Shown in pieces: positions 1 through 64,000 of a DNA stretch of 64,000 nucleotides. The translations under genes and the position numbers were made by a program. Below the pieces are notes generated by a model that was given only the letters and a program-made list of their open reading frames with translations, was not told where the DNA came from and made no database searches. The stretch lies in contig JAGHST010000016.1 in NCBI GenBank assembly GCA_018065695.1, positions 1 through 64,000 on the forward strand, given 5' to 3'. The stretch's first letter is position 1. Each line of letters begins with the position of its first letter. This stretch comes from Candidatus Cacconaster caballi. Lineage in GTDB: Bacteria > Bacteroidota > Bacteroidia > Bacteroidales > UBA932.

Positions 1-1491
1 TATATCTCCACTTCGCTGCTGTCCATTCTTGTTGCAGGGGTTCTGCTGAGCGCCGCCGCTTTCGTCTTCACTGATTCCTATGTCAACATGATCTGTTATG
101 ACGATGATGGAGCTGTCGCTCCATACCTGCATACGTATTTCCGGATTGTCGGAAGCGGGACCATCCTTTTCCTGCTCGCACAGTTTGCCTGCGAAGTTGT
201 AAACATCGACGGAAGGCCGTCATTGGGAACACGCGCCATAGTCATTTCAGTTCTGTGCAACATTGTATTTGATATCCTGTTGACTGCGCATCTTGGACTG
301 GGTGTGGCTGGTTCGGCCATAGCAACCCTCATTGCAAATACAGTCACTATCGTTTTTCTGAGTTGCAGCCACATCTTCACAAAGGCTTGTTCTTTCACGA
401 TACGCATCTTCCGTCAATTCTCCGTATCCGCACTGAAAAGCATATTGAAATTGGGCGGAAAGATGTCCCTAACATCCGTATTCTCGGCAATCTTTATATT
501 CATAGCCTACTTCAGCGTTCAGATATGTTGTGATGAAGACGGCCTGTTTGCATTGTCAATAGGAATGATAGTTTTCAATATATGCACAAATCTGGCCATA
601 GGAGTCGGACGCTCTGTTGTCAGTGTAGGCGGTTTTCTGAAGGGTCAGCGCGACTGGAACGGATTCCGGCACATCGTGGCCCGTTCTATCAGAGTAACCC
701 TGGCGATTGGATTTGCCGTTTCAGTTGCAGTGACGTTCTGCGCCCGGCTGCTTGTGCTGACATTTGGTGCCGACACACCCGAAATGGTCGCATTTTGTAC
801 GAATGCGCTGAGGGTTTTCATCTGGATAGTACCTTCCTCGATGCTCGTGACTTTGATGATGTTTATATATCTGGCAATGATGAACCTCAGGCTAATACCT
901 GTGCCTACGATAAGTTTCTCAGTCGCCGAGATTGTTTTTTTACTTGCATGGCCATATCTGATGCCATCGGAAACTTTGTGGTATGCCATCCCCCTTGCAT
1001 CATTGCTGTCTGTCGGCATCATTTACCTAATCAGTGAAATTGTCCGTCACGGCAACAGTACAATAAGCAGACTGACTCATATACCCAAGCATACTACTGA
1101 TGAGGACATAGAGCAGCTCCAACTATCTATCCCCACCAATATGGATGATACGACTGCGGCTCTGAACTCAATCCGGATATTTCTTGAACGACAGAACATA
1201 TCAGATGGACTTGAGAATAAACTGGTGTTGTGTCTGGAAGAGATATTCCTGAATATCAATGAACATTCGGAGTTGAAAGGCAATGGTCACTGCTATGATG
1301 TCATAATCCGTATGGAACGCGATGGGATACTCAGCGTCGTGAAAGATGACGGTCGCCCCTTCAACCCGTTGATTATTGAGGAGGAAAAGCGGGGTCTGGG
1401 ACTAATGATACTCTTGGGTATATGCAAGCACGTTGATTATCAGTATATGTACGGACAGAATTTGCTCTTTTTACAGTTTCCTTATGAATAA
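1..1491 (+). CDS. MATE-family transporter with C-terminal RsbW-like HATPase domain (5' truncated by window edge)
   Basis: Frame is open from base 1 through the listed ORF at 88. Multiple hydrophobic TM segments, then a C-terminal domain with N-box-like EEIFLNINEHS, G1-like DDGRPFNP and G2-like RGLGLMIL. Confidence 0.8.
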   Translation, partial: YISTSLLSILVAGVLLSAAAFVFTDSYVNMICYDDDGAVAPYLHTYFRIVGSGTILFLLAQFACEVVNIDGRPSLGTRAIVISVLCNIVFDILLTAHLGLGVAGSAIATLIANTVTIVFLSCSHIFTKACSFTIRIFRQFSVSALKSILKLGGKMSLTSVFSAIFIFIAYFSVQICCDEDGLFALSIGMIVFNICTNLAIGVGRSVVSVGGFLKGQRDWNGFRHIVARSIRVTLAIGFAVSVAVTFCARLLVLTFGADTPEMVAFCTNALRVFIWIVPSSMLVTLMMFIYLAMMNLRLIPVPTISFSVAEIVFLLAWPYLMPSETLWYAIPLASLLSVGIIYLISEIVRHGNSTISRLTHIPKHTTDEDIEQLQLSIPTNMDDTTAALNSIRIFLERQNISDGLENKLVLCLEEIFLNINEHSELKGNGHCYDVIIRMERDGILSVVKDDGRPFNPLIIEEEKRGLGLMILLGICKHVDYQYMYGQNLLFLQFPYE

Positions 1492-2329
1492 TCCGTTTCT
1501 TAAAGCCGCATTCTTCGATATAGACGGAACGTTGGTTCCGTACGACACGCGCCATATCTCGCAAGCCGACTGTAATGCCATTGAAGCCCTGAGCCAGCAA
1601 GGGACACGCATCTTCATTGTCACCGGTCGGCATATCTGCGACATCGATAATATCCCATTCCCCGTGAACGGTGCAGTTTGCGGCAATGGGGCTTTTACCT
1701 ATGTCGTAAATGACGGATGTGCGCATTTTTTCGAGAGAGACAGATTTGTTTTGATAGACGAACATCCGATTCCTAAGCAACAGGCAATGAAAATCGCGCA
1801 GATAATTGCCGGAAATCAAATACCCTCTGGCGTCATCACACATACAAGGACATTGTTCGGAAATCTGACGCAGAATGTCCTTGAGTTCATCCGCCGAGTC
1901 AATATGCCCACACCGAAGGAGGACGATATCATTAAGGCTGCAATCAATGAGCGCATTCACTCCTTCTGCCCTTTTGTCTCGCCCGAGGAAGAAGAAACCC
2001 TTTTCAAGGATGTCTTACAGGGATTGAACACATCCCGATGGTGTGAAGAATTCTGTGACATAAACGTAAAAGGATTGGACAAAGTGCTGGGGATAAAGAA
2101 GATACTCGGTACTTACCATATCAGTCCTGCCGAAATAATTGCTTTCGGTGACGGCTTCAACGACATCGCAATGCTGAAATTTGCCGGCCTTGGGATAGCG
2201 ATGGGAACGGCAGCAGACGAAGTCAAAAGTGCCGCGGATTATATTACAGCCTCCGCGTGTGACAGTGGTGTCAGCAAGTGGCTGTCTCCCTTATATATTG
2301 CAAGTAGTCATGCAAATGTAGCGGGCTGA
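1484..2329 (+). CDS. HAD-superfamily (Cof-type) phosphatase
   Basis: AAFFDIDGTLVPYD motif I and FGDGFNDIAMLKFAGLGIAMGTA motif IV. ATG at 1484 overlaps the upstream stop. Confidence 0.9.
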   Translation: MNNPFLKAAFFDIDGTLVPYDTRHISQADCNAIEALSQQGTRIFIVTGRHICDIDNIPFPVNGAVCGNGAFTYVVNDGCAHFFERDRFVLIDEHPIPKQQAMKIAQIIAGNQIPSGVITHTRTLFGNLTQNVLEFIRRVNMPTPKEDDIIKAAINERIHSFCPFVSPEEEETLFKDVLQGLNTSRWCEEFCDINVKGLDKVLGIKKILGTYHISPAEIIAFGDGFNDIAMLKFAGLGIAMGTAADEVKSAADYITASACDSGVSKWLSPLYIASSHANVAG

Positions 2330-2332
2330 TAA

Positions 2333-3430
2333 TCAACCAAGATATTCCTTCATCCTCAGTTCAACCCACTTGCCGATATATGGAAGAAAGATGTGCATAA
2401 CCATATCTTCAGGGACAGCGACTATCTGATATCGAGTGAGAGTATGCATAGGCCCGCCATTCTCCAGGGAAGTGCTCATAATCTTCTTCATCCTGTCGAC
2501 ATCAATCAGTCCTTTACACTCCTCTGCCCTGTCAGCCATATTGCAACGACGGGTGATGGAATTCCAGCTGTCTCCATCGGCGGGTGTAGGGAAATGCCAA
2601 CCGTCATTCACATAATGATTCGTGCTTATCATCAGACCTGACGGTGTCATACTATCCCCTCTCCTGACCCCGTTATGGCACCACTCATACGAACGGGCCT
2701 CATTCTTGTCCGCAACACCGACAGTGGCGGAAAGTGCGCTCTGCGTGTTTCTGAAGAATGAGTCCGCATCATCAAGACTTGCGGCCGACAGGAGCATATT
2801 GAAAAGGCCGGTTGTACTTGGACACAAATCCCAATGGATTTCAGCTCCGGCAGAAGGCATTCCATTGTTGAACTCTACGAACAGACCTTTGGCATTCATT
2901 CCATTGACGCAGTACAGTTCGCCTGCGTAGCCGACCGTTGCCAGGGCGATACCACCGTCCGGGTGATATACCGTCACCACAATTTCCCTGTCAATCTCCC
3001 GATAGCTTTCCGCATCGTAATTCCGTCCGAAAACCAGTTTTCCCGTACCGTAGGCACCCCACACTGCCATAGCGGAGCACAGAAAAACTCCTTCCACATA
3101 CTCAACCGCATTGCAGAGCTTGACCTGTTCCAGACTCAGTGCGGAAGTTTCGCAGACTCCGTCCAGATAATCTTTCAGAAAGGGCGGATAATTGGCATAG
3201 AGTTTATCTGAGATATCGGCAGCAGACTCTGCCTTGGCAGGGTCGGAGCCAATCTTGCCGTAGAGATAGCCCAAAACGGCTTTCATCTGTTCCGCTGCCA
3301 GAATTCCATACTGACGCCCCATCTGATGCCAGTTGCCGTGAAGATCTATGACTTTGATTCCGTCAACATTGAAAGCGCGTCCTTCACCATCGCTTTCATC
3401 AGTATTCGATATGCTTGACAAGATAGACAT
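2333..3430 (-). CDS. C45-like / linear amide C-N hydrolase family Ntn-hydrolase
   Basis: Proenzyme-like layout with candidate nucleophile Cys (FLCSAMAVWGAYG...LVFGRNYD) and GLFVEFNNG motif. Confidence 0.75.
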   Translation of the reverse strand: MSILSSISNTDESDGEGRAFNVDGIKVIDLHGNWHQMGRQYGILAAEQMKAVLGYLYGKIGSDPAKAESAADISDKLYANYPPFLKDYLDGVCETSALSLEQVKLCNAVEYVEGVFLCSAMAVWGAYGTGKLVFGRNYDAESYREIDREIVVTVYHPDGGIALATVGYAGELYCVNGMNAKGLFVEFNNGMPSAGAEIHWDLCPSTTGLFNMLLSAASLDDADSFFRNTQSALSATVGVADKNEARSYEWCHNGVRRGDSMTPSGLMISTNHYVNDGWHFPTPADGDSWNSITRRCNMADRAEECKGLIDVDRMKKIMSTSLENGGPMHTLTRYQIVAVPEDMVMHIFLPYIGKWVELRMKEYLG

Positions 3431-3446
3431 TGGACTGAAAACACAT

Positions 3447-3489
3447 AAAAACCGGCCAGGAAGAACAATTCCTTCGAGCGGTTATTTTT
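3447..3489. terminator. Hairpin flanked by A/T tracts upstream of the C45-like gene (bidirectional terminator or attenuator)
   Basis: aaaaaccgg...ggaagaacaattcc...cggttatttttt; outer AACCG/CGGTT and inner GGAA/TTCC pairing, with T-runs on both strands. Confidence 0.5.
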
Positions 3490-3640
3490 TGTAAAGATAC
3501 GTCATTATTCCGATATCAGGACATAATTATTGGTAAGAATTGCAATGTAACCTTTTACAGCGACTATCCGGTATCACCCGATATCAGTATGCCTCATACA
3601 TTCTATGCGGCAGTCACCAGGACGGATGAATTTCTGGGGC

Positions 3641-3848
3641 CTGCGGCCGGAGTGGAATCTTCTCCCGACTTGCAGCAAACGGTGAGACTTCATTCCGGAA
3701 CACAAATTCCAAGGCGGGAGAAGTTACGCTTCCGGGCGCATTTCCCCGGAAGGGGCTTGCCTGCGGCCGGAGTGGAATCTTCTCCCGACCTGCAGCAAAC
3801 GACGAGACTTCATTCCGGAACACGAATTCCAAGGCGGGAGAAGTTACG
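3641..3848. repeat. Two direct copies (88 bp each, 120-bp period) with internal inverted repeats
   Basis: 3641-3728 and 3761-3848 differ at 4 positions by eye. Each contains CTTCTCCCG...CGGGAGAAG; the spacer contains CTTCCGGG...CCCGGAAG. Confidence 0.9.
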
Positions 3849-3865
3849 GGCCGTGAGCGTTGTAT

Positions 3866-3899
3866 AAAAAAAAATAAGTCGCTGATATTCAGCGACTTA
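3866..3899 (-). terminator. Intrinsic terminator downstream of tRNA-Lys
   Basis: Perfect 11-bp stem taagtcgctga/tcagcgactta with TAT loop, followed on the minus strand by a run of T. Confidence 0.85.
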
Positions 3900-3903
3900 C
3901 CTG

Positions 3904-3976
3904 TGCTCCCTCAGGGGCTCGAACCCTGGACCCCAACATTAAGAGTGTCGTGCTCTACCAACTGAGCTAAGGAAGC
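3904..3976 (-). tRNA. tRNA-Lys (CTT)
   Basis: Reverse complement GCTTCCTTAGCTCAGTTGGTAGAGCACGACACTCTTAATGTTG...GGTTCGAGCCC...AGGGAGCA folds as a cloverleaf; loop CTCTTAA gives anticodon CTT. Confidence 0.95.
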
Positions 3977-4088
3977 ATTCCCTTACTTTTTGGGACTGCA
4001 AAAATAGATATTATTTTTTGTATTGCAAAAATTATTTAAAAAATTAGAGTGATGCTCCCGGGATGCGGTATAGGCGCCGTCAGTGCCA

Positions 4089-4134
4089 GTAGCGCTACCC
4101 GCCCGCGCTGCCCGCGGCGCGGGGCCGGCGCTAC
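4089..4134 (-). other. GC-rich nested hairpin overlapping the galK stop codon
   Basis: GTAGCGC...GCGCTAC outer stem and CCCGCGC...GCGCGGG inner stem. Confidence 0.6.
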
Positions 4135-5273
4135 AGCCGCCGTGCTCCGTCGGAGATGACCACGTCATATATTTTAGGAGTGTGGCCGAAGGTGTCGGCG
4201 AATTGCTTTTTCGCACGGGCAAGGAAAGAGTCATAGAGATCTTCCTTCACCAGATTGATTGTGCATCCGCCGAAACCGCCTCCCATCACGCGGCAGCCGG
4301 TAACATCCATCCTGCGGGCAAGCTTTGCAAGGAAATCGAGCTCCGGGCAACTTACCTCGTAGAGTCTGCTCAAACCGAAATGTGTCTGGTACATCATCTC
4401 ACCGACGGTTTCGTAGTCGTCTCTTTCGAGAGCGTCGCAGACGTCAAGCACGCGCTGAACCTCTCCGATGACATATTCCGCCCTGAGGAAATCCTCCTGA
4501 GGAATTTCGTGGCGCACTTCATCGAGCCACAGACGGTTGGCATCGCTCAGGAAGGAGACTTCAGGGTGGTTCTTCCTTATTGCAGCAGCAGCGTTTTCGC
4601 AGGATGCCCGGCGGCGGTTATAGGCCGAAGAGGCGAGCTCGTGCTTTACGCAGGTGTCCAGCAGGACAATCCTGTAGCCTTTGGGGTTGAACGGAAAGTA
4701 TTTGTATTCCAATGTCTTGCAGTTGAGACGAATAAGACATCCGCTACGGCCGAAGCATGATGCGAATTGATCCATTATTCCGCATTTGACTCCGCAATAG
4801 TTGTGTTCGGTCATCTGCCCGATCCGGGCGAGAGTGAAGCTGTCGAAGCCGCAGAGGAAGAGTTCGTTCAGCGCGAATGCAAAAGTGCTTTCAAGTGCGG
4901 CGGAAGAGGAGAGACCGGCGCCCAGAGGTACGTCGCCGGCAAAGACTGCATCGAAACCCCGGACAGGAGCACCGCGCTTGATCATCTCGCGGCAGACGCC
5001 GAAGACATATCTGGCCCAGGATTGAGAAGGAATATCTTCCTCATTGAGACCGAACTCTGCGAAATCGTTGAAATCCAGCGAGAATACACGCACCCGGTCC
5101 GAACCGTTTATGCGGATTTCGGCGGTGATGCCCTTGTCGATTGCGCCCGGAAAAACATATCCGCCATTATAGTCCGTGTGTTCACCGATGAGATTGATGC
5201 GTCCTGCAGATGAGAACTGAGTCCCGCTTGAGCCGAAGAGGGAGATGAATTTTTCGTGTATTCTTGTTTGCAT
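4131..5273 (-). CDS. galK: Galactokinase
   Basis: GRINLIGEHTDYNGGYVFPGAID signature and GAGLSSSAALE GHMP motif. Confidence 0.97.
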   Translation of the reverse strand: MQTRIHEKFISLFGSSGTQFSSAGRINLIGEHTDYNGGYVFPGAIDKGITAEIRINGSDRVRVFSLDFNDFAEFGLNEEDIPSQSWARYVFGVCREMIKRGAPVRGFDAVFAGDVPLGAGLSSSAALESTFAFALNELFLCGFDSFTLARIGQMTEHNYCGVKCGIMDQFASCFGRSGCLIRLNCKTLEYKYFPFNPKGYRIVLLDTCVKHELASSAYNRRRASCENAAAAIRKNHPEVSFLSDANRLWLDEVRHEIPQEDFLRAEYVIGEVQRVLDVCDALERDDYETVGEMMYQTHFGLSRLYEVSCPELDFLAKLARRMDVTGCRVMGGGFGGCTINLVKEDLYDSFLARAKKQFADTFGHTPKIYDVVISDGARRL

Positions 5274-5341
5274 GGCAATAAACAGTAAATATATTTCGAA
5301 ATTACAAAAAAAAGATGGCTACATCAAATCAACCGAATAAT

Positions 5342-5349
5342 TATCTTTG
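5342..5349 (+). promoter_or_regulatory. Bacteroidota-type -7 box (TATCTTTG)
   Basis: Matches TAnnTTTG, 18 bp upstream of the ATG at 5367. Confidence 0.5.
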
Positions 5350-5366
5350 CAGCGAAGTTGTCGGAT

Positions 5367-5480
5367 ATGCAATATTTCGGTGAAATAATCTCTCTTGCGG
5401 TAGCCGTTTTCTGGACAGCCACGGCCCTTTTCGGAACACTCGTGACAGTCGCCGGCGTGGCAATGTTCTTCCTCCTGTAG
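5367..5480 (+). pseudogene. EamA/DMT-type transporter remnant: N-terminus joined to C-terminus
   Basis: ORF MQYFGEIISLAVAVFWTATALFGTLVTVAGVAMFFLL*. The first 22 aa look like an EamA N-terminus and the last ~15 aa like the final EamA helix. Confidence 0.55.
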
Positions 5481-5537
5481 AGGATTGCATCGTGAATCTT
5501 TTTTATTAACTTCGCATCGAACAATACAAAATCTGAT

Positions 5538-5999
5538 ATGAGCTGGAAAATAGAAAAAGGAACTAAGGCGGATGCCGGGACTATCGCGGCATTCCAGATA
5601 GATATGGCCCTTGAATCCGAAGGAACCGTACTGGACAGAGAACTCATTCTGAAAGGAGTGACCTCCGGATTGTCAGATCCGGGCAAGGGAACGTATTATC
5701 TGCTCAGAACCGATTCCGGACAGACCGTAGGAAGCCTGCTGGTGACAAAGGAGTGGAGCGATTGGAACAACTGCTGGTATTGGTGGATTCAAAGCGTTTT
5801 CATCAGCCGGGAGTACCGCAGACAGGGTGCATTCTCGTATTTTTATGAAACCGTGCGCCGCTATGCACTGGAGGAAGGGGCCGCCAGCCTCAGACTCTAT
5901 GTCGACCGCAACAACATAAAGGCTCAGAAATGTTATCAGAAAGTGGGAATGGACGAATGCCATTACCTGATGTATGAAGAACCTTTGAAAGCAGAATAA
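5538..5999 (+). CDS. GNAT family N-acetyltransferase
   Basis: WIQSVFISREYRRQGAFSYFYETV acetyl-CoA-binding motif A, C-terminal AQKCYQKVGM. Confidence 0.9.
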   Translation: MSWKIEKGTKADAGTIAAFQIDMALESEGTVLDRELILKGVTSGLSDPGKGTYYLLRTDSGQTVGSLLVTKEWSDWNNCWYWWIQSVFISREYRRQGAFSYFYETVRRYALEEGAASLRLYVDRNNIKAQKCYQKVGMDECHYLMYEEPLKAE

Positions 6000-6013
6000 A
6001 AAACTACGCAGTA

Positions 6014-7333
6014 ATGAAACATCTGACAGCTACAGCAGCATTCCTTCTGGCGTTTACCGCCGCAACCTTCGGACAGAATGTCTTCAGCATTTCCACCGGC
6101 CCCGGGGAAAACGCTTCCACGCAAATGGGAATCAGTTGGGCCACAGGGCTTGACGTACACGACTCATACGTTCTCTATACGGAAGAGTCCGACGCTGACT
6201 GGTCCAGGGCTATAAAAGTGCTGCCGCAGCAACAGGAACTCTGTACTTCTTTTCAGGGCATCCCTTCCAACAGGGCTGACGGAGAAGCTTTCTTCGAAGA
6301 CGCAGTCTTCACCAAATGCGGCGTGATGCTCACCGGACTCCGTCCTGATACGGACTACAAATACACCGTCGTAGATGCTTCGAAAACCGACTCTCCGCTC
6401 AAGAGCAGGGAATATCACTTCCGCACGGCAGGAGCATCAAAGTGGTCTGCCTGCATCATTTCCGACTTTCACAGCTATCCTCCCCTCCCGGGCAGACTCG
6501 TTTCCGCAATGGGTATGATAGACAGAATACAGGAAATCGACCCGTCGCTGGACTTCGTATTCTCTCCAGGAGACGTGGTAGCCTGGGGCGGCAGCTACTC
6601 TTTCTGGCGCCGTCTCTTCGAAGAGCCGAATTTTTCCGAACTGATGTGGGCCCGCGTGAACGGCAATCACGACAACTGGACAAAAACCACGACCCTGACC
6701 GGCAATTTCGACATTCCGCACGATTTTTTCACCTATACGTCTTACTACCCGGCCAACGGCTACAGGGGTGAACTCGGCATATGCTACCATTTCCGCTATG
6801 GCAACACCCTTTTCATCATGCTCAACACCGAAGATATGAGCGACAAGAAAGGTGAGTTTGAAGAAGCCGCCCAATGGGTCCGCAGCGTAGTGGCACAGGC
6901 CCGCGCCGGTGAAGATGCCCCTACGTTCATCGTTGCCTGCATGCACTACGAGTGGTTTGTCGGCACAAATGGCCGCACCTCCCAATACGGCCGCTGGAGC
7001 GAAGTGTTCGACGAGGTGGGAATGGACCTCGCAGTTGCCGGCAACAATCACGTCTATGTAAGGACACAACCTCTCTATAAAGGAGAGAAGACAGACGGAA
7101 AACGTAACGGAACGGTATATATCCAGACCACTGCTTCCGACAACGAAAGAGGACGCTCCTTTGCGGACGAGCCGCTACAGAACGCAGAACTGATAGAAAA
7201 GCGCTGGACGGAAGGCTCCAAATCCGTCAGTGCAATACATATGGAGGTTTCCTCCGACACCATCAGTCTCAAATTGAGGGATCGCGACGGAAACGTAGTG
7301 GACAGTTGCACCGTCCACGCAAAGAAACACTAA
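6014..7333 (+). CDS. Secreted purple-acid-phosphatase-like metallophosphoesterase
   Basis: Signal peptide; FnIII-like N-domain; metallophosphoesterase motifs FSPGDVVAWGG, VNGNHDNW, ACMHYEW, AGNNHVY. Confidence 0.85.
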   Translation: MKHLTATAAFLLAFTAATFGQNVFSISTGPGENASTQMGISWATGLDVHDSYVLYTEESDADWSRAIKVLPQQQELCTSFQGIPSNRADGEAFFEDAVFTKCGVMLTGLRPDTDYKYTVVDASKTDSPLKSREYHFRTAGASKWSACIISDFHSYPPLPGRLVSAMGMIDRIQEIDPSLDFVFSPGDVVAWGGSYSFWRRLFEEPNFSELMWARVNGNHDNWTKTTTLTGNFDIPHDFFTYTSYYPANGYRGELGICYHFRYGNTLFIMLNTEDMSDKKGEFEEAAQWVRSVVAQARAGEDAPTFIVACMHYEWFVGTNGRTSQYGRWSEVFDEVGMDLAVAGNNHVYVRTQPLYKGEKTDGKRNGTVYIQTTASDNERGRSFADEPLQNAELIEKRWTEGSKSVSAIHMEVSSDTISLKLRDRDGNVVDSCTVHAKKH

Positions 7334-7357
7334 TATTGATTTGACACTTATCCTGTT

Positions 7358-9544
7358 ATGGGCAGTTTGAGATTCGACGCCTTCAAGGAGGCTGTAAAGA
7401 AAAAGCCGCTGGCAGTGGAAACGCCGCAGAGTATTCCATCCGAATATTTCGGAGAACTTGTTTTCGGAAGGAAGCAGATGCAGCAGTATCTCGACTCAGC
7501 AACTTTCAACGCCCTTGCCAACTGTATGGACAACAGTGTCAAACTGGACCCGGATACCGCCGACAAGGTAGCGGAAGGTATGAAGAAATGGGCTCTCTCC
7601 CACGGAGTCACGCATATCACCCACTGGTTCCAGCCTCTGACGGAAGGCACTGCCGAAAAGCACGATTCGTTTCTGGAATACAACGGAAAAGAATCTGTAA
7701 TCGAATCATTTACAGGCAAATCACTCGTTCAGCAGGAGCCTGACGCAAGTTCGTTTCCAAACGGAGGCATCCGCGCCACATTTGAAGCCCGCGGATACAC
7801 AGCCTGGGACCCTACCTCTCCTGTATTCATTCAGGAGGACACTCTTTGCATCCCCACAGTATTTGTTTCTTATACAGGCGAAGCACTGGACTATAAGACA
7901 CCTCTGAAGAAGGCCATCAACGCCGTCTCCGATGCCGCACTCCCAATCTGCCGCCTGTTCGACCCCGATGTCAGGAAAGTATATGCATATCTCGGGTGGG
8001 AACAGGAGTATTTCCTCGTAGATGAAGACCTTTATGCCGCAAGACCGGATCTCGCACTGACAGGCAGGACACTCATCGGCCACGCCTCATCCAAGAGCCA
8101 GCAGCTCAATGACCACTACTTCGGCGCCATTCCGCCCAGAGTGGCGGCCTTTATGCGTGAAATAGAAACGGAAGCCTACAGACTCGGCATCCCTATCAAG
8201 ACACGCCACAACGAAGCAGCCCCCAACCAGTTCGAATTCGCCCCCATCTATGGCGAAATGAATCTGGCCAACGACCAGAACCAACTGATGATGAACATTA
8301 TGCAGAAAGTTGCGCGCAAGCACGGCTTCGTGGCTCTTCTGCACGAAAAGCCATTTGCCGGAGTGAACGGCAGCGGCAAGCACAACAACTGGTCTCTCGG
8401 TACCGACAACGGCACTATGCTTCTGGCTCCCGGTAAGGACTATATGGGTAATCTGCAGTTCCTTACTTTCTTTGTCAACACCCTCGCAGCCGTCCAGAAA
8501 CACAACGGACTGCTCAAGGCCTCCATAGCGTCCGCCACCAATGCCCACCGGCTTGGTGCCGCAGAAGCGCCTCCAGCCATAATATCGGCATTTCTTGGCC
8601 GCACGATGACCGAAGTGCTCCGCAAACTCCGCGATCTTCCTGCCGACACCCCTGTAGAAATAGCGGGAAAGACGGGCAAATCGGTTGGCCTGGTTGAAAT
8701 CCCGCAGATATTTGTGGACAATACGGACCGTAACAGAACATCTCCTTTCGCCTTCACAGGCAACAGGTTCGAGTTCCGTGCCGTCGGCTCAAGCGCCAAC
8801 TGTGCCGGCGCAATGATAACTCTCAACGCCGCAGTAGCCGACCAGCTGCGCGACTTCAAGAAAGAGGTGGATGCAAGACTCACCGAAGGCAAGAGTATCA
8901 ACATCGCAGTGATGGAGTCTCTGAAACCTCTTATTGCATATATACTGGATGTCATCTGCTTCGACGGCAACGGATATACGGAAGAGTGGAGAAAGGAAGC
9001 ATCCCGCCGGGGTCTCGACACTGTGGACAGCGTGCCCGAGATGTTCAAATGTTTCACATCGCCCGAATCCGTGGCAATGTTCGAGCGCACAGGCGTCTAT
9101 ACCAGAGTGGAACTTGAGGCCCGCAACGAAGTCAAGTGGGAGACTTACAGCAAAAAGATTCAGATTGAGGGCAGGGTGTTCAGCCGCATAGCACTCAACC
9201 ACATAATACCCGTGGCAATCGGATATCAATCCAAGGTTCTGGAAAACATCAAGCTTCTGAAAGAGACTTTCCACGAAGATTTCAATACAATGGCTTCGGT
9301 GGAAATAGAGATAGCGGAGCATCTCTCACGCCACATAACTGACGTAAGAAACAACATAACAGATATGACAGATGCACTTGCAAAGGCCCGCAGAATCGAA
9401 GGTGCATACGAAAGAGCCGTGGCATTCCAAGCCATTGCGAACCGTTTCGAGCGTATCAGGAAGTCCATCGACTCCCTCGAGGAAATCGTTGACAACGAAC
9501 TCTGGCCTCTGCCTAAATACAGAGAACTGCTCTTTACAAACTGA
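7358..9544 (+). CDS. glnN: Glutamine synthetase type III
   Basis: ~728 aa GSIII length; motifs GVNGSGKHNNWSLGT, NRTSPFAFTGNRFEFRAVGSSANCA. Confidence 0.95.
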   Translation: MGSLRFDAFKEAVKKKPLAVETPQSIPSEYFGELVFGRKQMQQYLDSATFNALANCMDNSVKLDPDTADKVAEGMKKWALSHGVTHITHWFQPLTEGTAEKHDSFLEYNGKESVIESFTGKSLVQQEPDASSFPNGGIRATFEARGYTAWDPTSPVFIQEDTLCIPTVFVSYTGEALDYKTPLKKAINAVSDAALPICRLFDPDVRKVYAYLGWEQEYFLVDEDLYAARPDLALTGRTLIGHASSKSQQLNDHYFGAIPPRVAAFMREIETEAYRLGIPIKTRHNEAAPNQFEFAPIYGEMNLANDQNQLMMNIMQKVARKHGFVALLHEKPFAGVNGSGKHNNWSLGTDNGTMLLAPGKDYMGNLQFLTFFVNTLAAVQKHNGLLKASIASATNAHRLGAAEAPPAIISAFLGRTMTEVLRKLRDLPADTPVEIAGKTGKSVGLVEIPQIFVDNTDRNRTSPFAFTGNRFEFRAVGSSANCAGAMITLNAAVADQLRDFKKEVDARLTEGKSINIAVMESLKPLIAYILDVICFDGNGYTEEWRKEASRRGLDTVDSVPEMFKCFTSPESVAMFERTGVYTRVELEARNEVKWETYSKKIQIEGRVFSRIALNHIIPVAIGYQSKVLENIKLLKETFHEDFNTMASVEIEIAEHLSRHITDVRNNITDMTDALAKARRIEGAYERAVAFQAIANRFERIRKSIDSLEEIVDNELWPLPKYRELLFTN

Positions 9545-10727
9545 AACTGTCAAGAACCGCTCCTTTTGCTGAACGTACTTCAACGTTGAGCGACTTTTTG
9601 GTAACAGTAATGATGGCAGCCGCGCAGTCGTCGGTAGCTTTGAGATTCATTACTTTTTTGTGGATTCCGTCGTTGTACATCGCTTCCTCCGGAACACGAT
9701 ACTTTCTGCCCGATGAGCCGATATCAAGATACCAGGTGCCGTCCACATTTTCCGTTCGGGAATATTTGTGGTCATGACCGCCGATAAAGAGGTTTACGCC
9801 GGCTTCCCTGAACGCTTCAACCCAGAGAGGGCGCATATATTTTGATACACCTGAATCAGTTTCGTTTGAGCCATAAACAGACTTGTGACCGAAAGCCACC
9901 AGATACTTGTATTTTCCTTTCATCTTTGATGCAACCTGCTTTAGCCATTCGGCCTGGGCATTGTACTTCTCAGAGATTGTAGTGTTGGAGTCGCCGGTAT
10001 CAAGTCCCACGAAAAGAACGTTTCCGTAAAGGAAATAATAATTGGAATTGAGACACTGCTCAATCCCATTTTGAGGATTGCAGAACAAGGAATTGTAGCC
10101 TGCAGGAGTCTGCATCATATGAATATGGCCGTTCTCCATCTTGTGGCCCCAGTATTCGTGATCACCGGGAGTTCCCGCGTGGAGATGTCTTCTGAAGAAC
10201 GGATGGCCCAGAGCCCACTCCCACTCCTTTTCCGAACAGCCGTAGTCGGTATAGTCTCCGCTGCAGATTGAGAGCAGCGGCTGAGCCCCGGTAAGGGAAT
10301 CCACGGCAGACAGAAGCGGGTATGTATTTGCATTGAACGCAGGCTGGAAATCCACGAAAGCTATGAATTTCCACTCTCCGCAATCTTCCGGCGGGGCTGT
10401 GCGGAAACGTCCTTCTTCGGAAACGCTGTCACCCAGCCGGACACGATAGAGATATTCGCATCCCGGATTGAGGCCTGAAAGTGGAACACGGCAGGCATAT
10501 CCTTCCCATCCGCTCACCGAAGGATCGTGCTCTTCAATTTTCCACGGAGATTCGACCGGAGTAAGGAGAATGGCTTCGCTGAAGAGAGTGTCAGTCGGGC
10601 AAGTCAGTTCCAGAAGGCTTCCGGGGCTGTCACAATGCCAGTTTATCCCGACCTGGGAAGACGCATCCTCTCCGGGTGAAGCGACGATGAATCTGAATAC
10701 CGTCAGAAAAAAACAGAGAATTTTCAT
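9534..10727 (-). CDS. Metallophosphoesterase, purple-acid-phosphatase-like (second copy)
   Basis: GEDASSQVGINW N-domain like the 6014-7333 protein; ICSGDYTDYG, GDHEYWG, AFGHKSVYG, GGHDHKYSR. Confidence 0.85.
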   Translation of the reverse strand: MKILCFFLTVFRFIVASPGEDASSQVGINWHCDSPGSLLELTCPTDTLFSEAILLTPVESPWKIEEHDPSVSGWEGYACRVPLSGLNPGCEYLYRVRLGDSVSEEGRFRTAPPEDCGEWKFIAFVDFQPAFNANTYPLLSAVDSLTGAQPLLSICSGDYTDYGCSEKEWEWALGHPFFRRHLHAGTPGDHEYWGHKMENGHIHMMQTPAGYNSLFCNPQNGIEQCLNSNYYFLYGNVLFVGLDTGDSNTTISEKYNAQAEWLKQVASKMKGKYKYLVAFGHKSVYGSNETDSGVSKYMRPLWVEAFREAGVNLFIGGHDHKYSRTENVDGTWYLDIGSSGRKYRVPEEAMYNDGIHKKVMNLKATDDCAAAIITVTKKSLNVEVRSAKGAVLDSFSL

Positions 10728-10728
10728 C

Positions 10729-11331
10729 TCAGAATGTGTACTTTACGCCGATGGACGCATTGAATCCGCCATAACTGAAGCTGCCGCCGCGTCTGATATA
10801 TTCGTGATAGCCGTTGCAGAAAATGTCCCATTCGAAACGGCTGTTTATGAAAATGCCCCAGTCTTCGTTGAAATTGTAGCCGAGCCACGCTTTGAGGCCC
10901 AGATCCAGATAGAAGAGTCCTTTTCTGTCTCTTCCGTCAATCCCCACTTTTGAATAGGAAATCACCGGACCGGCAGCAAGGCCTATATTGAAATCGTCAC
11001 CGGCCACAAGATAGGGAGCCAGAAACAGATTTGACTCACCGGTACCGTCTATGTCGGCAGATGGAATCTCATCCTTCATCCTGTATGGGATATAGAGGTC
11101 GAACTCCCCGGTAAGGCCGAAGCGGTCATCCAGGCTGCGATTCACGAACAGTGCTATCTGATTGCTTTCCTGATTGACAGTATAGTTGGTGTTGTCGTAG
11201 TTGATTTTCATAAGTTTGCTGGCATATCCGAAGGATGCGCCCATGCTCCAGTCGTCTTCCTGGGCCGATACGCTTGAAATGCAGCATATAAGAGCTGCCA
11301 TTAATAAAATCCGCTTCATTTTATAATTCAT
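10729..11331 (-). CDS. Outer-membrane beta-barrel protein
   Basis: Signal peptide, alternating beta strands, C-terminal aromatic GVKYTF. Confidence 0.7.
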   Translation of the reverse strand: MNYKMKRILLMAALICCISSVSAQEDDWSMGASFGYASKLMKINYDNTNYTVNQESNQIALFVNRSLDDRFGLTGEFDLYIPYRMKDEIPSADIDGTGESNLFLAPYLVAGDDFNIGLAAGPVISYSKVGIDGRDRKGLFYLDLGLKAWLGYNFNEDWGIFINSRFEWDIFCNGYHEYIRRGGSFSYGGFNASIGVKYTF

Positions 11332-11362
11332 CTTATTTGTTTATACATTATTGCCTGATAAT

Positions 11363-12805
11363 CTATCCCTGTCCCTGCGATTTGACCTCTATCGGGCCCC
11401 GGGAGGGATCGTATCCCGAGTGTTTGAGACGGCGCACATACACCCTGCCGCCGCTGGAAACGTAGAGATTGTTGCCTATAAATGCCAGAGCGTCAACAGA
11501 GCGTGAGGGAAGGGTCAGAATGGCACGTACACGTCCGTTCTGATCGCATACCTGCACGCCGGTAGGAGTGGCGACGAAGAGATTTCCGGCAGTATCGAAG
11601 GCCATATCGCGCGCTACGTAGCCTTTGCAGCTGTTGTCGGGGTTGTGAAGATAGTAGAACTGCTCCTGCGCACGGCGTGAGCCGTCGGGCATTATGATGC
11701 TGTTCATAATCCAGGCTGAATTCTCTTCCGCCACTGCCACCATCTTTCCTGTAGGATACACGGCTTCGGTGCAGGGCTTCGAAAGCCGCTCCATCACTTC
11801 GCGGGAAGGATTTTCCACGAGCTGCCAGGATACCTCACGCTCATCTCCCTTCCCGAGAAGGGACTGAAGCATATCGTTGCGCGACTCCCCTGCCTTTACA
11901 GGTTCGGGCCAGCCTTTCCAGAGCCATCTCATTGCGTCTGGAAACATCTGCGTGCCGTGATACACACTGTGACCGCCCCTGTCCCAATGGGCGATCTCCT
12001 CATATCCGGCAAAATCCAGGGCGGACTCCATCAGCAGGTTCTGCTCCCACCACTCTCCGAAAAGAGGGTTCCAGGCATCTTTCATTCCGTCCTGGAGGAA
12101 TATTCGGATAGGTTTCGGCTCGGTCTTGCGTACCAATGCGGGATAGTCGTTGCCACCTCTCATCGAGACGTATGTGCCGACGCTGCTATAGACGCGGCTG
12201 AAGAGGTCCGGCCTTTCCCATGCAGCGGTGAAGGCCGCAATGCCGCTGCTGCTGGCGCCCGTTATTGCCCTGTCCTTGGCATCGCGGGATATTGTCACGG
12301 GAAGTCCTTCAGGGGTCTTCAGCGATTCGGCCAAAGGCAGGACCTCGGTCTCAAGGAAACGGGCGAAGGTTCCGTCCATCCGGTCGAATTCGTTGCTGCG
12401 GTTGTACCGCACTACATTCCCGTTCTCATCGTATGTGGTGCCGCTCTGAACAAAAACCCCTATCGCAAGAGGCATCTCCCCGCGGAGAATGAGATTGTCC
12501 AGAACAGTTGTGGCCTGAAAGAGAATTCCGTCCATACAGACGAGCAGGCAGGCGGGCCTTGACGCATCGTAGCCGTGCGGGATATATACCTTGACGTTGC
12601 GTACGGTATTCGGGTAAATCTTAGAATTATCTATCTGACAATCTATTATAACACCCTTGAGCGAATCTGCCACAGGAACGAAGGCCGGATCGGAAGGATA
12701 GCTGGCATTATGCACCATCTCCTGTCCCCGTAGGCCGGACGGCAGAACAAGTGTCAGAATAAGGGCGGAAAGCAGTGCGATTTTATTTCTCATACTACAG
12801 GTCAT
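11363..12805 (-). CDS. Enterochelin-esterase-like alpha/beta hydrolase with C-terminal SMP-30-like segment
   Basis: Signal peptide; CLLVCMDG, AITGASSSGIAAF nucleophile elbow, GGHSVYHGTQMFPDAMRWLW; C-terminal AFDTAGNLFVATPTGVQV. Confidence 0.8.
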   Translation of the reverse strand: MTCSMRNKIALLSALILTLVLPSGLRGQEMVHNASYPSDPAFVPVADSLKGVIIDCQIDNSKIYPNTVRNVKVYIPHGYDASRPACLLVCMDGILFQATTVLDNLILRGEMPLAIGVFVQSGTTYDENGNVVRYNRSNEFDRMDGTFARFLETEVLPLAESLKTPEGLPVTISRDAKDRAITGASSSGIAAFTAAWERPDLFSRVYSSVGTYVSMRGGNDYPALVRKTEPKPIRIFLQDGMKDAWNPLFGEWWEQNLLMESALDFAGYEEIAHWDRGGHSVYHGTQMFPDAMRWLWKGWPEPVKAGESRNDMLQSLLGKGDEREVSWQLVENPSREVMERLSKPCTEAVYPTGKMVAVAEENSAWIMNSIIMPDGSRRAQEQFYYLHNPDNSCKGYVARDMAFDTAGNLFVATPTGVQVCDQNGRVRAILTLPSRSVDALAFIGNNLYVSSGGRVYVRRLKHSGYDPSRGPIEVKSQGQG

Positions 12806-12806
12806 A

Positions 12807-13739
12807 TTACAGGAATTTCAAACTGCCTCCGGAAGCATCCACCTTGAGTTCCACTTCCCTGCCCTCATAAAGACTGTAATTCGGGTGCTCGTGGCCGCAG
12901 GAGAAGCCGTATAGTACAGGTTTGTCGAGATCTTTCGTATAGTCATCGATGAGGTCGAGTACCTTCCTCTGCCACTCATCCTGTCCGCCGATATCGGTGA
13001 ACTGTCCTACTATCAAGCCTTTGATGCGCTTCAGATAGCCCCCTTCCCTTAGGGTGTTGAGCATACGGTCAACAGTGTACATACGCTCGTCAATGTCTTC
13101 TATGAAGAGAATCGTGTCCTCGTCGAAATGATTTTCATACGGAGTGCCGAGGGTGGATATCATAAGCGCCAGATTGCCACCGAAAAGGCGTCCTCTCGCA
13201 CAACCCGGCCTGCTGTATTTGTGAGGGCCGCTTTCGTATCCCGTCAAGGTTCCGAAAAGAGCATCGTGAAGAGCCTCTTCGGAGATTCGGGCATCTTTTT
13301 CCGTACCGAACGGATTGAGCGAAGGCATTGCACCGTGAATCGACTCGATGCGGCGCGTGCCGAGCATGGCGTGGAATATTGTGATGTCGCTGAAGCCGAC
13401 AATCCATTTCGGATATCTGACAAAGAGACTCTTGTCCAAGGCGGAAACTGTATGCATTGAGCCATATCCGCCTCTGAATGAGATTATTGCCTTTACATCA
13501 GGATCTTTGAGCGCTTCCTCTATGTCTGAGGCACGATCGGCCGGAGTGCCTGCGAAATCTCCCGGAAGAACGTCAAATATGTGCTTTCCGAGTTTTATCT
13601 TGAGTCCCCAGGATTCGAGGAGATTCTTCCAGTATTCGGACTTGACGGCCTCCGGCTTAGGGCAGGAAGCCATTGCAAGAATGGCGACTGTATCGCCCTT
13701 CTTCAAAAATTCGGGTCTGAGATATTGTTCCATATCCAT
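12807..13739 (-). CDS. LD-carboxypeptidase (S66 family)
   Basis: ISFRGGYGSMHTVSALD and WIVGFSDIT...IHGAMPS motifs. Confidence 0.88.
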   Translation of the reverse strand: MDMEQYLRPEFLKKGDTVAILAMASCPKPEAVKSEYWKNLLESWGLKIKLGKHIFDVLPGDFAGTPADRASDIEEALKDPDVKAIISFRGGYGSMHTVSALDKSLFVRYPKWIVGFSDITIFHAMLGTRRIESIHGAMPSLNPFGTEKDARISEEALHDALFGTLTGYESGPHKYSRPGCARGRLFGGNLALMISTLGTPYENHFDEDTILFIEDIDERMYTVDRMLNTLREGGYLKRIKGLIVGQFTDIGGQDEWQRKVLDLIDDYTKDLDKPVLYGFSCGHEHPNYSLYEGREVELKVDASGGSLKFL

Positions 13740-13786
13740 AATTGAAGTTAAAATGCGAATTTAACAATTATTTTCCATAATATGGT

Positions 13787-13794
13787 TATCTTTG
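13787..13794 (+). promoter_or_regulatory. Bacteroidota-type -7 box (TATCTTTG) upstream of the HerA-like gene
   Basis: TATCTTTG, 34 bp upstream of the ATG at 13829. Confidence 0.5.
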
Positions 13795-13828
13795 CACGAT
13801 AGACATTATTAAGAATTACGAGACAGCT

Positions 13829-15442
13829 ATGTATTCAAACGGCAAACTGTATGTCGCCCACTCCGAAAGCGGCGAAATTGACATCATCGGCTCCATGGCC
13901 AACCGCCACGGACTGATTGCCGGTGCCACCGGAACCGGTAAAACCGTTACCCTCCAAGTTCTTGCAGAAACCTTCTCGCAGGCGGGAGTTCCTTGCTTTA
14001 TGGCTGATATGAAGGGCGACCTTTCCGGTATAAGCCGTGAGGGACGCCTGAGCGGCTTCATCGAAAAGAGATGTCAGGAATTCGGAATAGCCGACCCCAA
14101 ATTCGAAGGCTGCCCGACGAGATTCTTCGATGTCTTCTCTGAGAAAGGGTTCCCGATGCGCACAACCGTTTCTGCCATGGGTCCTCAGCTCCTTTCAAGG
14201 CTTATGGATCTCAATGAAGTCCAAAGCGGTGTTCTCAACGTGGTCTTCAAGGTTGCCGACGACAACAATCTTCTCCTCATAGACCTGAAAGACCTCAAGA
14301 TGATGCTGGATTTCGTGGCGAAGAATTCAACCCGGCTGACAACCGCATACGGCAACGTTTCCTCTGCCAGCATCGGCGCCATACAGCGCTCTCTGCTTGC
14401 CATCGAAAGCGAAGGCGGTGAGAGTTTCTTCGGAGAGCCGGCTTTCGACGTGGAAGACCTCATAGACACAGAAGGAGGCCGCGGCGTGATGAACGTCCTT
14501 GCCGCAGACAGGCTGATGCTCAACCCGAAGCTCTATTCCACATATCTGCTATGGCTTCTCACGGAGCTCTACGGCCGTCTGCCCGAAGTGGGTGATATGG
14601 AGCTCCCGAAACTGGTTTTTTTCTTCGACGAAGCCCATATGCTCTTCGACGGAACGTCAAAAGCACTTGTCTCCAAGATAGAACAGGTTGTACGCCTCAT
14701 ACGTTCGAAGGGCGTAGGAATATATTTCATCACACAGTCTCCTTCCGACATACCTGTGGAAATCCTCGGCCAGTTGGGCAACCGCATTCAGCACGCCCTT
14801 CGCGCCTTCACTCCTCAGGACCAGAAGACGGTAGTCGCCGCAGCCCGTACATTCCGTGCCAATCCGGCATTCAAGACGGAAGATGCCATTATGGACCTCG
14901 GCACAGGAGAAGCACTCGTCTCGCTTCTCGATGAAAAAGGCTCGCCAAGCGTAGTGGAACGCGCCCGCATCCTTTTCCCTCTCAGCCAGATAGGAGCAAT
15001 AACAGACGCAGAGAGAGAGCAGGTCAACAGTCTTGCGCCACGCCGCATCAAAGAGTACTCTGATTTCTTCGACCGCGAAAGCGCATACGAAGTGCTTACA
15101 GAGGTCAACGAAAAGGTTGAAGAAGCGAAAGAGGCCGAACGCCTGGCGAAAGAGCAGGCTGCAGCTGAAAAGGAAGCCCGCAGGGAGGAAGAGAGAAAGG
15201 CAAAGCAGAGTTCCCGCCTCAAACGGACAATATTCGGCACGATTCTTGGCGCTGCCGCAACAAGCTTCGCACGTTCAATGGGCACTCAGGTGGCGAGGAA
15301 TGTGGTTGGCAAATCCACATCGAAGTCCGGTGCAGGAAAGTCTTCTGCGGCCGCTTCCCTTTTCGGCAGAGCCGCAAAGACCGCCACTACCACCGCTACG
15401 CGCAAAGTCACGGAAGAAATACTCAAAAGCATTCTGAAATAG
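13829..15442 (+). CDS. HerA-like helicase, DUF853 (YjgR) family
   Basis: GATGTGKTVTLQVLAE Walker A, LVFFFDEAHMLF Walker B, Ala/Lys-rich tail. Confidence 0.9.
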   Translation: MYSNGKLYVAHSESGEIDIIGSMANRHGLIAGATGTGKTVTLQVLAETFSQAGVPCFMADMKGDLSGISREGRLSGFIEKRCQEFGIADPKFEGCPTRFFDVFSEKGFPMRTTVSAMGPQLLSRLMDLNEVQSGVLNVVFKVADDNNLLLIDLKDLKMMLDFVAKNSTRLTTAYGNVSSASIGAIQRSLLAIESEGGESFFGEPAFDVEDLIDTEGGRGVMNVLAADRLMLNPKLYSTYLLWLLTELYGRLPEVGDMELPKLVFFFDEAHMLFDGTSKALVSKIEQVVRLIRSKGVGIYFITQSPSDIPVEILGQLGNRIQHALRAFTPQDQKTVVAAARTFRANPAFKTEDAIMDLGTGEALVSLLDEKGSPSVVERARILFPLSQIGAITDAEREQVNSLAPRRIKEYSDFFDRESAYEVLTEVNEKVEEAKEAERLAKEQAAAEKEARREEERKAKQSSRLKRTIFGTILGAAATSFARSMGTQVARNVVGKSTSKSGAGKSSAAASLFGRAAKTATTTATRKVTEEILKSILK

Positions 15443-15457
15443 AGATTCCCAATTTTT

Positions 15458-17842
15458 ATGACATCGTTCTTTCTTGCCATATACAGATTTTTCAGATCAC
15501 ATAGAATCGTTTTCTACGTCTCCCTTCTGTCATCACTGGCAGTCTTCATATTTTTCGGTCTTCAGATAAAGCTTGAGGAGAATATCTCGACTCTCCTCCC
15601 AAAGACCGAAAAGAGTTCGGACTGCGCCATCGCATTCAGCAACGTAAAAGTCAAGGACAAGATATTTCTCGAAGTGGTTCCGAAAAACGGACAGTCGCCT
15701 GCGGAAACGGCAGTCGCAATGGACAGCTGTATGGCCCTGCTCATTGGCAACGACGACAGGGGGTTCATCGGCAATTGCCTCTACAGAATTGACACAGACG
15801 ATATCATGAACCTCGTGTATTATGGTATGGATGCATTTCCGTGCCATTTTTCCGAGGCCATCGAATCTGCTTTCGATACTCTTCTCACCGTGAAGACCTT
15901 CGAAGAAGCAGCTTCCGGCAGTTCTCCTTTGGAACTTCCTCAAACCGGATTCGCTCTGATTGACAGCCATCTCTTCGCCCCTGACAGCGCATTTGCCCTG
16001 GCATTCATTTCTCCCGGATTCGATGCTCTCGACTCCAAGACCGGCAATGCTTTCGAAACATATATCTCCAGAAATCTCAAGCAGTTCGAGAAGACAAATC
16101 CCGGTTTCGAAGTCTGCTACCACGGTTCTCCCATCGAAGGAACTTTCAATTCGAGGCAGATAAAGAAAGACATATACGGATCGGTCGGAATCTGCCTTAT
16201 TATCATCTGCATTTTTATTGCGCTGAGTTTCAGATGCAGAAGTACACTCCTGCACCTTCTGCTGCCGGTTGTTTACGGCACCTTCTTCTCCCTTGCCTGC
16301 ATAAAATGGATTATAGGCAGTCTTTCCATCATAGCCCTCGGCATAGGTGCGATAGTGCTCGGGGTGGCGCTCAGCTACTGCCTGCACGTCATCACGCACC
16401 ACAAGTTCGTAAGTGATGTGGAAACCATCATAAGAGACCAGGCCAAACCGGTCTGCCTTGGCTGCATCACCACAATAGGCGCATTCGCAGGTCTGCTTTT
16501 CACCTCCAGCGACCTTCTCAAGGGCTTCGGCATATTCGCATCGCTTGCCCTTGTCGGCACCACTTTCTTCGCGCTTGCATTCCTTCCGCAGTTCTTCAAC
16601 GAGAGGAACACTGCCCGCAATGAACGCATCTTCGGATGGATAGACCGCTTCAACTCCCTGCAGCCGGACAAAAACAGATACATTGTCTCTGCAATGGTGT
16701 TGATTGCATTGGTCGGCATTGCATTCTCCGGCAAGGTCAAATTTGACAGCGATCTCAACAACATAGGATACAAGGAGCCAAAAGTTGTGGCTTCCGAAAA
16801 GCTTTATGCCGAACACGTCAACGGCTCTTCGTTCAATATGTTCTTCGCTGCCCATTCCTCAGATCAGGACAGTGCGATAGTCATCAGCAGAAACTTGCGT
16901 CCGACGCTTGACTCTCTGAAAAGCGCGGGACTCATCAACAGTTACAGCGGAGCCGACGCTTTCCTGATTCCTTACGAAGAGCAACTCTCCAACATAGAAA
17001 GGTGGAAGGCCTATTGGACTCCCGAGAGAAAGGCATCGGCCTTTTCAGTGCTGAAAGAGACCTCGGACAGATACGGATGGAATGAATCCACAGGGTTCGA
17101 TATTCCTGAAACGTTCCGTCTTATGACAGAGGCGGAGTTCTCCCCTGTCTCCCTGTATGAATACGGTGCGCTTCCTGAAGGACTTATGTGCAATTTCGTG
17201 GAGCAGAATGCCGACGGATGGCTCGTCTTCACAAGCGTTCAGATGGATCAGGCGAACAAGATGCAGGTATGCGATGCCATTGCCTCACAGGAAGGAATGA
17301 TAGTTCTCAATCCTTTCTACTACACCGGCGATATGGTTGAAATCGTGCACAGCGATTTCAACATCGTACTGCTTGTTTCCTCAATATTCGTCTTCCTGGT
17401 GCTGCTTCTCTCATTCAGAAGCCTGACAGTCTCCATAATAGCCTTCCTGCCTATGCTGCTCAGCTGGTATATACTGCAGGGCATAATGGCGCTGACCGGC
17501 CTGGAATTCAACCTCATCAACATTATGATATCGACTTTCGTCTTCGGTATCGGAGTCGATTACAGCATATTCGTGATGACAGGTCTTCTCGGTCAGGCAC
17601 AATGCGGAGACAGCCAGTTGCTGCTCTGCCACAAGTCGGCCATATTCTTCTCCGGCATCTCGCTCATTGTCGTAATCGGCTCTCTGGTATTTGCCACACA
17701 CCCGGCTATCCGTTCGACAGGAGTAACTTCCATCATAGGAATGGTCACAACAATTCTTATTACCTACATTCTGCAGCCTCTTCTCTTCAGAGTGGCACTC
17801 AAGAGCGGATTCCTGCGCAAAAAAGTATTGAGACAGAAATGA
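15458..17842 (+). CDS. MMPL/RND-family exporter
   Basis: ~794 aa, two RND-like TM bundles with ALGIGAIVLGVALSYCLHV and FVFGIGVDYSIFVMTG. Confidence 0.88.
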   Translation: MTSFFLAIYRFFRSHRIVFYVSLLSSLAVFIFFGLQIKLEENISTLLPKTEKSSDCAIAFSNVKVKDKIFLEVVPKNGQSPAETAVAMDSCMALLIGNDDRGFIGNCLYRIDTDDIMNLVYYGMDAFPCHFSEAIESAFDTLLTVKTFEEAASGSSPLELPQTGFALIDSHLFAPDSAFALAFISPGFDALDSKTGNAFETYISRNLKQFEKTNPGFEVCYHGSPIEGTFNSRQIKKDIYGSVGICLIIICIFIALSFRCRSTLLHLLLPVVYGTFFSLACIKWIIGSLSIIALGIGAIVLGVALSYCLHVITHHKFVSDVETIIRDQAKPVCLGCITTIGAFAGLLFTSSDLLKGFGIFASLALVGTTFFALAFLPQFFNERNTARNERIFGWIDRFNSLQPDKNRYIVSAMVLIALVGIAFSGKVKFDSDLNNIGYKEPKVVASEKLYAEHVNGSSFNMFFAAHSSDQDSAIVISRNLRPTLDSLKSAGLINSYSGADAFLIPYEEQLSNIERWKAYWTPERKASAFSVLKETSDRYGWNESTGFDIPETFRLMTEAEFSPVSLYEYGALPEGLMCNFVEQNADGWLVFTSVQMDQANKMQVCDAIASQEGMIVLNPFYYTGDMVEIVHSDFNIVLLVSSIFVFLVLLLSFRSLTVSIIAFLPMLLSWYILQGIMALTGLEFNLINIMISTFVFGIGVDYSIFVMTGLLGQAQCGDSQLLLCHKSAIFFSGISLIVVIGSLVFATHPAIRSTGVTSIIGMVTTILITYILQPLLFRVALKSGFLRKKVLRQK

Positions 17843-18396
17843 AACGCATCATCCTTTCAATAATCGCCATCATATCAGGTATTTCCCTGAATGCTCAGAG
17901 CGGCGAGGAAATCATCGGCCGTATAGCGAAAGCCGGCGAAAAAGGCTTCACCATAGAACGTAAGTTCAATGAAGTCCGCAAATCGGCCGGCAAAAAGGCT
18001 GTCACCCTTGACGGAGACCTCAAATGGAAAGACGGCAATCTGGTTATGGATTACTCCAACGGCGAACACTTCAGCATAGAAGGCACCCGGATGACAATCA
18101 GACGCGGCGGCAAGCAGCAGGTTTTCGACCTGACGAAGAATATGATGATGAAGGCACTCAGCCACGCCCTGACCTACTCTTTCGAAGGAAAGCTGATGGA
18201 GCTTTCCAAAGAGCAGAACACCAACCTTGTAGCCACCAGAGATGGAAAAGAATACGTCGTAACCCTCAATGCCACCAGGAAAGCGGCTCGCGGATACAAT
18301 CGCATCGTGGTACGCTACGATACCGCCACCTGCTGCATCAAATCAATGATTATGGACGAGTTCAACGGAACATCCACCTCCTACACCATCGAATAG
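17839..18396 (+). CDS. LolA-like outer-membrane lipoprotein carrier family protein
   Basis: Signal peptide MKRIILSIIAIISGISLNAQ; ATG overlaps the TGA of the MMPL gene; LolA-like architecture (DGDLKWKDGNLVMDY...GTRMTIRRGGKQQVFDL). Confidence 0.65.
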   Translation: MKRIILSIIAIISGISLNAQSGEEIIGRIAKAGEKGFTIERKFNEVRKSAGKKAVTLDGDLKWKDGNLVMDYSNGEHFSIEGTRMTIRRGGKQQVFDLTKNMMMKALSHALTYSFEGKLMELSKEQNTNLVATRDGKEYVVTLNATRKAARGYNRIVVRYDTATCCIKSMIMDEFNGTSTSYTIE

Positions 18397-18408
18397 GAAG
18401 GACGCGCG

Positions 18409-19173
18409 ATGGAAGACTTCCGCAGAAGTTTCGAAGAGTTCCTCGAACGCGAAAAAGTGGACTACAGCCTTTCTCAGGAAGGGCTGTACCTGTTTACGGG
18501 CAAATCCGTCAAGGTGGCGCTCGTACCTTTATCGGGACCTTTTCCCTCAGAGCCCCTGCCCGGTACGATTCATCTCTACGAGGATATATGGAGACGTGAC
18601 GGAGGAAACGTCAGAAAACGGCTTCTCGCCCACCTCGGAAGGTGGCGCAGCATTTTCGCCCGCAACTGTCTGGCGGTGAAGTTAGACACTCCGACCGCCA
18701 ACTCTTTCCTGCAGGAATATCATACCTACGGTGCTGCCAGAAGCAAATACCGCTACGGGCTTATGTATAAAGAAGAACTGGTGGCTGTCGCCAGTTTCTC
18801 CAGCGGACGTCCTATGCTGCGCGACGGCATCCCGGTGAAATCTTTCGAATGGATAAGATACGCTTCCCTTCCCCAGTCAAGGATTTGCGGCGGAATGGGC
18901 AAACTTCTTCAGGCATTTGTCAACGACGTTCATCCCGAGGAGGTTATGTCGTACGCAGATTTGGAATGGTCTGACGGTGGAGTCTATCGCACTCTCGGCT
19001 TCACTCCGGCGGGATATCGTCCACCGGTTGATTTCGCCGTTGACACCTCTGACTGGAACCGTATTTCGGTAAGGAAACTCTCAAATGACAAAAAATACCG
19101 CCGGATGGATACCGGCGGCAATTTTCAGATTATTTCAAATCTGGGAAGCATCAAATATCTCAGGCGATTCTGA
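18409..19173 (+). CDS. Conserved hypothetical protein; possible phage/homing-endonuclease accessory (Mom/GNAT-like) domain
   Basis: AVKLDTPTANSFLQEYHTYGAARSKYRYGLMYKEELVAVASFSSGR...FEWIRYASLPQSRICGGMGKLLQAFV...VMSYADLEWSDGGVYRTLGF. Confidence 0.6.
   Translation: MEDFRRSFEEFLEREKVDYSLSQEGLYLFTGKSVKVALVPLSGPFPSEPLPGTIHLYEDIWRRDGGNVRKRLLAHLGRWRSIFARNCLAVKLDTPTANSFLQEYHTYGAARSKYRYGLMYKEELVAVASFSSGRPMLRDGIPVKSFEWIRYASLPQSRICGGMGKLLQAFVNDVHPEEVMSYADLEWSDGGVYRTLGFTPAGYRPPVDFAVDTSDWNRISVRKLSNDKKYRRMDTGGNFQIISNLGSIKYLRRF
19090..19120 (-). terminator. Intrinsic terminator of clpC located inside the 3' coding end of the convergent gene
   Basis: Minus strand GCCGCCGG TATCCAT CCGGCGG TA TTTTTT. Confidence 0.75.
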
Positions 19174-21610
19174 CCACCGTGTCTCTGCGGTTTCGCGACA
19201 GATGCAGTTTCAGGTGTGCTCCTTCGGGAATCCCCTCCAGAATACATTCCGACACAGGATCTTCCACATAATGCTGGATGGCACGCTTAAGAGGTCTTGC
19301 ACCCATCTGAGGGTCGAATCCCTCTTCTGCAATGAACTTTCTCGCTGCAGGCATTATCGTCAGGGAGTAGCCCATAAGGGCCATCCGCTTGTGAAGGTCA
19401 CGCAATTCTATGTCGATTATCTTATAGATGTCTTCCTGCGTAAGTGAATTGAAATAAATCTGTTCGTCCAGACGGTTCAGGAATTCAGGCGTGAATACCT
19501 TGCCGAGGGCCTTGTCTATGATGCTGCGGCGGGAGTCCTCCTTCCTCTTTGCCGAATCAGTGACAAATCCCACTCCGCCGCCGAAGTCACGTATCTCGCG
19601 GGAACCGATGTTCGAGGTCAGAATCAGGACGGTGTTGCGGAAATCCACATAGCGTCCGGCACTGTCAGTCAGACGTCCCTCATCAAGCATCTGCAGCAGC
19701 ATATTGAAGATATCGGGATGGGCCTTCTCCACTTCGTCCAGCAAGACCACAGAGTAAGGCTTGCGGCGTACCTGCTCGGAAAGCTGACCTCCCTCGTTGT
19801 AGCCGACATATCCCGGAGGGGCGCCTATGAGCCTGCTCGAAGAGAATTTCTCCACATATTCGCTCATATCGATTCGGATGATATTATCCTGCGAATCAAA
19901 CAGAAATTCCGCTATCTTCTTGGCAAGATGGGTTTTGCCGACACCGGTCGGTCCCAGGAAGAGAAATGTGCCTATAGGTTTGTCCGGGTTCTTCAATCCG
20001 GCGCGATTGCGGCGGATGGCGCGCACCACCTTGCTCAGAGCATCATCCTGCCCCACAACGACTCCTTTCAGGATTTTCTCCATATTGAGAAGTCTCTCCC
20101 CTTCTCCTGCAGCAACTTTAGAGACAGGTATACCAGTCATCAATGAGACCACCTCGGCGATGTCTTCCGCTGTCACTTTCTTCACCTGCTCTTCGCTCTT
20201 TTCAGCATCCAGAGAGGCCTCCATTTCGGATTCCTCTTGCTTTTCGATAAGGTGCAGCCGCGCCGCGCGCTTGAAATCTCCGCTTCTTGCAGCTTCGCGT
20301 TTCTCTTCGCGCAGCAGGGCCATTCTGTCTTCGGCTTCCACAGCCTTCTGCGGCACTTTCATATCACCTATATGAGCCCTGGCTCCGGCCTCATCCAGCA
20401 CGTCTATTGCCTTATCAGGCAGGCATCTGTCAGGTATATATCTTTGAGTCAAAGATATGCAGGCTCTGAGCGCAGATTCGTCATATATTACGGAGTGATA
20501 TTCCTCGTAGCGTCCTCTGATGCCTTCGAGTATGGCCAGAGTCTGGTCGAAATCGGTAGGATTCACGACAACTTTCTGGAACCTTCTCTCAAGGGCGGCA
20601 TCCTTTTCAATATGTTCACGATATTCGTCAAGTGTCGTGGCTCCGATGCATTGCACCTGTCCCCGGGCAAGAGCCGGCTTGAGAAGGTTGGCGGCATCAA
20701 GAGAGCCAGGAGACGAACCGGCGCCTATCAGAGTGTGCAGTTCATCTATGAAAAGTATGATGTCCGGATCTTTCTTCACCTGCGAAATGATGGACTTGAT
20801 GCGCTCCTCGAACTGGCCGCGATATTTCGTGCCGGCCACGACTGCTCCCAAATCCAGAGTTATAACTCTCTTGTTCAGCAGCGTGCGGGGAACGCGCTTT
20901 CCCGCTATGCGCTGTGCAAGGCCCTCCACTATCGCAGACTTGCCGCTGCCGGACTCTCCGATGAGCACCGGATTGTTCTTCTTCCGCCTGCTGAGTATCT
21001 GTGCGATGCGTTCAATCTCCTGAGAGCGACCGATGACGGGATCCAATTCGCCGCTTCGTGCAGCAGCAGTCAGGTCATAGCCATACGTATCCAGCATAGA
21101 GGAGCCTGCGGCTTTTTCTTTCGCAGAGTTTCCACCCGAATGCGGAGCTTCGGCAAATTCCGTCTCCCCGGCTTCGTTGTCGATATTTTCAAGAAGGTTC
21201 CGGATGGCATCCGGTATCCTTTCCAGAGCAATGTCGGAGTTTTCCAGAGCTGTCGTGCAGGCGCCGCTCCAATTCGCAAAAATCTCGGCCATAAGATGGG
21301 CCGGAGTCATTTGTGTAAGGTGGAGCCGCCGGCAGGAGGCAATGATTTCCTGAGACTTTTCACTCAAAGAGACGCTGCCTCTTTTTTCGAAAGGAATCGG
21401 AAGAGGGGCCATTATCTTGGCTTCTATCTCCTGTTTCATCTTCTTGACGTCGGCTCCCAGACCTGTCAGAACAGACACGGCATCGGACTCCTTATATCTC
21501 AATATGCCGAGAAAGAGGTGGTCGGGTGTCGCTATCAGACTTCCAAGCCGGGCAGCCTCCTCCAAAGCATAGTTGACTACAATTTTTATCTCGTTTGAAT
21601 ATTCCATCAC
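19160..21610 (-). CDS. clpC: ATP-dependent Clp protease ATP-binding subunit ClpC
   Basis: Clp N-domain, two AAA modules (GESGSGKSAIVEGLA; GPTGVGKTHLAKK), UVR-like linker. Confidence 0.95.
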   Translation of the reverse strand: MMEYSNEIKIVVNYALEEAARLGSLIATPDHLFLGILRYKESDAVSVLTGLGADVKKMKQEIEAKIMAPLPIPFEKRGSVSLSEKSQEIIASCRRLHLTQMTPAHLMAEIFANWSGACTTALENSDIALERIPDAIRNLLENIDNEAGETEFAEAPHSGGNSAKEKAAGSSMLDTYGYDLTAAARSGELDPVIGRSQEIERIAQILSRRKKNNPVLIGESGSGKSAIVEGLAQRIAGKRVPRTLLNKRVITLDLGAVVAGTKYRGQFEERIKSIISQVKKDPDIILFIDELHTLIGAGSSPGSLDAANLLKPALARGQVQCIGATTLDEYREHIEKDAALERRFQKVVVNPTDFDQTLAILEGIRGRYEEYHSVIYDESALRACISLTQRYIPDRCLPDKAIDVLDEAGARAHIGDMKVPQKAVEAEDRMALLREEKREAARSGDFKRAARLHLIEKQEESEMEASLDAEKSEEQVKKVTAEDIAEVVSLMTGIPVSKVAAGEGERLLNMEKILKGVVVGQDDALSKVVRAIRRNRAGLKNPDKPIGTFLFLGPTGVGKTHLAKKIAEFLFDSQDNIIRIDMSEYVEKFSSSRLIGAPPGYVGYNEGGQLSEQVRRKPYSVVLLDEVEKAHPDIFNMLLQMLDEGRLTDSAGRYVDFRNTVLILTSNIGSREIRDFGGGVGFVTDSAKRKEDSRRSIIDKALGKVFTPEFLNRLDEQIYFNSLTQEDIYKIIDIELRDLHKRMALMGYSLTIMPAARKFIAEEGFDPQMGARPLKRAIQHYVEDPVSECILEGIPEGAHLKLHLSRNRRDTVVRIA

Positions 21611-21729
21611 TGAAAGGCCTGAAGGCCGTTGAAATCGTTCGCAATTTAGTTATTATTCCGCAAAAAAACTATTTGGTTTTGACGTATGGATTTCGTAACT
21701 TTACATCTTATAAGAAACCTTAAAATAGA

Positions 21730-24261
21730 ATGGATTTTGAAGAGAATGTCGGAAGAATAATTCCGATTAACATTGAGAACGAGATGAAGTCCGCATACAT
21801 AGATTACTCTATGTCTGTGATAGTTGCACGCGCCCTGCCGGATGTGAGGGACGGCCTCAAACCGGTACACCGCAGAGTGCTTTTCGGAATGGACTCTCTT
21901 GGAGTGACCTTCAGTCAGGGTGTGAAGAAGTCCGCCCGCATCGTGGGCGATGTCCTTGGAAAGTATCATCCGCACGGAGATTCAAGCGTTTACGAAGCGA
22001 TGGCGCGTCTTGCACAGCCTTGGAATATGAGATATATGCTGGTTCACGGACAGGGAAACTTCGGCTCCGTGGACGGCGACCCTGTAGCGGCGATGCGTTA
22101 CACCGAAGCCAAACTCCAGAAACTTGCCGAAGAGGTTCTTGCCGATATGGACAAGGACACCGTGGATTTTATGCCGAACTTCGACGAGTCTCTTCAGGAG
22201 CCTACGGTTCTGCCGTCAAAGGCACCGCTGCTGCTTATGAACGGAGCCAGCGGCATAGCCGTCGGTATGGCCACCAATATGGCTCCGCACAACCTTTCCG
22301 AAATATGTGACGCAATTTGCGCATACATAGATGACAATGACATAAGCCTCGATGGCCTTATGGAGCACATCAAGGGCCCGGACTTCCCTACCGGCGGCAT
22401 CATTCAGGGCACACGCGGCATCCGCGAAGCCTTCGAGACCGGACGAGGCCGCATAGTGATACGTTCGAAGACCAACATCGAAGTGGCTTCCAACGGACGC
22501 GAGACAATAGTCGTAACTGAAATTCCTTATGCCGTAAACAAGCGCGAGCTGATTGAAAAGATTGCAGAGCTCGTGGAAGAAAAGAAGATAGACGGCATCT
22601 CATACATCAACGACGAAAGCGACAGGGACGGTATGCGCATAGTCATCAGGCTGAAGCAGGGAGCGCCTTCCAACGTTGTGCTCAACACCCTCTTCAAGAT
22701 GACCCCGCTTCAGTTCAGCTTCTCTGTGAACAACGTGGCGCTTGTGGACGGCCGTCCGCGCCAGCTGAACCTCAAGCAGCTCATCAAATATTTCGTGCGC
22801 CACCGCCACGAAGTCGTCGTAAGACGCACGAAATTCGATCTCAACAAAGCGGAAAAGAGAGCTCACATACTCGAAGGCCTCCTCAAGGCCCTTGACATCA
22901 TAGATGAGATAATAGCCCATATCCGCGCTTCCAAGACCGTTGCCGATGCAAGGGACGGACTTGTGGAGAAGTTCGGCTTCACGGCGGAACAGGCAGACGC
23001 CATAGTCGAAATGAAGCTCCGCCAGCTTACCGGTCTCGAAAGGGACAAACTTCAGGCTGACTACGATGAACTTCTCAAGTTCATAGATTACTGCAGGAAG
23101 GTACTTGCCGACGAAGGTCTTCAGATGCAAATCATCAAAAACGAACTCTCGGAACTCAAGGCGAAATACGGAGATCCGCGCCGCACCGAAATCGAACTCT
23201 CCGCAGAGGACTTCAATCCGGAAGATTTCTATCCAGACGAGGATGTGGTCATCACGGTATCGCACTTCGGCTACATAAAGCGCACTTCCCTGACCGAATA
23301 CAAGGCTCAGAACCGCGGTGGAGTCGGCTCCAAGGGCAGCACCACAAGGGAAGAAGACTTCATAGAGCACATCTATGTAGCCAATATGCACAGTACTCTG
23401 ATGCTTTTCACCCAGAGCGGAAAGTGCTTCTGGATCAAAGTGTACGAGCTTCCTGAAGGTACAAAGACCTCAAAGGGACGCGCAATCCAGAATATCCTCA
23501 ATCTCACCACTGAAGACAGGATACAGGCTTATATCAACGTACGCAATCTCGGTGACGAAGAATACATCAATTCACACTATGTAGTTCTCGCCACATCGCG
23601 CGGTACAATCAAGAAGACTCTTCTTGAGGCATACTCTCGCCCGAGAGCAAACGGCATCATCGCAGTGAACCTACGCGAGGGTGACTCCCTTATCGGGGCG
23701 GAACTCACCAGCGGCGACTGCGACATACTTCTGGCAGGCCACGACGGCAAGTGCTGCCGCTTCCACGAAGCTGACGCGCGTTCAATCGGCCGTACCGCCT
23801 CCGGAGTCCGCGGCATCAACATTGAAGAGACAGACTCGGTTGTAGGTATGGTCTGCATAGATCCTGCCGAGCAGGCTGAAAACCCTAAAAACATACTGGT
23901 TGTCAGCGAAAACGGCTTCGGCAAGAGGTCTGAGCTCGAAGACTACAGGAAGACCAACCGCGGCGGCAAGGGAGTCAAGACCATCAACATCACACCGAAG
24001 ACAGGCTCGCTTATTGCACTGAAAGCCATAAGGGACGACAATGATCTTATGATAATCAACAAGTCTGGTATCACCATCAGAATGCCGGCTGCTGACATCA
24101 GGACAGCCGGAAGGGCCACACAGGGCGTCAAGCTCATCTCCCTCAGAGAAGGTGACAGCATTGCCGCAGTATGCGTGGTAAACCACGAAGACGAAGCTGA
24201 AGCGCCTGTCGAAGGCCTGAACGTTGAAACAAATGAAACGATAACTGTAAATGAACAATAA
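21730..24261 (+). CDS. gyrA: DNA gyrase subunit A
   Basis: [56 protein letters not shown]; GyrA-box-like [10 protein letters not shown]. Confidence 0.97.
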
Positions 24262-24283
24262 CCAAAAACCAATTATGAAAAAA

Positions 24284-25606
24284 ATTCTTATCGCATTGTC
24301 GCTTATCCTCTCCGTTACGATGGTAAGCGCCCAGCCAAGGAACGCAGAAGATGCAAAGAAGGCCGTTGACAAGGCCGTTGCCGCTTCTCAGGACGCCAAG
24401 AAATCCCAGAAGGCCGACACTTGGATCAAACTTGCCAAAGCATACGTCGAGGCATACGACCAGCCGAGCAGGAATGTCCTTACCGGCACACCGCGCACCG
24501 AAGTCAAGCTTCTTATCAAAGATCAGCAGATTCTCTCAAGCGAAGACAGGAAAGGTGCTGAAGAGACCTATTCAGTAGATGTTTATCAGAACAAGGACCT
24601 TTACTACAATGCCAACGGTCTGCTCGAGTTCTTCATCATCACAAAACCGGCTGTCGAGGGAGATCTCCTCTTCCTGGCTGAGCAGGCTCTCGGCAAGGCA
24701 TTCGAACTTGATGCAAAAGGCTCGAAGAGAAAAGACATCGAAGCTTTGTACACCGACATTCTCGGCAAGTATTCCAATGAAGGTATTTCAAATTACCTTG
24801 CAGGCAACTTCGAAAAGTCTGCAGAACGCTTCGAAAAAGCATCAAACTGCTCCGAAACAGCACCTACAATCAAGAAATTTGACGGAACCAATGCATATTA
24901 CACAGCTCTCGTATCACAGATGGCAGGCAAATTCGACACCGCTGTCGAATTCTACAAGAAGTGTTCTGCAAACGGTTATTATCAGGAAGGCGGTGTATTC
25001 TCAAACCTCGCTGAAATCTATCGCCAGCAGCAGGATACCACCAGTTGGAAAGCCGCTTTGGAGGAAGGTTTCCAGAAATATCCTGAAAGTCAGGGCGTTC
25101 TCGTAGGTCTCATCAATCTTTACCGCGAAAGCGGAGACGATCCTCAGAAGATTTTCGAACTTCTCCACACAGCACAGGCAAACGAGCCTGAAAACGCAAG
25201 CCTCTTCTATGTTGAGGGTGACGTTTACAAGCAGCTCGGAGACGTTGAAAATGCAGCAAGGCTCTACGACAAGTCGTTCGAAATCAATCCTGAATATGTA
25301 TTCGGCGTTCTTTCGAAAGGCGTTCTCTACTATGAGCAGGCAGTCAAGATTCAGGAAGAGGCAAATGCCGAACTTGACGACACCAAGTATATGGAACTTA
25401 TCAAGAAGATGGACGAGACCCTGCTTGCAGCAATTGCTCCATTCGAAAAGGCATATTCAATCACTGCTGACGAAGAAATCAAACGCGGAGTTGCCGAATA
25501 TCTGAAGAACATCTTCTTCCGTTTCCGCGACAAAGGTGAAGAATATCAGCAGCAGTACGAAAAGTACAACAAGCTTGCATCAGAAGGCGTACAGCCTGCC
25601 GAATAA
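24284..25606 (+). CDS. Secreted tetratricopeptide-repeat protein
   Basis: Signal peptide MKKILIALSLILSVTMVSAQ; TPR-like helices (FYVEGDVYKQLGDVENAARLYDKSFEINPEY). Confidence 0.85.
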   Translation: MLIALSLILSVTMVSAQPRNAEDAKKAVDKAVAASQDAKKSQKADTWIKLAKAYVEAYDQPSRNVLTGTPRTEVKLLIKDQQILSSEDRKGAEETYSVDVYQNKDLYYNANGLLEFFIITKPAVEGDLLFLAEQALGKAFELDAKGSKRKDIEALYTDILGKYSNEGISNYLAGNFEKSAERFEKASNCSETAPTIKKFDGTNAYYTALVSQMAGKFDTAVEFYKKCSANGYYQEGGVFSNLAEIYRQQQDTTSWKAALEEGFQKYPESQGVLVGLINLYRESGDDPQKIFELLHTAQANEPENASLFYVEGDVYKQLGDVENAARLYDKSFEINPEYVFGVLSKGVLYYEQAVKIQEEANAELDDTKYMELIKKMDETLLAAIAPFEKAYSITADEEIKRGVAEYLKNIFFRFRDKGEEYQQQYEKYNKLASEGVQPAE

Positions 25607-25607
25607 T

Positions 25608-26393
25608 TCAATATTCGAAAAGAGCTGAAGTCTGCATTCTTGGCAGACAAGTGAGAGACGCTTGGGAATCCGATTTCCCGAGCGTTTCGTTTACTGTATT
25701 GAAGGCCAGATGTGGAGTATTGTTATGTTCGCTCAAATGGCACAGAAAAATATCCTTCAGTGCCGCGTTGTTTGCCTTCCGTATGAGAGAAGCCGTCTGT
25801 TCATTGGAAAGATGGCCGATGCCGGAAGCTATTCGCGCCTTCAATTGGGGCGGATAGATGCCGCCGAAAAGCATATCCACATCGTAATTCGCTTCAACTA
25901 TGAGGTGGTCGGCTTTCGAAGCATAGAAGACAGCGTCATCCGTAACTTCGCCAAGATCCGTCATCACAGTGAAGCGCTCACCGGATATGACAATATGATA
26001 TCCCACCGTCTGAGTAGCGTCGTGAGGTACTTCAAACGGAGTTACGCTTACACCGCATATCTCTTCGCTCTGCCCCTCAGTCAGATAGTGGACACACCCG
26101 GTCATCTTGCCCATTGTGCAGAAATTGTGGCTGAGAGCCTTGTGCAGTGTGCGGGTGGCATACACTGGTTTACGGAAACGCTGGGTGAAGAGTCCCAGAC
26201 TCCTGATGTGATCCGCGTGGTCGTGTGTCACGAGAATGAAATCTATCGAATCGAACGGAATGCCGACCTCCGCAAGTCTCTTCCGGATGGTTCTCCCCCC
26301 TATCCCTACATCAATGAGAAAAGCAACGGATTCATTGCCTATATAGTAGCAATTTCCGTTGCTTCCGCTCGAAAGACTCACAAATCTTACCAT
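25608..26393 (-). CDS. MBL-fold metallohydrolase (YycJ/WalJ-like)
   Basis: SLSSGSNGNCYYIG, VTHDHADHIRSLG, LCHLSEHNN. Confidence 0.9.
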   Translation of the reverse strand: MVRFVSLSSGSNGNCYYIGNESVAFLIDVGIGGRTIRKRLAEVGIPFDSIDFILVTHDHADHIRSLGLFTQRFRKPVYATRTLHKALSHNFCTMGKMTGCVHYLTEGQSEEICGVSVTPFEVPHDATQTVGYHIVISGERFTVMTDLGEVTDDAVFYASKADHLIVEANYDVDMLFGGIYPPQLKARIASGIGHLSNEQTASLIRKANNAALKDIFLCHLSEHNNTPHLAFNTVNETLGKSDSQASLTCLPRMQTSALFEY

Positions 26394-26402
26394 CAGAATC
26401 CT

Positions 26403-27230
26403 TTAAAGACTTTCGATGATCGCACTGAATATCCTCTCCATCTTATCGGCAGCGGCATCAGCCTGATCTATGACATCCTGCCCGTCATTGAGATGAGTTT
26501 CCTTATTGGAAACGTTGGACATATTCGTGATAACGGACATTCCGAAAACCCTCATTCCAGAGTGACGGGCAACTATCACTTCGGGAACCGTTGACATTCC
26601 CACTGCGTCCGCTCCGATGGTATTGTAAAACCGCACTTCAGCCGGAGTCTCGTATGAAGGGCCCGGATTGGCAAGATAGACGCCTTCCCTGACATCTATT
26701 CCAAGCATCGCCGCAGCCTTGCGGGCTTCAAATATCAATGTGCGGTCGTATGCGCTTGTCATATCGGTGAATCGCTCGCCGAACTCTTCAAAATTCGGCC
26801 CTATCAGGGGATTTGGAAGGAGATTGATATGGTCGCTGATAATCATAAGGTCTCCTACGCTGAAGAAAGGATTTATGCCTCCGGCCGCATTTGAGACAAA
26901 CAACGTCTTTACACCAAGCCGCGCCATGACTCTTACGGGCAATGTAACCCTCTCCATCGGATAGCCTTCGTAGTAGTGGAAACGGCCCTGCATTGCACAT
27001 ACAAGTTTGCCTGCAAGCATACCTACAATCAGATTGCCTTTATGTCCTATTGCTGTGGATTTGGCAAAATTCGGGATATCGGAATATGGAATAACCGCTT
27101 CGGCTGCAATCTTATCTGCAAGATTGCCCAATCCGCTGCCAAGCACGATGCCCACCTGAGGTGTCTTACCGCAGATTCTCGTTTTGATATATTCTACGGC
27201 TTCGTCGATTTTCTTTACTCTTTCGTCCAT
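26403..27230 (-). CDS. punA: Purine-nucleoside phosphorylase
   Basis: GIVLGSGLGNLADKI, MQGRFHYYEGYPMERVTLPVRV, SNAAGGINP. Confidence 0.95.
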   Translation of the reverse strand: MDERVKKIDEAVEYIKTRICGKTPQVGIVLGSGLGNLADKIAAEAVIPYSDIPNFAKSTAIGHKGNLIVGMLAGKLVCAMQGRFHYYEGYPMERVTLPVRVMARLGVKTLFVSNAAGGINPFFSVGDLMIISDHINLLPNPLIGPNFEEFGERFTDMTSAYDRTLIFEARKAAAMLGIDVREGVYLANPGPSYETPAEVRFYNTIGADAVGMSTVPEVIVARHSGMRVFGMSVITNMSNVSNKETHLNDGQDVIDQADAAADKMERIFSAIIESL

Positions 27231-27239
27231 ATATTCAAT

Positions 27240-28514
27240 TCATTTTTTTATAGTTTCCTTCAGCAGTCTGTTTGCATTCTCCAGAATCTCATCTTCCCCT
27301 GCCACTTTCCGGTTTTCCATAACAACGTTTCCATCGACAATCAGAGTGTCGAAGCAGGAGCTGTTGGCCGAAAATATGAAATTGCCGAGGAAATTGAAAT
27401 CAGGCACGAAAGCCTCGCTGCGCTTATCCACAAGAGCAATGTCTGCAAGAGAGCCTTCCTCTATGCAGCCGGCATCAATTCCCAAAGCCCTCGCTCCGTT
27501 GGAGGTGGCAACTTCCATCAACCGGCAGAGCGGAAGAACGGTAGGATCCTCTCTCCAGGCTTTCTGCACCAGAGACATTGTCTTCATAGCCTCCCTCATA
27601 TCCAGATTGTTGGATGAGGCGGCACCGTCAGTGCCCAGACATACATTGACACCGGCATCGCGCAGTTCGCAATATTTGAACTTGTAGCCCGAAGAAAGTT
27701 TCAGATTTGAATTTATATTGTGCACTACGGTCACTCCCCTTTCTCCAAGCATTTTCACGTCTGAGGGAGTCAGCCATACGCCGTGCGCCAGTATGGTTCT
27801 TTCGTCCAGCAGTCCCAGTTTGTCGAAGTGCTGTGCAGGTGTCATTCCGAACTTGACTTCATCTTCGTGCGTTTCTGCGGCTGTCTCCGCCAAATGTGAG
27901 GTGTATACAAGGCCGTTCTCTCTGGCGAAGTTCTTCGCCCACACAAGATTTTCCTCCGACACAGTATAGTCTGAATGGACAGAAACGCCCATTTTCACGC
28001 GCTCCGGCCATTTTTTGGACTCTTCAAAAAGCGCGATGCACTCTCTTTGCTGTCTTGCGATGGTCTCCGCATCGAAATTATCGAGAAAATTATAGGTGTG
28101 GAATGCTCTTATACCCATTTCCTCAGAGGCTCTAACCGCTGCAGGCACTCTCCAGTACATATCGAGGAAGCACGTTGTTCCTGTCTTGAACATTTCCAGG
28201 ATGGCGAGTTTGGTGCCCCAGTAAATGATTTCGTCACTTAGACGGGATTCTATGGCCCACACGATATTCAGCCAGTTTTGCAGATACTCGTCTTCACATA
28301 CACCGCGCATCATCGTCATAGCCGTATGAGTGTGCATATTTATGAAGCCGGGGACAGCCACCTTTCCCCTGCAGTCGAGAATTCTGTCGGCTCCCATTCT
28401 GTCAGCCTCCTGTGCATTATGCTCTGAGATTCTGGAGATACGGTTGCCGGTGACAAGAATGTCCACCTCTTTTCCATCAATTGTCGAAACAGATTTCAAT
28501 AACAACTTTCCCAT
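27240..28514 (-). CDS. Amidohydrolase; MTA/SAH deaminase-like
   Basis: PGFINMHTHTAMTMMRG, LAETAAETHEDEVKFG, LAHGVWL, CLGTDGAASSNNLDM. Confidence 0.88.
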   Translation of the reverse strand: MGKLLLKSVSTIDGKEVDILVTGNRISRISEHNAQEADRMGADRILDCRGKVAVPGFINMHTHTAMTMMRGVCEDEYLQNWLNIVWAIESRLSDEIIYWGTKLAILEMFKTGTTCFLDMYWRVPAAVRASEEMGIRAFHTYNFLDNFDAETIARQQRECIALFEESKKWPERVKMGVSVHSDYTVSEENLVWAKNFARENGLVYTSHLAETAAETHEDEVKFGMTPAQHFDKLGLLDERTILAHGVWLTPSDVKMLGERGVTVVHNINSNLKLSSGYKFKYCELRDAGVNVCLGTDGAASSNNLDMREAMKTMSLVQKAWREDPTVLPLCRLMEVATSNGARALGIDAGCIEEGSLADIALVDKRSEAFVPDFNFLGNFIFSANSSCFDTLIVDGNVVMENRKVAGEDEILENANRLLKETIKK

Positions 28515-28579
28515 AATTCCATCTCCTATCAATCAGTATAAATTGAGCGAAATTAATAAAAATTTATGAAATTTGCAAT

Positions 28580-28738
28580 ATGAAAAAAATCGCAGACTGG
28601 TACAGAAAGCAAAGCGACACCACTAAAGCCTTGATATGGCTTGGCATCGTTGCTGCAATAGGAATCATCCTGAGATGGGACTATATCATGGAAAACGCCG
28701 CCCGCGGATTCGAATTCTACTCCAGGGGCGGCGATTAG
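28580..28738 (+). CDS. Small single-TM protein (52 aa)
   Basis: MKKIADWYRKQSDTTKALIWLGIVAAIGIILRWDYIMENAARGFEFYSRGGD*; below the 60-aa cutoff of the ORF track. Confidence 0.5.
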   Translation: MKKIADWYRKQSDTTKALIWLGIVAAIGIILRWDYIMENAARGFEFYSRGGD

Positions 28739-28757
28739 CGGCTTTTTCGCAGCGCTG

Positions 28758-30296
28758 CTACTTGGCGAACGCCACGCTTCTTGTCTCGCGGATGACGGTG
28801 ATCTTCACCTGACCGGGATAGGTCATTTCATCCTGTATGCGTTTGGCGATATCCGTAGAAAGTTCTTCGCACTGGGCATCCGACACTTCTTCCGCGCCGA
28901 CTATCACTCGTAGTTCGCGGCCTGCCTGAATTGCATAGGTCTTTGTCACTCCTGGATGAGAGAGTGCGATGCCTTCCATATCCTTCAATCTCTTGATATA
29001 GGACTCAATAACCTCACGGCGGGCACCAGGGCGGGCTCCCGAGATGGCGTCTGCCACAAGTACGAGCGGCGCTATGAGAGACTGCATTTCAATCTCTTCG
29101 TGGTGAGCTCCGATGGCGTTGCAGATATCAGGCTTTTCCTTGTACTGTTCAGCCACCTTCATACCGAGCATAGCATGAGGAAGTTCAGGATCCTCCTCAC
29201 ATACCTTGCCGATATCGTGGAGAAGGCCGGCCCTTCTGGCAACTTTGGCATTGAGGCCAAGTTCTGAAGCCATTGTAGCGCAAATATTTGCAACTTCACG
29301 GGAATGCTGCAGAAGATTCTGTCCGTACGAACTGCGATATTTCATACGGCCTATCAAACGCACCAGTTCCACGTGAAGACCGTGAATGCCAAGGTCAATG
29401 CAGGTGCGCTTGCCTGTTTCCATAATTTCGTCATCGAGTTGCTTCTTAACCTTGTCAACCACTTCCTCTATGCGGGCCGGGTGGATACGTCCGTCCGTTA
29501 CAAGTTGATGGAGTGCAAGTCTTGCAACCTCCCTGCGAACCGGGTCAAAAGACGAGAGCAGGATTGCTTCCGGAGTATCGTCCACAACGATTTCAACGCC
29601 TGTGGCAGCCTCAAGAGCACGAATGTTGCGGCCTTCTCGTCCGATGATTCTGCCCTTGACCTCATCGTTGTCGATATTGAAAACCGTAACAGCATTTTCT
29701 ATCGCAGCTTCAGGAGCCGTACGCTGTATTGTATTGATGACAATCCGCTTGGCCTCCTTGCTTGCAGTCAGCCTCGCTTCATCCATAACGTCATTGATAT
29801 ATGACATCGCCTGAGTCTTCGCTTCAGCCTTCATTGACTCGACGAGCTGGTTCTTGGCATCTATGGCGGAAATGCCGGCAATCTCCTCAAGTTTCTCGAT
29901 GGCCTGATTGCGCAGCTTGTCATATTCGTCGCTCTTCTTGTTGACTATGTCGAGCTGAAGTTTGAGATTCTCCCTTATTGTGTCAGCCTCCTTCTGCTTG
30001 CGGCCCAGTTCCGAATTCTGCTGATTGAGCACAAGTTCTCTTTGCTTCAGTTTGTTTTCGGTCTGTTGTGCCTGCGCGTTCCTTTCATTGATATATGCTT
30101 CGTGTTCGCTCTTCAACTGAAGGAATTTCTCTTTCGCCTGAAAGATTTTCTCTTTTTTGATTGCCTCTCCCTCGTTTTGAGCAGCTTCTATGAATGCTTT
30201 CCTCTTGTTTTTCAGAATGACATTGGTGGTCAGCATACAGGTCAGAAAACCAGCTACAAGAGCAATGATTGCTGTAATGATGATTGTTGTAATCAT
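28758..30296 (-). CDS. rny: Ribonuclease Y
   Basis: N-terminal TM plus coiled coil; KH domain ([31 protein letters not shown]); HD domain ([11 protein letters not shown]). Confidence 0.97.
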
Positions 30297-30349
30297 AGTG
30301 TATATATATTTTGTTTAACGTGCTACACTATAATTTGCAATTGAAAGAA

Positions 30350-30537
30350 AAAAGCCGTTAGCAAGGTCTGTTCGAAAATCTTAATTGATAAGATTTGAGC
30401 TCCGGAATAACGTCGCGGACTTCCAACGTCCGATGTATCGAATCCCCCGAAGGGTAACCCAGGCCTGTCTTTGACTTCCGAGTCGGCTCGTTTTGGTTTT
30501 TTAGTGTTGATTTTGGCATAGAGCTTCCTAACGGCTG
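30350..30537 (-). ncRNA. ssrS: 6S RNA (ssrS)
   Basis: Located between zapA and rny. Long imperfect hairpin closed by AGCCGTTAG/CTAACGGCT with a following T-run; ~187 nt. Confidence 0.8.
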
Positions 30538-30818
30538 CTGAGATATTCTCCAAGTTCCGCATCCAAGTCTGCAATATTTTTGCGGATATTGTCGATTTCC
30601 TTTGCACCGGCAGCTTCAAGGTCCACAAGTTTTTTTTCCTCATTCAGCAGCACCACCCGCAATATCTCCGACAGCTCCACCTCTCGATAGTCATACTGCA
30701 ACGCTTCTATCTCCGCATTGATTCTTGCAACTGCTGCGCGAATGAACTCCTCCTTCTCCGCCTCTATCTCAAGCGGGAAGTTCCTTTCGGCTATCTTCAC
30801 TGTAATGTTCTGCATCAT
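30528..30818 (-). CDS. zapA: Cell division protein ZapA
   Basis: MMQNITVKIAERNFPLEIEAEKEEFIRAAVARINAEIE, 96 aa. Confidence 0.88.
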   Translation of the reverse strand: MMQNITVKIAERNFPLEIEAEKEEFIRAAVARINAEIEALQYDYREVELSEILRVVLLNEEKKLVDLEAAGAKEIDNIRKNIADLDAELGEYLSSR

Positions 30819-30822
30819 AACT

Positions 30823-31104
30823 TTACTGGCCCAGCATACTTATGCAGGAGTCAATCTCCCTTATCAGACTTGCAACCATTTTTCCGGCCTTTGCCTTGTC
30901 GGGCGAAGTACCGAGAAAAGCTTCCTTCAATTGTAAATTATTCAGTTGTTTTTCTAATTCGTTTATTCTGTTGTTTCTGTTTTCAAGTTTGTGAGCGCAC
31001 TTGGACAGTTCCTCCTTGAGGGAAACATTCTCCTCCTTCAAGGATTCATACCTTGAAATCAGAGTCTCAATCTTGCTCTTCAAAGGTGAAACAATGTCTT
31101 CCAT
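30823..31104 (-). CDS. Small coiled-coil protein upstream of zapA (ZapB-like?)
   Basis: 93 aa heptad-rich sequence; 4-bp gap to zapA. Confidence 0.65.
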   Translation of the reverse strand: MEDIVSPLKSKIETLISRYESLKEENVSLKEELSKCAHKLENRNNRINELEKQLNNLQLKEAFLGTSPDKAKAGKMVASLIREIDSCISMLGQ

Positions 31105-31122
31105 ACGCTATGGTTTATCTCG

Positions 31123-31130
31123 CAAAGTTA
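31123..31130 (-). promoter_or_regulatory. Bacteroidota-type -7 box (TAACTTTG) for the coiled-coil/zapA unit
   Basis: TAACTTTG on the minus strand, 19 bp upstream of the start codon. Confidence 0.5.
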
Positions 31131-31142
31131 ATAATTATTTTC

Positions 31143-32777
31143 TCAATCCACGAATTTCCAGTTGTCCGCAATCACTGGAGCTATCTCCTTGCGGGCTGCA
31201 ATATAATCTCCTATCAGGCTCCTGATATCCTTCAATTTGTCCACAATGACGATATCTTCAGGATTTATGCCTGCACCCTCGGCCAGGAGACCTCCTCCGC
31301 CACTAGCTCTGTATGAAGTCATCGCGACACTATACAATTTGTCTTCCCGGAAACTTTCTCCGTTGCTCATACCCTTGATTTTCACTCTTTGCCCCTGCTG
31401 AGCACTCTTCGAAACCTCGTAGTCGATACCGAAAGCCGAATCGTAATTGTAACTCGGTCCGCTGGACGCAATCCAGTTCTGATACGAATATTCAAGATAG
31501 TCCTTTATCTGCCGTCCGGTCATCCGTACCACATACAGCATATTTTCATAGACATATATCTTGGTCAGATCCTGAAACGTCACCGGACCTGCGGCAATGC
31601 GTCCCCTTGTCGAGAGCGGAGCGGATATGGAAATATCGGCCCCCGTAGATGCAAGCTGCACGGTATGCACAAGAGTCATATAAGCTGTCGGCCCATCCAG
31701 AACGCCTTCAAACAGCAAATCTCCGGTAATCACACCTATCTTTCTGCAGGCAAACTCCTTCACTTCTTCAAACTGTGGCATAAACCGGTCTTTAAACTCT
31801 TCATCGGGAGCTATTCCATCCATAGGGACCAGTGAACACTTTATTTTTCTGACTTTGAAGCCGCCTTTTTTCTTCTTGAATTTTATATCGCATCGTCCAA
31901 CGTTCTGTGCGGCTTTTCCGGCATTGATCAGTCCCACCTCTCCATCAGGTGTGTTGACGGCATAAGCGGTTGCTACGTGGTCGTGGCCGCAAAGGACCAG
32001 ATTGACTCCGCGAACGTTGTGGGCAAGATAAAGCGCCTCATTTTCATTGTCCGGCCTGTCGGATGACTCCCCTGTACCGCTATGGACTGCAAGTATCACA
32101 AAATCCGGTTTTTCCTTTTCCAGAACCTCATCTGTGATGTCTTGTGCAATATCAGAAATCCTTATGAAATCCAGCCCGTCCCACTTTTCCTGCGGAAGCC
32201 AGCTTTTTATATTGGCGTTGGTCATACCTATTACGGCTATCCTGATTCCACCGCGTTCCACAACAGTGTATGGTCTGAAGTACGGTTTCCCTGCATCGGG
32301 GCCGCTTTCATACACGGCATTTGCGGCCAGATATGGAATTTCCGAATTCCTGCAGACTCTGTCATAAACCGAATGGCCCGCCTCTATGTCGTGGTTGCCG
32401 ACGACCACCGCGTCATAACCGAGATATTTCATATAATCTGTCACGATGTGAATATCGGCCGTATCGACAAAATTATAATAGAAAGCGGCATTATCTCCCT
32501 GCAGATTGTCTCCGCAATCTATCAGCACCGGCTCGATTTCCTCTTCCTCCCGGACTTTTTCCATATAAGAGGCTATGGAGGCCATCGAACACTTGCGTGC
32601 AGTGCCGTTGTAAAGCGAATCGAAGTAATTGCCGTGGACATCGGTAGTCTCAAGCACAGTTACCGTGAAATTGCCCCCGAAAATCCGGTAGAGCAGATGA
32701 CCCGCCAGAAATCCGACTGCAAAACACAATGCGACTATTGCCACAGCCAAGAGAGGGCTTCCTTTTCTATTTCTCAT
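31143..32777 (-). CDS. 5'-nucleotidase / 2',3'-cyclic-nucleotide phosphodiesterase family metallophosphatase
   Basis: TVLETTDVHGNYFD, DCGDNLQG, VVGNHDIEAG, CGHDHVA; C-terminal 5'-nucleotidase domain. Confidence 0.9.
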   Translation of the reverse strand: MRNRKGSPLLAVAIVALCFAVGFLAGHLLYRIFGGNFTVTVLETTDVHGNYFDSLYNGTARKCSMASIASYMEKVREEEEIEPVLIDCGDNLQGDNAAFYYNFVDTADIHIVTDYMKYLGYDAVVVGNHDIEAGHSVYDRVCRNSEIPYLAANAVYESGPDAGKPYFRPYTVVERGGIRIAVIGMTNANIKSWLPQEKWDGLDFIRISDIAQDITDEVLEKEKPDFVILAVHSGTGESSDRPDNENEALYLAHNVRGVNLVLCGHDHVATAYAVNTPDGEVGLINAGKAAQNVGRCDIKFKKKKGGFKVRKIKCSLVPMDGIAPDEEFKDRFMPQFEEVKEFACRKIGVITGDLLFEGVLDGPTAYMTLVHTVQLASTGADISISAPLSTRGRIAAGPVTFQDLTKIYVYENMLYVVRMTGRQIKDYLEYSYQNWIASSGPSYNYDSAFGIDYEVSKSAQQGQRVKIKGMSNGESFREDKLYSVAMTSYRASGGGGLLAEGAGINPEDIVIVDKLKDIRSLIGDYIAARKEIAPVIADNWKFVD

Positions 32778-32788
32778 TATCTTGATTT

Positions 32789-33574
32789 CTATACATTTAC
32801 AGTGAAACTATCAGCATCTTTCCAGGCAGGGAACTTCTCGCGGAAACGGTCAAGTCCATCCTTGTCCAGCCTGGCGATTATGAATTTTGTGCCGTCAAAC
32901 CTCCTGATGCGGCCGATTTTTTCTCCGAACCAGTCCGTTATCAGGGAGCAACCGTTGTATTTGCAGGTGGCATCTTTCCCCACCCTGTTGCAGAAAAGGG
33001 CATAACAGCAGTTTTCGATTGCCCTTGCAGGAAGAAGTGCATTGGCAGCATCTATGCGGCTGGAAGGCCAGTTTGCAATATTGATGAGCAGGTCGTAGCG
33101 ACATCCTTCGTTGCGGCTCCAGACAGGAAAACGGAGGTCATAACATACATTCAGTTCTATGTTCCAGCCTTTGTAGGGAACCGTGCACCTCCTGCTTCCC
33201 GGAGTGTAGGTCTTTCCCTCTCCCGAAGGGTTGAAGAGATGGCGTTTGTCATAGATATATTCAACTCCCTCAGGCGTAATGAAATAGCATCTGTTGTAGA
33301 GATTATCCCCCACCCTTGTCGGTACGGAGGCGACCAGTGCGGTGTCCAACTCCTTCGCAGTACGGCGGAGCCAGGTCGCGGATGGTCCTTCGGGACTTTC
33401 TGCACAAAGCGGATTCATCGTGAAACCGGTTGAAAATGTTTCCGGCAGGACGAGAATGTCCGGTTTGTGTCTGAAGCAGAACTTGCGGACAGTGGGCTCG
33501 ATTTTGGCCAGCGTCACAAGGGCATTCTCCCACTCGGTGTCAACTTGACAAAGGGCTATCTTGAGTTTATTCAT
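32789..33574 (-). CDS. Nitrilase-family amidohydrolase (omega-amidase-like)
   Basis: ILVLPETFSTGF, YDKRHLF, LNVCYDLRFPVWSRN catalytic E-K-C set. Confidence 0.9.
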   Translation of the reverse strand: MNKLKIALCQVDTEWENALVTLAKIEPTVRKFCFRHKPDILVLPETFSTGFTMNPLCAESPEGPSATWLRRTAKELDTALVASVPTRVGDNLYNRCYFITPEGVEYIYDKRHLFNPSGEGKTYTPGSRRCTVPYKGWNIELNVCYDLRFPVWSRNEGCRYDLLINIANWPSSRIDAANALLPARAIENCCYALFCNRVGKDATCKYNGCSLITDWFGEKIGRIRRFDGTKFIIARLDKDGLDRFREKFPAWKDADSFTVNV

Positions 33575-34751
33575 CTTTCTGCTTTTTGGAGATTCTGTCA
33601 ATTATCAGCGCTATGGCACCGTCTCCGGTCACGTTGCCGGCAGTGCCGAAACTGTCCATAGTGATATATAATGCTATCATCAGTCCGATCATATTGGCAT
33701 CAAAGCCAAGCATTGACTCCAAAAGGGCGATAGACGCCATAATAGCACCGCCCGGAACACCTGGAGCCGCCACCATGGTGATGCCGAGCATCAGGATGAA
33801 ACCGGCATAGGTCGGAAGGCTTGCATCCATACCCATACTGAGGGAAATCGCATAAGCGCAGGCCACTATTTTGAGGATACTGCAGGAGAGGTGGACCGTA
33901 GCGCAAAGGGGTACGGTGAAATTTACGACCTGAGGCCTGACTCCATTCTTCAGGCACTGAGCCCTGGTGACCGGGATGGTGGCAGCCGACGACTGTGTGC
34001 CCAGAGCAGTCACGTAGGCGGGCATCATATTCCACAGAGCCTTGAAAGGATTCTTGCGGGCCACTGCTCCTGCAACACAGAACTGGAATACAAGGAAGAA
34101 AACGTGCATCGCAAAGATAACGAGGATTATCTTGATGAACATTCCCATTACGGGTCCGACCTTGTCTTCGGCCCCCATCTTGAGGAAAATGCCGAAGATG
34201 AAGAGAGGCAGCAGAGGGATGATGAGTTTTGTGATGACTCTTGTCACAATTTCCTGAAACTCGCAAAATCCGTTGCGCAGTACGTTACCCTCTACGTGTA
34301 TCAGAGCGAGTCCGAAGACGAAAGAGAGCACGAGTGCCGTGGTGACACTTATGAAAGATGGCATCTCTATCGTGAAATACGGCATAAAGCCGCCGGACAT
34401 ATCCATCTGTCCGAGAGCGGAGATGGAGGTTCCCATCACTTTTTCGAACGACAGGGAGCAGACACCGTATGAGAAGAAGCCGGAGAGTATGGTGGAGAAA
34501 TAGGCTATTGCTACCGTTAAAAGCAGCAGTTTGCCCGCGCCTTTGCCCATTTCGAAAATTCCAGGAGCCACGAGGCCGATTATCATCAGCGGTACGAAAA
34601 GACTGAGGAAATTGCTGAATATCGAATTGAACGTCACGAAAATGCGCACGGCCCAGTTCGGCAATACGAACGACAGGACTATGCCCAGAGCGATTGCCAT
34701 TAAAATTTTAGGCAGAAGGCCTATTCTCTTGAACGTTGGCTTGATTTTCAT
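33567..34751 (-). CDS. Dicarboxylate/amino acid:cation symporter
   Basis: DAACS-family TM pattern; ALGTQSSAATIPVT; GVPGGAI...MDSFGTAGNVTGDGA. Confidence 0.9.
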   Translation of the reverse strand: MKIKPTFKRIGLLPKILMAIALGIVLSFVLPNWAVRIFVTFNSIFSNFLSLFVPLMIIGLVAPGIFEMGKGAGKLLLLTVAIAYFSTILSGFFSYGVCSLSFEKVMGTSISALGQMDMSGGFMPYFTIEMPSFISVTTALVLSFVFGLALIHVEGNVLRNGFCEFQEIVTRVITKLIIPLLPLFIFGIFLKMGAEDKVGPVMGMFIKIILVIFAMHVFFLVFQFCVAGAVARKNPFKALWNMMPAYVTALGTQSSAATIPVTRAQCLKNGVRPQVVNFTVPLCATVHLSCSILKIVACAYAISLSMGMDASLPTYAGFILMLGITMVAAPGVPGGAIMASIALLESMLGFDANMIGLMIALYITMDSFGTAGNVTGDGAIALIIDRISKKQKDE

Positions 34752-34778
34752 TATGGTGTCTTTTTTGGAAATTGATTA

Positions 34779-35954
34779 TCAGCCTATTGCCGACTTTAGC
34801 TGTTCGAGGGCCCTTCTCAATACCTTTCTCGGGCAGCCGACATTCATTCTCATATGATTCTCCCCTCCCGGCCCGAACGTCACACCGTCGTTGAGAGCAA
34901 GATGCGCTCCGTTGACGAAAAGGTCTGTCAGGCGGTCATGGTCAAGACCGAGTCTGGAGCAGTCGAGCCACAGGAGAAAAGAGGCCTGCGGCCTGACTAC
35001 GGTTATGCGCGGAATGTTTTTTGAAATATAGTCACATACGAAATCGATGTTGGACTGAACGTATTCGAGCATCGCCTCGCGCCACTCTCCACACTGGGTG
35101 AAGGCAGCCACCGTAGCAGCCTCAGAGATGAAAGGCACACTGCACAGTTCATTGGCATCCAAGTATCTGAAGAATTTCTCACGAATCTCTTTATTTGAAA
35201 CCACTGTAAACGAACTGGTGATGCCCGCCATATTGAAGGTCTTGCTAGGTGCCGCAAAAGTTATCGAAATGTCTGCAGCCGTCTGTGATGCCATAGGAAA
35301 CGGCGTGTGCACGTGGCCGTAAAGAGCCATATCCGCGTGGATTTCGTCTGATATGACCAGAACTCCGTAGCGCTCGCATATTTCCGCTACCCGCTCAAGA
35401 CAACGTTTAGGCCACACTATGCCTGCCGGGTTGTGAGGATTGGAGAGAATAAGAACTTTCGGTGACTCTTTGCGGCAAATGGTTTCCAAACCACCGAGAT
35501 CCATTTCATAAGTACCTGCCGATTCGTTGAAAATCAAAGGGTTGAATAAAAGATCCCGGCCATTGTCCCTCGGCAGATTCAGGAACGGCATATATACGGG
35601 AGGCTGCACCAGCACCTTGTCTCCGGGCTGTGTAAAACATTGCAGAACGAAACTTATGCCTCGCACGATTCCCGGGATATAGCGCATCTGTTCCCTTTCG
35701 ATTCTCCATCCGTGCTGCGAAAACTCCCACGAGACAAGGGCGTTCCAGTATGAGTCGCGAGGCCCGCTATAGCCATATATCTGATGGGTGAGGCGTTTTT
35801 CGATGGCCTTGCGTATAGGTTTCGGGGTTTCGAAATCCATATCGGCTATCCACAGAGAAATCAGGTCTTCCCTTCCGTATCTTTGTTTGAGGACATCCGT
35901 CTTGAGAGCCCCGGTTCCCCGGCGGTTTATCAGTTTGTCAAAATTATAGCTCAT
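34779..35954 (-). CDS. PatB/MalY-type PLP-dependent aminotransferase (C-S lyase)
   Basis: DLISLWIADMDFETP, SNPHNPAGIVW, FAAPSKTFNMAG PLP lysine. Confidence 0.9.
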   Translation of the reverse strand: MSYNFDKLINRRGTGALKTDVLKQRYGREDLISLWIADMDFETPKPIRKAIEKRLTHQIYGYSGPRDSYWNALVSWEFSQHGWRIEREQMRYIPGIVRGISFVLQCFTQPGDKVLVQPPVYMPFLNLPRDNGRDLLFNPLIFNESAGTYEMDLGGLETICRKESPKVLILSNPHNPAGIVWPKRCLERVAEICERYGVLVISDEIHADMALYGHVHTPFPMASQTAADISITFAAPSKTFNMAGITSSFTVVSNKEIREKFFRYLDANELCSVPFISEAATVAAFTQCGEWREAMLEYVQSNIDFVCDYISKNIPRITVVRPQASFLLWLDCSRLGLDHDRLTDLFVNGAHLALNDGVTFGPGGENHMRMNVGCPRKVLRRALEQLKSAIG

Positions 35955-36052
35955 TAAATCGGCGGTATTATTCAATAAAACAATAAATATCTTGTAAAGA
36001 TACCAATTTGCCATCAAAATTCCTAACTTTGCAGCGACAAAACAAAGAAGAA

Positions 36053-37213
36053 ATGAAGCGTTACATCAAAAACGTCGATATCTACGCTGAAAGCGGTTTG
36101 ATAAGGAATGGTTCCATTCTGCTCGACGGAGAAAAAATCTCAAGAATCCTCAATAAGTCCGACGAAAACCTGCAAGCTGACGAAGTCATTGACGGCAAAG
36201 GCAACATCGTCATTCCAGGCTATATCGACATCCACGTACACGGCGGAAACGGATACGACTGCGGAAACGGTACTCTGGAAGCAATCTACGGAATGCGCGA
36301 CTACTACCAGCAGCACGGTGTCACCACGATATACCCTACCTTCATGACCAACGAACTCTCCATAATCGAAGAGGGTCTCAAATCTCTGCGAAAGGCCATC
36401 TCCACAAATGCTCCGGGCAAGGCACATATCGCTCCGTCGCACATTGAAGGGCCTTTCCTCAATCCGATGTACAAAGGCTGCCAGTCAGAAGAACTCATTC
36501 TTCCACTGGACGACAGCAACATCCTTCTTTTTGAAAAATACCGCGACGTGATTTCACGCGCCACCATAGCTCCCGAATACAAGAACAATCTGCAATATTT
36601 CCCGGGACTGGCAAAACTCGGAATACAGATTTCTGTAGGCCACAGTTGCGCCACCATCTCTCAGGTTGAAGAGGCTGTCGAAAAGGGCGCCACCAGCATC
36701 ACCCACCTCTACAACGCGCAAAGTCAGACACATAAGGAAGGGCCATACCGCATCGGAGGCGTCGTGGAAGCGGGTCTGACATTCGACAATCTCTACGCCG
36801 AAGCCATCTGCGACGGATACCATCTCCCTAACGAACTCGTCCGCATAGCCTATCGCTGCAAGGGCCCGAAGAAATTCATCGTTGTTTCGGACGCCAGTCT
36901 CTGCTCCGGTATGACAAGCGGCACAGTAGTCCGCACTTCCGGCGTCAACTTCTATGTAGAAGACGGTATCGCCATGAATGAAGCCAGAACATCCTTTGCT
37001 TCTTCCACATCCCCTATAGACAAGATGGTCCGCCACCTTATTTCCGACGTGAAACTTCCTGTGGAGGATGTGGTCTATATGTCAAGCGCATCAGCGGCAA
37101 ACCTGCTCGGTCTCTACGACAGGACAGGTTCCATACGTGAAGGCAAAGACGCCGATCTTAACATAGTTGACAAGGATTTCAACGTTCTGCGCACTTTCTG
37201 CAAAGGACTCTGA
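36053..37213 (+). CDS. nagA: N-acetylglucosamine-6-phosphate deacetylase
   Basis: PGYIDIHVHGGNGYDCG, HIEGPFLNP, VGHSCA, THLYNA, VSDA. Confidence 0.95.
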   Translation: MKRYIKNVDIYAESGLIRNGSILLDGEKISRILNKSDENLQADEVIDGKGNIVIPGYIDIHVHGGNGYDCGNGTLEAIYGMRDYYQQHGVTTIYPTFMTNELSIIEEGLKSLRKAISTNAPGKAHIAPSHIEGPFLNPMYKGCQSEELILPLDDSNILLFEKYRDVISRATIAPEYKNNLQYFPGLAKLGIQISVGHSCATISQVEEAVEKGATSITHLYNAQSQTHKEGPYRIGGVVEAGLTFDNLYAEAICDGYHLPNELVRIAYRCKGPKKFIVVSDASLCSGMTSGTVVRTSGVNFYVEDGIAMNEARTSFASSTSPIDKMVRHLISDVKLPVEDVVYMSSASAANLLGLYDRTGSIREGKDADLNIVDKDFNVLRTFCKGL

Positions 37214-37261
37214 AATACCGCACAATCAGACTTTTTCCAGTCATCGCTCCTGCCTTCAACC

Positions 37262-37828
37262 TCATAAGAGGTGTTCGAGGAGTATCTTGATGCCGATGGC
37301 AATAAGTATCAGGCCACCGATGAAATTGCATTTGCCACCCAACAGACGTCCGAATTTTTCACCGCTGCCGAGCCCGAGAGCGGCGGCAAGAGCCGTAAAT
37401 AATCCTACCGCAGCCACCGTCAGGAAGATGCGGCCGATGTTCATCTGTATCATAGACAGTGAGATGCCGACAGCCAGCGCATCTATACTCGTCGCAACGG
37501 AAGAAATGATCAAGGTCTTTGTATTCAGAAGATCCACCTTCTCGACTTTTCCATCCTGACGGAAGGCGTCTATCAGCATCTTTCCTCCGATGTAGGACAG
37601 AAGAATAAAGGCTACCCAATGGTCAAAACTCTCGATAATCCGGTTCACGGTTGAGCCGAGAGCCCATCCGACAAAAGTAAATCCGGCCTGAAACAGCGCG
37701 AAGGAGAGAATTATCTTCACTCTCTTCCACGCGCTGATTTCCGCCAGACATGCCCCGCCGACAATCGACACTGCAAGAGTATCGAAACAAAGGCTGACGG
37801 CGAGAAGGAGTATTTCTACAAGAGTCAT
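37262..37828 (-). CDS. mntP: Manganese efflux pump MntP
   Basis: Six TM; SLCFDTLAVSIVGG and ATSIDALAVGISL acidic motifs; 188 aa. Confidence 0.95.
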   Translation of the reverse strand: MTLVEILLLAVSLCFDTLAVSIVGGACLAEISAWKRVKIILSFALFQAGFTFVGWALGSTVNRIIESFDHWVAFILLSYIGGKMLIDAFRQDGKVEKVDLLNTKTLIISSVATSIDALAVGISLSMIQMNIGRIFLTVAAVGLFTALAAALGLGSGEKFGRLLGGKCNFIGGLILIAIGIKILLEHLL

Positions 37829-39334
37829 CTATCTCTTTCTGAACAACCACATTCCGATGTAGGTCAGAAGTCCGTTGACAATAAGGAGCGTAAATCCGAG
37901 GTCAAAACCGAAATACTTCTTGCTCAAAAGATTGAATACAAGGCAGATGACAGGTGCAGCCACGGCGATATATGGCGTAGCACCATCCTTGACTTTCGCC
38001 TTGGAAAGGATGCCGAAGAAGAACATACCGAGCAGAGGCCCGTATGTGTATGATGCCAGCTTATAGACAAGGTTCACTACAGCATCGCTGCTGACTATCT
38101 GAAGCACCACGATGATAATGAGGAACGAAAGTGCGACTCCTGCGTGAACCACCTTGCGAACGCTGTTCTTCTTTGAATCATCCCAGTCTGTACGGGTTCC
38201 GAAATCGAGATAGTCCATACAGAATGAGGTCGTGAGGGCGGTCATAGCTGCACCGGCACTCGGATATGATGCGCTGATCAGGCCGATGAGGAAGAAGATG
38301 CCGACTCCGACACCGAGATACTGGCTGGCGATTGTCGGGAAAAGGGTATCGGTCTTGCCGACTTCAAGCCCGAGATGCTGGGCATACACACAGAGCAGAG
38401 CGCCCATCAGCACGAAGAAGAAATTCACCACCACGATAATGATGGAAGTCGTGTACATATTCTTCTGGGCTGCCTTGATATCCTTGCAGGCAAGGTTCTT
38501 CTGCATCATAGCCTGATCAAGACCGGTCATGGCGATGGTTACGAAGATACCTGATATAAACTGCTTGACTGCATTCGTACCGTGGCTCCAGTCCCAGTCG
38601 AACCAGCTTGTGAAGGTATGACCGAAGCCTACTGAGGCGGCGTTATCATTGACGGTCCCCCCCACGATAGCGAACATACGGCCGAAATTCCACCCCATAT
38701 CCTTGCAGATGAAATAGATGGTCAGGCCGACTGCCAGAAGCATAAAGGTTGTCTGCAGCACGTCTGTCCAAATGATGGTCTTGACTCCGCCTTTGAACGT
38801 ATAGAGATAGAGCAGCACAAGGAAGATTGCGGTAATCACCGTAAAGACCAGCAGCGGAGATGATTTCTCCATCAGACTCTGTGGCATGAATGCAAAGAAA
38901 ACGACAATTACGACAAACACGCGCACTGCAGCGCCCAACAGTCTGGAAATCAAGAATACAGTAGTTCCCGTCTTGTGTGTTTTCGTGCCGAAGCGCTCTC
39001 CGAGATAGCCGTATATCGACGTGAGATTCATCCTGTAATAGAGAGGAAGAAGGACTTTTGCTATCACTATGTAGCCACCCACGAAGCCGAGCACAAGTGG
39101 CATATAGAAGAAATTCTGGACCCATACGTTGCCGGGGACGGAAATGAAGGTCACACCTGAAATTGATGCTCCTATCATTCCATAGGCCACTACAGGCCAC
39201 GGAGCTTTCTTGTCGCCTGAGAAGAAGGAATTGCTTCCCGCCTTGCGTGAGGTCAGATGGGAAATGAAGAAAATCAGTGCGGTGTATGCGGCGAAAGCCA
39301 CAACAAACCATACGAAAGGAAATTCGTGTTGCAT
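37829..39334 (-). CDS. Sodium:solute symporter (SSS family)
   Basis: SISGVTFISVPGNVW, GLDQAMMQKNLACKDIKAAQKNM. Confidence 0.93.
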   Translation of the reverse strand: MQHEFPFVWFVVAFAAYTALIFFISHLTSRKAGSNSFFSGDKKAPWPVVAYGMIGASISGVTFISVPGNVWVQNFFYMPLVLGFVGGYIVIAKVLLPLYYRMNLTSIYGYLGERFGTKTHKTGTTVFLISRLLGAAVRVFVVIVVFFAFMPQSLMEKSSPLLVFTVITAIFLVLLYLYTFKGGVKTIIWTDVLQTTFMLLAVGLTIYFICKDMGWNFGRMFAIVGGTVNDNAASVGFGHTFTSWFDWDWSHGTNAVKQFISGIFVTIAMTGLDQAMMQKNLACKDIKAAQKNMYTTSIIIVVVNFFFVLMGALLCVYAQHLGLEVGKTDTLFPTIASQYLGVGVGIFFLIGLISASYPSAGAAMTALTTSFCMDYLDFGTRTDWDDSKKNSVRKVVHAGVALSFLIIIVVLQIVSSDAVVNLVYKLASYTYGPLLGMFFFGILSKAKVKDGATPYIAVAAPVICLVFNLLSKKYFGFDLGFTLLIVNGLLTYIGMWLFRKR

Positions 39335-39338
39335 TTTT

Positions 39339-39953
39339 CTATGGTTTAAAAATTTGTCTGTTTGCGATGGAACGGCCGAGAGTCAGTTCATCGGTATATT
39401 CCAGATCGTCCCCGAAGCCGACTCCGCGCGCTATCGCGGTGACGGTCACAGGAAATGACGATATCTGTTTGAATATGTAGAAAGAGGTGGTCTCCCCTTC
39501 CATACTGGTACTCAGAGCAAGGACAACTTCATTTATGCCGCCCTTGGCAAGACGGTCCGTCAGTTCCCTGATATGGATATCGGAAGGCCCTATGCCGTCT
39601 ATCGGAGAGATTATACCTCCCAAAACGTGGTACAGGCCGTTGTACTGGCCCGTATTCTCTATGCTGAGCACGTCGCGGAGGCTCTCCACAACACACACGA
39701 CAGAACGGTCACGCCGATGGTCGGAGCAGATGGGACAGGTTCCGTCGTCTGAAATCATATTGCAGACGGGACAATAGCGCACACGATCCTTGAGAGAGAT
39801 AAATGCATTGGAAAACTGCTCCACGTTCTCCCTTGGGAGGTCCAGCATGTGCAGGGCCAATCTCAAAGCCGTCTTGCGTCCGACTCCCGGAAGAGAGGCA
39901 AACTGTTCGACAGCATCTTCCAGAAGAGCCGAGGAGTAGTTCTGGCGAAACAT
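39339..39953 (-). CDS. recR: Recombination mediator RecR
   Basis: FASLPGVGRKTALRLA, C4 zinc finger CPVCNMISDDGTCPIC, Toprim GGIISPIDGIGP. Confidence 0.97.
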   Translation of the reverse strand: MFRQNYSSALLEDAVEQFASLPGVGRKTALRLALHMLDLPRENVEQFSNAFISLKDRVRYCPVCNMISDDGTCPICSDHRRDRSVVCVVESLRDVLSIENTGQYNGLYHVLGGIISPIDGIGPSDIHIRELTDRLAKGGINEVVLALSTSMEGETTSFYIFKQISSFPVTVTAIARGVGFGDDLEYTDELTLGRSIANRQIFKP

Positions 39954-40762
39954 TACTTTTCGAGATAAGAATCGACAGCCTTGCGGACGGAACCGTATTT
40001 GAGCAGAAGACTGTTCGCCAGTTCATAGTCCTCGATGCCGGCTTCTGCCATAATCATGCGTGTTCCGCGGTCGACGAGTTTTTTGTTGGTCAGTGCCATA
40101 TCGACCATTCTGTTTCCTCTGACATGGCCGGTCCGTATCATCACGGAAGTGGAAATCATATTGAGAATGAGCTTCTGTGCGGTACCTGATTTCATACGGG
40201 TGCTGCCTGTAACGAATTCGGGACCGACTATCGCTACAATCGGAACCTCGGCCACAGCTGCGACGGCGGAATCAGGATTGCACGTTATGCAACCTGTCAG
40301 AAGGCCTCTCTTGCGAGCCTCTTCCAAAACTCCGATAACGTATGGTGTCGAGCCTGATGCGGCAATGCCGATGATGGTATCTTCTTTGGTGATATTGAAC
40401 GGTTCAAGGTCCTTCCATCCCTGGTCGCGATCGTCTTCAGCTCCTTCAGCCGCCTTGCGGATTGCAGTGTCACCACCGCACATCACACCGTAGAAAAGGT
40501 CGAACGGTGCACCGTATGTCGGCGGAATCTCCGATGCGTCAAGGACGCCGAGTCGTCCGCTTGTACCGGCACCCATATAGAACACCCGGCCGCCGCGCCC
40601 CATTCGGTCGACAATGCCGTCGACGAGTATCTCAATCTGAGGGATGGCCTGAGCCACTGCAACAGGGACTTTTCTGTCTTCTGAATTCATACCCTCGAGA
40701 AGCTCGCGGGTGGTCATCTTGTCAAGGTTCGAATAGTTTGAACTCTGCTCTGTTACTTTCAT
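39953..40762 (-). CDS. murQ: N-acetylmuramic acid 6-phosphate etherase
   Basis: VFYMGAGTSGRLGVLDASEIPPTYG, EGAEDD, GSTRMKSGTAQKLILNMIST. Confidence 0.97.
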   Translation of the reverse strand: MKVTEQSSNYSNLDKMTTRELLEGMNSEDRKVPVAVAQAIPQIEILVDGIVDRMGRGGRVFYMGAGTSGRLGVLDASEIPPTYGAPFDLFYGVMCGGDTAIRKAAEGAEDDRDQGWKDLEPFNITKEDTIIGIAASGSTPYVIGVLEEARKRGLLTGCITCNPDSAVAAVAEVPIVAIVGPEFVTGSTRMKSGTAQKLILNMISTSVMIRTGHVRGNRMVDMALTNKKLVDRGTRMIMAEAGIEDYELANSLLLKYGSVRKAVDSYLEK

Positions 40763-40770
40763 ATTCGGGG

Positions 40771-41610
40771 CTATTTTGCGTTTTTATGATATTCCACCAG
40801 ACCGTCGATAGGGCCTTTGAGCACAACGCCCATACGCATTCCTGCAGCATTGACTGCCTTTTCGAGAATATCCTTGTAGTGGTATGCTATGCTGCCCACG
40901 AAATTGACGGGATATTTTTTATAATCGTAGTGGATTATGTTTCTGCGAAGGAATTCCTCGAAACTGCTCTTCAGGAGATTTGCCATATGAGGATGATTGC
41001 GGAACTCGTTGATGAATGGACTGAACGATGCAAGGAAACGGCTTGGAAGCTGCTCGCGGTAAACTTTCTGAACTATACCCATATAGTCCAGATTGTAGCG
41101 CTTGACAAACTCTTTTTCGATGGCATCGGGCAGAAGGCCCTTGATGAAGTCGGAAATAAGCCTCTTGCCGAGATATGCGCCGCTGGCCTCATCTCCAAGG
41201 ATGAATCCGCCGGCCCTGACATTTTGAGCAATGCCTTCTCCGTCATAGAAGCAGCTGTTGGAGCCTGTGCCCAGAATGCAGGCAATACCCGGTTTATGTC
41301 CGCAGAGCGCTCTTGCGGCAGCAAGGACATCCGATACCGCTTCGCATCGGCATCCCGGAAAAACCTTGCTGAAGCAGCGTTCGAGTTTCGCGGAAGGTTC
41401 GCCTCCCACCACACCGGCGCCATAGAAGAACACTTCGTCAACCGAAGGGCCTGTCACAGGCACAAGATATTCTGTCAGAATCTTCTCTATATCGGCGTCT
41501 TCCATAAATACAGGATTGATACCGGAAGTTTCTATCTCCTTGACGGATCCGTCATTCATAATGGCTCTCCAAGCCACCTTGGTAGAACCGCTGTCTGCTA
41601 TGAGTTGCAT
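40771..41610 (-). CDS. BadF/BadG-type amino-sugar kinase (GlcNAc/MurNAc kinase-like)
   Basis: LIADSGSTKVAWR, GIACILGTGSNSCFYDG, GFILGDEASGAYLG. Confidence 0.88.
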   Translation of the reverse strand: MQLIADSGSTKVAWRAIMNDGSVKEIETSGINPVFMEDADIEKILTEYLVPVTGPSVDEVFFYGAGVVGGEPSAKLERCFSKVFPGCRCEAVSDVLAAARALCGHKPGIACILGTGSNSCFYDGEGIAQNVRAGGFILGDEASGAYLGKRLISDFIKGLLPDAIEKEFVKRYNLDYMGIVQKVYREQLPSRFLASFSPFINEFRNHPHMANLLKSSFEEFLRRNIIHYDYKKYPVNFVGSIAYHYKDILEKAVNAAGMRMGVVLKGPIDGLVEYHKNAK

Positions 41611-41648
41611 TTTGTTGGTTTTATTGTTTATCTTGCAAAATTAAAAAA

Positions 41649-42284
41649 TTAATCGACATAATAAGCATTGCGGTGCCAGTTGACAAGGCCAATCACAGCC
41701 ATCACCAGATAAGCCACGTAGAGGATTCCGTAGAAATAAATTCCACCCATAAAGTAAATCACTATGGAAATGGCATTTACCACAATCCATATCAACCATT
41801 GCTCTAAATAGGACTGACTCAGCCAATAGGTGGCCAGCATACTGAAGACAGCCACAAGCGTATCCCAATACGGTTGAGATTCGAAGACTGCAGCCCCTTG
41901 GGAAAAATGGCTGAATACGGGTACCAGGGCGAAATATACCGCCACTGCAATGAGAGAGCTGATCGCTCCCTTCTTCCATTCGAACCTGCGCACTATAACT
42001 TCCTTTCCGCTCTTTCGTTCGCCATACTTATCCTTAGCTTCTCCTACCGTCTTGTTCCACTGGGCGATTCCGTAAACGGCCGCCACAATGTAATAGAACT
42101 GTATCGACATCATCGAATAGAATCCGCTGTGGTGATATACCACTATGTTCAGAAGAGACGAGATAAACCAGAAATACCACATCTTTCTGGTCTTCTTGAC
42201 CTGATAATAAACATAGATGAAGCCGAACACCATACCGACCATTTCCACCCAGAAATACACGTCGTTCAATCTGTTGATATCCAT
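41649..42284 (-). CDS. pnuT: PnuC-family transporter; likely thiamine transporter PnuT
   Basis: PnuC-like TM pattern (YHHSGFYSMMSIQFYYIVAAVYGIAQW); downstream of a TPP-riboswitch-controlled TonB receptor. Confidence 0.85.
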   Translation of the reverse strand: MDINRLNDVYFWVEMVGMVFGFIYVYYQVKKTRKMWYFWFISSLLNIVVYHHSGFYSMMSIQFYYIVAAVYGIAQWNKTVGEAKDKYGERKSGKEVIVRRFEWKKGAISSLIAVAVYFALVPVFSHFSQGAAVFESQPYWDTLVAVFSMLATYWLSQSYLEQWLIWIVVNAISIVIYFMGGIYFYGILYVAYLVMAVIGLVNWHRNAYYVD

Positions 42285-44251
42285 TGTAAATCTATAGTTG
42301 TTTTTATATTCACATTTATGCCGGCCTGTGGGAAGAATCCTTCATTCACACCATCCGACCATGCATCCGCGATATATTTTCTGTTCAGTAAATTATTCAC
42401 AAATATAGCAAACTTTACCTTTTTCAGAGAATATTCCGCCCTCACGTTCCAAACGTCGTATGCAGGAAGCTGTTTCTCAGCCGATTGAGTATTGTCATAA
42501 TATTGACTCCCGACATATTTCCAAGAGAAATCGGCCGAAAAAGCACCGGTAGGGGCAAACGTAGCACTCACCATCCCCACGGCACCTGGCGAAAGAGTCA
42601 TATGCAGACCATTATCCTCGATGCGGTTTACGCTGAATGATGCATTGGCATCCAGCCTCAGCCACCGGGCCGCTTTCAACGCGAAAGTCAGTTCCACTCC
42701 CCTTCTGTGGCTGCGTGGCACATTCTCTCTTATTCTGTAGCCGTCTGCGGAGAGTCTGCCGTTCTCGAGAAGTTGGTCCCTATACTCCATCAGATATAAG
42801 TTTGCTCCTGCCGAAAACCTCTCAGTAGAGCGTTTCCACCCCAGTTCAAAATCATAAAGACGCTCACGCCCGACAGTTTTCCCGTCCCCGGCATCGATTG
42901 CGGCAATGATGTCGGCACGGTTCGGCTCCTTATTGCCGACAGATGCGGCAAAGCAGATTTGCCCGACCTTGCCCAGTTCGAGAGTGAGGCCTAACTTCGG
43001 GTTGAAGAAAATATAATTGTGCCGCGATGTGATATCCACGAGGCAATCATCCCTGCCGGATAGAGAGTAATCGATGCCACGCAGTTGCACTTCGCCGTAC
43101 AATGATGCCGGTCCGAAGCTGAACTCTCCCCGCACGAATGCGGACAACTCCCTTTTCAAAGCATCGCTCCGGCATATTTGGGGAAAAATCTCCCCCAAAG
43201 GGCCACGGTTGTAATTATGATGTTCCCCATCATAGAGAGAGCCGGATACATTGGCGACAATAAATGCAGCCGGACTTCTCCAAGTAATATTGGACAGTAC
43301 GGCCCAGTAGTTGTTGCTCTCCGCCTGACAAAGTTCGGTTTGCGGTCCGTCGGACGATAGAAAAGTGTTGTAATATCCTCCTCCCCTCGTGTAGTTCAGA
43401 GTAGTGGTCCAGAACAGGCCGGATTCAAACTGATGGATATAGATTCCCTGAAAATGGTTCTGGGCATAATTGTCGCTGTCGCCCTTGTGGGCAGGGTTGT
43501 AGCGGCGGTCTTTTTCCAACATTCCGGGAGGACAGCCAAGCCAGGTGATACCGCTTCTCTGTGCTCCAAGTATATAATTGAATTTAACAGCATTGTTACC
43601 TTTCATCCATCCTCCGGATGCAAAGGTTGAAAGCGCTCTTACAAAGCCATTGTCGATATAGCCTTCCGTAGAGCCGCAAAACAGGCCTCCGTCCATCGAG
43701 AATCCGTTTTCAAGCCTTCCGCTGCCCAGGGCTGCACTGACGGTTCCTGTCAGGAAAGAGCCGCCGGAAAATTCCGCTCTTGCATACTTGCGTCCCGGCA
43801 AACGGGTCTGCATATTGACGCTTGCACCGAAGGCCCCCGGTCCGCTTGAAGAAGTGCCTACACCTCTCTGCAGCTGGACTGACTCAAGAAAGCCTGATAT
43901 GGCCGGTATATTCACCCAGAACACCTGCTGACTCTCAGCGTCGTTGAGTGTCACGCCGTTGAGAGTCACATTGGTTCTGGTTGCATCACTTCCCCTCACC
44001 CTCATCACACTGTTGCCCAAACCGGTGCCGCCCTCATACAGAACAACGGTGGACGGTTGCAGAGAGAGAGCGGCGGGCAGGGAAATGTCTGCACCGAGTT
44101 CTTCCAGATACTCACGGTCCAGTATGTCTGCGGCCACAGGAGTTTTGTCGTCTGCCCTGAAAGCGGAGATTACTGTGCTGTCTATCTTCTCTTGCGCCGA
44201 CAGCGTAGCGCAAAGCAGCGTCAGAGACGCCGTGAACACTGTTTTTTTCAT
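42266..44251 (-). CDS. TonB-dependent receptor (predicted thiamine uptake)
   Basis: Plug domain (SVMRVRGSDATRTNVTLNGVTLNDAESQQVFWVNIP), C-terminal beta barrel; directly after a TPP riboswitch. Confidence 0.92.
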   Translation of the reverse strand: MKKTVFTASLTLLCATLSAQEKIDSTVISAFRADDKTPVAADILDREYLEELGADISLPAALSLQPSTVVLYEGGTGLGNSVMRVRGSDATRTNVTLNGVTLNDAESQQVFWVNIPAISGFLESVQLQRGVGTSSSGPGAFGASVNMQTRLPGRKYARAEFSGGSFLTGTVSAALGSGRLENGFSMDGGLFCGSTEGYIDNGFVRALSTFASGGWMKGNNAVKFNYILGAQRSGITWLGCPPGMLEKDRRYNPAHKGDSDNYAQNHFQGIYIHQFESGLFWTTTLNYTRGGGYYNTFLSSDGPQTELCQAESNNYWAVLSNITWRSPAAFIVANVSGSLYDGEHHNYNRGPLGEIFPQICRSDALKRELSAFVRGEFSFGPASLYGEVQLRGIDYSLSGRDDCLVDITSRHNYIFFNPKLGLTLELGKVGQICFAASVGNKEPNRADIIAAIDAGDGKTVGRERLYDFELGWKRSTERFSAGANLYLMEYRDQLLENGRLSADGYRIRENVPRSHRRGVELTFALKAARWLRLDANASFSVNRIEDNGLHMTLSPGAVGMVSATFAPTGAFSADFSWKYVGSQYYDNTQSAEKQLPAYDVWNVRAEYSLKKVKFAIFVNNLLNRKYIADAWSDGVNEGFFPQAGINVNIKTTIDLQWISTD

Positions 44252-44253
44252 TT

Positions 44254-44320
44254 CCTTACGCAGGTTCTAACCTGATCAAGTTGGAGGGTATTATCTCAGC
44301 CCGCAAAGAGGGGCACCCCG
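44254..44320 (-). promoter_or_regulatory. TPP riboswitch
   Basis: Minus strand GGGGTGCCCC...GCGGGCTGAGATAATACCC...AACTTGATCAGGTTAGAACCTGCGTAAGGAA matches the thi-box core. Confidence 0.95.
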
Positions 44321-44325
44321 AAAAA

Positions 44326-45096
44326 TCATTTCAATGTTATCTTGTAAAGGCGCGGCCAGTTCTTGCCGGTAAGGTAAATCGAGCCGCTCTTTTCATCGTA
44401 TGCTATGCCGTTGAGCACATCCGTGTCGCGTCTGTACAGTTCGCGCGGCAGAAGGCCGGTGCAATTTACAACGGAACTGACCTTGCCGCTTTGGGGATCT
44501 ATTCTGAGAATCAAGTCGCTGGTATAGACATTGGCCCAGATCTCCCCCCTGATATACTCAAGTTCGTTTATATAATTGACCTTCTTTCCATTGAGAGTGA
44601 CGCTAATGGATTTCTGCTCGGCAAAGGTCTCAGGATCCCGGAAACGGATAGTGGATGTTCCATCGCTCATCATCAGACTTCTGCCGTCCGTAGTGATTCC
44701 CCACCCTTCTCCCTCGTAGCGGGTTTCGCCAATTTTTTCAAAAGAATCGGCATCATACACGAAGCAGGTGTTCTCCCGCCAGGAAAGAATGTAGATGCGA
44801 TTCTTGTACACACAGGACCCTTCTATGAAATACTTCTTTGGAAAATTGATGCGCTCCATCACCTTTCCGGTGGCTAGATCCACTTTTCTAAGACTCGACT
44901 CACCGTACTGTCCTGCAGTCTCATAGAGCTGCCCCTTATAGAAGAAGAGGCCCTGCGTATATGAGGAAACGTCGTGTTTGAAACTCTTTTCCGCATTGCA
45001 GGTCCAGGTCCTTACTTTCTTTTTCTGAGAATATGCATTGCAGGACAAAAGCGACAATACTGCCGCCAGCAGCACTATGTGGGAGACTTTCGTCAA
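44326..45096 (-). CDS. Glutaminyl-peptide cyclotransferase (glutamine cyclotransferase)
   Basis: Lipoprotein-like signal (LLSCNAYS); YTQGLFFYKGQLYETAGQYGESSLRKVDL; YINELEYIRGEIWANVY. Confidence 0.92.
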   Translation of the reverse strand: MTKVSHIVLLAAVLSLLSCNAYSQKKKVRTWTCNAEKSFKHDVSSYTQGLFFYKGQLYETAGQYGESSLRKVDLATGKVMERINFPKKYFIEGSCVYKNRIYILSWRENTCFVYDADSFEKIGETRYEGEGWGITTDGRSLMMSDGTSTIRFRDPETFAEQKSISVTLNGKKVNYINELEYIRGEIWANVYTSDLILRIDPQSGKVSSVVNCTGLLPRELYRRDTDVLNGIAYDEKSGSIYLTGKNWPRLYKITLK

Positions 45097-46577
45097 GATT
45101 TGTAGTATTTAGTCCGTTTCTTGAGCGGCTCGCAGGTGAGGTCTATTCCCAGGCGTTTGAACACTTTGCGGTCCACCTCGCTGAGCATCACCGTAGTATG
45201 AACCTGTGCCCCGTCCATTTCAGGAAGTGTGGAGATGGCCTTGCGGCAGTTTTCATCATATTCGCTCAGAACGGCGAGGGCTACCAGCACCTCATCGGTA
45301 TGAAGACGCGGATTGTGGCCGTGGAGGCAGGTTACCTTCATATCCTGAATCGGAGGTATGAGCCTTGCCGGAATCAGTTTGACTGAATGATCTATGCCAG
45401 CCAGATGCTTTGTTGCGTTTATCAGGAGCGCGGCGCTCGGGCCGAGAAGTGAACTCTGCTCTGCGGTGATGATGGTACCGTCATTGAGTTCCATTGCAGC
45501 GGAGAAGGTGCCGGAAGCATCTCTGCGTTCCTTCGCGGCTACAGCACAGCGACGGTCATCTATGGATATGCGGGCCTGTTTCATCAGAAGGTCTATCTTG
45601 TTGACTTCGCTGCCGTCTGAGTTTCCTTCTGCAAATTTGCACAGAGCATCATAATAGCGCCTTATGACTTCTTCGCGGGCTGCAGTGCAGCAAGCCTCCT
45701 CGTCACTTATGCAATACCCTATCATATTGACACCCATATCGGTAGGAGATTTGTATATGCTCTTGCCGTAGATTGCGTCGAACAGAGTGTTTAGCACGGG
45801 GAAAATTTCTATGTCCCTATTGTAGTTGACAGCCGCTTTTCCGTAAGCATCCAGATGGAACGGGTCTATCATATTTATATCGTCAAGGTCGGCCGTGGCG
45901 GCTTCGTAAGCGATGTTGATGGGATGTTTGAGAGGAAGGTTCCATATTGGAAAAGTTTCGAACTTGGCATAGCCGGCCTTCTCTCCCCTCCTGTTGTGGT
46001 GGTAAATCTGGCTGAGGCAGCTTGCCATCTTTCCGCTTCCCGGCCCCGGCGCCGTCACGACCACGAGCGGCTTTGTGGTCTCGACGAAATCGTTCTTGCC
46101 GAACCCTTCTTCAGAAGCGATCAAGGCTATGTTGTTCGGATATCCTTCGATGAGATAATGGCGATAGGTGCGGATGCCGAGCCTTTCAAGTTTCTGACAA
46201 TATGCCACAGCGCTTTCCTGACCGTTGAAGTGTGTCACCACCACAGAACTGACCAGAAAACCGCGACTCGTGAATTCATCGCGAAGCCTGAGGACATCTT
46301 CATCGTATGTTATGCCAAGGTCGTTTCTGACCTTGTTCTTCTCTATGTCCGATGCACTTATTATGATGATGATCTCCAGCGAATCGCGCAGTTGCATCAG
46401 CATATTGAGCTTGCTGTCCGGCTCGAAGCCCGGAAGAACGCGGCTGGCGTGATTGTCATCAAAAAGTTTGCCTCCGAATTCAAGATATAGTTTGTCTCCG
46501 AACTGGGCTATGCGCTGGCGGATTCTTTCAGACTGAATCCGCAGATACTTTTCATTGTCGAAGCCGATTTTTTTCAT
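45093..46577 (-). CDS. DUF1846 family protein
   Basis: MKKIGFDNEKYLRIQSERIRQRIAQFGDKLYLEFGGKLFDDNHASRVLPGF; 494 aa. Confidence 0.92.
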   Translation of the reverse strand: MKKIGFDNEKYLRIQSERIRQRIAQFGDKLYLEFGGKLFDDNHASRVLPGFEPDSKLNMLMQLRDSLEIIIIISASDIEKNKVRNDLGITYDEDVLRLRDEFTSRGFLVSSVVVTHFNGQESAVAYCQKLERLGIRTYRHYLIEGYPNNIALIASEEGFGKNDFVETTKPLVVVTAPGPGSGKMASCLSQIYHHNRRGEKAGYAKFETFPIWNLPLKHPINIAYEAATADLDDINMIDPFHLDAYGKAAVNYNRDIEIFPVLNTLFDAIYGKSIYKSPTDMGVNMIGYCISDEEACCTAAREEVIRRYYDALCKFAEGNSDGSEVNKIDLLMKQARISIDDRRCAVAAKERRDASGTFSAAMELNDGTIITAEQSSLLGPSAALLINATKHLAGIDHSVKLIPARLIPPIQDMKVTCLHGHNPRLHTDEVLVALAVLSEYDENCRKAISTLPEMDGAQVHTTVMLSEVDRKVFKRLGIDLTCEPLKKRTKYYKS

Positions 46578-46590
46578 CAGAAGAAATTTG

Positions 46591-46663
46591 AGCCACTTGG
46601 GAGACTCGAACTCCCGACCTGCTCTTTACGAGGGAGCTGCTCTACCAGCTGAGCTAAAGTGGC
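46591..46663 (-). tRNA. tRNA-Thr (CGT)
   Basis: GCCACTTTAGCTCAGCTGGTAGAGCAGCTCCCTCGTAAAGAGCAGGTCGGGAGTTCGAGTCTCCCAAGTGGC; loop CTCGTAA. Confidence 0.95.
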
Positions 46664-46665
46664 GT

Positions 46666-46683
46666 TGACCGGAAAACCGGTCA
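46666..46683. terminator. Perfect hairpin TGACCGG-AAAA-CCGGTCA between the DUF1460 gene and tRNA-Thr
   Basis: 7-bp perfect stem 3 nt upstream of the tRNA 5' end; no following T-run on the minus strand. Confidence 0.4.
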
Positions 46684-46700
46684 CAAAAATAGTGATTTTT

Positions 46701-47552
46701 TTAATACAACCTAACGACTCTTACTCCGTTTATGCTTTTTGAATCCTTGACATAGTCGAGAAGAGGCTTTTTGTTGATGCAGACCTTCATCTCTCCCATA
46801 GAGGCGTGTATGAAGGTCAGAACGCCGTTTTCCCAGTACGCATAGCTCACGTGCGCTATATCGAGACCGCCTACGGTGCTGTTGAAGCAGATAATGTCAC
46901 CTGTCTTTATATTCTTGAGGCATTTTTCCAGATCCGCCTGGGCAACGTACCAATATTGATATGTTTCGAGATTTCTCTCAACTTCGGCTATCTTTCCCAC
47001 AAGTTCCGGATTCTCCTTGAGTTGCCTGTAATTATTGGAATGGGTGCTCATAAAATTGAACTTCTGGTCAAGAGGAGTACCTCCCACTTCGCGGCTGACT
47101 TCCCTGTACAGGCCGCGGACAGTGCCCTGAATAATCCATTCCGATGTATAGTGAATACGCGAAGCATAACCGTCCACCACTCCGCAGCGGTAGCGCAGTT
47201 TTCGGAGATTGTCCACATACTTTTCAAAAGTGGGATGGTCTTCCTTGGATGTAAGGGAGAGAGCAAGGCACATCTCCACAAAAAGGATGCAGTCGGTCTG
47301 GCGGGTGTTCACCGTCAGCATTTCTGGGTCCTTATCAAGAGTTCTCGCCACATAGGGGGTGCCAAGGAAAGATTTGGCTACCTTGATTACTGTCTGATTC
47401 ATCGGAAGATTGCGATCTCCTTTGAGCAGCTCCATTGTTTTTTGGAAATTGACGATATCTTCCGGTTCGAAGCGCGCATCGCCGTAATTGAAGGCGGCTG
47501 CATTGAAAACAAGCCCGAAAAGGGCGCTGAGGAGTATAATGGTGTGTTTCAT
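46701..47552 (-). CDS. DUF1460 family protein (N-acetylmuramoyl-L-alanine amidase-like)
   Basis: Start MKHTIILLSALFGLVFNAAAF (signal peptide); TPYVARTLD...TRQTDCILFVEM; AHVSYAYWENG...FIHAS. Confidence 0.85.
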   Translation of the reverse strand: MKHTIILLSALFGLVFNAAAFNYGDARFEPEDIVNFQKTMELLKGDRNLPMNQTVIKVAKSFLGTPYVARTLDKDPEMLTVNTRQTDCILFVEMCLALSLTSKEDHPTFEKYVDNLRKLRYRCGVVDGYASRIHYTSEWIIQGTVRGLYREVSREVGGTPLDQKFNFMSTHSNNYRQLKENPELVGKIAEVERNLETYQYWYVAQADLEKCLKNIKTGDIICFNSTVGGLDIAHVSYAYWENGVLTFIHASMGEMKVCINKKPLLDYVKDSKSINGVRVVRLY

Positions 47553-47565
47553 AGTCATAAAAAAA

Positions 47566-47903
47566 AGGCGGACTTGTAAGCCGAATTCTGTACCCTTGCG
47601 GGCTTCTGTCATTTATCTGATGCAGCCTACCCCCCGACAAAGGACGAGCAACCCTTGACTGTCGGTATATTTGGCCTTGCAGCCCTCCGGTGTGTACCGC
47701 CACGGCGTCACCGCCGCAGCCCGTGAGCTCTTGCCTCACGTTTTCACCCTTGCCGGCAAAGGAACGGGTCCGCTCCCGCCGGCGGTTGTTTTCTGTTACA
47801 CCAACCATAAGCTTACGCCCATCTGTGCTTTCCACAGGGAGGTGCTCTTTGCTGTCCGGACTTTCCTCACCGCAACCGGCGCGACAGAACAGTCCACCTT
47901 CAA
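47566..47903 (-). ncRNA. rnpB: RNase P RNA (bacterial type A)
   Basis: Minus strand GAAGGTGGACTGTTCTG...GAGGAAAGTCCGGAC ... ACAGAATTCGGCTTACAAGTCCGCC, then a T8 run. Confidence 0.97.
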
Positions 47904-47907
47904 GCCG

Positions 47908-47915
47908 CAAATATA
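47908..47915 (-). promoter_or_regulatory. -7 box (TATATTTG) for rnpB
   Basis: Matches TAnnTTTG just upstream of the RNase P RNA 5' end. Confidence 0.55.
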
Positions 47916-47950
47916 CAAAAAAAGCAGGTCTCCACTACGGGAAACCTGCC
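47916..47950 (-). terminator. Intrinsic terminator after the rpmB-rpmG-DUF4295 unit
   Basis: GGCAGGT...ACCTGC followed by TTTTTTT on the minus strand. Confidence 0.8.
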
Positions 47951-47970
47951 TTAATTATATCGTTGCTCAA

Positions 47971-48129
47971 TTAATTCTTGAAATAATCGGCAACACCGTC
48001 GGTAGGAACGAACTCCTCCTGGAACTGATAAGCTCCGGTGCGCTCTGATTTTACCATCTTTATGCACTTTACAACATTTCTCAATGCTGATTTGTCACCA
48101 CTGAAGGTTGCAACCGCTTTCTTTGCCAT
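47971..48129 (-). CDS. DUF4295 family protein (52 aa)
   Basis: MAKKAVATFSGDKSALRNVVKCIKMVKSERTGAYQFQEEFVPTDGVADYFKN*; adjacent to rpmG/rpmB. Absent from the ORF track because of its size. Confidence 0.9.
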   Translation of the reverse strand: MAKKAVATFSGDKSALRNVVKCIKMVKSERTGAYQFQEEFVPTDGVADYFKN

Positions 48130-48146
48130 AGTACTGTAAGGTTATG

Positions 48147-48329
48147 TTATTTGATTTCCTTGTGAACCGTATACTTCTTGAGGTATGGATTGTATTTCTT
48201 GAGTTCCATACGCTCTGTAGTATTCTTCTTGTTTTTTGTAGTGATGTATCTTGAGATACCGGGAACACCACTTTCTCTCTGCTCTGTGCACTCGAGAATT
48301 ACCTGTACTCTATTACCTTTTTTAGCCAT
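48147..48329 (-). CDS. rpmG: 50S ribosomal protein L33
   Basis: [17 protein letters not shown]...[35 protein letters not shown]. Confidence 0.96.
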
Positions 48330-48340
48330 AGCAGTAAGAA

Positions 48341-48583
48341 TTAAAAGATGTTGATTAAACCTTTTTCCCTTGATACCTTGAGGGTTTCGTTAAGACCGTT
48401 CTTGTAGATGGTCTTCATACCCTTGCAGGAAACCTTGAGAGTGATGAATCTTTGTTCGTCTTCCAACCAGAATCTCTTGGTCTTGAGGTTCGGTGCGAAC
48501 TCGCGTTTTGTGCGTCTTTTAGAATGGGAAACATTGTTTCCGATCATTCTTTTCTTTCCTGTAACTTGACAAACTCGTGCCAT
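48341..48583 (-). CDS. rpmB: 50S ribosomal protein L28
   Basis: [38 protein letters not shown]. Confidence 0.97.
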
Positions 48584-48673
48584 TGTATATCTACTTTTAT
48601 ATTATTTTCCAAAGGGGCTGCAAATATCTTGATTTTTATTCAAAAAACCAAATAATTCGCCCAATTATTTTAA

Positions 48674-50026
48674 TCACCTGCACAATTTGAAGATGCGACC
48701 CCATCTTATACTCCTCGGAAATCTCTTGTTGGCATCCGTGGAGAACCATATCAGGGAAGGTTTTCCTACTATATGGTCTTCCGGAACGAAACCCCAGTAG
48801 CGGGAATCCAGAGAGTTGTGGCGGTTGTCGCCCATCATGAAATAATAGTCCATGGCAAAGGTGTAGGAATCGGTTTCAACACCGTTGATGATGAACTTTC
48901 CTTCAGGAGTCTCTTCGAGGGTATTGTGCTCGTACACTTCAATAATCCTGCGATACAGAGCTATGTTGTCCCCGGTCAAAGCGACAGTCTCCCCTGCCTT
49001 CGGTATCCAGAGAGGACCGTAGTTGTCCTTGGTCCAGCCTGTGCGGGTAAACGGGAAAAGAAATACCTCAGAATCGTAATAGTCTGCAGGATAGATATCT
49101 ATGTTGGGAGTGACGCTCACCACCGTCTGCATTTTTGAAATCTTTTCGAGCTTCTCCGCTGTCAGAGGCAGTGCAGGATATCCCGGGAGTGACTGCGAAT
49201 ACCAGACTTCTCCCGTATTGAGGCCCATCTGAGACAACGTGACGGCATTCAGCGGCTGCCCCTGAGTCACCACCCTGTAGGTATTCTGAATACCCGGATA
49301 GTTTTCCTGAGGCTCTCCGTTGACATACACCCATCCGTCTCTGATTTCAAGAGTATCGCCGGCAACTGCAACACAACGTTTGACATAGTGATCTTTCTTG
49401 TCGGAAGGTCGCGCTACCAGAGGTCCGTATGTCTTTATGGCATAATCCCTTGAAGTCATTCTGACGTGCGTGTAGTAGTCTTCGGCCGGAGCCTTGGCCA
49501 GAACCGTATCGCCGTGAGGGAAGCAGAAGACCACATAGTCGTCTCTCTTCACCGAGCCGAAACCCTTGATGCGGCGGTAATCGAACTGCAATGCGGTGGA
49601 GTAACTCTCCTTGCCGGAAATCGGCATCGTATTGTGGACGAAAGGCATCGATATCGGGGTTTGCGGCAGCCTCGGGCCATAGGCCACTTTGCTGACAAAG
49701 AGGTAATCGCCTGTCATCAGGGAACTTTCCATAGAAGAGGACGGTATCTTGAAAGCTTGGAAGAAGAAGATGTTGATGAAACTCACGACAACAGTGGCGA
49801 AGAGAATGGCATCAATCCATCCCAGCAGGGCACCGTTGCGCGGCTTACCGTTCTTCTTTTTTCCGGTTATGAATTCCTTGAGTTTTTGGGAAACACACAG
49901 TTCATAGAGCACAGGGAGGCCCAGCAGCCACCACCAGTTGCCCATCCAGACAAGCCACAAGATATAGAGTGCGGCCCAGAAAGCAAGCCGCACCCATTTG
50001 TTTCTATAGAATTCCTTGAATTTCAA
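48674..50026 (-). CDS. lepB: Signal peptidase I (extended Bacteroidota type)
   Basis: FKIPSSSMESSLMTGDYLFVSKVAYGPR; KRCVAVAGDTLEI; MMGDNRHNSLDSRYWGFVPEDHIVGKP. Confidence 0.96.
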   Translation of the reverse strand: MKFKEFYRNKWVRLAFWAALYILWLVWMGNWWWLLGLPVLYELCVSQKLKEFITGKKKNGKPRNGALLGWIDAILFATVVVSFINIFFFQAFKIPSSSMESSLMTGDYLFVSKVAYGPRLPQTPISMPFVHNTMPISGKESYSTALQFDYRRIKGFGSVKRDDYVVFCFPHGDTVLAKAPAEDYYTHVRMTSRDYAIKTYGPLVARPSDKKDHYVKRCVAVAGDTLEIRDGWVYVNGEPQENYPGIQNTYRVVTQGQPLNAVTLSQMGLNTGEVWYSQSLPGYPALPLTAEKLEKISKMQTVVSVTPNIDIYPADYYDSEVFLFPFTRTGWTKDNYGPLWIPKAGETVALTGDNIALYRRIIEVYEHNTLEETPEGKFIINGVETDSYTFAMDYYFMMGDNRHNSLDSRYWGFVPEDHIVGKPSLIWFSTDANKRFPRSIRWGRIFKLCR

Positions 50027-50032
50027 GACTGT

Positions 50033-50377
50033 TTATTTCACTGATTTGATGATAGCCTCGAATGCCTTAGGATTGTTCATCGCGAGATCTGCGAGAACCT
50101 TGCGGTTCAGACCGACGTTCTTCTCTGCGAGTTTACCCATAAACTGTGAGTAGTTCATACCATGCTGGCGTGCAGCGGCATTGATACGGGTTATCCAAAG
50201 AGCACGGAACGTGCGTTTTTTGTTCTTGCGGTCGCGGTATGCGTAAGTCAAACCTTTTTCATAGGTATTCTTCGCAACGGTCCAGACATTCTTCCTCTCG
50301 AGGAAGTTACCGCGGGTCTGTTTTAAAATCTTTTTGCGGCGTGCTCTTGAAGCAACACTATTTACCGATCTTGGCAT
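50033..50377 (-). CDS. rplT: 50S ribosomal protein L20
   Basis: [23 protein letters not shown]...[20 protein letters not shown]. Confidence 0.97.
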
Positions 50378-50454
50378 AATTGATTTGATTTTTGGGTGTC
50401 AGCGCCCGCCTCTGCGGCGGAACTTTACGGCTGAGCATCCGGTTAAACATTGAT

Positions 50455-50649
50455 TTACTTAACTAACAAAGCTTTTACTCTCTTGAGGTCAACCTTTTCG
50501 ATCATTGCCACGTGAGTGAGGTTTCTTTTCTGCTTCTTAGTCTTTTTGGTGAGAATGTGGCTCTTGTAAGCGTGTTTTCTCTTTACTTTTCCAGAACCGG
50601 TGAGCGTGAAACGCTTCTTTGAACCGGAGTTGGTCTTCATTTTTGGCAT
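50455..50649 (-). CDS. rpmI: 50S ribosomal protein L35
   Basis: [46 protein letters not shown]. Confidence 0.97.
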
Positions 50650-50689
50650 TGTTAAAAAAATTTAACTGTTATTAATAAGTGTTATTCGA

Positions 50690-51289
50690 TTACTTCTTTT
50701 TGACAGGAGCTATCATCATAATCATACGCTTGCCTTCAAGTTTCGGCATCTGTTCGGCCTTTCCGTACTCCTCAAGCTCTACGGCGAATCTCAAAAGAAG
50801 TTTTTCGCCCTGCTCGGAGAAAAGGATTGAACGGCCGCGGAAAAACACGTATGCCTTAACCTTCGAACCTTCCTGAAGGAAACTCTTCGCGTGGTTGAGC
50901 TTGAACTGGAAGTCGTGTTCGTCGGTCTGCGGACCGAAACGTATCTCCTTGATAACCACTTTGGAGGAGTTTGCCTTCTGCTCCTTCGCCTTCTTTTTCT
51001 GCTGATAGACGAACTTCTGATAGTCCATTATCTTGCAGACAGGAGGATCGGCCGCAGCGGAAATCTCGACAAGGTCGAGTTCCTGGTCTTCAGCCATCTG
51101 GAGTGCCTGAGAAAGAGTGTATATTCCCTGCTCAGGTACATTTTCACCTACGACACGTACCCTTGGGGCAGTGATTCTGTCGTTGATGCGCAATCCGTCA
51201 TCCTTGTCCTTCCTGTTCTGAGGAAGGCGCTGGTCGGGCTGACGCGGTGCGGTAGGTTTCGGTTTCGGTGGACGATAGTTAGTTGCTAT
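50690..51289 (-). CDS. infC: Translation initiation factor IF-3, extended to an ATA start codon
   Basis: IF-3 core [15 protein letters not shown]...[32 protein letters not shown]. In-frame N-extension (ATA)[32 protein letters not shown] preceded by GGGAGGA; in-frame TAA 7 codons before the ATA. Confidence 0.88.
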
Positions 51290-51317
51290 GGCTGTATCCT
51301 CCCAAGTTTAGCGGTAA

Positions 51318-53273
51318 TTATTCAAGTTCCTTGTCTATTTCACCTTTAATATATTTGGCGAACTCCTCTACCGGCATTTCACCCAAGTTCTCTCCACCCT
51401 GCTTTCTAACAGACACTGAGCCGTTTGTCTCTTCCTTCTCACCCACAACAAGCAGGAACGGCATACGCTTGAGCTCGTTCTCGCGAATCTTTTTGCCGAT
51501 AGTTTCGTTACGATCGTCAATTGAAGCGCGAATTTCGTAATTATTAAGTAATTCGCAAACTTTTTTTGCAAAATCGTTATATTTTTCACTTACAGGCAGT
51601 ATCATCACCTGATCCGGAGCGAGCCAGAGAGGAAGTTTTCCGCCGGTATGTTCGAGAAGAACAGCCACGAAGCGTTCCATCGAGCCGAACGGTGCGCGAT
51701 GTATCATTACAGGGCGATGCTTCTTGTCGTCAGCTCCCACATACTCGAGTTCGAAACGTTCCGGAAGATTGTAGTCCACCTGGATTGTACCGAGCTGCCA
51801 GCTGCGTCCTATGGCATCCTTCACCATAAAATCAAGCTTCGGGCCGTAGAAAGCGGCCTCGTCATATTCGACAACCGTAGGAAGGCCTTTTTCTGCAGCA
51901 GCCTCCTGAATTGCGCGTTCCGCCTTCTCCCAATTCTCCTCGCTGCCGATGTATTTGCTATGGTCTGTCTGGTGGCGGAGGGAGACCTGAGCCGTAAATT
52001 TATCGAACTTCAAAGTTCTGAAGATGTAGAGCACAATGTCGATTACCTTGCAGAACTCATCCTTGAGCTGATCCGGACGGCAGAAGAGGTGGGCGTCGTC
52101 CTGAGTGAAACCGCGCACGCGTGTCAGACCGTGAAGTTCACCGCTCTGTTCGTAGCGGTAGACCGTACCGAACTCGGCATAACGCAAAGGAAGATCCTTG
52201 TAGCTGCGTGGCTTGGACTTGTAGATTTCGCAGTGGTGAGGACAATTCATAGGCTTGAGAAGATACTCCTCCCCCTCCTGCGGAGTTGTAATCGGCCGGA
52301 AGGAATCCTTGCCGTATTTTGCCCAGTGGCCTGAAGTTATGTAAAGTTCCTTGTTTCCGATGTGCGGAGTAATTACTTGCAGATAGCCGTACTGCTTTTG
52401 AACCTTGCGCAGGAACTGCTCCAGACGGTCGCGGAGAGCCGCACCTTTCGGGAGCCAGAGAGGAAGACCCATACCTACTTTTGAAGAGAAGGTAAAAAGT
52501 TCCATCTCCTTGCCGAGCTTGCGGTGGTCGCGTTTCTTGGCCTCTTCAAGCATCACCAGATACTCGTCGAGCATACTCTTCTTCGGGAAGGTTATGCCGT
52601 AGATGCGGGTAAGCTGCTTGTTGTGCTCGTCACCCCGCCAGTATGCGCCTGCTATCGAGAGGAGCTTCACAGCCTTTATGACGGATGTGTTTCTCAGATG
52701 CGGACCGCGGCACAGGTCGGTGAAGCCGCCGTTGGTGTAGAAGGTTATGGTGCCGTCTTCGAGGTCACGGATGAGCTCGCATTTGTACTGGTCTCCCTTT
52801 TGGGTATATTTCTTCATCGCCTCGGCTTTGGTCACGTCGATGCGGGTGAACTTCTCGCCGCTTCTGGCGAGTTCGATCATCTTTTCTTCTATCTTCTTGA
52901 GATCCGCCTCCACGAGTTGCCTTTCACCAAGGTCCACATCATAGTAGAAACCGTTTTCTATGGCAGGGCCTATGCCGAACTTGACACCGGGAAATATGGC
53001 TTCAAGAGCTTCCGCCATAAGGTGTGATGAGGAGTGCCAGAATGTGTATTTGCCTTCCTTGTCATCCCATTTGTGAAGTTTCAGCGAGGCATCCTCAGTG
53101 ATGGGGCGGTCGAGATCGTATATCCTGCCGTCCACCGATGCAGACAACACATCGGCTGCCAGACGGGGACTGATGCTCTCTGCAATCTGATAAGCGGTTA
53201 TTCCGCTTTCAAACTCTTTGACGTTACCGTCAGGAAATGTTATTTTAATCATTACAACAGATTTTTGATTCAT
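51318..53273 (-). CDS. thrS: Threonyl-tRNA synthetase
   Basis: TGS domain ([27 protein letters not shown]), editing-domain [10 protein letters not shown], class II core; anticodon-binding C-terminus. Start may be 53252 (MIKITF). Confidence 0.97.
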
Positions 53274-53297
53274 CCTGCAAATTTAGGTTTTATTTTC

Positions 53298-53305
53298 TAT
53301 CTTTG
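53298..53305 (+). promoter_or_regulatory. Bacteroidota-type -7 box (TATCTTTG)
   Basis: TATCTTTG, 23 bp upstream of the ATG at 53329. Confidence 0.5.
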
Positions 53306-53328
53306 CACTGTCAATACCAATAAATATT

Positions 53329-53847
53329 ATGAATAATTCGGATTCCAAGTGGAGCGGCGCCGCAAAGGACGGCCTTTTGCTGTCTCTTGTAACCATTGTT
53401 GTAATAACCCTTCAGATGCTTACAGGAAGCTCCTTCCTGAATATGCTCCTATGGACCATCAAAACAGTCGGCAGCCTCTGGATTCTGACAATATTCATGA
53501 AGAAATCGGCTCTCCTCAGGCCAGGTGAATCTCCGTTCGGATACGGATTCAGGGTCTGTCTCTGCTCTTCTGCTGTAATTGCAGTCTATAACCTTCTGCT
53601 CTACGGATTCCTGTTTCCCAACTATGCTACGGAAGCGATAGAATCGGCAATGCGGGTCATCAGCACCGCCTCCATCCCAAATTACGATGAATTCAGCACA
53701 ATGATGGCAAAGGTCGAAGACAACTATGCGCAGATACAATGTGTCAGCACATTTCTCTGGTGTACGTTTTTCGGTCTGATTGCTAGCGCAATAGCCGGCA
53801 GCAGCATCTCCAGAAGGAAAGACATTTTCGAGGACGGCCAAATTTAG
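53329..53847 (+). CDS. DUF4199-like membrane protein
   Basis: Four predicted TM segments, DUF4199-like spacing; directly upstream of a GT2 gene. Confidence 0.7.
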   Translation: MNNSDSKWSGAAKDGLLLSLVTIVVITLQMLTGSSFLNMLLWTIKTVGSLWILTIFMKKSALLRPGESPFGYGFRVCLCSSAVIAVYNLLLYGFLFPNYATEAIESAMRVISTASIPNYDEFSTMMAKVEDNYAQIQCVSTFLWCTFFGLIASAIAGSSISRRKDIFEDGQI

Positions 53848-53855
53848 AATCCGCC

Positions 53856-54815
53856 ATGGAACTTTCCGTCGTCATATCTCTCTACAACGAGAAGGAATCA
53901 CTGCCCGAACTGACGCAGTGGATAGTCCGCTCTTTCGAAGGTCATTTCAATGATTATGAAATCATTATGGTCGACGACGGCAGCACGGACGGCTCCTGGG
54001 AATGTATCCGCAATCTTGCAGAGCAATATTCGCAGATACGGGCAATCCGCCTGCGCCGCAACTACGGCAAGTCGGCGGCACTCTATTGCGGTTTCGAAGC
54101 AGCCTGCGGCGATGTGGTGGTCACAATGGACGCAGACCTCCAGGACAGTCCGGAAGAGGTGCCTGAAATGGTCAGAATGATTCGCGAAGAAGGACTTGAC
54201 ATCGTTTCCGGGTGGAAAAAGAAACGCTACGACAGCAGGCTTACCAAGAATCTTCCTTCCAAGCTATACAATGCTACGGCAAGGAAAGTGACCGGCATCA
54301 GGCTCCACGATATGAACTGCGGCCTCAAGGCATACAAAAAGGAGGTTGTGAAAAACATAGAGGTTTACGGCGAGATGCACCGATTCATCCCGTACCTTGC
54401 CAAGAACGCCGGATTCGGACGGATAGGTGAAAAGGTCGTTCACCATCAGGCGCGCAAATACGGGAAAAGCAAATTCGGACCGAGCCGTTTCATCCACGGA
54501 TTCCTGGACCTTCTTTCAATATGGTTCCTTCAGAAATTCGGCAAGAAGCCTATGCACCTCTTCGGTGCCGGAGGCATGCTCCTGTTTATGGTCGGTGCTG
54601 TCATTGCCGCGTGGCTCATCATAGACAAACTGCTATGCCAGTCCCGCAGCATACCTTTCAGAGCTGTCACTGACCAGCCTCTGTTCTACATCTCCCTTGT
54701 AGCGGTCATCATAGGAGCACAGCTCTTTATGACAGGGTTCCTGGCCGAGCTGATCTCACGAAACAGTCAGGACAGGAACCGTTACAATATCAGGGAGAAA
54801 ATCCGTCAGATGTGA
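53856..54815 (+). CDS. Family 2 glycosyltransferase (polyisoprenyl-phosphate type, DPM/GtrB-like)
   Basis: ELSVVISLYNEKESLPEL, MVDDGSTDGSWE, VVTMDADLQDSPEEVPEM, two C-terminal TM. Confidence 0.92.
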   Translation: MELSVVISLYNEKESLPELTQWIVRSFEGHFNDYEIIMVDDGSTDGSWECIRNLAEQYSQIRAIRLRRNYGKSAALYCGFEAACGDVVVTMDADLQDSPEEVPEMVRMIREEGLDIVSGWKKKRYDSRLTKNLPSKLYNATARKVTGIRLHDMNCGLKAYKKEVVKNIEVYGEMHRFIPYLAKNAGFGRIGEKVVHHQARKYGKSKFGPSRFIHGFLDLLSIWFLQKFGKKPMHLFGAGGMLLFMVGAVIAAWLIIDKLLCQSRSIPFRAVTDQPLFYISLVAVIIGAQLFMTGFLAELISRNSQDRNRYNIREKIRQM

Positions 54816-56194
54816 ACCGCTTCGTTTCCGGAAGCAGCGGCAGCTTCCATAATAGCCTCGCTCATAGTAGGATGAGGGAATACTGAATCCACCAGCTGCT
54901 TTGCCGTAACACCCATGTTACGTGCCACGACGATTCCTCCTATCATCTCAGAAACATTGTCACCTACCAGATGCGCTCCGAGAATCCTGTCTGTGGCGGC
55001 ATCCACTATCAGTTTTACGAAGCCGTCACGCGATCCTGCGGCTGTTGCTTTGCCTGATGCCGTGAAAGGGAATTTGCCCACGCGGTAGTCCAGTCCCTGC
55101 TCCTTCGCCTTTTTCTCTGTAATGCCCACAGAAGCCACCTCCGGAGTGATATAGGTACAGCCCGGGATGTTGCCGTAATCTATAGGCGCCGGATTCTTTC
55201 CGGCTATTGCCTTGACGCAGTATTCCGCCTCGGCTGAAGCTACGTGTGCAAGAGCCTGGGTCGGTATGATGTCGCCTATTGCATACAATCCGTCAACGCT
55301 GGTCTTGTAATTCCCGTCCACAACAATCTTGCCCCTGTTCATCTCCACGCCTAATTCTTCGAGGCCTATGCCTTCGGTATTCGGGCGGACGCCCACTGCG
55401 GAAAGAACCTGCTCCGCCTCTACGATCTCCTCTCCCCTTTTCGTCTCCACGACCAGTTTGCAGAGATCGCCGGAGGTATCCACGCTCTTGACGGAAGAGG
55501 AAACCATCACCTTCATTCCCATCTTCCTGAAGGAGCGGCTTATCTGCGCGGCCGTATCTTCATCCTCGACAGGGAGAATCTGCGGCATGAATTCTATGAG
55601 GGTCACGTCCACTCCGAGTGAGCGGTAGAAAAATGCGAATTCGCTTCCTATCGCCCCGGAGCCTATGACTGCCAGACTCTTTGGCAACCTGTCGGGAACC
55701 AGTGCCTGACGGTAGCATATGATTTTTTCACCGTCTATCGGAGCGAAAGGCAGACTTGCAGCCCTTGAGCCTGTGGCAAGAATGATATGATCCGCCTCAT
55801 AAACGGTTTTGGAGTCATCTTCAGAAGACACTTCCACCTTTCCTCCGGCGAGCACTTTACCGAATCCCTTGATAACCTGTACATTATTCTTCTTGAAGAG
55901 ATATTCGATGCCTTTATTCATCGTAGCGGAGACTCCCCGGCTGCGGGCAACTATCGCCTGAAGGTCCGCCTGCACGTTTTCTGCAGAAAAGCCGTATGAA
56001 GCGCCGTTCTCGGCATAGTGTAAAGCCTGAGCGCTCTTGAGAAGAGCCTTGGTCGGGATGCATCCCCAATTGAGGCAGATGCCGCCGAGTTCGTTACATT
56101 CTACAACAGCAGTGTTGAAGCCCAGTTGTGCAGCCTTGATGGCAGCTACATATCCTCCAGGACCCGATCCGATGACAATAATATCGTATTTCAT
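54806..56194 (-). CDS. lpdA: Dihydrolipoyl dehydrogenase
   Basis: IIVIGSGPGGYVAAIKAAQLG, ELGGICLNWGCIPTKALL, VFPHPTMSEAIMEAA. Confidence 0.96.
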   Translation of the reverse strand: MKYDIIVIGSGPGGYVAAIKAAQLGFNTAVVECNELGGICLNWGCIPTKALLKSAQALHYAENGASYGFSAENVQADLQAIVARSRGVSATMNKGIEYLFKKNNVQVIKGFGKVLAGGKVEVSSEDDSKTVYEADHIILATGSRAASLPFAPIDGEKIICYRQALVPDRLPKSLAVIGSGAIGSEFAFFYRSLGVDVTLIEFMPQILPVEDEDTAAQISRSFRKMGMKVMVSSSVKSVDTSGDLCKLVVETKRGEEIVEAEQVLSAVGVRPNTEGIGLEELGVEMNRGKIVVDGNYKTSVDGLYAIGDIIPTQALAHVASAEAEYCVKAIAGKNPAPIDYGNIPGCTYITPEVASVGITEKKAKEQGLDYRVGKFPFTASGKATAAGSRDGFVKLIVDAATDRILGAHLVGDNVSEMIGGIVVARNMGVTAKQLVDSVFPHPTMSEAIMEAAAASGNEAVHI

Positions 56195-56279
56195 ATGAAT
56201 GATTAAATGGTTTCACTTTATGGCCGGGAAGTGCAATCTACCCCGACAAACTTCCGAAAGCTCAGCTTACTTCAAGGCT

Positions 56280-59200
56280 TTATTGCTCCTTGCCGTGGCA
56301 GTTCTTGTATTTCTTGCCGCTGCCGCAAGGGCAAGGGTCGTTGCGGCCCACTTTCTTCTCCACGTGGACAGGCGCGTTGCTCCTCGGCTGGGAGCTGTTG
56401 TTCAGAAGATCAGGACGACTTGTCTGCATACGGCTCAGGTCGGAATGCCTTTCACGGGCTTCAGTAGCCACATCTTCCGGTTCCTGATCCTGTTTGAGGA
56501 AAATCTGCGCGCGGAGCAGGAATGCCAGAACATCCTTGTATATACCCTCGAGAGCTGTCATAAACAGGTTGTAGCTTTCTCCCTTGTAGATAAGGATAGG
56601 GTCTTTCTGCTCATAAGCGGCATTCTGGACCGACTGTTTGAGGTCGTCCATCCCGCGTAGATGCTCCTTCCAGTATTCGTCTATCACACGGAGAGTTACG
56701 GTCTTCTCCACGGCACGTACAAGTTCGCGTCCCTTTGTCTCATATCCTTTCTTCAAATCCACAAGCACCGTATAGACGAGTTTTCCGTCAGATACAGGTA
56801 TTGCAATGTTCTGATAGAACTGGCGCTTGGTCTCATAGACATATTTGATTATAGGCCAACTCCTTTCAACGAGTTCATCGAAACGACGCCGCTGAACGTT
56901 GGCAATGGATTCGCGGAGCGCCTGGGCAACCTGTTCCCTGCGGGACTTGTTGTAGAAGGCTTCATCGAATTCAGGCTGCACGGAAAGGACTTTCATACAC
57001 TCATCGCAGAATGTCCCGTAGTCAGCATCACGGTAATTGTCCACAAATATGTCGCAATAGTCGGAGGTCATATTGAGGACATCCACGTCTATCCTTTCAC
57101 CTGTAAGTGCGCTGCGACGCTTCGTATATACGACTTCACGCTGCGAGTTCATCACGTCGTCGTAGTCCACGAGTCTCTTTCGTGTTCCGAAATGATTCTC
57201 CTCAACCTTTCTCTGAGCCCTTTCAATGGCGCTTGACAGCATTCCGGCCTGAAGCGCTTCATTGTCGGCCATACCCATATTGTCAACAAGCCTGGTGATG
57301 CGTTCGCTGCCGAAAAGACGCATGAGATCGTCTTCGAGAGACACATAGAAGATTGAACTTCCCGGGTCCCCCTGACGGCCGGCACGGCCTCGAAGCTGGC
57401 GGTCCACACGGCGGCTGTCGTGACGCTCGGTACCGATGATGGCAAGACCGCCGGCAGCCTTCACTTCATCGGACAGTTTGATGTCGGTACCGCGGCCCGC
57501 CATATTGGTGGCGATAGTGACGGTTGACGGCTCACCTGCGTGAGCTACGACCTCCGCCTCACGGGCGTGCTGCTTGGCGTTCAGTACCTGATGCTGTATG
57601 CCCCTTATCTTGAGCATTCTGCTCAGGAGCTCGGAAATCTCCACGGAAGTTGTACCGACCAATACCGGACGCCCCTGTGAAACGTATTCCTGCACCTTTT
57701 CTATCACGGCGTTGTATTTGGCTTTCTTTGTCTTGTAGATAAGATCCTGCTGGTCATCCCTGATTACCGGCCGGTTTGTCGGAATCACCACCACGTCCAA
57801 TTTGTAGATGCTCCAGAACTCGCCCGCCTCCGTCTCTGCCGTACCGGTCATGCCGGAAAGCTTGTGATACATACGGAAATAGTTCTGAAGGGTAATGGTG
57901 GCGAATGTCTGGGTGGCAGCTTCAACCTTGACGTTCTCCTTCGCCTCAACAGCCTGATGCAGTCCGTCGCTCCAGCGACGGCCCTCCATAATACGGCCGG
58001 TGCCCTCGTCCACAATCTTGACCTTGTTGTCTATTATCACATAGTCCACATCCTTAGAGAACATTGCGTACGCCTTGAGAAGCTGGTCCACGGTGTGCAT
58101 ACGTTCCGCCTTTAGGGAATAGTTCGCATACAGTTCGTCTTTCTGACGCTGCTTTTCCTCGGGAGTCCCCTCTCCGTGTTCTATTTTCGACACTTCGTCG
58201 CCAAGACGCGGCATAAGGAAGAAATCAGGGTCTCCCACCGCCTGCGCAAGGACCTCATTGCCCTTGTCGGTCAATTCGACTGTATGCTGCTGCTCGTCGA
58301 TGACGAAATAGAGTTCGTTCGTCACTATTCTCTGCTCTATGTCCTTGTCCTGGAAAGCCGCGCGGATTATCTTGCTGTCAGCCTCTTCGAGTATTCGCTT
58401 TATACCCTGCTCGCTGAGATATTTGATCAGAGGCTGGTACTTCGGCAGACCCTTGTGGGCCCTGAGAAGCAGAATTTCTCCCTTGTCCTTGATTTCACCG
58501 GATGCAATGAGTCTCTTTGCCTCGTTGAGTGTCTGGTTTATAAGATTCTTCTGGGCATTGTAAAGCTTTTCCACATAAGGCTTGTACTCAAGAAAAGCCT
58601 CGTCCCCGGCTCTTTCCACCGGACCTGAAATGATGAGAGGCGTTCTGGCGTCATCTATCAGGACAGAGTCAACCTCATCGACGATAGCATAGTGGTGTTT
58701 GCGCTGCACAAGGTCTTTCGGATTGATGGCCATATTGTCGCGCAGGTAATCGAAACCGAATTCGTTGTTGGTTCCGAAAGTGATGTCGGCCTGATATGCC
58801 TTGCGACGTGCATCCGAATTGGGCTGGTGCTTGTCTATACAGTCCACAGAAAGGCCGTGGAACATATAAAGCGGTCCCATCCACTCGGAGTCTCGTTTGG
58901 AGAGATAGTCGTTGACTGTCACGACGTGGACGCCTTTGCCTGAAAGGGCATTGAGGAACACCGGGAGTGTTGCCACGAGAGTCTTTCCTTCACCTGTTGC
59001 CATCTCGGCGATTTTTCCGCTGTGAAGCACAGATCCTCCTATGAGCTGGACATCATAGTGGACCATATCCCAGGTGATGACGTTTCCTCCTGCCATCCAA
59101 CTGTTCTTCCAGATGGCATAGTCACCGTCAATGTTGACGAAATCGTGACTTGCGCTGATATCACGGTCAAAGTCGGTGGCTTTCACTCTGATTGTGGAAT

Positions 59201-59570
59201 TCTCCTTGAAACGGCGCGCCGTGGATTTCATTATCGCGAATGCGTCGGGAAGTACACTGTCGAGAATTTCCTCTATCTTCTTGTCTATCGTTTCAGTCAG
59301 CTGGTCAAGTTCGGTAGCCATCTTCTCCTTTTTGGAAACCTCCATCTCAGGATCGGAAAGCTGCTCCTTTATCTGTTCCACCTTTGTCTCCTCCGGAGAG
59401 ACGTAGGCGCGTATCTTCTCTTTAAGGGCTTCGGATTCAGCGCGCAGCTCGTCATCCGAAAGCTTGTCTATGCGCTCGTATGATGCGAGTATGAGTTTGA
59501 GTGTCGGGGTAAGCTGCTTGAGGTCTCTTTCCGCTTTGGACCCGAACAGTTTCTTTAAAAGATTTGCCAT
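56280..59570 (-). CDS. secA: Preprotein translocase subunit SecA
   Basis: MATGEGKTLVATLPVFLNAL, NMAGRGTDIKL, RQLRGRAGRQGDPGSS, C-terminal zinc motif CPCGSGKKYKNCHG. Confidence 0.98.
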   Translation of the reverse strand: MANLLKKLFGSKAERDLKQLTPTLKLILASYERIDKLSDDELRAESEALKEKIRAYVSPEETKVEQIKEQLSDPEMEVSKKEKMATELDQLTETIDKKIEEILDSVLPDAFAIMKSTARRFKENSTIRVKATDFDRDISASHDFVNIDGDYAIWKNSWMAGGNVITWDMVHYDVQLIGGSVLHSGKIAEMATGEGKTLVATLPVFLNALSGKGVHVVTVNDYLSKRDSEWMGPLYMFHGLSVDCIDKHQPNSDARRKAYQADITFGTNNEFGFDYLRDNMAINPKDLVQRKHHYAIVDEVDSVLIDDARTPLIISGPVERAGDEAFLEYKPYVEKLYNAQKNLINQTLNEAKRLIASGEIKDKGEILLLRAHKGLPKYQPLIKYLSEQGIKRILEEADSKIIRAAFQDKDIEQRIVTNELYFVIDEQQHTVELTDKGNEVLAQAVGDPDFFLMPRLGDEVSKIEHGEGTPEEKQRQKDELYANYSLKAERMHTVDQLLKAYAMFSKDVDYVIIDNKVKIVDEGTGRIMEGRRWSDGLHQAVEAKENVKVEAATQTFATITLQNYFRMYHKLSGMTGTAETEAGEFWSIYKLDVVVIPTNRPVIRDDQQDLIYKTKKAKYNAVIEKVQEYVSQGRPVLVGTTSVEISELLSRMLKIRGIQHQVLNAKQHAREAEVVAHAGEPSTVTIATNMAGRGTDIKLSDEVKAAGGLAIIGTERHDSRRVDRQLRGRAGRQGDPGSSIFYVSLEDDLMRLFGSERITRLVDNMGMADNEALQAGMLSSAIERAQRKVEENHFGTRKRLVDYDDVMNSQREVVYTKRRSALTGERIDVDVLNMTSDYCDIFVDNYRDADYGTFCDECMKVLSVQPEFDEAFYNKSRREQVAQALRESIANVQRRRFDELVERSWPIIKYVYETKRQFYQNIAIPVSDGKLVYTVLVDLKKGYETKGRELVRAVEKTVTLRVIDEYWKEHLRGMDDLKQSVQNAAYEQKDPILIYKGESYNLFMTALEGIYKDVLAFLLRAQIFLKQDQEPEDVATEARERHSDLSRMQTSRPDLLNNSSQPRSNAPVHVEKKVGRNDPCPCGSGKKYKNCHGKEQ

Positions 59571-59622
59571 TGTAAGTCTTTGAATAGAATAACTTGCGAA
59601 GATACGAAAAAAATCAGGGAAA

Positions 59623-60723
59623 TCACACCTTGAGGAATATCTTCTGTTTATAGAGGAAATATGGAATCAGCCAGCTTACGAAGAAGAAGCCGGCCCGGAG
59701 AATTACGGTTGCGACGCTGTCCGGACACAGTTCGGCAACCCCCTTGAAGAGGAAGTCGCGGGCATAGCCCACACTGAAGAACCTTGGCACCATAAAGACA
59801 GCTATGGAATTCATACCCACCACTTTGAAGGGGAATATCCATCCGTCCCACCCCTTTACGTCAATAATCCAGTAGAATATGGCGAAGAGATAGAGCGAGT
59901 ATGCTCCCGCAGCCAGAACAAAGGTGCTGGACCAGAGTTTTTTGTTGACGGGATACCAGTTTTTCCATACTAGGCAGAGGACCAGCATCAGGGTGGCTGC
60001 TCCCAACATCCACAGCGTCTTTCGGTTTCCGCTGATATTCTCTTTTCTGACAAATTCACCGGTAAACATACCGAGCATTGCCGTAACTATCGCGGGAATC
60101 AGGCTCAGCAGCCCTTCAGGATCGAAATTGGTCTTGTAAAGATGGCCGGGGAAAATGGTTCTGTCTATATAGCCCGCCAGACATCCCTCAAGAGAGAGAG
60201 GATCTGTTCCCGCAGGAGCGTCAGGAGCCGGAATCATACTGACAAACCAATACCCCAGAAGGATGATCGTTGCAATCACGGCACGAGTTCGCGGCCTGAA
60301 ATTGATGAAGAGCAAAGCGGCGAACATCCACGCAAAACCGATTCGGCCAAGGACGCTGAAAATCCTGAGAGTATCGTGGTGAAACCTCAGGAAACCGTTG
60401 CATATCAGGCCGAGGAAGAAAAGTACGAAACCCCGGATAATTATCTTCCTGTATATCTTCCACCGCACCATCCCCCTGGATTGCATATTTGCATAGGAGA
60501 ATGGAAATGAGATGCCGGCAATATAAAGGAACAGGGGGAAAATGGTGTCATGGTGCTGGAACCCGTTCCAACTGACGTGGCCCATCTGCCTTGCCAGAAA
60601 GCAATCGGCTCCTCCGGGGAAGAGGGCGCAGATGGCTGCAATCAGCGAAGCAAGTCCCATAATGAACATCATGTCAAAGCCGCGCAGTGCATCCAGCGAG
60701 GCAAGGCGATTGTCTGTTTTCAT
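59623..60723 (-). CDS. Heparan-alpha-glucosaminide N-acetyltransferase-like (DUF5009) membrane acyltransferase
   Basis: RLASLDALRGFDMMFIMG; FQHHDTIFPLFLYIAGISFPFS; ~10 TM. Confidence 0.85.
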   Translation of the reverse strand: MKTDNRLASLDALRGFDMMFIMGLASLIAAICALFPGGADCFLARQMGHVSWNGFQHHDTIFPLFLYIAGISFPFSYANMQSRGMVRWKIYRKIIIRGFVLFFLGLICNGFLRFHHDTLRIFSVLGRIGFAWMFAALLFINFRPRTRAVIATIILLGYWFVSMIPAPDAPAGTDPLSLEGCLAGYIDRTIFPGHLYKTNFDPEGLLSLIPAIVTAMLGMFTGEFVRKENISGNRKTLWMLGAATLMLVLCLVWKNWYPVNKKLWSSTFVLAAGAYSLYLFAIFYWIIDVKGWDGWIFPFKVVGMNSIAVFMVPRFFSVGYARDFLFKGVAELCPDSVATVILRAGFFFVSWLIPYFLYKQKIFLKV

Positions 60724-60733
60724 AGCATATCTT

Positions 60734-61576
60734 TCATATTGTTTCAGTCAGGAGAGCTCCAAGCTCGCCTATGTTCTCTACGATAAGGTCAGGAGGGTTC
60801 GGAGATTCGAGCGCAACCTCCAGAGTCGTTTCTCCGCTCAGCACCAGTACGCTGAAGGCCCCGGCATTCTGAGCCATCGCGATATCGGTGTATATGCGGT
60901 CCCCCACCATTGCAATCTGCCCCGCCTCAAGGCCACGCTGATGCATTATGCCGCGAAGCATTTCGGGATCCGGTTTACCCATTGTGATGTCAGGCTTGCG
61001 TCCTGTGGCCCATTCGATGCATTTGCAGATCGAGCCGCAGTCCACCAGAACGGTCGGACTGTCCGTAGGGCATACTTTGTCCGGATTGGTCGCAAGGTAC
61101 GGTATCCCCTGCTTCACCCACCAGGATGCACGGCACAGACGGGAATACTGCAGTGTCATATCGAAGGAGACGACAACCATATCAGGAACATCGTCCGCCG
61201 AATCCGTTGCAGCCTCGAAGCCTGCCTGCAGAAATTGTTCGGTCATACTCGGAGTGCCCAGGATGAAAAGTTTCTTCACGAGCGGATGATGGGCTCTGAT
61301 ATAGTCTATCGAAGCTATCACGGTCGTGTACATTTCGCTTTCATCCGCGCTGATACCCATCCGGGAAAGTTTGGCAAGATAGTCTCCTATACTTTTCGTA
61401 GGGTTGTTGGTCAGGAAAGAGTATGATATCCCTGTCTCCGAAAGACCTTTCAGAAACGGAATCGTGAAAGGAAAGATATTGTTGCCCAGATATATCGTTC
61501 CGTCCATATCCAAGGCTACGTGCTTGATGCCTGCCAGCCTTTCCCGGAGGGTCCTGTCATCGAATCTGCTTATCAT
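60734..61576 (-). CDS. HAD-IIA family hydrolase (NagD-like)
   Basis: HVALDMDGTIYLGNNIFPFTIPFLKGL, FLTNNPTKS, MGKPDPEML, MVGDRIYTDIAMAQNAG. Confidence 0.92.
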   Translation of the reverse strand: MISRFDDRTLRERLAGIKHVALDMDGTIYLGNNIFPFTIPFLKGLSETGISYSFLTNNPTKSIGDYLAKLSRMGISADESEMYTTVIASIDYIRAHHPLVKKLFILGTPSMTEQFLQAGFEAATDSADDVPDMVVVSFDMTLQYSRLCRASWWVKQGIPYLATNPDKVCPTDSPTVLVDCGSICKCIEWATGRKPDITMGKPDPEMLRGIMHQRGLEAGQIAMVGDRIYTDIAMAQNAGAFSVLVLSGETTLEVALESPNPPDLIVENIGELGALLTETI

Positions 61577-63068
61577 CGGTATTCTGCTCTTTGAATTTTG
61601 CGGTAAACTGCTGTGAGCGGGAGTAGCCGTCACGCGGAGCCTTCCACATCGTCATAAATATGGCCGCCCCAATGATGCCTACGATTATGAATGTAATGAA
61701 CACGGCATTCCATCCCCAAGCGTCTGCAATCATACCGATGCCGACTGCTGAAACCGCGCTTCCTATATAACCCAGAAGGCCTGTCACGCCGTTGGCGGTA
61801 GCTGAAGCCTCTTTGGTAGCCTGATTGGCGGCGCCTATTCCGATGAGCGCCTGAGGTCCGTAGATGCAGAAACCTCCCATTGCAAGCATGGCTATGGAGA
61901 GAACTGCCGGTGCCTGAGGGAACAGCGCGAAGCCGCCGAAGAAGACGATTGCACCCGCCATGCAGACGAAGCACATTCTGTGCGCCTTGCCGGCAAACCA
62001 CCTGTCAGTGGCCCACCCTGCGAATATGGTTCCTACAATCGCTGTAAGTTCGAATACGCCTACCGAAATGGCAGCGTTCGAAATGCTCATTCCCTTGTTT
62101 TCAGTAAGGAACTTCGGTCCCCAGTCAAGCACTCCCATACGGAGTACGTAAACGAAAATATTGGCAATGGCCAGTGTCCAAACCCATCTGTTACGGAAGA
62201 CCATCTCCCTGAGGAAAGCCTTGTGGGCACCTTTCTTGCCCTCTGTCTCTTCCTTGCCGGTATGGGTGCCTTCTATCTCGGGCAGTCCCACACTTTGCGG
62301 CCTGTCTTTCAGAAGAAGGAATATCCATGCCGCTCCTGCAAGGGCGAAGCAGGCAGGAAGCCAGAAGCACCAACGCCACGCCCCATAGTGGGTTGCGTAG
62401 GACATTATCCTCGAAGTGCGGTCTGCCTCGGAAAGGTCGCCCCACCCTTTGATACTGTCAGCAAGATTGGCAGTAATCTGCGATATCACGCTGCCATCAC
62501 CGCTCATATCGGTGCCGAACCCTGTCATAATCCATCCGCATACAATCACAGCGCAGAATGCCCCTATCGAATGGGACGTATTCCAGATTGACATCTTGGT
62601 TGCCAGCTGCGAAGGTTCTATCCACTGCGGAAGGAGTCTGGCGCACGGAGGAAAGCCCATTCCCTGAAAATACTGGTTCAGGATAATGGTGACACCCATC
62701 ACGAATATCAGCATGTTGACAAACTGAGGTCCTTCGTGGACACCGGTAATCCAGTAGCTCAGGTCAACGCCGAATCCGAAGGCGAAATTGGAAGCCGCGC
62801 AGAGCAGAAGGCCTATAGCCATGAACACTCTCGTGCTCACCCTGTCAACGATGAATCCGTTGATGAAACGGGAAAGCCCGTACACGAGCGAGCCTATGCC
62901 TATCACCAGGCCGAAACTGGTGTTGGAAATGCCGTATTCCGCTGTCATTCCGGGCATTGCCACAGAAAAATTCTTGCGCACGAAATAGTATATGGCATAG
63001 CCTATCATCGACACGATGATTGTTCGCCACTGCCAGTACTTGAAGGATTTTTTGGTTTGTGTTGCCAT
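61557..63068 (-). CDS. MFS transporter, organophosphate:Pi antiporter (GlpT/UhpC-like)
   Basis: YAIYYFVRKNFSVAMPGM, YGLSRFINGFIVDRVSTR, NQYFQGMGFPPCARLLPQW. Confidence 0.93.
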   Translation of the reverse strand: MATQTKKSFKYWQWRTIIVSMIGYAIYYFVRKNFSVAMPGMTAEYGISNTSFGLVIGIGSLVYGLSRFINGFIVDRVSTRVFMAIGLLLCAASNFAFGFGVDLSYWITGVHEGPQFVNMLIFVMGVTIILNQYFQGMGFPPCARLLPQWIEPSQLATKMSIWNTSHSIGAFCAVIVCGWIMTGFGTDMSGDGSVISQITANLADSIKGWGDLSEADRTSRIMSYATHYGAWRWCFWLPACFALAGAAWIFLLLKDRPQSVGLPEIEGTHTGKEETEGKKGAHKAFLREMVFRNRWVWTLAIANIFVYVLRMGVLDWGPKFLTENKGMSISNAAISVGVFELTAIVGTIFAGWATDRWFAGKAHRMCFVCMAGAIVFFGGFALFPQAPAVLSIAMLAMGGFCIYGPQALIGIGAANQATKEASATANGVTGLLGYIGSAVSAVGIGMIADAWGWNAVFITFIIVGIIGAAIFMTMWKAPRDGYSRSQQFTAKFKEQNTDDKQIR

Positions 63069-63098
63069 AAAAGGACAATTTCTTGATTCGTATCATTT

Positions 63099-64000
63099 TC
63101 ATATCTTGAGAGCACCGGCCAGGATGCTGACAGGATTTGCCACTGCCAGACCGGTATGCATCTCTATCTGCCACTTGCAGGTTTCGCAATCCGTGGCGAC
63201 CACATCGGGGGCCAACTGCTTCAACCGGTGGAAAAGAGGTTCTCCTATACTGTCGGAGATATGTCTGTTCTCTTTCTTGAAACCATACGTGCCGGCCACA
63301 CCGCAGCATTGTTGTTCGAGAACCGTAAGTTCCACTCCCGGAATCATTTTGAGAAGTTCAATTGAATAAAAGCTCCAACCAAGCTTCGCCATATGGCAGG
63401 CTGTATGGTAGGCCACTTTCATTTTGTAATCAGGCTTGAATGAGAGTTTCACTCCGTTGTCCGTGATGAATTCATAAATGAATTTCACGGCCATTTCGAC
63501 AGAGTCCCTGACGGAAGAATTGTCAATAGAGAGAATCTCCCTGTACTCGTCGCGTATGGTAAAAGTGCAGGTACTGCCGGTTGTAAGCACTTTTCCACCG
63601 CCCCGGACAGCTTTTTCAATCTGTTCGATATTGTTGTTTGCCTGTTTATCCGCACGTTTCACAAAACCATTGGAAATGAGGGCAATACCGCAGCATTGTT
63701 CATGCTCCAGAAGTCTGACGCCGATGCCCAGCGCATTGAGAATCTTTATGAGGTCCATTCCCAACTCAGGGTAGTTGTAATTGACATAGCACCCGTGGAA
63801 ATAACTCACTTTCAAAGGGAAAGCCTCTTGTGAGCGGGCAATTTCCTTTCTGTAGAGAGTTTCAAAAGTGCGCCTTGCATATCTGGGGCCACCTTTGAAC
63901 ATCATTCCGGCAGCGAGATTGGCAACCGGTGAAAATGCCGTACCCAGAGTCCCCATCAGATCAGTCCGGGAAAGCACAGTGTTGCGGATGACGTGGGAAC
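63099..64000 (-). CDS. glpC: Anaerobic glycerol-3-phosphate dehydrogenase subunit C (truncated by window edge)
   Basis: Frame is open to the window end (SHVIRNTVLSRTDLMGTLGTAFSPVAN); CCG-type repeats (YFHGCYVNYNYPE...EHEQCCGIALISNG; YHTACHMAKLG...EQQCCGVAGTYGFKK). Confidence 0.88.
   Translation of the reverse strand, partial: SHVIRNTVLSRTDLMGTLGTAFSPVANLAAGMMFKGGPRYARRTFETLYRKEIARSQEAFPLKVSYFHGCYVNYNYPELGMDLIKILNALGIGVRLLEHEQCCGIALISNGFVKRADKQANNNIEQIEKAVRGGGKVLTTGSTCTFTIRDEYREILSIDNSSVRDSVEMAVKFIYEFITDNGVKLSFKPDYKMKVAYHTACHMAKLGWSFYSIELLKMIPGVELTVLEQQCCGVAGTYGFKKENRHISDSIGEPLFHRLKQLAPDVVATDCETCKWQIEMHTGLAVANPVSILAGALKI

Follow-up and report, generated by a model that had tools for sequence, protein, structure and literature searches.

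A 64,000-nucleotide stretch of the genome of a gut bacterium in the order Bacteroidales (the window) carries an RNA of a known kind, a 6S RNA, in a new genomic arrangement, in which the RNA directly follows the cell division gene zapA and its closing stem contains the zapA stop codon. The biogenetic arrangement is probably new as well. 6S RNA shuts down the transcription machinery, and its gene is commonly regarded as an independent one that happens to lie near zapA. Comparison of the locus with its relatives suggests that it is here probably the last part of a zapB-zapA-6S unit, transcribed from a sigma-A promoter upstream of zapB and released by processing. The original prediction, made from the sequence of this locus, is confirmed in what it observed, while its interpretation is partly supported by comparative sequence evidence.

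Genomic context and features of the locus

On the minus strand of the window, a 5'-nucleotidase-like gene, a zapB-like gene, zapA, the 6S RNA and rny follow one another in this order (Table 1). The 93-residue product encoded upstream of zapA is called zapB-like on the basis of gene position and predicted coiled coil. The 5' strand of the closing stem, AGCCGTTAG, consists of the last two sense codons of zapA (Ser AGC, Arg CGT) and its stop codon TAG; it is fully complementary to CTAACGGCT, after which TTTTTT follows, exactly the pairing that had been claimed from the sequence. The separation of the two strands had been put at 175 nt, close to the values found here (~166 nt between the strands, 184 nt from the first to the last paired base). 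The claim that the 6S RNA is embedded in zapA is thus borne out for the closing stem. Elsewhere on the minus strand of the window lie an RNase P RNA of class A (47561–47900), a TPP riboswitch (44236–44330) and two tRNAs (3904–3976 and 46591–46663), all of ordinary type.

Table 1. Features of the zapB-zapA-6S-rny region, in window coordinates.
Feature	Position	Strand	Basis
6S RNA, Bacteroidales type	30346..30536	-	full-length match to covariance model R1, 191.8 bits; span is that of the model match
Closing stem, 5' strand, AGCCGTTAG	30528..30536	-	sequence, covariation, fixed synonymous codons
Closing stem, 3' strand, CTAACGGCT	30353..30361	-	sequence, covariation
T-run (6 Ts) directly 3' of closing stem	30347..30352	-	sequence
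zapA, cell division protein ZapA, 96 aa	30528..30818	-	Pfam PF05164, E=3.7e-8, above cut-off
zapB-like coiled-coil gene, 93 aa	30823..31104	-	PF06005 (ZapB), E=2.7e-4, below cut-off
Sigma-A -7 element TAACTTTG before zapB	31123..31130	-	exact TAnnTTTG; candidate promoter
rny, RNase Y, 3' of the 6S RNA	28758..30296	-	RNase_Y_N (3e-30), KH and HD domains

Identity of the RNA

At curated gathering scores, Rfam returned no match at the window locus. A permissive scan with RF01693 (Bacteroidales-1, '6S-Bacteroidales') aligned the model over its full length (1–179) to 30347–30536 on the correct strand, with 21.3 bits and E=0.17 in a 451-nt search, below the gathering score of 60 bits. The RF01693 seed alignment does not include the family of the window genome. 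A search at the DNA level recovered the locus from 34 of the genus's 37 genomes, one of them that of the window, and these 34 loci were used to build a covariance model, R1, which therefore has the window genome among its sources. R1 matches 172 of 200 genomes of the family, in 24 of its 26 genera, and also matches all three family genomes in which a search with RF01693 gave nothing even at E<=0.001. It recovers Bacteroides-type loci that score above the RF01693 cut-off at identical coordinates (for example G077, L031, L035 and L052), together with 19 of 20 6S-Flavo (RF01685) loci at E<1e-4; judged by these matches, R1 is a bridge between two Rfam 6S families, RF01693 and RF01685. Its reverse-strand matches (18–25 bits) reflect the self-complementarity of the hairpin, and plasmid records gave no match to the RNA. 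Homology thus makes the assignment of the window RNA as a 6S homologue of the Bacteroidales/Flavobacteria type secure. The 6S reading holds through R1 homology to established 6S loci, though Rfam misses the RNA at its curated cut-off; the Infernal check suggested with the original prediction accordingly came out divided, with RF01693 below its cut-off on one side and a weak full-length match plus family-wide R1 matches on the other.

The architecture is that of 6S RNAs generally, which are 180–200 nt long and form a long irregular hairpin with a closing stem, a large single-stranded centre and an apical stem: the RNA has 191 nt, a closing helix (alignment columns 1–18/185–201), an unpaired 5' arm of ~30 nt and apical helices (52–153). 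A perfect 9-nt complement within 228 nt 3' of the stop codon arose in 0.05% of mononucleotide shuffles. The folding energy of the window RNA is by itself unimpressive (z = -1.6; 12 of 200 shuffles fold as well), and because it is weak evidence alone, the proof of the RNA is comparative. Closing-stem pairing is kept in all 34 same-genus loci, with one mismatch in one of them, and both strands change, so that the covariation which the original prediction had called for is found. Among these 34 sequences, 13 of 49 pairs, including 5 of the closing stem, vary on both sides, and standard pairs fill 98.4% of pair cells, compared with 29–47% when the partner strand is slid. Rows in which the automatic search had assigned a wrong 3' partner (6 of 52) were left out. 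It is hardly credible that the RNA is something other than 6S, namely a zapBA operon terminator combined with a chance long-range stem: the absence of Rfam matches here at curated thresholds and a folding energy only mildly better than that of shuffles would fit such a reading, but full-length homology across 172 of the 200 family genomes and to recognised 6S loci from two orders, together with covariation along the entire RNA, does not. The cross-family matches already contradict it.

Linkage to zapA and comparison with known 6S systems

The 6S RNA directly follows zapA in 34/34 loci of the genus and in 31/31 further family loci from other genera; this linkage, a supporting feature of 6S identity, was thus present in every genus and family locus checked. 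In other Bacteroidales families, 12 of 15 weak RF01693 loci also directly follow zapA, and such linkage is found widely across the phylum. In Bacteroides, Phocaeicola and Draconibacterium the zapA-rny gap is ~70–115 nt, too short to contain a 6S gene.

We take the 6S RNA of Bacteroides thetaiotaomicron to be RF01693. It has been detected together with pRNAs (PMC7366714), and a 6S RNA has likewise been detected in Flavobacterium psychrophilum (PMC9723704). RF01693 RNAs share length and architecture with the window RNA, which their model matches in full. The genes scoring above the RF01693 cut-off are not adjacent to zapA and most have a -7 element just upstream, whereas the window type is linked to zapA, lacks a recognisable nearby promoter and scores below the Rfam cut-off. 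The 6S-Flavo RNAs (RF01685) resemble the window type more closely, lying directly 3' of zapA in 20/20 loci with a promoter element ahead of zapB and only background levels close to the 6S RNA; they differ in that the zapA stop codon stands ~25–30 nt before the stem and in that the spacer holds a conserved, boxA-like GTTC[AT]TT, absent from the window genus (0/34). This motif occurs in the zapA-6S spacer of 20/20 flavobacterial loci (L086–L105; control windows, 0–2) and in 6 of 11 other linked Bacteroidales loci, and in some of these genomes similar strings precede 16S rRNA by 100–136 nt. The motif may serve 6S RNA as an antitermination site like that of rRNA, one that the window genus has lost. 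GCTCTTTG in the 6S 5' arm was also considered as a boxA but dropped, as half of this string is paired in the closing helix.

In Escherichia coli, 6S RNA has kept its zapA linkage and has its own promoters, P1 and P2. The order there is zapA-ssrS-fau, so that ssrS follows zapA as in the window, but fau rather than rny lies downstream and the stop codon is not in the closing stem (E. coli K-12: zapA stop at 3055941, ssrS start at 3055983, gap of 41 nt). Synteny of zapA and 6S RNA has been reported in beta- and gamma-proteobacteria (PMC7641849, PMC9788540). Our literature search, which was not exhaustive, found no report of this synteny in Bacteroidota, part of which may be known, nor any of a linked 6S RNA lacking a promoter or of a closing stem that includes a stop codon. 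The linkage as such is known in Proteobacteria; what looks new is that the promoter is apparently missing and that the stop codon overlaps the RNA.

A stop codon within the closing stem

The zapA TAG occupies stem positions 7–9 in 32 of the 34 genus loci, where ZapA ends ...YL(x)(S/G)R-stop. In two of these (L028 and L029) TAG is retained with two G-U wobble pairs. The stop codon is lost in the remaining two genus members: L016 carries TCAG, whose partner strand CTGGC has changed with it so that the stem is preserved, and L022 carries CCAG and a single mismatch. The ZapA frame of both extends for another 10 codons and closes within the 6S 5' arm, which supplies the tails QPCSLPKSTL and QSRSMPKSTF, respectively. 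At stem position 7, 32 of 34 loci have T on the 5' side, whereas the opposite base is divided between A (26 loci) and G (8), a pattern expected of a 5' strand that also serves translation. Wherever Ser and Arg occupy the two in-stem columns, their codons are always AGC and CGT (100% fixed), whereas six-fold sites just upstream of the stem use several codons (0.35–0.89 fixed). The RNA-level constraint therefore starts at the first base of the stem, and synonymous constraint in zapA is confined to the two in-stem codons.

The window overlap is one end of a continuum, since the position of the zapA stop codon in other family loci ranges from -45 to +9, counted in nt before (-) and inside (+) the stem. 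Among 67 rny-anchored loci drawn from named records, 42 overlap, with main registers +9 (AGCCGTTAG) and +2 (..TAGCCG). The +9 state needs six changes on the RNase Y tree, at least four of them forced by well-supported branches; the overlap is thus recurrent and labile, with several origins or losses. Compaction is the preferred reading, a conserved stem having provided a stop codon time and again. Repeated gain and loss, together with the two read-through relatives, argue against a finely tuned device, and lability on the tree makes it less likely that the stop-codon overlap as such has a conserved role in regulation.

Promoter elements and termination

The sigma-A -7 element of Bacteroidota is TAnnTTTG (PMC7366714, PMC9723704). 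It is present upstream of zapB, in a conserved place 555–690 nt before the 6S RNA, in 147 of 149 distinct zapA-linked loci. Within 40 nt upstream of the 6S RNA itself it occurs in 3 of these 149 loci, which equals background, and in 0 of the 34 genus loci. The unlinked 6S genes, in contrast, have it within 40 nt in 24 of 30 cases and within 60 nt in 26 of 30 (2.2 expected). Comparison of the linked loci with shuffled sequences gave the same division, with background counts near the 6S RNA and a large excess in the zapB zone. Exact motifs, five-of-six matches and a 52-nt promoter matrix all gave background levels at the 3' end of zapA, where matrix scores were no higher than in coding control windows; a promoter of atypical sequence, or one for another sigma factor, would escape these searches. 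A string resembling TAYCTTAG before the stem does not qualify as a -7 element, since it would place the transcription start within the stem and varies at its synonymous positions. A TAnnTTTG just upstream, the mark of a free-standing sRNA gene, is thus not a feature of the linked 6S RNAs.

The original prediction had offered two origins for the RNA, processing from a zapA transcript or a promoter inside zapA. The conserved zapB promoter accords with the former, and the latter finds no support in the sequence. The zapBA genes need a promoter of their own regardless, and its presence before zapB proves nothing alone; processing from a zapBA transcript is favoured because the zapA 3' end has neither a sigma-A-like element nor synonymous constraint.

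Downstream, a run of at least four Ts follows the closing stem in 149/149 distinct linked loci, and no other helix borders on this run. The 6S closing stem and the T-run probably act together as an intrinsic terminator. Between the 6S RNA and rny, TAnnTTTG does not exceed background (6 of 149 linked loci), and rny may therefore depend on read-through of the 6S terminator. A hairpin, TTGTAAGTAT...ATATTTACAA (30297–30340, minus strand), lies between the T-run and rny and ends at the rny start codon; it occurs in many genus members with apparent compensatory changes, and could control RNase Y expression.

Biogenesis of the 6S RNA

A zapB-zapA-6S transcript from which the 6S RNA is cut out would be the simplest account of these patterns, and we consider such co-transcription probable. 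The sigma-A promoter upstream of zapB would drive the unit, and RNA polymerase would pass from zapA directly into the 6S RNA because there is no room between them for a terminator or promoter; where the two overlap no terminator fits, which implies that the zapBA transcript must contain the 6S RNA. Transcription would mostly stop at the T-run, with the closing stem doubling as terminator stem, and some read-through may supply rny. We infer that an endonuclease acting near the base of the closing stem frees the mature RNA which, by homology, would bind the housekeeping RNA polymerase by mimicking a promoter. As the closing stem holds the zapA stop codon, a cut at its base would leave the zapA mRNA without a stop, and each transcript molecule would then give either full-length ZapA or 6S RNA, not both. 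In its strictest form, this account would have zapA-linked Bacteroidota make a promoterless 6S RNA solely by cleavage of zapBA mRNA, each 6S RNA with an in-stem stop destroying one zapA message (a non-stop mRNA), which we regard as unlikely. If true, it would tie a global inhibitor of RNA polymerase to the expression of a cell-division gene molecule for molecule.

Two other readings bear on the same evidence. The 6S RNA might have its own promoter, of unrecognised sequence, in the 3' coding region of zapA, in which case ZapA translation and 6S RNA would use separate transcripts and the overlap would be plain compaction. E. coli provides a precedent with 6S promoters in and just after zapA, unlinked Bacteroidales 6S genes have their own promoter, an abundant 6S RNA would seem to require a strong one, and ribosomes running 10 codons into the 6S arm, as predicted for two genus members, would be more easily tolerated on a separate transcript. 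We nevertheless hold this reading to be somewhat unlikely given the scarcity of TAnnTTTG within 40 nt of linked compared with unlinked 6S genes (3/149 vs 24/30), matrix scores no higher than those of coding control windows, synonymous sites that vary freely directly upstream of the stem, and a zapA-6S spacing that ranges from -45 to +9 nt without any fixed element.

The original prediction had further proposed that translation termination competes with folding of the stem, a competition which is possible from geometry and is weakened by the lability of the overlap. Developed into a regulatory switch, it would have a ribosome at the zapA stop block the stem, delay 6S folding and weaken termination, so that polymerase enters rny. 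A ribosome at TAG would indeed cover the entire 5' strand of the stem, no other helix is available to the T-run, and the 6S-rny region lacks TAnnTTTG beyond background (6/149). Polymerase, however, needs ~180 nt more past the stop codon, by which time the ribosome has probably gone; overlap registers differ, the overlap is gained and lost, and relatives without the stop exist, all of which makes a switch quite improbable. Release of the 6S RNA from a zapB-zapA-6S transcript is the account we retain, with processing at the stem base and the consequent loss of the zapA stop as its inferred parts.

Implications

Bacteroidota would, on present sequence evidence, be a phylum in which 6S RNA is a processed piece of a cell-division operon in most lineages examined. 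Lineages whose 6S RNA lies outside the zapA operon carry a 6S promoter of their own, which provides a natural before-and-after, and the old question of why 6S RNA follows zapA in distant phyla becomes testable. The overlap is a compact case of a single sequence under constraint from both protein termination and RNA structure. Annotation at the Rfam cut-off would miss a whole family of Bacteroidales 6S RNAs, whose scores lie below it.
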